In this document: positions 1 through 46,689 of the stretch, piece after piece
Layout: each line of letters opens with the position of its first letter
Position numbering within the stretch: position 1 is the stretch's first letter
Assembly: GCA_031284865.1 (NCBI GenBank)
Contig: JAITXG010000008.1
Location: forward strand, 1 to 46,689
Direction: 5' to 3'
Length of the DNA: 46,689 bases
Origin: Mycoplasmataceae bacterium
Lineage (GTDB): Bacteria; Bacillota_I; Bacilli_A; Mycoplasmatales; Mycoplasmoidaceae
The notes under the pieces: generated by a model
Seen by the model: the letters and a program-made list of their open reading frames with translations, nothing else
The model's database searches: none
Told to the model about the DNA's origin: nothing
Made by a program: the position numbers and the translations under genes

Positions 1-723
1 CAAGTTCGTATCGTTTCCATGTGACTTTATGCTGATGCTGTAATTCCTGCCATTTTAATCGGACAGATTATTGGACGATGAGGTAATTATTTTAATCAAG
101 AATTGTATGGGCCAATCATTACTAGCGAAAGCCTAGCACAATTTTACAGTCGTTGATTACCGTATTTATATGTGGATGGTTATGGATGAGTACAACCTTT
201 GTTTCTTTATGAGGGGTTATTAAACTTTATTGGATTGCTTACCATTTTTATGGGAGTGGAGTTTGTGAAGATTAGAAAAGCTGGTGATTTGGCAATGTTA
301 TATTTCTTGTGGTATGGCATTGTTCGACTGTGTTTAGAACCATTAAGATATCATGAATTTACTTTTGCTAGTACTTATGTAATGTCGGGTTTATGAGTTG
401 GTTTTGCCATAATATTGATTGTGTTAAATCACGCTGTTTTCCCAAAGATGCGTGCTTATCGCGTGAAATACATTGCGTTTATTGGTTGATATAATTTTAT
501 TCAATTACGTTCAACACAATCTCAATTACAACGAAAACATAAAAAATTATCACAATTGAATCGTGGAGTGATTGATGTTCATACAAAAGAAAAAATTAAC
601 GCCACAGGAGATTTAGTTAAAGCATTAACCACAAAATGCAATAATCAAAAAGAGAAGTATGACCGAATTAAATTAAACTTTCAGCGTCGACCAAATGAAA
701 TGTTATATTATCGAGGACAATAG
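1..723 (+). CDS. lgt: Prolipoprotein diacylglyceryl transferase, 5' end outside window
   Basis: Membrane enzyme that moves diacylglycerol from phosphatidylglycerol to the lipobox cysteine of prolipoproteins. The open frame enters from base 1 and ends with TAG at 721-723, leaving 240 residues. The Lgt signature GRWGNYFNQE followed by LYG is visible near residues 25-37, and its tryptophan is encoded by TGA (79-81), which supports code 4. Hydrophobic segments follow (about residues 67-90 and 125-145). The basic C-terminal tail of about 70 residues, rich in Lys and Gln, is longer than in most bacterial Lgt proteins. It is followed after 2 bases by trxB, the usual lgt-trxB-whiA order of Firmicutes and Mollicutes. 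Its likely clients in this window are the lipoprotein at 4736-6031 and AtpF. Confidence 0.95.
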
Positions 724-725
724 TT

Positions 726-1667
726 ATGGCTTTACAAACCTTTGTAGTAGGAGATGTTAATACATATGATGTATTAATTATTGGCGGTGGCCCAGCTGGG
801 TTGACGGCCGCTTTATATTTGCGTCGTGCTAATTTAAAAGTGGGATTTATTGAAAAAGATGTCCCCGGGGGAAAGATTGTTAATATTCCACACATTAATA
901 ACTACCCTGGTTTTAAAGATGTAAAGGGAGCCGATTTAGCTCTTAGCATGTACGAACAAGCAGTTGATAGTGGGGCCGAATATATTTATGGTAAAGTGAA
1001 CACCATTGATCAGAAATTAAATTATCAGGCCGTATATACCGACGATGGTGTAACAAGATTTGCTAAAGCTATTATTATTGCTTCGGGCACTATTGAAAAA
1101 AAGATGGGTATATCAGGTGAGGAAGAATATAAAAATAAGGGCGTATCATATTGTTGCATATGTGACGCTTCATTAACTAAAAATCAAGATGTTGTCGTTT
1201 TAGCTGATGAAAAAGACATTGTTACCGATATATCATACTTAGCCAATATTGCTAGAAAAATTTATGTTGTGATTCATAAAACTAACGAGGAAACATTAAA
1301 AGCTTTGCATCATTTTAAGAATGTTGAAATATTACCAAATGCCGCATGCAAGGTAATTAAGGGGGATGGCAAACAAGTAACGCATGCTTTAATCGTAGAT
1401 AAAAACAATAAAGAACTTAATTTAGATGTTTCCTTTGTATTTATTTTAATGGGTTCTGTACCTTCTACCCAATTCTTATCGGGCACAGGTATCATTGACA
1501 ATGATGGTAGTGTCAACACTAATCAACTTCAAGCTACTAAAATTCCAGGTATTTTTGCTGCAGGTGACATCGTGCACGATAATTTGCGTCAAATTGTGAC
1601 AGCTACTAGAGACGGTGCTTTAGCAGCAGTCTCAGTCATTAAATATATTAAACAAGAATGAAAATAG
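726..1667 (+). CDS. trxB: Thioredoxin reductase-like flavoprotein with degenerate NADPH domain
   Basis: A 313-residue protein with the thioredoxin reductase fold. The N-terminal FAD motif GGGPAG (residues 20-25), the redox pair C143-x-x-C146 (CCIC) and the second FAD motif GIFAAGD are present. The NADPH Rossmann motif expected just after the CxxC (GGGNSA in typical TrxB) is replaced by LADEKD at about 159-164, and the HRR motif that binds the NADPH phosphate reads IHKTNEE. FAD and dithiol chemistry should be intact, but use of NADPH is doubtful. With code 4 the frame reads through TGA at 1659-1661 and stops with TAG at 1665-1667, overlapping whiA by 10 bases. A partner thioredoxin gene lies at 34746-35063. 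Identity as a TrxB-family protein is secure; its electron donor is not. Confidence 0.9.
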
Positions 1668-2596
1668 CACAAACATTTAGCGAACAAGTTAAAGATGAAT
1701 TAAGCCGTTATGAATATGATGGAACAGCGATGAAAGCTGTTTTATCATCCTTTCTTACTAATAATTTATCGATGTCCATCACTAAAGATAAAGAGGTATG
1801 AGAAGTTCGTACCCAATTAAATTCGACGATTAGATTAATTGATCAATTCTTTTGTCAGTTATATGATATTAAGAGAAAGATATCGTATACCGATGTGCAA
1901 AAGATTAACAATCGTCGCATCTATAAACTTACGTTAGAAGGTAACTTTGAACAAATTAATAGTGATTTACAATTAAATGAAATATATCCAAAACAAATTT
2001 TAGGTAACTCTATTAATGTCAGAGCTTATTTAGCAGGGGCATTCCTAAGCGGTGGTAGCATTAACTCTGTTGAAAAAAGTAATTACCACTTAGAGATTCG
2101 TTCGAGTAAGTTACAGTACTTAAGATTGATACAAAAACTTCTACAGCCATTCAATATCTCTATTACTTTATTAAAACGCAAGAACAACTATGTGCTTTAT
2201 ATTAAGAAGGCAGCTAATGTATCCGATTTCTTAAAGATTATTGGAGCGAACAGTGCGATGATGCAATTGGAAGAAGTAATTATTTCACGTGATTATTACA
2301 ATAATGTTCAGAAACTTAATAACTTGGACATCGCTAATTTGCGAAAATCATCTGTTGCAGGTCAAACGCAAGTAATGATGATTAATAGAATTAGAAAAAG
2401 CAAATTATTTAAAGAACAGCCTGATAAATTTAAGTTTTATTGTTCGTTAAAACTACAGAATCCCGAGGCATCATTAACTGAAATGGTACATATTTTTCAA
2501 AAGAAATACCAAATAAATATGACGAGAACCGGCATTAATCATTACGTATTAAAAATTAAGAAAATATTTAATTCAAATTTAAAGACGATTATGTAA
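1658..2596 (+). CDS. whiA: WhiA-like DNA-binding regulator
   Basis: WhiA-family protein of 312 residues. It combines a degenerate LAGLIDADG homing-endonuclease-like domain, visible as AYLAGAFLSGGSIN near residue 123 followed by YHLEIRS, with a C-terminal helix-turn-helix region containing the family pattern N-N-L-D-I-A-N-L-R-K. In Firmicutes WhiA binds DNA and influences cell division and chromosome segregation; it has no nuclease activity. The ATG at 1658 overlaps the end of trxB, implying translational coupling. One in-frame TGA lies at 1799-1801. The stop is followed immediately by a perfect 10-bp hairpin at 2595-2619. Confidence 0.93.
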
Positions 2597-2619
2597 ATAA
2601 TTAGAAGAACTAATTATTT
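2595..2619. terminator. Bidirectional hairpin between whiA and a convergent surface gene
   Basis: A perfect 10-bp stem (AAATAATTAG at 2595-2604 with CTAATTATTT at 2610-2619) around the loop AAGAA sits between the convergent stops at 2596 and 2637. It contains only one G:C pair and its right arm is T-rich, so it may act as a terminator in both directions. Position and symmetry support this; the weak stem lowers certainty. Confidence 0.55.
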
Positions 2620-2636
2620 ACCGAGTAATTACGTTA

Positions 2637-3899
2637 TTAATTATCTGAAGGGAATAGCGTCCCCATTAATAAAGCATCTTCTAGACCTTCGTTGTCATCT
2701 GTTGTTAATCAAATCACACGGTTGAAGTACAAACTTAGAACATGGCTGTCGTTTCATACGAATGAGGCGGCTTGTCCGGCTGAGGCGTTTTGATTATTTC
2801 AACCATAGATATTGCCTAAATTTGATTCAGTCGATCCCGACACATTGAATTGATAACCGTAACCTTGGGATGTTGGATTATTTGAATAAGCAGCGTTAAT
2901 GCACGCATTATAGTTAAAACCACTTGGGAAACTATTGTGGTTATCATGATATGTATTATCTATGGATGTTTGAATTTCATAAAAACCAGTTGGTTCTTGT
3001 GTATATGTCCCATCTTTATTGGCTAGAGCAAACGACGAGGAAATATCTAAGGCGAAATTGGTTCCTTTTTTTTGACTACCATTAGGGTCCAAAGCTATAT
3101 TGTGGATTATGATAGTTTCTACGGTATTATCAGCGGCCGTTTCTAAACGACCAGCTAAATTCAATACGAAGAATAAAGCCATATCTCTTGCATCAAAATT
3201 ATTTTTGAAATAGTTTTGGACATTATATGACCAAGGCTTTTCGAAAGAGAAGTCATAGTCTGGTTTATAGTGAATCAGTTCTAAGGATTTATTAATAGCA
3301 TCAGTCCCACCTTGTAATATAGGAACTTTTTTATAAGTATTTGGTAATCTTGTTGCTTTGAAAGAAAATGATAGATTAGACACTCTGTTAGATGTTACAT
3401 TAGCATCGCTGTAAGTTGGTAGCAATCAAATACTGGTTTTCTTGATTTTACCATCAGCTGCAACGGTAATATGGACTTCTTTCGGAGCTGTAATACCATG
3501 TGAATTTAAGTATCTCGCTCGATAAACTTCTCTAGTTGAAGATGAAAGTGAATCATCCGGATAAAGACGCAAATGATTAGAAGATAAAATGTGATCAGCT
3601 GGATCATAGAACGGATTACCATCATCAACAATAGATCATTTTGCTCATTCTTGTCCGGGTTTATTAAAATCCGCAGTTATTTTTGTACTAGCATAAGATT
3701 CTTCGTAAGGGATTACCTCGCTAGTCTTGCTAATTTCAAAATCTCGATTAGTATTATCTTTTTTCAATGAAAGCGCTAAAGCAACTGCACCAATAGTTAT
3801 ACCAGCAGCACCTAGAATTAATCCGCATGATGCGAGAGCCTTTCATAAATTGATTTTTGAATGATTCCTATTAGGAATAGAGTTAATTGTTTTGGCCAT
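2637..3899 (-). CDS. Putative surface-anchored protein, unknown function
   Basis: I do not recognise this 420-residue protein. It begins with a basic N-terminus and a hydrophobic segment (about residues 21-48, LILGAAGITIGAVALALSL), which fits a signal anchor or signal peptide. A cysteine lies inside LASC at the start of that segment, but too early for a normal lipobox. The rest is hydrophilic, rich in Asn, Ser, Thr and Tyr, without recognised domains. Several tryptophans are encoded by TGA, so the frame is whole only in code 4. The promoter is good (TTGACT, 16 bases, TATAAT), and AAGGA lies 8 bases before the ATG. It is divergent from the metallo-hydrolase gene and resembles fast-evolving mycoplasma surface antigens in composition only. 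Confidence 0.75.
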
Positions 3900-3930
3900 A
3901 TTTTCCTTATAAATTTTATTTTAAGGTTAA

Positions 3931-3958
3931 ATTATATTTCGCATTGCAAAACAGTCAA
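3931..3958 (-). promoter_or_regulatory. Promoter of the 2637-3899 surface gene
   Basis: On the minus strand, TTGACT (3953-3958) and TATAAT (3931-3936) are separated by 16 bases. The predicted start gives a leader of about 25 bases holding an AAGGA ribosome binding site. It is one of the best -35/-10 pairs in the window. Confidence 0.7.
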
Positions 3959-4051
3959 GCAAAGTGCATTTACTCATTTCGATTTGAGTACGATATGGCA
4001 GTAAAAACGCTAATATATCGTTTAAAAATTATTTTTAAGACAAAATTGATA

Positions 4052-4057
4052 TATACT
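4052..4057 (+). promoter_or_regulatory. -10 box of the metallo-hydrolase gene
   Basis: TATACT ends 9 bases before the GTG at 4066. Transcription from it would begin about two bases before that codon, which supports GTG 4066 over ATG 4093 as the start. Confidence 0.45.
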
Positions 4058-4065
4058 CCAAAGAC

Positions 4066-4689
4066 GTGCCTTTCTTTAGTGATAATCTAAAAATGTTTAT
4101 TGATCGTGTTAACTACACTAACACTTATTTACTTGTTGACGATAAAGAAGCTATTGTTATTGACCCAGCTCTTAATGAGCATAAAGTAAATGAAGCACTA
4201 AGAGGCACTAACATTAAATTAATTGGTATTATTCTTACTCATGGTCACTACGACCATATTGGTAATACTTTTATATTGGCAAAACAATGGGATGTCCCCG
4301 TTTATGTTCATAAGAAAGAAAAAGATGTCATTCAAAAAGGACATTTAGCTGAAATGCTTAACATGAAACCGAATATTGATGAAGGGATTATTCGTTATTT
4401 CAATGACACTACATTGGAAGTTGGTCGTTTTCACTTTGACGTAATATTAACTCCTGGTCATACACCTGGGTCTATCTGTTTAAAGTACCACAATTACTTA
4501 TTTACTGGTGATACGATCTTTCCTGATTCCATCGGAAGAACAGATTTACCATATGGCGATGCAAATGCCATGGAACGTTCATTGAAATTAATGATTGCTA
4601 ATTGACAAGATGAATGAATGATTTTTCCTGGTCATGGTAATGTTGGCTTAGGCAAAGATATAAAGAGAAGCAATAACTTCTTACACTAG
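4066..4689 (+). CDS. MBL-fold metallo-hydrolase (glyoxalase II-like)
   Basis: A 207-residue metallo-beta-lactamase fold hydrolase. The metal motif HGHYDHIG is near residue 58, followed by the later ligands in TPGHTPGS, the Asp in FTGDTIFPDSIGR and the final His in FPGHGN, which appears after two in-frame TGA codons. The set is complete, so the enzyme should be active. In this subfamily likely substrates are thioester or persulfide compounds, but I cannot name one. The start is uncertain: GTG at 4066 sits just after a TATACT box, while ATG at 4093 would give a shorter N-terminus with no ribosome binding site. It stands alone between two minus-strand surface genes. Confidence 0.85.
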
Positions 4690-4694
4690 TAATA

Positions 4695-4719
4695 ATTTGA
4701 TGTTTTGTGTTAATCAAAT
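4695..4719. terminator. Weak hairpin between convergent genes
   Basis: ATTTGAT (4695-4701) pairs with ATCAAAT (4713-4719) around an 11-base loop between the stops of the metallo-hydrolase gene (4689) and the lipoprotein gene (4736). There is no long T-run, so termination is only a suggestion from its position. Confidence 0.3.
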
Positions 4720-4735
4720 ATTTGCCGGCGCTTAA

Positions 4736-6031
4736 TTAGGCAACTACGGTAACGTGTGTTTCCCTAGGACAATCAGCCATACCTACCATTCAAAATAAGT
4801 CAGGTAAGCAATTACCACGGCCTTCAACATTATCTCCAGAGTCATAAGCTGCAGTACGTTTTGCCCAGTCAGTTGCATTCTGAGCACTTCCAGCATGAAA
4901 TTGTTCAATTTCTAAATTACCAAATATAAAAACATCTAGTCCATCATCGTATGAGAAGATCTCTCCTAAGATAGCGTCAATAAACTCATTAATTAATTCA
5001 GCGGGGATGTATTCGTCAATAAAAGTAAATAGATTATCAACATATTCTTTAATTTGTTCATCCGCACCCTCGAAACTGTTTCAATATGTTATATCGCTTG
5101 GTTTACAATTTCAATATAAATTTTTAATTCTTGATCCATTAAATGCTTCTCATGTCAATGAAGTAATAGTGCTTGGCAGTCATACATCGTTATTAGGCAT
5201 CTGTCATCTACCAATTCCTCAATGGCCGATTGTGGTTAATGCTTTTAATCCCCTTAAATCCATATCACACGAAATATAAGCGTCTTCCATGATGTCATCC
5301 GCTATTCTATCTCAACGTGTATTGTTTTCTGGTCATATGAATTTATCAACATTTTGGAATGCAAAATTATAGTTATACGCCCCACGTAACGGGTTACCTT
5401 TTAAAAATTCATCTTCGCCATCACAATAAAGGTTACATTTCGACATATCAACTTTAATGTGTGGATATTTAGCCTGTCTTCCAGTATAGTCCTCAATTGA
5501 ATTAACACATTCGGGCAACATTTGAGTTGGTATCAATCCGAATCACGAGCAAGCCGAATTAAACATTGTTCGTAATGTTGATGGTAAAGTAAAATCGTAA
5601 TCATATTTAGAACCGTTTTGAAGACTTCAGTCGTCGAATATCTCTTTCCCAAAGCATTCTTGTCCAAGCGCAATTACATCATATTTTTTACCATTAACTT
5701 TATAGCTGTCAGCAATGTTTATATAAACAGTTTTACCATTGTTAGTTAATCGTGGCTTGTTTTCTCAACCAAGAATAATAATTCCTTCTTTAGTACCATC
5801 ATTGTCACTAAGGTGAGTCTTAATAGCGTTAGCATCAATCTGAAGATCATCTTTAATGTAATCATTTATACTAGACACTTGGTAAGCAAAATCACTTAAA
5901 GGATTATGTGAAACGGTTTTGCAAGAAGAAAGTGTTGTAGAAACTGCTATCCCGGTTGATATACCTAGCGCTCCTAAGCATAAGGTTGTAATAATTCTAT
6001 TTTTTTTTCATAATTCTAAGATTATATACAT
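4736..6031 (-). CDS. Putative lipoprotein, possibly phase-variable at an A9 tract
   Basis: Unrecognised lipoprotein. The frame is open from TAA (4736-4738) up to 6031, with several TGA tryptophans. A basic KKNR, a hydrophobic stretch and the lipobox LSSC mark an exported lipoprotein, and the mature part is acidic and Asn/Asp-rich. The start is the odd point. ATG at 6011 is followed by nine A residues (6000-6008) and reads M-K-K-K-stop; with eight A it would read M-K-K-N-R-I-I-T-T into the lipobox. The frame that is open now needs ATG at 6031 and begins MYIILELWKKNR, a poor signal N-region. The TATAAT box at 6021-6026 lies between the two ATGs, so the mRNA would start after the 6031 codon. The gene may therefore be switched off here, or the tract may hold a base error. 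Confidence 0.75.
6000..6008 (-). repeat. A9 homopolymer at the start of a lipoprotein gene
   Basis: Nine consecutive A on the minus strand directly follow the ATG at 6011. Loss of one A joins this ATG to the lipobox frame; with nine A the codons are ATG AAA AAA AAA TAG. A tract placed this way can act as an on/off switch by replication slippage. Confidence 0.7.
6021..6026 (-). promoter_or_regulatory. -10 box of the lipoprotein gene
   Basis: TATAAT on the minus strand ends 10 bases before the ATG at 6011. A TTGTGA sits 19 bases upstream as a possible -35. The predicted start lies between the ATG at 6031 and the ATG at 6011, so a transcript from here would contain only the second. Confidence 0.5.
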
Positions 6032-6084
6032 GTTTATGTATGATCTCACAATTCTTTTTGTAACTATTTATTTGGCTTTTAAGT

Positions 6085-6090
6085 TATAAT
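6085..6090 (+). promoter_or_regulatory. -10 box of rpmE
   Basis: TATAAT lies 21 bases before the rpmE ATG, and TAGGAA serves as ribosome binding site. No convincing -35 was found at 16-18 bases. Confidence 0.5.
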
Positions 6091-6111
6091 CTCTCTTACT
6101 TTTAGGAATCT

Positions 6112-6411
6112 ATGAATAAAAAAATTCAACCAACTATACATAAGGTAATGTTCAAGTGTGCTTCTTGTGGTGCGACATATGAAATTGAATCGACTTTAAA
6201 ACAAGACACTGTTAATTTGGATGTTTGCGCTAACTGTCATCCCTTCTATAAGGGTGGCGTGGGTGAACAAAAAGTTAAGGGACGTGCTGAAAAACTTTCT
6301 GGTAAATTCAATACCGGTAAAGAAACATTAGCATCTAAACCAGTACAAAAAGTTACTAAAGCGAAAAAACAAAACAAGAAAATTATTAAATCGCTAGACG
6401 AACTTAAATAG
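6112..6411 (+). CDS. rpmE: 50S ribosomal protein L31
   Basis: Ribosomal protein L31 of 99 residues. The zinc-binding form is clear: CASCG near residue 16 and CANCHPFYKGG near residue 38 supply the four cysteines. The family core ends near residue 65, and a Lys-rich tail of about 35 residues follows, as in several mycoplasma L31 proteins. The order rpmE-prfA-prmC is the same as in Mycoplasma genitalium. A strong terminator follows, so prfA must have its own start or depend on readthrough. Confidence 0.95.
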   Translation: MNKKIQPTIHKVMFKCASCGATYEIESTLKQDTVNLDVCANCHPFYKGGVGEQKVKGRAEKLSGKFNTGKETLASKPVQKVTKAKKQNKKIIKSLDELK

Positions 6412-6420
6412 CTGTAATGA

Positions 6421-6456
6421 AGCAAATATTTCCTTGAGGGGATATTTGCTTTTTAA
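6421..6456 (+). terminator. Rho-independent terminator after rpmE
   Basis: AGCAAATAT (6421-6429) pairs with ATATTTGCT (6442-6450), and the run TTTT plus AATT follows. It lies 10 bases after the rpmE stop. Confidence 0.8.
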
Positions 6457-6481
6457 TTATTTTATAAAGAAAGGAAATGTC

Positions 6482-7561
6482 ATGGAATACAATAAACGTT
6501 TATACGATTCATTATTATCGATTAAGAAGAAATACGATGAATTGAACGGACAATTAGAAACAACAAATGTACCGGCCAATCAATTAAAGGATATTAATCG
6601 TCAACTCAAACACAACAAGCCCATTGTTGATAAATTTAAAGAATATCAAAAGTTAATTGATAACGCTAAGCAGGCTGAGAGTTTACTCAACGAAACCAAC
6701 GATCGTGAATTAGTGGAAATGGCCAAAATGGAATTAGAAAATGCGAAAATGGCATTGCCGCGATTTGAAAGTGATTTAAAGGTTTTGTTATTGCCTGTAG
6801 ATCCTAACGACGATAAGAACGTTATCATCGAAATGCGCCCAGCTGCAGGTGGTGACGAGGCAAGCATCTTTGTAGCGGACCTATTTGATACTTATAAGCG
6901 ATATGCTGATAAGCAGAATTGAAAAATAAAAATTTTTGATATTTCTACTAATTCTCATGGTTATGACTATATCTTTTTCAATGTTCGTGGCGATAACGTC
7001 TTTTCTAAAATGAAATTTGAATCTGGAGTACATCGCGTACAACGAGTGCCAGCTACTGAATCAAAAGGGCGAGTACACACATCTACTATTACGGTAGCTG
7101 TCATGCCTGAATTTGATGAAATTGATTTCAAAATCAATCCAGCTGATATTCGCACAGATGTTTATCGTGCTGGTGGTGCTGGTGGTCAACATGTTAATCG
7201 TACAGAATCAGCTGTGCGTTTTACACACATTCCTACCGGAGTTGTAGTTGCATGCAGCGAGGGACGAAGTCAAATTGAGAACCGTGAAACAGCGATGAAA
7301 CTATTGCTTTCAAAGATTTGAGAGAAATTAGAGAGCGATCGTGCTAATGAAATATCTGGTTTACGTAAATCGCAAGTGGGAACGGGAGATCGCTCTGAGA
7401 AAATTCGCACTTACAATTATCCGCAAAACAGAATTACTGACCACCGTATTGGTTTCTCACTAAATAAATTGGATCAAGTAATGCAAGGTAACCTGGATGA
7501 GGTAATTGACGCACTTACAACCGACGAACAAGTTCGCCTCATGAGTCAATTAACAATTTAA
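6482..7561 (+). CDS. prfA: Peptide chain release factor 1
   Basis: RF1 of 359 residues, which releases the finished protein at UAA and UAG. The codon-recognition PAT motif ([10 protein letters not shown], near residue 187) and the catalytic GGQ loop ([17 protein letters not shown], about residue 233) are present. The residue before GAGGQ is Gly where most RF1 proteins have Ser. In-frame TGA codons occur inside the gene itself, in keeping with a code where UGA is tryptophan and RF2 is not needed. AAAGGA lies just upstream of the ATG. The gene for the methyltransferase that modifies the GGQ glutamine follows after 4 bases. Confidence 0.97.
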
Positions 7562-7565
7562 TTTC

Positions 7566-8408
7566 ATGAATTTCTTACAATTAATAAATTGAGCGAGGGA
7601 AAAATATCAAGTTAAAGACGATTTAATTATTTTTGAAGTTATTTTTTATTTATCTAGCAAAGTTAAAAATAAAATCCAATTTACTAAAAATCGTAATACA
7701 AAAATAGATTTTAATTTGGCGATGTTCACTAAATTATTAGATGATTATTACTTACACAATAAACCACTAGGACATATTACGAAGAGTACTATCTTTGCTA
7801 AACTACCGTTGGACTTATATAAAGGGGTATTGGCACCACGCGATGAAACAGAATTACTTTGTAAGTATGTAATTGATATTCTTAAGAAAGACCGCAAACT
7901 GATTTATGGTGCTGATTTATGCTGTGGTAGTGGCAACATTGCAGTTGCTGTCAAGAAGAATTGTGCTTTTATCGATATGACCGCCATTGATATTAATGAA
8001 ACGGCAGTAATGAATACTAAGCACAATGCTAAAAAGAATAAAGTTGTAATCAATGTCATTAAAGGTGATTTTTATCAAACACTAATTAAAAAACATCTGC
8101 GGTTTGATTTACTTATTTCTAATCCTCCTTATGTATCTAATGATGAACTAGATAAATCGATGTTGAAATACGAAGATAAGAAATGCTTCGTAAATAGCAA
8201 AGGCGATTTATTTTTTTATGAGACATTGATTAATAATCACAAAAAGATTGTTAATGATGAAAAACATTTTTTATTGGCTTTTGAAATAGGATACAACCAG
8301 AAGAAAAGAATACAAAAGCTTTTAAGTAAGCAAAAATTATTGAAATTTGCGCAATTTTATAAAGATTTGAATAATCACGATCGCATCTTAATAATTTATA
8401 AAAATTAG
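7566..8408 (+). CDS. prmC: Release factor glutamine methyltransferase
   Basis: PrmC/HemK methylates the glutamine of the GGQ loop in release factors, using S-adenosylmethionine. The 280-residue protein has the SAM-binding GADLCCGSGNIAVA (GxGxG-like) and the substrate-binding NPPY motif in ISNPPYVSNDE. The first 50 residues form a diverged N-terminal domain containing one TGA tryptophan. The ATG at 7566 follows prfA by 4 bases, which fits co-expression with its substrate. The stop codon at 8406-8408 overlaps that of the convergent pepD gene. Confidence 0.93.
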
Positions 8409-9853
8409 TGAATATTTTTTAATAGAGCACCTAAAGTTTTGTAAAATCTATTAACTGATTCAACATTGAGTCGTTCATCTTTACTGTGAACGTTTTCCAT
8501 TGAAGGACCAACCGAAATACCCGACATCCCTTTAACATTAGGAAGAATGAAACTTGGTTCTACGCCGCCTGAACAGATTCCAATAACTGGATCTTTTTTA
8601 AATAAGCGTTTGCAAGTATCACAATAAATTTTTGTTAGGATATCGTCTTGTAACGGTAACCATCCTGGGGTAAAATTATCGGCTTGTGCTTTAGCACCAG
8701 CAATTAAAAAAGTTTGGACAATACGATTAGCCAATTTTCTTTGAGCATTATCATAAGGACTACGCACCATAAATACCGATTTAACAGTATTACCGGTGGT
8801 TTCAATCAATCCTAGACTGCTTGAAGTTTCTGGCACATTGAATTTCTGATTACGTGTATATAAACCGTTAAAGACACTGTTGTATATACCAATAATTCTT
8901 TTAGTGTCCTCTATTGTCATTGGTAATGTTTTAGTGGAAATCTTTTTGGTAACCAATTCAATATTTGTTTCTTCTCAATATTCTAATTGTAAGTTACTCT
9001 TTTCGGTAGCAACAATTTCTTGTATGGCAATTAAATCTTCGGTATTGATAGAGATATCAACACTGCAGGCAAAAGGAATAACGTTCTTGGCCACACCAGA
9101 ACGTTCGATATTGATAATGCGTATTTCGTATTTTAAATTAATTAACATTAAGATATCGAATATCTCTTTAATGGCATTTACACGTTTTTGATCGATCATT
9201 TGACCAGAGTGTCCGCCAAGCAAGCTCTTAATTGTGATGTTTAAAGCAGTGGTATTAGGTTTATTTTTATTTTCTCTTTTGAATGGAATAGTGCTATGAA
9301 CATCAATACTACCTGGACAACCGATATCCACATGTAAATCTTCTTCACCATCTAAATTAATTAGATATTTACTTTTAATTCTTTTAATATCAAAAGATTT
9401 AATGCCACCCATACCCGTTTCTTCTTGCGTTGTGAATAATGCTTCGATATTTCCGTGTTGGATAGAAGGATCAGTAAGGGCGGCTAAGATACAAGCAACA
9501 CCAATGCCATCATCAGCGCCTAACGTAGTGTGATCGGCATATACTCATCCGTCTTGGATAATGGTTTTAATGGGATCAGTATCAAAATTATGAAGAGAAT
9601 TATCGGCTTTTGCTCCGACCATATCGGTGTGTGCTTGCAAAAGGACTGTTGGTAATTTTTCCAAACCTTTTTTTGCGCCTTTAGTAACAAAAATATTATT
9701 AGTGGCGTCAACTTGTGGTTTTAATCCCGCTTTCTTTAATATTTGTGTAATGTAGTCAGTTATACCCTTCTCATTATAAGTAACGTGCGGTATTTGACAT
9801 ATTTCATAGAAGTACTTTCAAACTAGTGTAGGTTTTAATTGTTTAATGTTCAT
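8405..9853 (-). CDS. pepD: Xaa-His dipeptidase, M20 family
   Basis: PepD-type aminoacyl-histidine dipeptidase of 482 residues, a cytosolic two-zinc peptidase. The metal and catalytic residues appear in order: the His of LQAHTDMV, the Asp pair of LGADDGIG, the Glu pair of TQEETGMGG and the Asp of NLDGEE. GGHSG of the lid domain and CSGGVEPSF near the C-terminus are also typical of PepD. It is complete, with a few TGA tryptophans. The stop overlaps that of prmC in convergent orientation. A TATAAT box lies about 24 bases upstream of the ATG, leaving a short leader with a weak AAGG. The likely role is recovering amino acids from imported peptides. Confidence 0.93.
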
Positions 9854-9954
9854 AGTTATTTGCCTTAATAAACATTATTATATGCGTGTTAAACGGATGA
9901 GATTATTTTATTGTTATTATGTATTCATAATAATAACATTTATGTCATATATTT

Positions 9955-9963
9955 TGCTAAAAT
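9955..9963 (+). promoter_or_regulatory. Extended -10 promoter of the tsaC-to-atpB run
   Basis: TGCTAAAAT forms an extended -10 whose last T is 7 bases before the tsaC ATG. Transcription would begin at or next to the A of the start codon, so the mRNA would be leaderless. It is the only clear promoter I see for the run of genes up to atpB. Confidence 0.55.
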
Positions 9964-9969
9964 CTTGTT

Positions 9970-10506
9970 ATGAGAGTATATGACTTTAATGAGATGGATT
10001 CAATCTGCTTTGAGATCAATAACGGTAAAGTAGCTGTTGTTGAAACCGACACAGTAATGGGCATCATTTCTAAGGACTCACAATTAATCTATAACATTAA
10101 AAAACGTAGCTCACGTAAGAAATTAATTATTCTTGTTGCTTCCATCAGAGATGTGCCTAATTTAACTGACAAACAAACACAAGTAATTGAAAAGTATTGA
10201 CCCGGACCATTAACAGTGATTAAAAATAACGTTGGTTATCGTATGCCCAATCACGAAGAATTATTAGAGTTAATTGGGAAAACAGGGCCTGTTTTTTCTT
10301 CTAGTGCCAATATTTCAGGCAAGACTCCAATTTATAACCACCGAGAGGCGGAGGTAATTTTCAATAAATGAAGCAATAAGATGGTCTTAGTTGAAGGTAA
10401 GCAGTTGGGTGGCACCGCATCAACGGTTATTAACATTGATCGTAAAAAGATTTTAAGAGAAGGACCATTGAATGCGAAAGCAATATTGGAGCAGTTAGGT
10501 AAATAA
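9970..10506 (+). CDS. tsaC: TsaC/Sua5-type threonylcarbamoyl-AMP synthase
   Basis: YrdC-domain protein of 178 residues that makes threonylcarbamoyl-AMP for the t6A37 modification of ANN-decoding tRNAs. The family motifs are VETDTVMGI, a basic KKRSSRKKL strand, WPGPLTVI and SSSANISGKTP. It is a little shorter than E. coli TsaC (190 residues) and lacks the C-terminal Sua5 domain. Three TGA tryptophans occur. A -10 box 7 bases upstream suggests a leaderless mRNA. rpiB follows after 1 base, so tsaC heads the co-directional run. Confidence 0.9.
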
Positions 10507-10507
10507 T

Positions 10508-10948
10508 ATGAAAATTTATATCGCCAACGATCACGCTGGATTAGAAATGAAAAATGCAATTTCGACATATTTGAAAACTAAATATGAAATTGTTAATTTG
10601 GGCACAAACACAAAAGACTCAGTAGACTATCCTGACTATGCTTTTAAATTAGGGGAAATAGTTGCTAAAGATAAAGACAGCATTGGTATCCTTATCTGTG
10701 GGACGGGTTTTGGTATGTGTTTAGCGGTTAATAAAGTGAAGGGCATACGTGCTGTGAACTTGGTGGATGTGAATACTGCGCCTTTAGCTAAACAACATAA
10801 TAACGCTAATGTCATTTGTTTGTCGGCTCGCTTTAGTAGTTTCGAAAATAATCAAGCGATTATTGAAGCATTTATGGACGCTCAATTTGAGACACGACAC
10901 CAACAACGTTTGGATAAAGTCACGAAATACGAAAGGGAACATGGGTAA
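10508..10948 (+). CDS. rpiB: Ribose 5-phosphate isomerase B
   Basis: RpiB of 146 residues, interconverting ribose 5-phosphate and ribulose 5-phosphate. The typical start MKIYIANDHAGLEMK, the DYPDYA motif and the active-site loop ICGTGFGM, including the catalytic Cys, are all visible. It is full length. Placed directly before a nucleoside-type ABC importer and upp, it probably channels ribose from imported nucleosides into the pentose phosphate pathway. The stop overlaps the start of the next gene by 8 bases. Confidence 0.95.
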   Translation: MKIYIANDHAGLEMKNAISTYLKTKYEIVNLGTNTKDSVDYPDYAFKLGEIVAKDKDSIGILICGTGFGMCLAVNKVKGIRAVNLVDVNTAPLAKQHNNANVICLSARFSSFENNQAIIEAFMDAQFETRHQQRLDKVTKYEREHG

Positions 10949-12623
10949 AAAAATTAACCATAAGATATTTTTAAAACTTGGCGGTGCAAGTAGTGCCCTC
11001 GTTTTAAGCGTCGGTGTCGTTTATGGACTAACGATTACTAGCGGTAAAGTGCAATATTTAGATTATGCCCACGCTACTCATTCATTATCATATGGTCGCG
11101 ATGATAAACATAATTGGATTACACCGATTAAGTCACAGTGAAGTGGTCCTAGTGGCACTTTAAATAAAGACCACTGTTACTTCAACGGTAATACCGGTGA
11201 TACTGGCCTTACGAGCAGGGAGAATAAATATTCTTTTTCGAACATGATTGTCGATGGACACGATCATACAGCGCTTGATAAATCTTTTAATCAAAGCGCT
11301 TATCAAGCGGAAGTGGACTGGACGCACTATGATAATGGGTGAGCAGGTTGTAAGGAAAAGGATTCAGTGCCAATTGATGAACCAAACATGCCAAATGGTT
11401 GAGATTTGCATAATGGAAAGTACTCTGGTAAAGCAGATAAACCCATCAATGATTCGATTGCTGGTTTTACTAGCACTTATTTGTCTTCCATTACTACTGG
11501 CAAGGCTAAATCATTAATCCTTCCAGGTTTTTTACATCAAACGCCACTAGAAGCTTTTGGTAAAATGCCAATTGCCAAGACTAATGCTGGTTACATTTTG
11601 TTAGATTCTAACTTTGGGACGCCACCTAATTTAATTAGTGGTTTTGCACAAAATGTAGCATCAGTTATGTTTCGCTCTGATCAATCAGCTTTCCTAGCTG
11701 GATTAGCAGCTGGACAATATTTGAATGAAAATTTTTATGAATACTGAAAACCCAACAAGCCATTAGCAGTAGGTACATTTGGAGGGATCGCCATTCCCAC
11801 CGTTACTATGTTTATGGGCGGATTTGAATACGGTATTTATATTTACAATTTGTTAGTTGAGAAAAATTGAAGAGAGTATGCCAATAAAATGAAAGAAAAT
11901 GGATACTGGAAAGATGAGGAACTAAGCAATCGTGATCGACACCAAATTAAATTTATTAATTTAGGTGCACAAGATTCGTGGTTCAGCGGGACGTTTGCCA
12001 TGGGTGATGGTAAAGCTTGTGTGCAAACATTATTGGCATATGGAGCGGATGTAATTATGCCAGTTGCGGGACCACAAACTATTGATACAGTACAAGAAAT
12101 TAAGAATCAAAAATCCAATTGTATCGTAGTTGGTGTCGATACACCACAAGAAGATAGTGATATGAATGATAATAGCGTTTATACCGATAAGTCTGGCAAT
12201 AAGTATGCTAATAAAATTATCAAATTCTCAGCTCAAAAGAACATTACAGGGATTACGGAGCAGATTTTAGACTTAGCTTATAGCGAATCACCTTATTATG
12301 AAGTTAATAACGGTAATTGGGTAAAACACGCAAAAGATTCAGCACCATACGATGAATCAAAAGTAATGGTGGGGTCATATGGGTTTTTAACTATTGGTAA
12401 TGTTGATAATGATGGCGTAAAATCCTCTGGCAATTCCGACAGTCATTTAATCAATTTAATTAATTTTATTACTAATGAAAGCAAAACTAAATACTCTGAA
12501 ATAATTGAACTCTTAAAAGACGGAACCCTTCTTCCATCACCAGATCACACTGGTGATCCTATTTCCATTTTGGATGACTTAGGTAGCGAAGAACATAGCG
12601 AGCACATGGTTTGAAAATGGTAA
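10941..12623 (+). CDS. BMP-family substrate-binding protein of ABC importer
   Basis: Extracytoplasmic substrate-binding protein of 560 residues, assigned to the basic membrane protein (BMP/Med, purine nucleoside-binding) class. Supporting motifs are SDQSAFLAGLAAGQYL, VGTFGGIAIPTVTMFMGGFEYG and GADVIMPVAGPQT. The N-terminus has a basic start and one hydrophobic segment (about 11-35) but no lipobox cysteine, so it is probably held by a signal anchor; many bacterial BMP proteins are lipoproteins instead. An insert of about 100 residues before the core is rich in Gly, Asp, Asn and His. It overlaps rpiB upstream and the ATPase gene downstream. The substrate is inferred to be nucleosides from the family and from upp and rpiB nearby. 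Confidence 0.85.
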
Positions 12624-14212
12624 TTATGAAGAAACCGGCAAATAAATGTGCTGTAGAAATGAAAAACATTACCAAGACATTTGGTAATGGTTCGATTATT
12701 GCTAACGATGACGTGAGTTTTAGTGTTTACCAAAACGAGATTCACGCGATTGTAGGTGAGAATGGCGCAGGCAAATCAACGTTAATGTCTATTTTATTCG
12801 GTATTTATTCTCCTGATAAAGGTGAAGTTAAAATTAATCAAGAAGTTGTTCATTTTAAATCCGCTCAAGACGCTAGTAAAGCGGGAATTGGAATGGTACA
12901 TCAACATTTTAAGTTGGTTCAGAACTATACATTGCTAGAGAATATTATTTTGGGTGCTGAAATTACAAAGCACGGATTTTTGGATAAGAAAACGGCTGCA
13001 GAAAAAATTCAGACAATTGCGCACCAATATAATTTACCAGTTAATTTAAAACAAAAAGTTAGTGAATCTAGTGTTGGTGAACAGCAACGGGCAGAAATTT
13101 TAAAACTTTTATATCGTGAAGCGAATATTTTAATATTTGATGAGCCAACGGCCGTTTTATCTGATAAGGAAATTGATGGTTTCTTAAAAATGCTATTATT
13201 TTTTAAAAAATTAGGCAAAACGATCATCATCATTACCCACAAGTTAAATGAAGTTAAAGCAATTGCTGATCGTGCGACAGTAATTCGCCAAGGTAAAGTG
13301 GTTGATACTTTTGATGTTAGAAAAACTTCAATACAAAAATTAGCAGATTGCATGGTTGGTAAAAAGTTATCACGGTTTATTAATCCACTTTCAAAGAAAG
13401 ATATAAAACTAACACCGGTTGTTTTGAATGTTCAAAATCTTTCATTAAGAAAATTATCAGAACCTTCCATTTGAGCGGTAAAAAATATATCATTCGACAT
13501 TCGTGCTGGTGAAATTTTAGGGATTGCTGGGATTGAAGGCAACGGACAATCAGAACTATCGCTAGCCTTAGGAGGACTTTTAAAACCACACAATGGCGCA
13601 ATAAACTTCTATAGTGAAAAAGATAAAGCACCAATTGCCATCGAGCACAGTTCAGTAAAGAAGATATATGATAACGGCATCGCTCATGTGCCTGAAGACC
13701 GCCACAAGTATGGGTTAATCCTTGATGAAACAGTCGCAATGAATATTGTTGCACCGGAGATAGATAAACCCGCTTTTAGTCATGCAGGATTCCTAAATTT
13801 TCAAAGTATTAAATACTACTCTAAGATGCTTTGTGCTAAATATGATGTTCGCGGTGCAGCTGGCGGTAAATCGATTGCTCGCAGTTTGTCGGGTGGTAAT
13901 CAACAAAAATTAGTTCTAGGACGTGAGTTATCACGTGCCCATAAGCTAATTATTATTGCGCAGCCGACAAGAGGATTAGATTTAGGCGCTATTCAATTTA
14001 TTCATGAAAAAATTGTTGAGGATGCCAAAAAAGGGACAGCCATCATTCTTATTTCATATGAGTTAGATGAGATTTTTGATTTGGCTACGCGTATTATGGT
14101 TATGGATAATGGAAAAATCGTTTATCACGGTTCAACCAAAAATACTACGCGAAAAATGATTGGTAAATATATGTCGCACTCTCACGGAAACAATCAAGCG
14201 GGAGGTATTTAA
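12617..14212 (+). CDS. Nucleoside/sugar-type ABC transporter ATPase, two domains
   Basis: Double ATPase of 531 residues of the RbsA/NupO class. Domain 1 has Walker A GENGAGKST, a signature drifted to SVGEQQRAE, and Walker B LIFDEPT. Domain 2 has the usual degenerate P-loop GIEGNGQSE, the signature LSGGNQQK and IIAQPTRGLD. This asymmetry is normal for the class. The ATG at 12617 overlaps the upstream gene; ATG 12626 is an alternative. It matches Mycoplasma genitalium MG119, whose two neighbours are also permeases. It powers uptake by the permeases at 14212 and 15795. Confidence 0.92.
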
Positions 14213-15795
14213 TGAATATAAAAAACAAATTAAGATTTCAATTTCATACTTTTCAGTACAGTAGTAATCGGCGTAAAGGGTTTAAAAACTTATTTGTTTC
14301 GGTATTAGCCATCATATCTGCCATCATTATTTCCTTATTAATTACAGTGATTATTTATCGTGACGGTAGTAAATTTGGTGGCATTTTAAAACAGATTTTC
14401 ATCGCTCCGTTCCAAGATGCTGCACATGCAGATTACACCGTATCAACCATTGCCATCTTTGGTGTGGCGGCCTTGTCGTTTCTCTATGCATTCAGAGCAG
14501 GACTATTTAACATCGGCATTTCTGGCCAGATGTTATTTGCTGGCATTATCGCGGTTATTATTGGGCAACGTATTGGTACTGCACTTCCGACTGGAATAGG
14601 ACAAATCATTATGCTGCTGATTTGTATTATTTCAGCAATGTTAATTGCAGGGATCATTGGAGTATTTAAAGCCTTCTTCAATTTGAATGAAGTAGTTTCG
14701 TCGATTACTTTTAATTGAATCATTTATTTTGTGGGAACATGGTTATTAGTTAAATGTGCACATAGTACCGATGGAACAAATTCAGATCCCTTAAGTAATA
14801 ATCTTATTTTATCTACTGGCACTAATACTTGATTACCTTTGATTATCATTTTTATTATTTTATCGGCACTAGTCATTCTGACTTTATCTTATACTACCTT
14901 TGGTAAAAAGATTATTAACACAGGTATGTCGATTACTGCGTCACAATACGCTGGTTATTCAGTAAAAAGAAACCAGATTGTTGCGATGTTAGTTTCCGGT
15001 GGATTAGCTGGTGTATTAGGGATGATGGTATATTTGGGGCGTACCAATTCCATTCCAATGAACATTTTGAGTAAGTCAATTCCTGGAGAAGGGTTTAGTG
15101 GCATCTCTGTTGGCTTAATTGCCATGTCTAATCCGTGAGCAGTCATGCCAGTTTCTTTCTTCTTTGGCATGATTGATGGTTCAAAGGGAGCGATTCAGTC
15201 AGCATGTCACGTTGATCCGGCAGTTTCTGATTTAATTTTTGGGATCGTTGTCTATGGTTCAGCAATTGTCATGATTTTCTATTACATTGTGCCATATACG
15301 TGGTATTTACGAATCTTTAAAGGTAAAGGGTATGTAAAATATTACAATGATTATTTTAATAATGTGCAAGTTTCATTAGAGGAAAGCTGAAACGCCATTC
15401 ATTATTTAAAATATCAAGTTAATAGGGAACGACACAAACAAGCAGTTAGCGATATTGATCCTAATGTATTGAAACAGTTTAAAATTCGAGCTAGTGATAT
15501 TAACAAAGCTAAAATGGCAACTTATCAGCAAACAATTTATCAAGTCTTCTTTACACATCGAGACATTGCTAAATACACTTATTACTATGAAGCGTCACTT
15601 ACTAATAAGGAAGAACGCGTTAATAAAATTGATTTGGCTATTAACTTGAGCATTGAAGAAAAATCATCAGGACTAGTTTTGAAATTGCAAAGCAAGAAAA
15701 ATAATTACATAAAAAAAATGGATAATAAACTTATGAAGCTTAAAGCAATTCTGACACAATTGCAAAGTAAAGTTCGGCAAGGAGGTAAAAGCTAA
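14212..15795 (+). CDS. ABC transporter permease 1 with charged C-terminal tail
   Basis: Membrane permease of 527 residues of the BMP-associated family (MG120 type). The motif FRAGLFNIGISGQMLFAG and the later GGLAGVLGMM are characteristic, and about nine hydrophobic segments can be picked out up to residue 375. After the membrane part comes a hydrophilic, Lys-rich and probably helical tail of about 140 residues. The M. genitalium MG120 protein is also about this long, so the tail is likely a mycoplasma trait and not an error. Start and stop overlap the neighbours by 1 base each (TAATG junctions), indicating translational coupling. Confidence 0.9.
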
Positions 15796-16718
15796 TGGGT
15801 ATTTCAGGTATTATTTTTAATTATTCATTATTATTTGCCACCATCTTAATGGCTGGCGCGTTGGCTGGTTATTTATCAGAACGAGCTGGAATTGTTAATA
15901 TTGGTATTGATGGGATGATGTGCTTTGGCGCAGTATTTTTCGCAATTTTCTCATCACCCGTCTTTAAGATGTCAACTTATGGACCAGGTATGTTTATTTT
16001 TCCACTGCTCTTAACAATGATATTTACGACGATCACCGGGGTGATGCATGCTTTTGTCACTATTAAATTAAAAGCCAACCACATTATTTCTGGAACAGCG
16101 ATTAATTTAATTGGTGTTGCATTAGCAACTTTTCTGAATGCTCCATTAGGTGCGGCGCTTTATAATTCTAGTCGTTTGGCTTCTGGCTTTAGTGACTTCC
16201 TATATATAGGGAATTCCGTTTATGGTTCATCCATTATTATGTTTATCCTAATTGTAATCATTGCTGTAGTCATTTATATTGTGATGCAATATACCAGAGT
16301 TGGTTTACGCTTTCGTGCTGTTGGCGAGAACCCTAATGCAGTTGATGCACAAGGTATTAATGTTAATAAGTATCAATGAGTTGGTGTTATCTTATCTTCG
16401 GCTTTGGCAGGATTTGCTGGTGCAATGTTTGTGTTTAATGTAAAACAATTTGGCGGTAATACACAAGGGTTAGGTTATTTAGCACTTGGTATCATGATTG
16501 CGGGAGCATGGAAAGTAGAATGAATCGCCTTAGTTTCCATTTGTTTCGCTTTGTTCAGCGCATTATCATATACTTCAGTATTGACTAACCTAGGATTACC
16601 AAGAGCGGTTGCTTTCGCTATTCCATATATCATTACGATCTTTGTTTTATTAGGTTTTTCTAAATGGGTAAGACCACCAGCTCATGATGGTATCCCATTT
16701 GATAAGAGTAAACGATAG
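15795..16718 (+). CDS. ABC transporter permease 2
   Basis: Second permease of the nucleoside-type importer, 307 residues, MG121 type. It has the same sub-family motif as permease 1, SERAGIVNIGIDGMM, followed by a cytosolic loop FRAVGENPNAVDAQGINV and GIMIAGAWK near the C-terminus. About eight membrane segments are seen. Two TGA tryptophans interrupt it in the standard code. It pairs with permease 1 to form a heterodimeric channel. Confidence 0.92.
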
Positions 16719-16727
16719 GAGTTTAAT

Positions 16728-17348
16728 ATGTTGTTCAAAATATCTCATCCATTAATTAATGTCAAGTTGTCACGCATGCGTGACAAGAATACTGAAAGCG
16801 TTAAATTTCGCCGTAATTTAGTCGAACTTTCGGAGTTTATGGCTTACGAAGTGACGAAGAATTATAAAACGATTGCAACTAGTATCACTACGCCACTAGC
16901 TAAAACGAAAGGTTTTAAATTAGAAGCGCCGATTGTATTGGTTCCTATTTTACGTGCCGGCTTAGGAATGATTGATGGATTTTTATCTTTAATTCCTAAT
17001 GCCCCAACAGGTTTTATCGGTCTATATCGTAATGAAGAAAATTTACAACCAGTACAATATTATTGTAAATTACCTAAATGTACTAAGGGTGCCAACGTTA
17101 TTATTCTCGATCCAATGCTTGCTACCGGTAATTCCTCAGTTGAAGCAATTAACATTGTAAAAAAATATCAACCCGCATCCATCAAATTAGTTTGTATTGT
17201 AAGTGCGCCAATTGGAATTAAAAATGTGATGGCTAAACACAAAGATGTAGATATTTATACGGCAGCAGTCGACGCTAAATTAAACAAAAACGGTTATATC
17301 ATTCCTGGTTTGGGCGATGCTGGTGATCGTATTTTTGGGACAAAGTAA
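16728..17348 (+). CDS. upp: Uracil phosphoribosyltransferase
   Basis: Upp of 206 residues makes UMP from uracil and PRPP. The PRPP loop DPMLATGNS, the PILRAGLGM motif and the C-terminal uracil-binding PGLGDAGDR are all present. AGGAGT upstream of the ATG is a clear ribosome binding site. Its place directly after a nucleoside-type importer supports a role in pyrimidine salvage. The stop codon overlaps the atpI ATG by 1 base, tying salvage to the ATP synthase genes. Confidence 0.96.
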   Translation: MLFKISHPLINVKLSRMRDKNTESVKFRRNLVELSEFMAYEVTKNYKTIATSITTPLAKTKGFKLEAPIVLVPILRAGLGMIDGFLSLIPNAPTGFIGLYRNEENLQPVQYYCKLPKCTKGANVIILDPMLATGNSSVEAINIVKKYQPASIKLVCIVSAPIGIKNVMAKHKDVDIYTAAVDAKLNKNGYIIPGLGDAGDRIFGTK

Positions 17349-17773
17349 TGGATAAAAATCGCTTTTATTTTCTTTCGTTGATTGCCTCAGGTATCTTAAT
17401 GGCTATTTTGTTTTTAGTGGCCTTTATTATGAGTTTAGTCACCAAGAACATGAGTATTTTATTTTCGGTATTATTGACTATTTGAATGCCATTTGCTTGT
17501 ATCTGGTTATCAAAAATTTGCAATGATTCAGTTTTTCGAATGGGCAAAGAGGGTATGGGTAAAGGTAAATTAATATTTGTATCCATCATTTTGTTTACCT
17601 TGAAATATATTGTTGTTGTTGTTCCTCTGATTGTTGGTCTAGCCGTGAACAACGGGACGCACCGTCATTATTTTGATTCTATTTTCCTGGTGGTGGCAAC
17701 CTTAATTTATCCACTAACAACATTGGTAGTTCAAGGTTATTTTGTTAGAATTAGTAAGAAGGAACATAAATAA
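17348..17773 (+). CDS. atpI: AtpI-like membrane protein of the ATP synthase operon
   Basis: Small hydrophobic protein of 141 residues with four membrane segments, placed directly before atpB like the MG406/AtpI protein of mycoplasmas. AtpI helps assemble the c-ring or moves Mg2+ in other bacteria. Sequence similarity to AtpI is weak, so the name rests on position, size and membrane layout. One tryptophan is TGA. Both ends overlap neighbours by one base. Confidence 0.75.
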
Positions 17774-18555
17774 TGATTAGTGCTAGCTCAGGATTATTTC
17801 AATTAAGACCGCAAATTGTTTCAATTGCGGTAGTTTTAATTATCCTTGCGACACTTTTTATTACCTATTATGTCAAATTGAAAAAAATACCAGTTAATCA
17901 AGCACCAGGCGGTATTGTGTTAATTGTTCAAATCTATGTAGAGTATATTCGTAATTTAGTGGTAGATATATTAGGTAAGAGATTAGAAAAATTAACACCA
18001 TACTTTGTATTCCTATTTTCTTATTTAATTCTTTCGAATGTAATAGGTATTGTGGGACTAGAAAATCCAACAGCTTCATTAACAGTGACTTTAACGTTAG
18101 GTTTAGTGATGTTTATTGGAACATTCGTTATTGGACTGCGTTTCCAAAAGTTATCATACCTAACTAGGTTTACTTTTAACATTCAAGTTAATGGCAAACA
18201 TGTGCCAGTAATGATCAATCCTCTAGGTATTATTGAAGTAATTGCGCCATTAATTTCGATCTCTTTCCGTTTATGAGGAAATATTTTTGCTGGTAGTTTA
18301 ATTGCTACATTATGGTTTTATTTAACGGCCGATATTTTCCATGCCATTCCTGTTATTGGAGTAATTAATTTATTGGGCGGTTTGACTGCTCCGCCTATTC
18401 ATGGCTATTTTGATTTACTTTGTGGTTGCATTCAAGCTTTAGTTTTCACATTGCTGACAATGGTTTACTGGACCTTAGCAAAATCGCATGGTAATTATGA
18501 TGAAAATGGTCAACCATTACACCACGCCAAGAAAAGCGTTAATACTTTAGCCTAG
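17773..18555 (+). CDS. atpB: ATP synthase subunit a
   Basis: Fo proton channel subunit of 260 residues. The essential Arg is in SISFRLWGNIFAG, whose Trp is TGA at 18274-18276, and the last helix carries FDLLCGCIQALVFTLLTMVY. It has about six membrane segments. It is complete. Unlike most bacteria, the next ATP synthase gene does not follow at once: about 550 bases and a small unrelated gene lie before atpE. Confidence 0.95.
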
Positions 18556-18719
18556 AAATCTATAAATTAACCATAGGATAATATTAATTATTTACGGTAA
18601 ATAATAATTTATTTCTGTGTTTTTATAGCGGTATTTGTAACACCATCTATAGATAACTAAAAAATAATAAGAAAAATTTATTTTTTTCGGCAATATGTAA
18701 ATGGAGGCCTATATAATAT
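18556..18719. other. AT-rich gap after atpB with two inverted repeats
   Basis: This non-coding gap holds ATTATTTAC/GTAAATAAT around a single G (about 18588-18606), and an A/T-only hairpin near 18659-18690 in which AAAAAATAA pairs with TTATTTTTT. These could weaken or end transcription from the atpB side. GGAGG at 18703-18707 and TATAAT at 18712-18717 precede the next ATG; the box is only 3 bases from it, so it cannot easily serve that start. Confidence 0.4.
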
Positions 18720-18968
18720 ATGGAACAAGAAAAGATACAGACTAAGGTTGCTCAAATGAACAAAACCGAATGAGATAAGTACAAAGAAGGCAAACGTTTT
18801 AATGTCAATATTGTTACAAAGACTAGGGCAAAAGTTACATTGGAAGACGTTATGAGTGAGATTAAGACCATTAAGTCTGACATGATTGAAGTCAAGTCAG
18901 ATATCGCTCAATTGAAGGCAGATGTTGTAAATATTAAGGGTGTGTTGGAACGCAATAACCTTCATTAA
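18720..18968 (+). CDS. Small coiled-coil protein inside the ATP synthase cluster
   Basis: I do not recognise this 82-residue protein. The C-terminal half is a very regular coiled coil with four heptads in a row (IKTIKSD, MIEVKSD, IAQLKAD, VVNIKGV), and the N-terminal half is basic. It has one TGA tryptophan and no membrane segment. The heptad style resembles the UPF0134/DUF16 coiled-coil proteins that are multicopy in Mycoplasma pneumoniae, but that is a resemblance in pattern only. GGAGG lies 12 bases before the ATG. It is not a known ATP synthase subunit; the neighbouring hairpins and gaps suggest insertion between atpB and atpE. Confidence 0.7.
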
Positions 18969-19107
18969 ACCAAAATGGATTTATAGGATAAAATGATAAT
19001 TTTTTATAATCAAAGTTGTTAATTTTCATATATTGATTAGTTATATATAGTTTAACAAAAATTCAATAATAGTATTATTATTAATATATTAATAAATAGG
19101 AGAATAT
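18969..19107. other. AT-rich gap before atpE
   Basis: Almost pure A/T with a TTATTAATATATTAATAA palindromic stretch near 19078-19095, then AGGAG as the atpE ribosome binding site. It probably holds a promoter for atpE-C, but the base composition prevents choosing one -10 box. Confidence 0.35.
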
Positions 19108-19392
19108 ATGTTAGATACAATACACAATGCCTTATCAGTTCTTTCAGCTAATGACATTAATGATATGTTTGGTGCTTGAATTGGCGCTGGCGTTTCCATG
19201 GTTGGTGCCATGGGCGCGGGAGTAGGACAGGGATTTGCTGCCGGTAAAGCCTCTGAAGCAGTTGCTCGTAACCCCGAAGCTGAATCAAAAATCCGTACTA
19301 TGATGATCGTAGGTTGCGCGATTGCTGAAACTTCAGCTATTTATTCTTTAATTGTTTCTATCCTTTTAATCTTCGTAGTGTCACCGAAGTAA
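19108..19392 (+). CDS. atpE: ATP synthase subunit c
   Basis: Proteolipid of 94 residues forming the rotating Fo ring. It has the Gly-rich first helix (GAGVSMVGAMGAGVGQGFAAG), the polar loop ARNPEAE, and the ion-binding Glu in GCAIAETSAIYSL. The N-terminal extension of about 20 residues is a feature of mycoplasma c subunits. The ribosome binding site is AGGAG. One TGA tryptophan is in the first half. Confidence 0.95.
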
Positions 19393-19406
19393 TTGAGGTT
19401 TGGATA

Positions 19407-20018
19407 GTGCTTCAAAAACGTTTTCGTGCATTATTACTTAGTGCACTCATATTAATCGCTTTTAGTCTTTGTTTTTTTATGACTGGTTGTGCACCGGTTG
19501 ATCAAAGCGATATTATGAATGCGCTATTTCCTAACTTATGGGTTTTTTTATCACATGTCTTTGCTTCGGTGGTTTTAATTACGATCTGTATTTGATTAGT
19601 CTGAAAACCAACAAAGACTTCTTTAGAAAAAAGACGCAATTATATTGCAAAGGAAATCAAGGATGCAGAGCAGGCTAAAAAAGAGGCCTTTGATCGTTTA
19701 GCACAAGCTGAGCAAGAAAAGATTCAGGCACATTCACAAGCGGCATTAATTGTGGAAAACGCTTCGAAACAAGCTTATCATCAAAAAGAGCAAATCGAAG
19801 GTGAAGCGCAGCAAAACGTTAAGCGCATGTATGATGATGCTAAAAATGAATCAGTTAAATTACAAGAAAACATTAAGGCAAATATGCATAAGCAAATTGT
19901 TGATATTGCCTTTGACGCCACTGAGTCTTTATTACAAGAAAAAATTGATGAAACTACCAATCGTAAGTTCATTGAAGAATTTATTAAGAATCTACCGAAA
20001 AAGGAGAAACGAGGTTAA
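19407..20018 (+). CDS. atpF: ATP synthase subunit b, lipoprotein form
   Basis: Stator subunit b of 203 residues. It begins with a lipoprotein signal peptide ending in the lipobox-like MTGC (Cys 28), then a membrane helix and a long charged coiled-coil. A lipid-modified b subunit is known from Mycoplasma pneumoniae and requires Lgt, which is encoded at the window start. The start is GTG at 19407, supported by GAGGTTT eight bases upstream; no ATG lies in a suitable place. Two TGA tryptophans follow the membrane helix. Confidence 0.93.
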
Positions 20019-20020
20019 TT

Positions 20021-20578
20021 ATGGTTAATGGTATTACCCTTGGATATGCTCGTGTCTTATTCGATTTAGGAATAAAAAATCAAAACCTTGAAATTTACGC
20101 TAAAAACAGTAGTAACTTACTAGATATTTTAAATAGCGATCCTGAATTGTCTAAAATATTAATTAATACAAGCATTAGTAAAGAAGAACGTAAAGTTTTT
20201 GTACAAGATATCTTCGCTGAATTCCTTGATATTAATTTCATTCGTTTCATTTGGACCATTATTGATTTTGATCGTGCTAGATTATTTGAAACCATTATTA
20301 AGACATTTTTAAAATTATGTAATCAGTATTATGATATTGGTTATGTCAAAGTAACATCGGCTTTTGCTTTAAGTGACAAAGAAAAACAAGCCTTAGAAGC
20401 CGCTATTAAAATACGTTTCAATAAAGATAAAGTGGTGTTATCCAGCGAAATTGACCCTTCGATTATTGGGGGAATTAAAATTGAATCCGATTCTATTGCC
20501 ATTGATGATACGATTAAAAATCGGATTCAATTAATTAAGAAGGACTTATTAGGTAATAATAAGTTAATGGAGGAGTAA
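20021..20578 (+). CDS. atpH: ATP synthase subunit delta
   Basis: F1 delta subunit of 185 residues, linking the alpha/beta hexamer to subunit b. The N-terminal helical bundle begins YARVLFDLG, and the C-terminal pattern is [14 protein letters not shown] with DDTIKNRI, the most conserved part of the family. It is full length and lies 2 bases from atpF and 1 base from atpA. Confidence 0.93.
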
Positions 20579-20579
20579 T

Positions 20580-22163
20580 ATGTCTTTAAAAGATACAGAT
20601 CAATTTTCAACGGTTATTAAAGCACGTATTGCTAAATATGCCAAAACAACCTCCGTGAGTGAAGAAGGGGCTGTTATTTCCATTGGTGATGGTATTGCCA
20701 GTGTTAGTGGTTTAGACAACGCAATGTTGTATGAGTTAGTGGAATTTGAGAACGGTTCATTCGGCATGGTGCTTAACTTATTAGCGGATTATGTCGGTAT
20801 CGTTATGTTGGGTGATTTTGACAACATTAGTGAAAATTCCATTGTTAAAAGAACGAAGCGTGTTGTTTCTGTTCCGGTTGGCGATGTTATGCTGGGCCGT
20901 ATTGTTAACCCACTAGGGCAAGCCATTGATGGTCACGAACCAATTCAAGCTACCAAGTTTGCCAACATTGAGAAAATTGCTCCCGGTGTTATGACGCGAC
21001 AATCAGTTAGTCAACCACTAGAAACCGGTATTTTATCAATTGATTCCATGTTTCCAATTGGTAAGGGTCAACGTGAATTAATTATTGGTGATCGACAAAC
21101 TGGTAAAACTACCGTGGCGATTGACACTATTTTGAATCAAAAAGGTAAAGGTGTTTATTGCGTTTATGTTGGTATTGGTCAAAAGAACTCATCAATTGCC
21201 CAATTAGCGCGTGTTCTACAAGCAAAAGGGGCAATGGACTATACCGTTATAGTTTCAGCGACAGCTTCTGATATCCCAGCTTTAAAATATATTGCGCCAT
21301 ATGCTGGTGTTACGATTGCTGAAGAATGAATGAGTCAAGGTAAAGATGTATTAATCATCTATGATGACCTTTCTAAGCATGCGGTATCTTATCGAACATT
21401 ATCTTTATTATTACGTCGACCACCAGGACGTGAAGCTTACCCTGGAGATATTTTCTATTTACACTCACGTCTATTAGAAAGAGCGGGACGACTTAACAAG
21501 GAAAACGGTGGTGGTTCAATTACCGCTTTACCGATTGTTGAGACACAAGCCGGCGATATCTCTGCCTATATCCCTACTAATGTTATTTCAATTACTGATG
21601 GTCAATTATTTATGATGACATCATTATTTAATGCTGGGCAACGTCCTGCAATTGATGCGGGATTATCGGTATCTCGTGTTGGTTCAGCAGCGCAAATTAA
21701 ATGTGTTAAGCAAATGTCCAGTTCCTTGAAATTAGAATTAGCGCAATATCATGAATTAGATGCTTTTAGCCAATTTGGTAGTGATTTGGATGCTGATACG
21801 AAGCGTGTATTGGAACATGGTAAACGTGTGATGCTTATGATCAAACAGATTCAAAACAATCCAATTGATCAAATTGATGAAACTATTTTATTGTTTGCTA
21901 TTAAAGAAAGATTTATCAAGTGAATTCCACTTAATAGTTTTGATGATTACAAGACATCAATTTTGAGTCACTTTGCTGATTTACCTTTACGTAAGGAATT
22001 GGTTGAGAAAAAAGCTTTTGATGATAGCATGACTGCTAAGTTCAAAGAGGAATTTAAAAAATTCACTAAAAATTATGTATTGAAATTAAAAGATTATGAT
22101 CTTAAAAGTTATGGTTCAAGTATTGAACTAGAAGTTGAACACGATCATAAAGTGAAGAAATAG
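20580..22163 (+). CDS. atpA: ATP synthase subunit alpha
   Basis: Non-catalytic nucleotide-binding subunit of F1, 527 residues. The Walker A GDRQTGKT is near residue 170, [11 protein letters not shown] and [11 protein letters not shown] follow, and [18 protein letters not shown], with [12 protein letters not shown], is the family hallmark. TGA tryptophans occur at 21327-21329 and 21921-21923. The length is in the usual range, with a slightly longer charged C-terminus. Confidence 0.98.
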
Positions 22164-22165
22164 TT

Positions 22166-24464
<2,299 letters not shown>

Positions 24465-24465
<1 letters not shown>

Positions 24466-24878
24466 TGGCTAAGGAATTTAAATTAAAAATTAATACGCCT
24501 AGTGGTATCTTCTTTGAAGATAATGTTTTTCAAGTGGAATTAAAAACTGTTAATGGTTATATTGGTATTTTAAATGATCATGCACCAATGATTGGATCAG
24601 TCATTCCTTCTATTTGTTTTATTCGTGATGCCAAAGGCAATCGTCTTTCGGCGTTAATTAATAATGCGATTTTTAAAATGGACGGCAAAGTATTAAATAT
24701 CATCACGGATTATTTTGATTTCACTGATAATGTTGACGATTCGGTTTTTGAAAAACGAAAAAAACAAATCGATCGTGCTTTAAACAATAAGAATATTAAA
24801 GATAGTAAAAGTTACGCTTTAATTGAAACAAAATTAGAACAAGAATTAAATCAGTTAAAGAAAATTGCTAAGAAATAA
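24465..24878 (+). CDS. atpC: ATP synthase subunit epsilon
   Basis: F1 epsilon subunit of 137 residues. The N-terminal beta sandwich carries NTPSGIFFEDNVFQVELKT and GYIGILNDHAPMIGSV, the usual family signature, and the C-terminal two helices are Lys-rich. The ATG overlaps the atpD stop by 1 base. A hairpin follows. Confidence 0.95.
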
Positions 24879-24879
24879 T

Positions 24880-24911
24880 TAGATTACTATCGTAGATAAT
24901 CATCTATTTTT
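24880..24911 (+). terminator. Terminator after the ATP synthase genes
   Basis: TAGAT (24880-24884) pairs with ATCTA (24902-24906) around an internal partly paired region, followed by TTTTTA. It lies just after the atpC stop. Confidence 0.55.
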
Positions 24912-24974
24912 ATGCGTTTATATCGAGTTGCAATAATAAATGAGCATTTTTATATTCAAAATAAAACGTAAATG

Positions 24975-24980
24975 TATAAA
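24975..24980 (+). promoter_or_regulatory. -10 box of the 24987 surface gene
   Basis: TATAAA ends 7 bases before the ATG at 24987 and overlaps the earlier in-frame ATG at 24972. This points to 24987 as the true start and to a leaderless mRNA. Confidence 0.5.
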
Positions 24981-24986
24981 CAATAT

Positions 24987-27665
24987 ATGAAATTTAAAAA
25001 AATATTAACGTTGTCCTTCGTAGGACTAACTGGTCTTGGAGCATTAACGGGTGTTATTTATGCAAAACACGGTAATTTAGTCACTGGTAACAAGTTACAG
25101 ATAAATAAATCTGTCGGTAAGTATTGCCACGATGAAACTAATGGAACAAACATTACACAAGCACAATTAGACGATCACACGAAAGCGGTATGTGATAAAT
25201 TGCAACTTGAATTAAAAGCTGCGTGAGTGGATGACAATGCTATTGCGCAATTAGTTGGAACATTAAAAGCCAATTTGATTAATTTTCAGCCAAACGTTAA
25301 CAATGATTCGAATAATATCCAACAAGCCATATTGAATCAAAAATATGCTTACTTAAATGAACAAGCTAAACAATTAGGTATTGAAGTAGCAGATTTTAAT
25401 GCATATCAAAAATCAATTATTCCTCAAACGCATACCCTCTATATTAATGATTTAATAGATGCAGGCGTTGATATGAAGACAGCACAGCAGACAGCTGATC
25501 AAATGTCTGATTTACAATTAACCTTATTGGGTCAAGCACAAACTCAACTTTGTTCTGATTTGGATTTTGCATTGATAATGGCGAACACACAAGCCATGTC
25601 ATCTTTTGATATTAATGCAATTAAATCAAAAGGCAAGATGTCAATATCATCACATGAAAATCAAGATCGTTTGACTAACGCAGAATTGCATGCCGTGCTT
25701 AATTACGCTAGCTCGATTTTAAATACACGATTAGTAGTTCAAGACAACGATAAATTCATTCCTACATTAAAAGATTATTCATCCAATGGTAAATACGAAA
25801 TTGGCGATGTAATTGATGAGGTTGATTTAAAGAATTTGTTCAATTTTACTTACAGTTCAACTTATGGAGCTGATTTAAGTCAGTATACAATTGATGATTT
25901 GCCGGCGACAGTTACTGGCGAATACAGTGCCGATATTGTTAATAATATTTCCGTTAATTTACCATTGGGTACATACAAAAATGAATTTGCTTCTTACGAA
26001 TTGGGAGATATTATTCCTGGGTATCAATTAAGAGCAAAGATTATTTCGATGGATGATATAACCGATTCACACGAATGCTCAATGTCACTATTGTTCGGGG
26101 TGTCATCCGATAATAATCCAGGAAATATCATATGACAAGAGGATAGTGGTAAAGAAATAGCAAGTGAAAGTAGCGCAAATAATATCACATTGAAAGTTAA
26201 CAACAATGATAATCGTTCATACATTGCTCAGCATAAATATTATCTTGATCAGCAACCGGCTAACATTGTTGATAATTATGCGCCTGATAACTTGGGGCGT
26301 TGATTTGGTGATACAGCTAGTCAAAGAAATAAAATCGAAGTTGTTTTGTCGAAGGCGTTTGTTAATCCTGATAATGGGGAATATGATTTTGCTAACCACC
26401 CATTAATCCTAAATGATCCAGCTGATATTGCTGGCATTCCAAGTGCCGATAATTTAGATTTACACGCTACATTTCACACTAATCAAACCATCAAATTAAA
26501 AGTAAGTTATGCAAATACCAACGCCGCTGGCGAGGATAATTTATCATATTTAACATTAAACTATTGTTATGAGGACGATGGCCGTCCTGTGAAAGATATC
26601 CCTTGATGTATCAGTGGTAAAACTTACAATACTTTAGATGTTAGATACGAAATGTCACAGGAGATTAAAGATGATATCGCTAAGGCAACGAGCGATATTG
26701 ATCTAATTGAAAGTTATAAATACGGCATTGATAGCTTTTCAGAGACTTCAGAAGATGATATGAAACAAATTAAGAATTTTTATAACAATAATGTTGGTTT
26801 TAATGCACTTGAGATTGCTAATAGTATTTTATTAACGGGGGCGCTAATTACCTATGGGGTTATTATTGGTATTTCCTTTGGTTTAGATGCAGATGCAGTG
26901 AAAAATGAGGCTATCTGTGCGACTGCAGTTGTACTCAATATAGCTTGTCTAGTTTTAACAGGCATTTTATTAGATGGCGAAAGGGGAATTAATAAACGAT
27001 ATGAGCATTTAAACACGGCTGCGACTTCGCCAAATGTTAAATCAACCATTGATGATTCATTTACATCCATTGAAGTATATAAAGGTTATATTACAGACCC
27101 TCTATATAACATCGTTGGCAAGGATGAAAGTTGTAAAAAGGTGATAAAAGAGAAAGAACAAATGTTTCAATCGAACATTTTTGATCCAATTGTTGATGTT
27201 ATGGGCAAAGACAATAGTTGAAGCACAGCAGATATCAACCGCATCAAACAAACATTAAAATATGAAGGAGACGTCAAGTCGGCTAAATCCATCGCCTACA
27301 ATACTTTATGTGGGGGATCACTGGTTACCACATTGACTACACTTGCTCATTCATATTGGGGTATAGGAATATCATATGCGGAAGACTTATATGAGAAAAA
27401 TAGGGGCGTATTCCGAGTAGTTACAGTTGACGGGAAAAGAGTTATCATGGAGCTTGATGACGATACCGCAGATTATGTAAGCTGATGCGTTCGGATTTCC
27501 GAAAGTGTGAAGTCTAGTGAACGTAAAGGGGCAGACGCGCTTAAAGCGACAATGAAATTTAACAAGCTTTGAGGACGACAAGTACAACTCTTATTGTTGA
27601 TGCTTCAATCAGAAAGTACATTTGAGACAGTGCTAAAATTGTTACTATCGGCATTTGGAAAATAA
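24987..27665 (+). CDS. Large putative surface or membrane protein, unknown function
   Basis: I do not recognise this protein of 892 residues. It starts with a basic MKFKK and a hydrophobic signal segment ending near IYAKHGN, so it is probably exported. Residues to about 600 are hydrophilic, rich in Asn and Asp. Two hydrophobic helices follow at about 611-632 and 641-662, then a charged region with a third moderately hydrophobic patch (SLVTTLTTLAHSYWGIG). Seven or more tryptophans are TGA, so the frame is whole only in code 4. ATG 24972 is an alternative start but lies inside the -10 box. It sits alone between the ATP synthase and carAB units. Confidence 0.75.
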
Positions 27666-27788
27666 TCAATGCACTATTTTCACTATTATTGGTAGTCATT
27701 TTGCGATTGAATTTTCCAAATTAAAATTATTAATTATTGATGGTGAACGATATCTATAAAAATCTTATGCATTTATTCAATAAATTAG

Positions 27789-27816
27789 TTGCAAGATTTT
27801 TTTAATAATATATTAT
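27789..27816 (+). promoter_or_regulatory. Promoter of carAB
   Basis: TTGCAA (27789-27794) and TATTAT (27811-27816) are 16 bases apart, in the 181-base gap before carA. The leader of about 25 bases ends with GGGGGAAAG as ribosome binding site. I saw no arginine- or pyrimidine-responsive element. Confidence 0.55.
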
Positions 27817-27846
27817 CATTAATACAATGAATTGATAGGGGGAAAG

Positions 27847-28923
27847 ATGATCGGATACCTGGTATTGGAAAACGGCATGATTTTTTCTGGCGAAAGAATC
27901 GGATACCAGTGCGACAAAATTTTTGAAGTTGTATTCAATACTTCTATGTCTGGATACATAGAAGTATTGACCGATCCATCATACACTGGACAAGGGATTG
28001 TCTTTACTTACCCTTTAATTGGTAACTATGGTGTGATGCGTGAAGATGTCGAATCTGCTAAGATTTGAGTAAGTGCAATCTTTGTTCATGAATTAGCTGA
28101 TTTCGCTTCTAACTTTCGAAAAGGTATTAACCTTAATGATTTTTTAATTGAACACAAAATACCCGGTTTACAAAATGTTAATACGCGTGCATTAACCAAA
28201 ATTTTAAGAGAAACTGGTGTTATGATGGGGAAGATTTGTGATGATGCTACTGATGCCGAAAAAATCGTTACTGAAATTAAACAATATCATCCTACACTTC
28301 CTGTAGATTTAGTGACAACTAAATCTATCCAAACAATCGGTAATGGTAAATACCATATTGCCCTTTTGGATTTTGGTGTGAAAGGTAACATCGTTAAATC
28401 ATTATTAAGCAGGGATACAAAGATCACATTATTTCCAAGTGAGTCTAGCTATGAAGATATTATGAAAATAAAACCGCACGGAATTGTTCTTTCGAATGGT
28501 CCTGGTGATCCTAAAGATAACGTAAAGGCGATTCAAACCATTAAAAAATTGTATGAATCAAGTACTCCCATTTTAGGTATTTGCTTAGGCCACCAATTAT
28601 TGGCTTTAGCAACTGGGGCTGATACGAAGAAACTTAAATATGGCCACCGCGGCCCCAACCATCCTGTTAAAGATCTACAAAGCAATCGTATTTATATTTC
28701 TTCACAAAATCACGGCTACTATATTGATGAATCTACCCTTGACCCTAAGGTGTCATATGTGACTTTTCGTAATGTTAATGACAAAACCGTTGAAGGCTTA
28801 AAATATCACAATAAGCAAATCGCAACAGTACAGTTTCACCCCGAAGCTTGTGCTGGTCCATTAGATACTAACTACCTCTTTGATGATTTCATAAACATCC
28901 TTAAAGGAGAAAATCATGCCTAA
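27847..28923 (+). CDS. carA: Carbamoyl-phosphate synthetase small subunit
   Basis: Glutamine amidotransferase subunit, 358 residues, that supplies ammonia to CarB. The N-terminal CarA domain ([33 protein letters not shown]) and a class I amidotransferase domain are intact. The nucleophile Cys is in [10 protein letters not shown], and the His and Glu are in VQFHPEA. The start at ATG 27847 is set by GGGGGAAAG upstream. It overlaps carB by 8 bases. The product, carbamoyl phosphate, feeds arginine or pyrimidine synthesis; no gene for either pathway is seen in this window. Confidence 0.96.
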
Positions 28924-31900
28924 GAATCTTAATATTAAAAAAGTATTAATGATTGGCTCTGGACCAATTGTCATTGGTCAAGCGGCAGAATTTGACTATG
29001 CTGGTACACAAGCATGTAGTGAACTTAAGAAAGAAAACATAGAGGTAGTATTAGTAAATTCTAATCCAGCCACTATTATGACGGATAAACATATGGCCAA
29101 TAAGATTTATATTGAGCCACTTACAGTTTGTTCATTGCAAAAAATTATTGAAATTGAAAAACCTGATAGTATCTTGCCAAACCTTGGTGGGCAAACAGGA
29201 TTAAACTTAGCAATGGAATTACACGAAAATGGGTTTTTGGATAAACACCACATTCGTTTGTTGGGGACATCGGCTGAAGGTATTAAGAAGGCCGAAGATC
29301 GTCAAGCGTTTAAAGATACCATGGCTAAAATTAATGAACCATGTATTATTTCTAAGGTTGTGGAAACAGTAGATGCAGCGATTGCTTTCGCTAAAGAAAT
29401 TAATTATCCAATCGTTGTTCGCCCCGCCTATACATTAGGCGGTAGTGGTGGCGGAATTGCCTCTAATCAGGCTGAATTAACGGCGATTGCTCAGACTGGT
29501 TTGCAGGCTTCACGTGTTCATCAGATTTTAGTAGAACGTTGTGTATCAGGTTGGAAAGAAATTGAATTCGAAGTCATACGTGATAGTATTGGCAACGTTA
29601 TTACCGTATGTAATATGGAGAACATTGATCCCGTTGGAATACACACTGGTGATAGCATTGTCGTTGCTCCTTGTCAAACTTTAGCTGACAAAGAATTACA
29701 AATGCTAAGGACATCGGCTTTAAAGATTATTAGTGAGCTTAAAATTGAAGGTGGGTGTAATGTCCAATTCGCTTTGAATCCTAAATCTTTTGAGTATGCC
29801 GTTATTGAAGTGAATCCTCGTGTTAGTCGTTCTTCAGCGTTAGCTTCTAAAGCAACCGGGTATCCTATCGCTAAGGTAGCAACGCGTATTGCGATTGGTT
29901 ATACTTTAGATGAAATCATTAATAGTGTTACTAATAAGACGTTCGCTAGCTTTGAACCCGTATTAGACTATGTAGTAGTGAAGATACCGAAATGACCTTT
30001 TGCTAAGTTCATTACTGCTTCACGTACATTGGGTACACAAATGAAAGCCACCGGCGAAGTGATGGCAATTGCACCATCATTAGAAATGGCTCTGATGAAA
30101 GCGATTCGTTCATTAGAAGAAAAGAATATTGATGGATTAATTTCTCATAAATTAAAAAACATTTCGACTGAGCAAATTGAGGAAGACTTACGCATCATCA
30201 ATAATGATCGTATTTGGGTAATTGCTGAAGCTTTAAGACGCAAAATCACGATTGAGAAAATTAGTAAGATTACGACCATCGATCCATTCTTCATTGATAA
30301 AATGAATAAAATCGTTTTAATGGAACAATCACTAAGAAATGGAACACTTTCTAAAGAGTTGATTCTTAAAGCCAAACGTTACGGTTTTACTGACCAATCC
30401 ATTGCGGCATTAATGAAGAAGACAGAAAAGGAAATTAAAGACTTCCGTATAAGTAATAAGATTATTGCTGCTTTTAAAATGGTGGACACCTGCGCTGGTG
30501 AATTTGATGCTGCTAGTTCATATTATTATTCTAGCTACGATGAAGGTAATGAAGTTGACACCAATACTAAGAAGAAAAAAATTCTTATTATCGGTAGTGG
30601 TCCCATTCGGATTGGACAAGGAATTGAATTTGATTATTGCTCAGTCCATTGTGTGTGAGCATTACAAAAGAAAAATTATGAGACAATTATTGTCAATTCT
30701 AATCCCGAGACTGTCAGTACAGACTTCGATATTGCCGATAAATTGTATTTCGAACCATTAACCCACGAAGATTTAGCTAATATTGTTGAATTAGAGAAAC
30801 CCGATGGTGCGATTACCCAATTTGGAGGACAAACTGCTATTAAGTTAACCAAAGCTTTAATGCAGATGGGTGTCCCAATCTTAGGAACAAGTGAAAAAGA
30901 CATGGATCGTGCTGAAGATCGCCAAGAATTTGACGCGGCTTTGACTGCTTGTAATATTCCGCGTCCTGCCGGAAGTACGATTTATACAGTAGCAGAGGCT
31001 CGTAAAATTGCAAATGAATTAGGTTATCCGGTCTTAGTGCGCCCTTCTTATGTTTTGGGTGGACAAGGGATGGCTATTGCACATGATGATGAAAGTTTAA
31101 CGCAATATGTTAATAATATTAATGTTGTGCACCAAGAGCATCCAATTCTAATTGATAAGTACATGAGCGGTCGTGAAGTGGAAGTAGATGCGATTTGTGA
31201 TGGTACTGATATTTTAATCCCCGGTGTCATGGAACACTTAGAGCGTGCTGGTATTCATTCCGGTGATAGTATTTCAGTTTATCCTTCTCACACGATCTAC
31301 CAAGAACACATTGACACGATTGTTCAATATACCAAGCGCATTGCCTTGGAACTAAAAGTAATTGGTGCTTTAAACATTCAATTCATCATTTCGGCTGATC
31401 GAGTGTATATCATCGAGGTAAACCCACGTTCTTCTAGAACGGTGCCTTATATTAGTAAGGTAGCAGATTTACCAGTGATTGATATTGCCACTAATGTTAT
31501 TTTAGGCGAGAAATTAAAAGACATGCCTTATGGAACGGGACTATATAAGAAGTCTAATTACATTGCGGTGAAATTACCGGTATTCTCATTTGAAAAAATT
31601 AAAGGCAGTGAGACTTCATTAGGTCCGGAGATGAAATCCACTGGCGAAGTGTTAGGTATTGATAAATTCTTTTCCAACGCCTTATTAAAGGCTTTTATCG
31701 CTGGTGGGGTTAATATCCCTAATAATGGAAATATCTTCGTGACAGTGCGTGTAAAAGATCGTGAAGAAGTATTGCCGATTGTTAATCGCTATGTTGATAT
31801 TGGATTTAGTATTTATGCTACCCCAGGGACTGGCCAGTTCCTAATTGAACACGGAGTAGAAGTTAAAATCGTTGATAAGATTTGAGAAGGCGATGGTAAT

Positions 31901-32125
31901 ATCCTTAGTCTAATTCAATCAGGGGTAATTAATATGGTGATTAATACCCCTACCATTGGTAAACGATCAAATTCTGATGGTTTTAGAATTCGCCGTTTAG
32001 CGGTAGAATGTCATATTCCTTGTTTTACTTCCTTAGATACAGTGAAAGCATTAAGACATGCCATTAAAGATAATAAGTCGGAAAAAGATTTAGTACCAAT
32101 TGATATTAATAGCATTCAGAGTTAA
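28916..32125 (+). CDS. carB: Carbamoyl-phosphate synthetase large subunit
   Basis: CarB of 1069 residues (E. coli: 1073). Two homologous ATP-grasp halves are seen. Half one starts [21 protein letters not shown] and carries [14 protein letters not shown]; half two starts [21 protein letters not shown] and carries [14 protein letters not shown]. An intact C-terminal MGS-like regulatory domain follows ([15 protein letters not shown]). Several TGA tryptophans fragment it in the standard code. It is full length, with no sign of decay, so it is presumably under selection. Confidence 0.97.
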
Positions 32126-32157
32126 AGTGTAGAAATATTTTTTTTATCTAACAGTCA

Positions 32158-32163
32158 TATAAT
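32158..32163 (+). promoter_or_regulatory. -10 box of the glycosyltransferase gene
   Basis: TATAAT ends 6 bases before the ATG at 32169, which predicts a leaderless mRNA. There is no ribosome binding site. Confidence 0.5.
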
Positions 32164-32168
32164 TAAGT

Positions 32169-33074
32169 ATGCCATATAAATTCTTAATTATTATTCCTGT
32201 GTACAATACTGATCCGAAATTTTTATCGCAGTGTTTTGAAACGTTGTTAAAACAAACATATAAGGAATGAAGATGTATTATCGTGGATGATAAATCAACC
32301 AGTGATTTAACTTTAAGCTTTTTAAAGGCATTTTTACCACAGCGCCCCCAATTTAGTTATGTTCGAAATAAAGATAATGTCGGTTGTGGCGAATCACGAA
32401 ATATTGGTTTAGCACATGCAACGGAAAAAGATGATTTAATATGATTCGTCGACTCCGATGATTATTTAACAACTAGTGCACTAGAAGTGATGAATAATTA
32501 CTTCAATGAGTTTCCCCAATTGGAGATATTAGCATTTACTTGTATTAACTTATTAGCTAATGCTAATTATGGATTCCAAGTATCATATGATTCCAAAGTT
32601 CCTCATAGCATTGATGAAGACCATACATTGCTAGGTTGTTCAGCTGGCGCCTGGTCTCGAGTGTTTAAACAAAGTTTTATCAAAGATCATAAACTACTAT
32701 TCCCTCACAGAAACATTTTCCATGAGGACTTATATTTCTGGATCGTTAGTTTTTCACGCGCTAAATATATCCTAAGTATCACTGATTATATTTATGTCTA
32801 CCGTATCTATGTACCCAACTCTATGTGTGATACATGAGCAGAATTAAAAAAAGTAACCGAGAATTTGGAAGTAATTAAACTAGCTTATGATGAAATTAAA
32901 AATGACCATTCATATATTAGTCAACACTATGGTGAATTATTTAGTTTTCTCTTTTATGAACGATTGCGTAAATTCCATAAGATTGATCAGAAGACCATCG
33001 ACTCAGCAGAATATAAAAGTATTATGAAAGTGGCAGCTGATTTTCAGAATAGTTTAAAGAAACCTAGTAAATAA
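32169..33074 (+). CDS. Family 2 glycosyltransferase
   Basis: GT-A fold glycosyltransferase of 301 residues. The N-terminal strand FLIIIPVYNTD, the nucleotide-sugar motif IIVDDKST and the metal-binding FVDSDD (DxD) are typical of GT2, and HEDLYFWI matches the later acidic motif ED. There is no membrane segment, so it is cytosolic or peripheral. Donor and acceptor cannot be told. Possible roles are glycolipid or capsule synthesis. It contains several TGA tryptophans and has its own -10 box. Confidence 0.85.
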
Positions 33075-33114
33075 AAATAACCCCTCATACAATGAAAAGT
33101 TATTTCTTGGTATG

Positions 33115-33384
33115 TTAGAATACTTGCAATCGCTCACCAACTAGGTGCATGTAATTATTATCCATCTTAATGCGCCCTTTGATGCCTACAAGCGAACCAG
33201 TCGATATTAAATTTAGTTCCTTCTTAAAGATGTTTTTATCTAATTTAACATCAACTAGGTCATACCATTCATCATCTTGATTCTCAATAAACGGTTTTTC
33301 CACTTTAATTTTAACAACAGTTGAATCGCTTTCTTGCATTTTAATCAATTGGTCAACAATACCAATAATTGCTATAAAGTTCAT
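33115..33384 (-). CDS. Small OB-fold protein, SSB-like
   Basis: An 89-residue protein with the strand pattern of an OB fold: MNFIAIIGIVDQL at the start, a long central hairpin, and SLVGIKGRIKMDNNYMHLVGERLQV at the end. The style matches single-stranded DNA-binding or PriB-like proteins; mycoplasmas carry a small second SSB-like protein (MG376 type), and this may be its counterpart. The start is fixed by the full AAAGGAGGT 7 bases before the ATG. No TGA codon occurs. The gene follows the DivIVA-like gene in the same direction, about 80 bases apart. Confidence 0.6.
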   Translation of the reverse strand: MNFIAIIGIVDQLIKMQESDSTVVKIKVEKPFIENQDDEWYDLVDVKLDKNIFKKELNLISTGSLVGIKGRIKMDNNYMHLVGERLQVF

Positions 33385-33431
33385 TTATACCTCCTTTGAC
33401 TTCTAATCATAGGTGGAAAATAAGCACGGTG

Positions 33432-33464
33432 ATTACTGAAAAATTACGAGTATTTTTTAGTAAT
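33432..33464 (-). other. Long hairpin between DivIVA-like and SSB-like genes
   Basis: ATTACTGAAAAAT (33432-33444) pairs with ATTTTTTAGTAAT (33452-33464) over 13 base pairs, counting one G-T pair, around a 7-base loop. On the minus strand no T-run follows the stem, so it is not a standard terminator for the gene that ends at 33468. On the plus strand a T8 run follows about 6 bases later. It could be a regulatory or mRNA-processing structure. Confidence 0.45.
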
Positions 33465-33467
33465 ATT

Positions 33468-33809
33468 CTATTTTTTTTCCTTATTGATATTCATCTCGTT
33501 AAGGTGGCGGATATCAGATTTTATTTTTTGGTAATGATAACCTTCAGATTTAAGAGTATTAATTTCCTGTTCTAGCATTAAAATAGTTTTTTGTTTCTGT
33601 TCAAGATCATTTTTTAGTCATTTTAATTGTTCTTCGCGTAGCGTATCTTTATTTTGTATTTCGTTAGTTGAAGCATGAATGTCTTGTAAGAATTTCACTA
33701 CTTCGTCAAAGAATTGGTCCACATCTTCTGGATCATAACCAGAACGAATTTTCTTATTGAATTTCTTATCCAATATTTCTTTAATCTTGACGTTAACTAT
33801 ATTGTTCAT
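33468..33809 (-). CDS. DivIVA/GpsB-like coiled-coil protein
   Basis: A 113-residue protein with the DivIVA/GpsB N-terminal domain: FNKKIRSGYDPEDVDQFFDEVVKFLQDI matches the family core (GYD..EVD.FLD). A coiled coil of about 60 residues follows. In Firmicutes such proteins bind the curved membrane and organise cell division or wall synthesis; without a wall, division or cell polarity is more likely here. One TGA tryptophan interrupts it in the standard code. The gene is divergent from rnhC, about 30 bases apart. Confidence 0.75.
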
Positions 33810-33827
33810 GTGCTACTCTTATTTCTC

Positions 33828-33833
33828 TATAAT
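33828..33833 (+). promoter_or_regulatory. -10 box of rnhC
   Basis: TATAAT ends 7 bases before the ATG at 33840 and predicts a leaderless mRNA. It lies in the 30-base gap between two divergent genes. Confidence 0.5.
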
Positions 33834-33839
33834 TATAGT

Positions 33840-34733
33840 ATGCAAAATTTTAGTGTTACCTTAAATAGTTTAGAGTTGACCAAAGTCCTAAGTCAATTGG
33901 GTAAATATCGAAGCAATAAACCTAATAGCGAGCAGATATTATATTTTTTCAAAGTTAATGGTAGTACTATTACGATTTACAAGAACAAGCGCTTATTGAT
34001 TCAGGGTTCTGATGCTGAAATATTGGGCGAAAAACTTTTGGGTAAAGTTACTAAGGTAGTCAAAAAAGGCTTATCACCCAATTACATTGGCTGCGATGAA
34101 GTTGGTGTAGGAGACTATTTCGGTGGGCTTGTTACTTGTGCTGTCTATTTAAAGAAAATAAATGAGGTTAAATTAAAAACATTAGGTGTTAGAGATTCCA
34201 AAAATCTTACTGACGAAGATATGTTAGAGATGTTTCCTAAACTAACTATGCTTATTGATTATGCAGTTATGGATTACTTACCGTGTGAGTACAATGCTTT
34301 AGTCGCTAAATATCATAATACACACATTGTAAAAACATACATGCATGACCAAACTATCAAAACATTAATTACTAAATGCAAGTTATCTAACGATATAGAC
34401 GTTGTGATGGATCAATATGTAGATGAATCAACATATTACGATTACTTTAAAGTAATGAAAATTATGAATCCCGCTAAAATTGCTCGTTTTGAAACAAAAG
34501 CTGAGAATAAATACTTAGCAGTAGCGGCTGCTAGCATTATTGCGCGAGTTACTTTTTTAAAGCAGATTCAAAAATTATCGCAAACAGCTAAGCAGCAATT
34601 ATTATTGGGGGCATCAAACCCTAAAATCATTACCCAAGCGAAAGAAATTTATCGTGCTGGTGGTAATAAATTACTTGCGAAATACGTGAAAATTGATTTT
34701 AGAACGACAGATAAAGTGGTCAGCCGTTATTAG
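33840..34733 (+). CDS. rnhC: Ribonuclease HIII
   Basis: RNase HIII of 297 residues, which cleaves the RNA strand of RNA:DNA hybrids. The N-terminal TBP-like substrate-binding domain covers about residues 1-80. The catalytic domain begins YIGCDEVGVGDYFGGL (the first Asp and the DE pair) and continues with GVRDSKNLTD, VMDQYVDE and KAENKYLAVAAASIIAR. The frame is open upstream to 33714, but ATG 33840 fits the family N-terminus and the -10 box. No TGA codon occurs. It converges on trxA. Confidence 0.93.
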   Translation: MQNFSVTLNSLELTKVLSQLGKYRSNKPNSEQILYFFKVNGSTITIYKNKRLLIQGSDAEILGEKLLGKVTKVVKKGLSPNYIGCDEVGVGDYFGGLVTCAVYLKKINEVKLKTLGVRDSKNLTDEDMLEMFPKLTMLIDYAVMDYLPCEYNALVAKYHNTHIVKTYMHDQTIKTLITKCKLSNDIDVVMDQYVDESTYYDYFKVMKIMNPAKIARFETKAENKYLAVAAASIIARVTFLKQIQKLSQTAKQQLLLGASNPKIITQAKEIYRAGGNKLLAKYVKIDFRTTDKVVSRY

Positions 34734-34745
34734 ACTAATAATAAA

Positions 34746-35063
34746 TTAAGTATTGATATTCGTATTAATGAATTCAATTATTTTTTCTTTTGGGGTAAAA
34801 CCAGTGAAAAAGTTACTAATTTTACCTTTTTTAAAGAAAAAAATGGTTGGAATAGAGCGCACTTGGTAAAGGTTTGCTATATCATTTGCTTGATCAACAT
34901 TGATTTTTCCAAACTTCACTTGTTTAAACTGTTTTGCAACATCTTCTAAGATGGGAGACAGCATTTGGCACGGTCCACACCAATCAGCATAAAAATCTAC
35001 CACAACGCATTCATCGGCAATAAAGTCGCTAAAATCTTTGGAATTTAAATTGGTTATGGACAT
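34746..35063 (-). CDS. trxA: Thioredoxin
   Basis: Thioredoxin of 105 residues. The active site WCGPC follows VVDFYADW, and the cis-proline motif is RSIPTIFFFKKG. The ATG at 35063 follows the topA stop by 4 bases, so it is probably co-transcribed with topA. The frame extends upstream into topA in another frame, which is a shadow and not an extension. Its reductase is presumably the NADPH-motif-lacking flavoprotein at 726-1667. Confidence 0.96.
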   Translation of the reverse strand: MSITNLNSKDFSDFIADECVVVDFYADWCGPCQMLSPILEDVAKQFKQVKFGKINVDQANDIANLYQVRSIPTIFFFKKGKISNFFTGFTPKEKIIEFINTNINT

Positions 35064-35067
35064 AGAG

Positions 35068-37236
35068 TTATTTCTTTCCCTTAGCCTTAATTTTAGTAGT
35101 TTTTTTCTTGGGCTTAACGTTTTTACTCTTAATTTTTGTATTCTTATTCTTGCTATCAGTGTTTTTAAATTCAATGATTTTACCGTTTTTATCAACTTTA
35201 CGGATGTAATGACATGCTGGATAACCTGAACAGCCGATGAAACTTTGACCACGACGGTTAAGACGTTGTACTAAGTTTTTACCACACATTGGACACTTAT
35301 CATCCAATAGGACTGGTTTGGGAGAATTAGGGAATTCAGCGTATTTACACTTAGGAAAGTCGGAACAACCAATGAATTGTGTACCGGTTCTTTTAGAAAC
35401 ACGGTATACAAGCGGTTTTTTACAAAGTGGGCAATTACGTCCAACTTTCTCTGGTCCGATTGTTTCCATGGTCTTTTCAGCTTTCACCATTTCTTTATCA
35501 AATTGTGGTTTAAAGTCATCAAGAATTCATTCTTTTCATCGTTCATCACTATTAGCGATGTCATCAAGATGTGCTTCCATCTCTTTAGTGAACTCTTTGT
35601 CAAGAATCTCAGGGAAGAATTCTTGTAAGTTTTTAACCACAACGTTGCCTAACGGTAACATAACATATGCTCGACCTTCAAGACGTGCATAACCACGTTC
35701 GATCGCCATGTTAGCCATGGAACGATATGTCGAAGGACGTCCGACACCGGCTTCATCTAGAGCCTTGATTAAACTCGCTTGGTTAAATCTTGGTGGTGGC
35801 ATTGAAGTATGTTCTTTTACTTCAATAGTCTTGGCTTGTAGATTCATACCAACTTTAAGTTTAGACAACTGGATATCATGTTCCACTTCATGATCTTCAT
35901 AATGTTGATAGATTTTCTTATATCCATCAAACAATAAACGACGGTTATATGTATAAAACTTGTTTTGGTTATTATTTAAACGGACGATGGTGTTTTCATA
36001 GATGGCTTGGGTCATGAAGGCAGCAATGGTACGTGCTCAAATTAACTTATATAAAGCATATTCATCGCGAGAAATAAGCGGTTTTAATTTCTCGGGGGTG
36101 CTATATGGATCAATGACGCGAATCGCTTCATGTGCATCCTGAATATTATTGGCATTATTGGTTTTCTTAGATGTGCCAAAGGTACGAGCTTGGTAATACT
36201 TCTCACCATATTTGCTAATAATAAATTTCTTAGCACTTGCCGCAAATGTATCAGCAATACGGATACTATCAGTACGAGGGTATGAGATTAAAGCAGTGTG
36301 TTCACCATTAATCTTAATACCTTCATATAAATGCTGAGCGATTACTGTTACCCTTCCTACGTTTCAACCTAATTTATTAATAGCATCTTGTTGTAATGTT
36401 GATGTTTTATAAGGGTCTTTAGGGTTGTTGTGGTACTCCTTTGGGTCATCAATAGAATAAATTTTAAAATCTTTACCTAAGCTATCTTTAACGATTTGGG
36501 CAGAATCAGGATCTTGAAAATCAACACCCGATCCTTGCTCTTCCTCAATTTGTTTAATTCTAACGTTTTTAAGTTTTTTGTTAACTTCACGGAGAATTAA
36601 TTTTGCTTCGGCATCAATCATCGCATCTAATGTTCATCATTTAGTTTCTTTAAAAGCTTCGATTAATTTTTCACGATCATAAATAAACTTTAAAGCAATA
36701 GTTTGTACTCGGCCTGCTGAAGTACCGTGCAATTTTTGACGTACCAACTTGGAAAGGCGGTAACCAACTAAACGATCTAAAATTCGTCTAGCAAATTGCG
36801 ATTGCACTCAACGAATATCAATTTTACGAGGATTTTTTAGCGCTTCAACAATAGCGTCCTTAGTGATTTCATTGAAGGTAATACGAAATGTTTTGGCTTT
36901 ATCTTTATCGTTGAGTACTTCATAAACGTGTCATGAAATAGCTTCACCTTCACGGTCCGGGTCAGTTGCAAGATAGACGTTTTCAGCTTTGCTAGCTTCG
37001 TCTTTGATTTCGTTAATAATTTCCTGTTTAGATTTACCGAAATTATCTTTATTCTTTTTTGATGAAGAAATTATTCATTTTGGTTCTAATGTCTTTTCAT
37101 CGAACCCCATGCCTCTAGTAGTTAAATCACGGATATGCCCGATGGTTGCCATGATTTTAAAACCGTCATCTTTCAAATATTTTCCAATAGTTTCAATCTT
37201 GTTAGGAGATTCGATAATTAATAAATTCTTACTCAT
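35068..37236 (-). CDS. topA: DNA topoisomerase I
   Basis: Type IA topoisomerase of 722 residues that removes negative supercoils. The Toprim domain begins KNLLIIESPNK and has the acidic triad ATDPDREGEAISWH; the catalytic Tyr is in ISYPRTDS (residue 319). SAGRVQT is also conserved. Two Cys4 zinc fingers follow (CPLCKKP..C..FPKC and CPMCGKN..C..YPAC), then a Lys-rich tail. At least seven TGA tryptophans occur. The upstream DprA-like gene keeps the dprA-topA order of Firmicutes. Confidence 0.97.
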
Positions 37237-37270
37237 GATTCCAAAATTATAGCATTAAGTAGCCCAATAT

Positions 37271-38005
37271 TTAATTTTTGATTACAAATGCATTATGAAG
37301 TTCTTCTCCATTACGAATTATTTTAATATTGTCTTTTGATCAACTTTCATTAGCATGAATGCTATTATTACAAACAATTTTGTAAACAGTATTCTCTTCA
37401 CGCTGACAATAATCAAGTTTATCTTTGACGGATTCATAATCATCATTGCCAATGAACAACACCTTATTATTATGTCCTAGCAAGATTTTGTCAATATCTT
37501 GGAGGCTGTGTGTGGAAGTATCACGATTTTCATAGGCATCACTAAAAATTAAGGTGTGATCATGCATATAGCGGAAAACAGTTTTAATGTATGAATTGTT
37601 AATCCCATATGGAATATAAATATTAACTTTGAAGTTTAATGTCAACATTTTCTTAATATCGGCAAAATTAGTATGATCTAAGGCATAAATAAACACATAT
37701 CCAAATTCATTAAGTATTTTTAGGTATTGGATGTTAATCGTGTTCAAACTGCCATGGAGAGAAATAAGCTTCTCCTCAAAGTTTGTGATGTCTCCCTGAT
37801 AGAATAAGACAAAAGGTGGTTTATTAATCCTTTTGAAGTATTTAGGGTAATTTTGATCAGCTACGGTCAAATATTCACATCGTACTATGCTAATTGCTTT
37901 CTTAACATGTTTAATGTCTACTTGTTCATGATCTATGATCGCCCTGTATACAGCTGACCAGTCACCTTTATACTTTAAGACAAAATATAGTAATACCTCA
38001 TTCAT
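37271..38005 (-). CDS. Degenerate DprA/Smf-like protein
   Basis: A 244-residue protein that I take to be a decayed DprA. The short stretch YPKYFKRINKPPFVLFYQGD matches the DprA pattern that precedes its Rossmann fold, and the gene lies directly before topA, as dprA does in Bacillus. The GSR and GLARGID motifs that bind ssDNA in DprA are absent (SLHGSLNT and YALDHTN instead), so ssDNA and RecA loading is unlikely. The start is ATG 38005, because GGGAGG lies 7 bases upstream; the earlier ATG 38029 lies ahead of that site. The C-terminus reads through one TGA. Confidence 0.6.
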
Positions 38006-38070
38006 TGTCTTTACCTCCCTAATATACATTTAGGAGAAAATTTTGAAAATTACTTATTTTTTTTATTTTA

Positions 38071-39996
38071 TTAACTATTAGTGCAGAGGTACTCAATGAG
38101 GAAATACACGGCAATCATTGCTCTTACGTCGTTTTCACAATAGACTTTTAAGTTGCAAATTATTTTTCCTCATTCCGCAAGATTGACTAGTCCAAAGAAT
38201 CGTTTGGAGGTGATATTCAGGGCATCACTACCATTTTGGACATCCGGCAGTTGGTGGTAATCTTTACATTTAGCTCGTTTATAAATGTCAGGATAGTGGT
38301 TTTGAATGACCTCTAAAACGAATTTAATGGAGAAATAGCCATATAACTCTTCAAAGAGCACACAATTCATCCGCGGACTGAAGAAATTAGCAAGATCAAC
38401 TAGATTGGCAACGATTAAATTAATTTTTTCGGTATAAATGGGGTCATTGATTATCTCATTCATTTTTAGTAACTGTGTTTTTTCAAAACTTTGGTTATAA
38501 ACGATGTAACTGTATTGTGAAGCATCGCTTTTTGGATAAATGGTATCAACAATCATCTTAAAGTCATTAATGGTAATGTTCTGGGGGTCAAGTACAATAT
38601 TGTTTGCTTCTGAAAGTAAATTGTTCTCTTCCATGATAACTGAAACCTGTGTCACGATTTGTTGACAAGGGAGTGAATTATCGATGACACGAACGGCTGG
38701 ATTAATGCTTTCAAAATCAAAATAGACCTTTTTGGATCGGATGTCTTGAAATAATGCTCTGGTTTTTTCAATATTCAATGCACCATATTGGAATTTAGTA
38801 AAACCATCCTTGCCTTGTAAAGCGCGGTATAGGGCATTGACTGATGTATTTTTAGAGCCTGTATCTTCGATGAATTGTACTAAATGTTTTAAATTTTTCA
38901 CATTATTTGTGAAAGCTTTATATTGTAATGGGTATTGAATGATAAGGTTTGAATAGTTCATTGGAAACAATGGCGGTTTTTGTTTTCAATAAATTTTTAG
39001 TTGTTTCATGTAATCAAAATTTTTAATTTTATTACCATAGTTGGCATATGGTAATAATGAAGGTTCGTCGACCATTTGATGATCACTCAGAATTTGGATG
39101 ACGCGATCAAATTCTTGCGGATCAGTGTAGCGCCTTACTGCAACAGTATAAGAACTTTTTGGATCACTTTGGAAAGAAGGGTGTCCAGTGAGCATATCTT
39201 TAAGCAATACATTACGACTTTGACCTAAACGGGCACTTTGCTCGAGTTGTAGCCACTCATTTATATTTCTGCCTTGAACCTTTTTTACATGAGATCCAGT
39301 TTTGGTGTCAGTACCATACGGAGTTATGATGAAATGGATTTCATTCTTCGAACATAAGTCATAAGCAACAACGCACAAGGCATAATGTTCAATGTGTTTG
39401 CCAAATTCCGCTTGTAAGAAGTGGTTAATGATGTGGTGCTGGTACAACATATCAACCACATGGACTAATTTAGGGGCGGTTGTACCTTTAACTTCGATTA
39501 GATGGATCTCATTATTTTTTTTAATGAAGGCATCAGGTTTGGCAATAGCTAAACCCTTGTAAATAAAAACCGGTTGGAAAATAATGATGTTGTCATGTTT
39601 TGTTAGCAACTCTTTGGTATAAGCTGCTTGCTCTTGCAAATCGTAATTATCTTTGAAGATGACATCGAAATCAAATACCCTACAGTCTTTAAAATCGCTT
39701 TGCGCAGCGATAAATTTACGTGATTGTTGATCAATTAAAATTCCTTCAAATATTTTTGGATTAGAAAAATCAATTTCACTTTTCTCGTCCTTCATAGCAT
39801 CAATTAATTCTTTGGGATCAGTTTGATCTTCAAAAATAAAATCTTCAATTTCACTAGATTCGGAAGTGATCTTAGTTTTATTAGTGATGTACTCACTTAA
39901 TTGATCATCATTTCACAACCATTGGTCTTCCGACCAAGTGAAGTAATGGATAAAATCATACTTTCGTATAAATTGTGGTCGATGAATTTTAGGCAT
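38071..39996 (-). CDS. PD-(D/E)XK plus DEDDy nuclease, DUF2779 (UU173-like)
   Basis: Two-domain nuclease candidate of 641 residues. Residues 140-190 carry a RecB/Cas4-like PD-(D/E)XK motif: KPDAF (Asp 155), then IEVKGTT (Glu 168, Lys 170) and a later YQ. The C-terminal part has an RNase H-like DEDDy pattern: YFDFES (Asp 427, Glu 429) as Exo I, a YNQSFE stretch, and YCEND (Tyr 619, Asp 623) as Exo III. This combination is that of DUF2779 proteins such as Ureaplasma UU173. The ATG lies 2 bases after the stop of the AsnA-like gene, with no ribosome binding site, so it is translated by coupling. Family known, substrate unknown. Confidence 0.75.
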
Positions 39997-39998
39997 AA

Positions 39999-41012
39999 CT
40001 ACATGATTTCTATTTTGTTAGATTTAACAAAACTCATAAATTGGTCATCCCAACATGAGTTGACGACTTCCGCTAAATGATACTTTGATAAATTAATTAA
40101 TACTAAATTAGAGAAGAAAATTTCAACACCAATATTTTGATTAGTTTTGACATCTAGTTGAAAAACTGTCTCATCATAGATATGGGATTGCAATAAAGTT
40201 GGCTGATCATTGAGCAATTGTTTCTTAATGGCTTCCAATGAGGGACGAGGTGAAATTTTAATAATGGGTAAGACCTTATTTGTTTCTTTACTATGAATAA
40301 AGAGCATAGATGTAGTTTTATAGTCATCGGATGTCGCTTTACCATAGATTAAACGCTGATTATTTTTTAATGATTTGCAAACTTCCCAAATAACTGTTGG
40401 GCCATTAGCAATAACATACATCTCTAAAGCTGTTTTAATTGTTGATGTGGGATAACGTTTAATCAATTGGTCAATTGTGATGTAATGGATATTAAGCTTT
40501 TGATACGATGGTAATTTAATATCATCTAATAGTTCATTCTCATTTACATTCTTAATATCTGAAAACAAATTATCATAAACATTTTTGAGTGGTTCAACAT
40601 TATTAGTCAAATCATAAATAGTATTTAATTCTAAGATAAATGATTTACTAACCATACTATCGGTAGCGGTACAATAGGCGTCACGATTAACTACGTCAAT
40701 GTAGGCATAAATGCCGTTACCTTTATCAATATTCATACGCCACGATGTATAACGCATGTAATTAGCAATGTCACAATAGAATTGACTAATGATATTAACG
40801 TTCTTATTATCGAAACTGATAAATCGTTGATCTTTATAACTGGTGTTCCAATTTTCATCAACATTAGTTAGACATGGTGCATCAATGAAGGCGGCTTTGT
40901 GTTTGTGACGAATAGCTTGTGACAATAGTTCATGGTAACGCGAGATGTAATATCGTGTTTTCTGCATGTCATATAGTGGCTTGTAATTAGTAGGAAAATA
41001 ATTCCGTGCCAT
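39999..41012 (-). CDS. AsnA-like protein with lost active-site motifs
   Basis: A 337-residue protein that aligns along its length with aspartate-ammonia ligase (AsnA, about 330 residues, class II tRNA synthetase fold). Landmarks in order are QKTRYYISRYHELLSQ, DAPCLTNVDENWN, YMRYTSW then GNGIYAYIDVVNRDAY, YITIDQLIKRYPTS, and YGKATSDDY. Key parts have changed: the VDQWDWE of AsnA reads VSKSFILE, and the motif 3 GGGIGQSR reads QNIGVEIFF, losing the ATP-contacting Arg. It is therefore likely not an asparagine synthetase. It is uninterrupted, so not a plain pseudogene. It abuts lysS with no gap and precedes a nuclease by 2 bases. This is my own alignment from memory; a search is needed. Confidence 0.6.
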   Translation of the reverse strand: MARNYFPTNYKPLYDMQKTRYYISRYHELLSQAIRHKHKAAFIDAPCLTNVDENWNTSYKDQRFISFDNKNVNIISQFYCDIANYMRYTSWRMNIDKGNGIYAYIDVVNRDAYCTATDSMVSKSFILELNTIYDLTNNVEPLKNVYDNLFSDIKNVNENELLDDIKLPSYQKLNIHYITIDQLIKRYPTSTIKTALEMYVIANGPTVIWEVCKSLKNNQRLIYGKATSDDYKTTSMLFIHSKETNKVLPIIKISPRPSLEAIKKQLLNDQPTLLQSHIYDETVFQLDVKTNQNIGVEIFFSNLVLINLSKYHLAEVVNSCWDDQFMSFVKSNKIEIM

Positions 41013-42485
<1,473 letters not shown>

Positions 42486-42523
42486 GGCAATTTTATTTTA
42501 TGTACTTATTATATAATCTATCA

Positions 42524-42529
42524 TATAAT
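42524..42529 (+). promoter_or_regulatory. -10 box of rpmB
   Basis: TATAAT 33 bases before the rpmB ATG, in the short gap shared with the divergent lysS gene. The leader contains TTAGGAAA as ribosome binding site. Confidence 0.45.
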
Positions 42530-42561
42530 TGTAAAACAATAAACCAAAGATTAGGAAAACT

Positions 42562-42759
42562 ATGAGTCGTCGCGATGAAATCACCGGTAAAGGACCTTTA
42601 AGCGGTAATAAAAGAAGTCATGCATTAAATCATTCACGTCGTGTTTGAAATGCTAATTTGCAAACTGTTCGTATTAAAACAGGCAAAACAACTTCTAAAA
42701 GAATTAAAGTCTCTACCAGAACACTTAAAACATTAAAAAAACAAAACAAAGTTGCTTAA
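42562..42759 (+). CDS. rpmB: 50S ribosomal protein L28
   Basis: L28 of 65 residues. It has the family start in which a basic R-R-D-E-I-T-G-K-G-P is followed by GNKRSHALNHSRRVW and a basic core (VRIKTGKTTSKRIKVSTRTLKTL). One tryptophan is TGA, so the gene is invisible in the standard code. AGGAAA lies before the ATG at 42562. It stands alone with its own terminator. Confidence 0.93.
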
Positions 42760-42761
42760 TA

Positions 42762-42796
42762 AAAAACTCATCTAGAAATTAGGTGAGTTTTTACTT
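42762..42796. terminator. Bidirectional terminator between rpmB and the hibernation factor gene
   Basis: AAAACTCATCT pairs with AGGTGAGTTTT around a short AGAAATT loop, with T-runs on both strands. It separates the convergent rpmB and ribosome hibernation factor genes and slightly overlaps the latter's stop. Confidence 0.75.
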
Positions 42797-43084
42797 TTCG
42801 TATCTTGTTTTTACACGACGTAAACGATCTAAAATTTTATCGGTTGCTAAGTTAATGGATGTCAATACATCATTAGCGCGACCTTCAGCGTTTAGGATAC
42901 CTTTTCCTTTAACTTGAACATTAAGTCGAGTAGTGAACGATTGCTGTTTATCATAAAAGACAATTTCAGCTTTTACATCGGGCATGACAAATTTGAAATC
43001 TTCAAATTTCCCGATCTTTTCTTCTAAGTGTGATGCAACAGCATCAGATTTAGTACAACCTTTTCAGCGAATGGTATATGTCAT
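42791..43084 (-). CDS. hpf: Ribosome hibernation promoting factor, short form
   Basis: HPF/YfiA-type protein of 97 residues that binds the decoding centre of idle ribosomes. It begins MTYTIRWKGC and has the family's ASHLEEKIGKFEDF helix, a beta strand AEIVFYDK and the second helix LATDKILDRLRRVKTRY. It is the short form without the dimerisation domain. The start at 43084 is supported by AGAGGA upstream and includes a TGA tryptophan. It follows the DJ-1 gene by 12 bases. Confidence 0.85.
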
Positions 43085-43096
43085 GGTGATAATCCT

Positions 43097-43657
43097 CTAT
43101 TTTAAAAATAACATTTCTTTAGCAACGGCTTTAGCTTTACTAGCATTTTCGAAATATTCAATCACTTTGAAAGCAAAGCGACTAGCTGTACCTGGACCTG
43201 AAGCAGTAATGAAGTTTTTACTAACGACAACATCTTGATTGACATAGTTAGTATCAAACTTATTCTCTTGGACACCCGGGTAACATGTCACCTTGATATT
43301 TGGTTCGAGGATACCTCATGAGTAGAAACACTCTGTGGCTGCACAGATTGCCATGAAAGCAATTTTAGGATTTTTGTAGTTCTTTTTAGCAAAAGCCACT
43401 AATCGAGGAGCAACTTCTTCGTTAAATTGGTTATGACCAGCTCCACCTGGTAAATAAATAGCGTGGTATTGTACAAGATTCTCTTTCATTAAGACTTCAT
43501 CACAAGAAACTTTAATGCCATGACTTAAGATAACGTTTTTCTTTTTCTCAACCGAAATTAGCTTTACTAGGAAGCCAGCACGTCTTCAAATATCAACAGG
43601 AACAACTAACTCAGTATCTTCAGTCTCGTTCGCCACCATTACTGCTATTCTAATCAT
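43097..43657 (-). CDS. DJ-1/PfpI family protein
   Basis: DJ-1/ThiJ fold protein of 186 residues. The Glu of ETEDTELVVPVDIWRRAG, the YLPGGAGH loop and the nucleophile Cys in FMAICAATE are in place. Such proteins act as glyoxalase III or protein/nucleotide deglycase, or as redox sensors. The frame contains TGA tryptophans. A TATAAT box at 43681-43686 and AGAGGT precede the ATG. It probably forms an operon with the hibernation factor gene. Confidence 0.9.
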
Positions 43658-43850
43658 ATTTACCTCTATCGTTGGTATCTATTATAACTCAACATTCCAT
43701 TTTCCCCACCCTTATCCGTCTTAACTGGGGGTATTTCGGCATGAATTACACGAAATTAAGCTTAAAATGCTTGCTTTCAAATTATCTTTTTATTTGTATC
43801 TTTATTTAAATCCAGCTAATAAAAAATATAATAATTACAAGGAGAATATT
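43658..43850. other. Divergent promoter region of DJ-1 and superoxide reductase
   Basis: The gap carries a minus-strand TATAAT (43681-43686) for the DJ-1 gene and a plus-strand TATAAT (43827-43832) with AAGGAG (43839-43844) for the superoxide reductase gene. Between them lies a short GC-rich patch in which CCCC (about 43706) could pair with GGGG (about 43729). I see no clear operator. Confidence 0.5.
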
Positions 43851-44243
43851 ATGAAAGAAATCAAAATATATAAATGTGACATTTGTGGTAACATTGTCTT
43901 AAAGTTGGTGGATTTAACAGAGAAACTTGTTTGCTGTGGTGAACCCATGATTTTAATAAAGGCTAATAGTACAGATGGGGCTAACGAGAAGCATGTACCA
44001 TTCATTAAAGAAACAATTAAACCGTGTAAAGAATTGAATGGAGATATTACTGAAATTCAAGTTGGTAGTACCGTTCATCCGATGTTACCTGAACACCATA
44101 TCGCATGGATTGGAACTTTTAGTGATAAGTCTTGGGACATTAAATGATTAAATCCTACTGACAAACCAAACGTTATTACACTAGTTGAACCTAACGCCAC
44201 TGTTTACGAATATTGCAATCTACACGGCTTGTGAAAAAAATAA
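43851..44243 (+). CDS. Desulfoferrodoxin-type superoxide reductase
   Basis: Superoxide reductase of 130 residues, reducing superoxide to hydrogen peroxide without releasing oxygen. The N-terminal Center I domain has a four-Cys rubredoxin-like iron site (CDICG and LVCCGEPM). The catalytic Center II ligands are in EKHVPFI, STVHPMLPEHHI and the C-terminal YEYCNLHGLW, giving four His and one Cys. It is therefore the two-iron class I form and looks fully active. AAGGAG sets the start at 43851. Two TGA tryptophans occur. The enzyme belongs to anaerobes and micro-aerophiles and is uncommon in mycoplasmas. Confidence 0.93.
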
Positions 44244-44260
44244 GCGTCAAGCTTATTTAG
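44236..44260. terminator. Bidirectional terminator after superoxide reductase
   Basis: AAATAAGC pairs with GCTTATTT around the loop GTCAA, with A- and T-runs on either side. It spans the stops of the convergent superoxide reductase and membrane protein genes. Confidence 0.7.
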
Positions 44261-44732
44261 TTTGCGGGTGACAATAAAGGCGATAAGTGATACGATCAAT
44301 GTATCCCAGTTTATAAATTCACTTTAATTCTTTTAAAGAATACTTTTCAAGTTTCTCACTTTGATAGAAAGCCAACTTCTTAAGGTATTCAGTAGTTTGA
44401 AAGTATAGGCGTCTTGATTCTTTATACATAATGATGATAAATATGCCGATAATAAAGGCCACTATTGTCGCTAGAATGAATAACGCTAATCCAACATACA
44501 ACGCTCAACCAAATTTAACGGTGACAATGTAATTGGGATCAGAATCAGGGTTAAAACGTAAACCATACAAGTAAAAGAAAACACCACTAATACAATAAAA
44601 AAGGAAAATGATTCCAATAAACAATAAATAGAACTTAGTGAATTTTTGACGGGATTTAGCATCCTTGTGAATGCACATGGCTTTTATAAAGAGTTTATGA
44701 TATCATTTTGATTTTTGTTGATGCATATCCAT
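44253..44732 (-). CDS. Small membrane protein, unknown function
   Basis: A 159-residue protein with two membrane helices (about residues 34-55 and 81-102) and basic N- and C-terminal tails; I do not recognise a family. The C-terminal half (ESRRLYFQTTEYLKKLAF, then a Lys-rich helix) is probably cytosolic. The ATG overlaps the proS stop by one base (TAATG), so it is translationally coupled to proS. Three TGA tryptophans. A terminator shared with the superoxide reductase gene follows. Confidence 0.75.
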
Positions 44733-46147
44733 TAATAAGCCTTTGCAAAATAAACCATGTTCTTAGCTGGTTTACCAGTAAAGAAACATTTAGCTTTATT
44801 GGTTGGACCTTGGATACAACGCGGTGAAATACCAGTTTTTTCTTTTAACTGTTTTTCATCTTGGATATCACCGCCCCAAGGCGCTAACATGATTTTTTTC
44901 TCTTTGGATGCTTTCATAAAGTCTTCCATATTATCGACTTCAACGATTGATGAATGTAAACGATCATTCGCGATTTTATATAATGACTTTTGATATAAAT
45001 CTACTTCTTGGTTGATTGTTTTAACAACTTCACTAATTTTAATTGGCCGTTTAGTGCCTTGATCACGGCGAATTAAGGTTACTTCATCTTTTTCGACATC
45101 TTTAGGACCAATGGCGATTATAAAAGGCGTACCACTAACCTCTTGCTCGGCTATTTTATAACCCAAACCCTTATCACTATCGTCAATTTGAATGCGGAAG
45201 TGTGAGGCTAATGACTGTGATAAAGACGCAACAGTTGTTTTAACTTGCGGATTCTTATCACCAAAAATGGAAAGAATAGCAACTTGTGTTGGGGCAACAC
45301 CGAAAGGAAGAACTAAACCCTTATCATCGGAGTGTGACATGATAATTGCACCAATTAAACGAGTGGACATTCCTGCGGAAGTTTGGTAAATTAATTCAAA
45401 TTGATTATTTTTGTTTTGAAATTTAATTTGAAAGATATTAGAAAAGTTTTGTGCTAAATAGTGTGAAGTGCCACATTGTAAAGCCTGACCATCTTGCATT
45501 AATGCTTCAGCTGTGTATGTATTATCAGCACCAGCGAAGCGTTCACCTTCGGTTTTTTCACCAACTAAAACTGGTACACATAGGAAGTCGTTAAGAAACT
45601 TTTCATACTCTTTGATCATCGTTGCCGCTTGTTTTTGTGCTTCTAGTTGGTTTGCGTGCGCTGTGTGTAATTCTTGTCAAAAGAATTCAGAATTACGTAA
45701 GAAAGGGCGAGTATTTTTTTCCACACGAAAAACATTGCATCATTGGTTATATTTCAATGGCAAGTCGTTATAAGAATTAATGATTTTTTTAAAGTAATTA
45801 CAAAAAGCAACTTCACTAGTAGGGCGAATGACATAAGGTTCTTCTAAGGGTTGATCGCCTTTCTTTGTCACTAAGAATAATTCCGGAGCAAAACCTTCAA
45901 TGTGTTTTTTCTCTTTTACAAATTCATCATATTTTATAAAGAGTGGTAGTTGTACATTCTCAATTTGCAATGGTTTAAAACGACGATCAACTTCGTTGAC
46001 AATGTTTTGTCAAATGGATCAACCACGTGGTTGATAGATAATAACGCCTTTAATGGAAGAGTAATCCACTAACTTGGCTGCTTGAATAACGCTGGTGTAC
46101 CAATCAGCAAAGTTTTCTTCTCGTGTGACGATTCGTTCTAATTTCAT
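44732..46147 (-). CDS. proS: Prolyl-tRNA synthetase
   Basis: ProRS of 471 residues, in the short archaeal/eukaryote-like (ProS type 3) form without the editing insert. It starts MKLERIVTREENFADWYTSVIQAAKLVDYSSIKGVIIYQPRG, and the class II motifs [32 protein letters not shown] and GMSTRLIGAIIMSHSD are present. The C-terminal zinc-binding-like extension ends near TGKPAKNMVYFAKAY. Several TGA tryptophans occur. A TATAAT 7 bases before the ATG indicates a leaderless mRNA. Confidence 0.96.
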
Positions 46148-46153
46148 ATGTTA

Positions 46154-46159
46154 ATTATA
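46154..46159 (-). promoter_or_regulatory. -10 box of proS
   Basis: TATAAT on the minus strand ends 7 bases before the proS ATG (46147), which predicts a leaderless mRNA, although sufB lies just 32 bases upstream. Confidence 0.5.
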
Positions 46160-46179
46160 TAAACTAATTTAAATATTCA

Positions 46180-46689
46180 TTATTCCAAATCAATTCGTAA
46201 CAAGCGGTTTAGTTCCACGGCGTATTCCATCGGTAACTCTTCCACGAAAGGTTCAACGAATCCTAAGACTAGTAAATGTCGAGCCTGTGCTTTATTAATA
46301 TTTCTGGCATTAAGATAAAACATTTTTTCTTTATCCAAATCAGTAACTTTGGCTTCGTGTTTTAAGAACGATGATTTATTCTTAATAATTTCAGTGGGGA
46401 TAGTATCGCTCTTAGATAAACGGTCTAGGATCAATGTATCACAAGTAACTTCGGCATAACTATTCGTAGCACTTTTTTCAATTCGTACTACCCCACGATA
46501 TGTCGCATTACCACCAGAGTGAGCAATTGATTTAGAAATAATTTGTGAACGCGTGTTTTTACCAAGATGAATCATCTTCGCACCAGCATCTTGGATGACA
46601 TCTTTATGGGCAACAGCAATGGAAATGCAACGAGCATGAGCATAATCACCTTTTAAGATGGTAGCAGGATACTTCATATTGAGCTTGCT
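46180..46689 (-). CDS. sufB: Fe-S cluster assembly protein SufB, N-terminal part outside window
   Basis: C-terminal 169 residues of SufB, the scaffold of the SUF iron-sulfur assembly machinery. The frame enters from the window edge with SKLNMKYPATILKGDYA, then QDAGAKMIHLGKNTRSQI, GGNATYRGVV, and the C-terminal FVEELPMEYAVELNRLL, all close to SufB rather than SufD. The histidine in HEAKV (H of the SufB/SufD interface) is present. The rest, and any sufC, sufD, sufS or sufU, should lie beyond base 46689. Confidence 0.93.
   Translation of the reverse strand, partial: SKLNMKYPATILKGDYAHARCISIAVAHKDVIQDAGAKMIHLGKNTRSQIISKSIAHSGGNATYRGVVRIEKSATNSYAEVTCDTLILDRLSKSDTIPTEIIKNKSSFLKHEAKVTDLDKEKMFYLNARNINKAQARHLLVLGFVEPFVEELPMEYAVELNRLLRIDLE

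Follow-up and report, generated by a model that had tools for sequence, protein, structure and literature searches.

A Poly-A Tract at the Start of a Lipoprotein Gene as a Possible On/Off Switch in an Uncultured Mycoplasmataceae Bacterium

Main finding

In an uncultured Mycoplasmataceae bacterium, from a lineage known only from metagenome assemblies, we found a lipoprotein gene whose very probable start codon is directly followed by a run of nine adenines that leaves the rest of the gene out of frame. The reading that we consider best supported, and moderately probable, is that this A9 tract acts as a poly-A contingency site, at which slipped-strand mispairing toggles a surface lipoprotein, and that the assembly caught the gene in its OFF state. 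The evidence that supports such a switch consists of the tract and the frames around it, a promoter-like sequence, the rarity of long A/T runs in this genome, intact orthologs, the failure to detect MutS in the genus, and a separate family of lipoprotein genes with poly-G tracts; the evidence on tract length comes from a single assembly that is 81% complete. If this reading is true, slippage-driven lipoprotein switching, best known from vertebrate mycoplasmas, would also operate in an uncultured Mycoplasmataceae lineage, and the genome would then combine this poly-A switch with its poly-G lipoprotein family.

The A9 tract and its reading frames

Read directly, the minus strand from position 6049 is GTGAGATCATACATAAACATGTATATAATCTTAGAATTATG-A9-TAGAATTATT (Table 1). 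Exactly nine A's lie immediately 3' of ATG 6011 and are followed by an in-frame TAG, so that translation from this ATG yields a peptide of 4 aa (MKKK) and a stop, whereas one A fewer gives a 424-codon lipoprotein frame (MKKNRII...TLSSC), consisting of MKKNRIITTLCLGALGISTGIAVSTTLSSC and a mature part that extends to 4736. The preliminary description had stated that nine A's give M-K-K-K-stop and eight a normal lipoprotein signal, and the direct reading confirms this. It had further stated that a remaining frame of 430 codons is intact; the intactness holds, with orthologs that are full length, but the frame has 424 codons and not 430. No further damage is seen in these codons, and both the promoter-like sequence and the lipobox are intact. 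Followed upstream, the post-tract frame stays open through ATG 6031 as far as GTG 6049, for a total of 437 aa, which include 13 TGA codons read as Trp. Since the first in-frame start codon 3' of the tract, GTG 5878, lies behind the lipobox Cys codon (5923-5921), re-initiation cannot yield a lipoprotein.

Table 1. Sequence features at the 5' end and in the body of the lipoprotein gene
Feature	Positions	Strand	Basis
-35-like hexamer GTGAGA, which begins with the in-frame GTG 6049	6044..6049	-	Promoter scan, sequence
-10 hexamer TATAAT, in the codons right after the alternative start ATG 6031	6021..6026	-	Promoter scan, sequence
Alternative in-frame ATG, giving MYIILELWKKNRII..., 36 residues to the lipobox Cys	6029..6031	-	Translation, start survey
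Start codon, probably leaderless; the -10 hexamer ends 9 nt before it	6009..6011	-	Gap histogram, genus survey
A9 tract (T9 on the plus strand), codons 2-4, then in-frame TAG; proposed slippage site	6000..6008	-	Sequence, frames
Remaining signal peptide with lipobox L-S-S-C; Cys codon 5923-5921	5921..5999	-	Translation, position
Intact downstream frame, probably a diverged BspA-type LRR-like surface lipoprotein; stop 4738-4736	4736..5999	-	Frame, homology

The protein, its orthologs, and recent loss of function

The signal peptide with its LSSC lipobox lies in the downstream frame, its Cys is conserved in the orthologs, and the protein is predicted to be located at the cell surface. No family was matched in Pfam or NCBIfam, and a sequence profile search of the PDB found none; an AlphaFold2 model built from three sequences had a pLDDT of 34 and was unusable for fold assignment. 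Residues 152 to 321 align with a BspA-type LRR_5 protein of a congener (G022), and a diverged LRR-like surface lipoprotein would be a fair description of the product. Intact orthologs, 46 to 47% identical over the full length, occur in two congeners (G005 and G023); a third, in G003, is split, and G011 has a more distant relative. In the split ortholog (L099, G003:C13, around 544), the gene is broken into two frames at a mid-gene A7 tract. A scan of genome contigs with the single protein as the query found no relative, and the same scan with the alignment as the query recovered the same three congeners, all of them Mycoplasmataceae metagenome-assembled genomes.

The orthologs bear on whether the frame break is a switch or a recent loss of function, in which one A was inserted in a slippage-prone tract and the gene is an early pseudogene rather than a selected switch. 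We regard the latter as unlikely, though the likeliest of the alternatives. The gene is accessory, with orthologs over most of its length in only 3 of 35 congeners, and the mid-gene A7 break in G003, which demonstrates that the same kind of mutation can lose the gene, fits the simple decay of a dispensable gene. The tract is, moreover, not a conserved feature: the starts in G005 and G023 have a leader with a Shine-Dalgarno (SD)-like sequence together with A7 and A6 tracts, and the G003 ortholog has no tract at its start. A comparison of the tract in related genomes had been proposed at the outset, and its outcome, that the tract is not kept at the same place, goes against the switch. Against a null allele, however, stand the otherwise undamaged codons, promoter-like sequence, and lipobox, and an indel of this kind could itself revert.

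Rarity of long A/T runs, mismatch repair, and assembly error

The genome strongly avoids long A/T runs, which are about tenfold under expectation: only 9 runs of at least 9 were observed in the 629,807 bases sampled, versus 89.9 expected under a first-order Markov model. Within the window (the whole 46.7-kb stretch of DNA that was analyzed), the A9 tract is the only such run, with 6.7 expected under the same model, and the combination of ATG and A9 occurs a single time in the whole genome. The MutS_V domain was absent in all 36 genomes of the genus searched, while the control search detected it in 11 of 14 reference genomes. Loss of mismatch repair raises homopolymer slippage.

In an ABC-2 type permease gene (L018, G000:C9, 537-546), the frame is broken near the N terminus by a T10 run on the gene strand; the initial frame, MNFTYYRFLIATLIKRKGTWVIGG..., stops directly behind the run, and the family match continues in another frame. 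The proposition that all other coding A/T runs of at least 9 are in frame was rejected on account of this gene. In total, two of six coding A/T tracts break the frame, and both of the genes concerned encode membrane or surface proteins, a proportion that is compatible with contingency loci, decay, or error in a sample too small to discriminate among them.

The permease also counts against the switch, in that poly-A/T frame breaks, or assembly errors at such runs, extend beyond lipoproteins. An error of assembly or sequencing, by which a tract that is really A8 was read as A9 in a gene that is simply ON, is suggested by this second out-of-frame coding run (L018:537) and by the nature of the source, a draft metagenome-type assembly of 54 contigs. 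However, each of four housekeeping genes (rluD/C, truA, glyS, and sdaA types) has a coding A9/A10 tract and keeps its frame, indicating that the assembly at least usually handles such tracts, and the A8 to A10 starts of congeners are in frame wherever the ATG heads a gene. We rate an error as improbable.

Start codon usage

The choice of the start codon determines whether the A9 tract breaks the frame. The highest-scoring promoter match near the gene on the minus strand, and the only strong one, is GTGAGA-17-TATAAT (10 of 12 positions), whose -35 element begins at GTG 6049, whose -10 element covers the codons after ATG 6031, and whose TATAAT ends 9 nt before ATG 6011. Because this promoter overlies both GTG 6049 and ATG 6031, an mRNA made from it cannot start translation at either of them. 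In a genome-wide gap histogram, limited to genes with intergenic sequence upstream, 42 TA[ATC]AAT hexamers end 5 to 9 nt before gene ATGs, against a background of ~7 per 5-nt bin at distances of 40 to 74 nt. The hexamers placed 6 to 9 nt before an ATG almost all lack an SD-like motif, and many of them head housekeeping genes. The claim that, given the TATAAT, the mRNA begins at ATG 6011 or slightly upstream of it is thus supported both by the promoter scan and by the common TATAAT-to-ATG gap in this genome. ATG 6011 itself has the leaderless arrangement, with a -10 hexamer within 5 to 10 nt (gap, 9 nt) and no SD sequence. Leaderless-like transcripts are reported to make up 16% of those of Mycoplasma pneumoniae and about 18% in some mycoplasmas (PMC10568206). 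The layout with TATAAT 6 to 9 nt before ATG and no SD sequence is common in the genus and includes housekeeping-type genes, e.g., alaS-like ones (L010-L067; congeneric loci L115-L144).

Per-genome counts across the 36 genomes of the genus showed that the pattern TATAAT-N5-12-ATG-A7 is far more frequent than its reversed control. Among the loci read, sites with this layout that head a frame of at least 100 codons, in this genome or in congeners, have the ATG in that frame in 22 cases, the present gene being the only exception. This genome contains three such sites, all in lipoprotein genes: one with A8 in frame (a GDPD-type lipoprotein; L043:10061), one with A7 in frame (L060:12141), and the present one with A9 out of frame. 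The congeneric loci read contained no other gene with an out-of-frame ATG-A7+ start of this kind, and a test of whether out-of-frame ATG-A9 starts recur across the genus likewise found none in those loci. The distance from the initiator Met to the lipobox Cys is 30 residues in the orthologs of G005 and G023, 29 in the A8 reading, and 36 from ATG 6031. Together, the promoter position, the leaderless layout, the 22-site survey, and the Cys distances of the orthologs indicate that translation very probably starts at ATG 6011 and that the A9 tract is a frame break.

That the gene is simply ON, with ATG 6011 irrelevant and translation from ATG 6031 (or GTG 6049) on an mRNA whose promoter lies further upstream, is very unlikely: the frame is indeed open from GTG 6049, and 36 residues to the Cys are within the range of this genome (24 to 38), but both codons lie inside the only strong promoter match, the N-terminal region MYIILELWKKNR is unlike those of the orthologs, which begin with MKK or MTK and reach the Cys 25 to 31 residues on, and the ATG after TATAAT gave the correct frame in 22 of 22 other genes of the same layout. 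Leaderless starts matter for annotation here because an upstream start would mask the A9 frame break; a standard gene caller would choose ATG 6031 or GTG 6049, call the gene intact, and hide the putative OFF switch.

Proposed mechanism and comparison with known systems

In the proposed contingency mechanism, transcription would begin at or next to ATG 6011 and give a leaderless mRNA. With nine A's, translation would end after MKKK, and with eight, the lipoprotein signal and the 424-codon protein would be made. The A9 and A8 states would interconvert in cells by DNA slippage, and the switching might benefit the cell.

The gene might instead be expressed despite the A9 tract, if RNA polymerase slippage or -1 ribosomal frameshifting on A-AAA-AAA restored the frame in a fraction of the products. 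Bacterial transcription slippage on 9-A runs is on record, with 12 to 50% corrected transcripts in insect endosymbionts, and the slippage-rescued frameshifts of Buchnera and Blochmannia likewise lie in genes that are intact except for an out-of-frame poly-A run (PMC5009743); slippage also grows exponentially with run length (PMC5574713). The ribosomal shift needed would be -1, and a slippery A7 (A-AAA-AAA) stands just before the TAG stop. The heptamer is read from the sequence, and its out-of-frame arrangement is not conserved in the orthologs. Homopolymer deletions in transcripts are, however, rarer than insertions (PMC5574713), although +2 insertions would also serve. Buchnera is rich in long A/T runs (PMC2831843), whereas the present genome strongly avoids them and the present case is known from DNA only. 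Such rescue as the explanation of the locus strikes us as highly doubtful. Slippage at both levels can also be envisaged: RNA polymerase slippage in the earliest transcribed bases would leak in-frame mRNA at a low level in every OFF cell, while DNA slippage would set a fully ON or a mostly OFF state. Such a leak is conceivable because a leaderless transcript would carry the A9 tract at about +4 to +12, where it can span the entire 9-bp RNA-DNA hybrid; we give this dual-level switch a slim chance.

If the A9 tract is a contingency site, the gene would work like three known systems. The vaa gene of Mycoplasma hominis is reported to be ON at A8 and OFF at A7 or A9, with switching at 10^-3 to 10^-4 (PMC524362). 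Common to both are a surface lipoprotein, a poly-A tract near the 5' end, and a one-base frame toggle; the present gene differs in encoding another protein, in having the tract as codons 2 to 4, where the signal peptide begins, in a gene that is probably leaderless, and in that its reversible switching is at this point only proposed. Of the features that define a vaa-like switch, the present gene has a 5' homopolymer in which a one-base change toggles the frame, a lipoprotein product, and an otherwise intact gene and promoter; retention of the tract in orthologs, a supporting but not strictly defining feature, is not seen. The ABC transporter lipoprotein gene p78 of Mycoplasma fermentans is turned OFF by a one-base frameshift in a 5' A7 tract (PMC2831843), that is, by the same kind of 5' poly-A frameshift in a lipoprotein, but the gene and the tract length are different, and what is experimental there is predicted here. 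The swrA gene of Bacillus subtilis has the same one-base frameshift between A9 and A8 at its 5' end, with 9-to-8 changes at about 10^-4 and 8-to-9 changes at about 10^-5 (PMC2831843), but its product is not a surface lipoprotein and the organism is unrelated.

Other homopolymer tracts in the same genome

Three tandem lipoprotein genes (L033, G000:C22, 4372-6519) carry G8, G9, and G10 tracts at the same codon position (tracts at 4858, 5582, and 6307). The G8 copy loses its frame right after the tract, and the G9 and G10 copies remain open throughout. The tract is missing from two more distant family members (C10 and C36), and the family had no match among the 35 congeners. These tandem genes are a candidate phase-variable family, and the slippage-type homopolymer tracts that the preliminary description had invoked for mycoplasma lipoprotein genes are thus independently present in the same genome.

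Two further tracts lie in putative promoters. An A18 run between TTGAC and TATGAT is found upstream of a small membrane protein gene (L039, G000:C28, 8405-8422), where, as a promoter-spacer tract, it could act as a transcription switch. Another lipoprotein gene, MKKIKLITALVGIVG..., has a T16 run (A16 on the gene strand) at the -35 site, 18 nt upstream of its TATAAT (L029, G000:C10:40001-60000, 1262-1277). Both resemble the promoter-spacer switching of other mycoplasmas.
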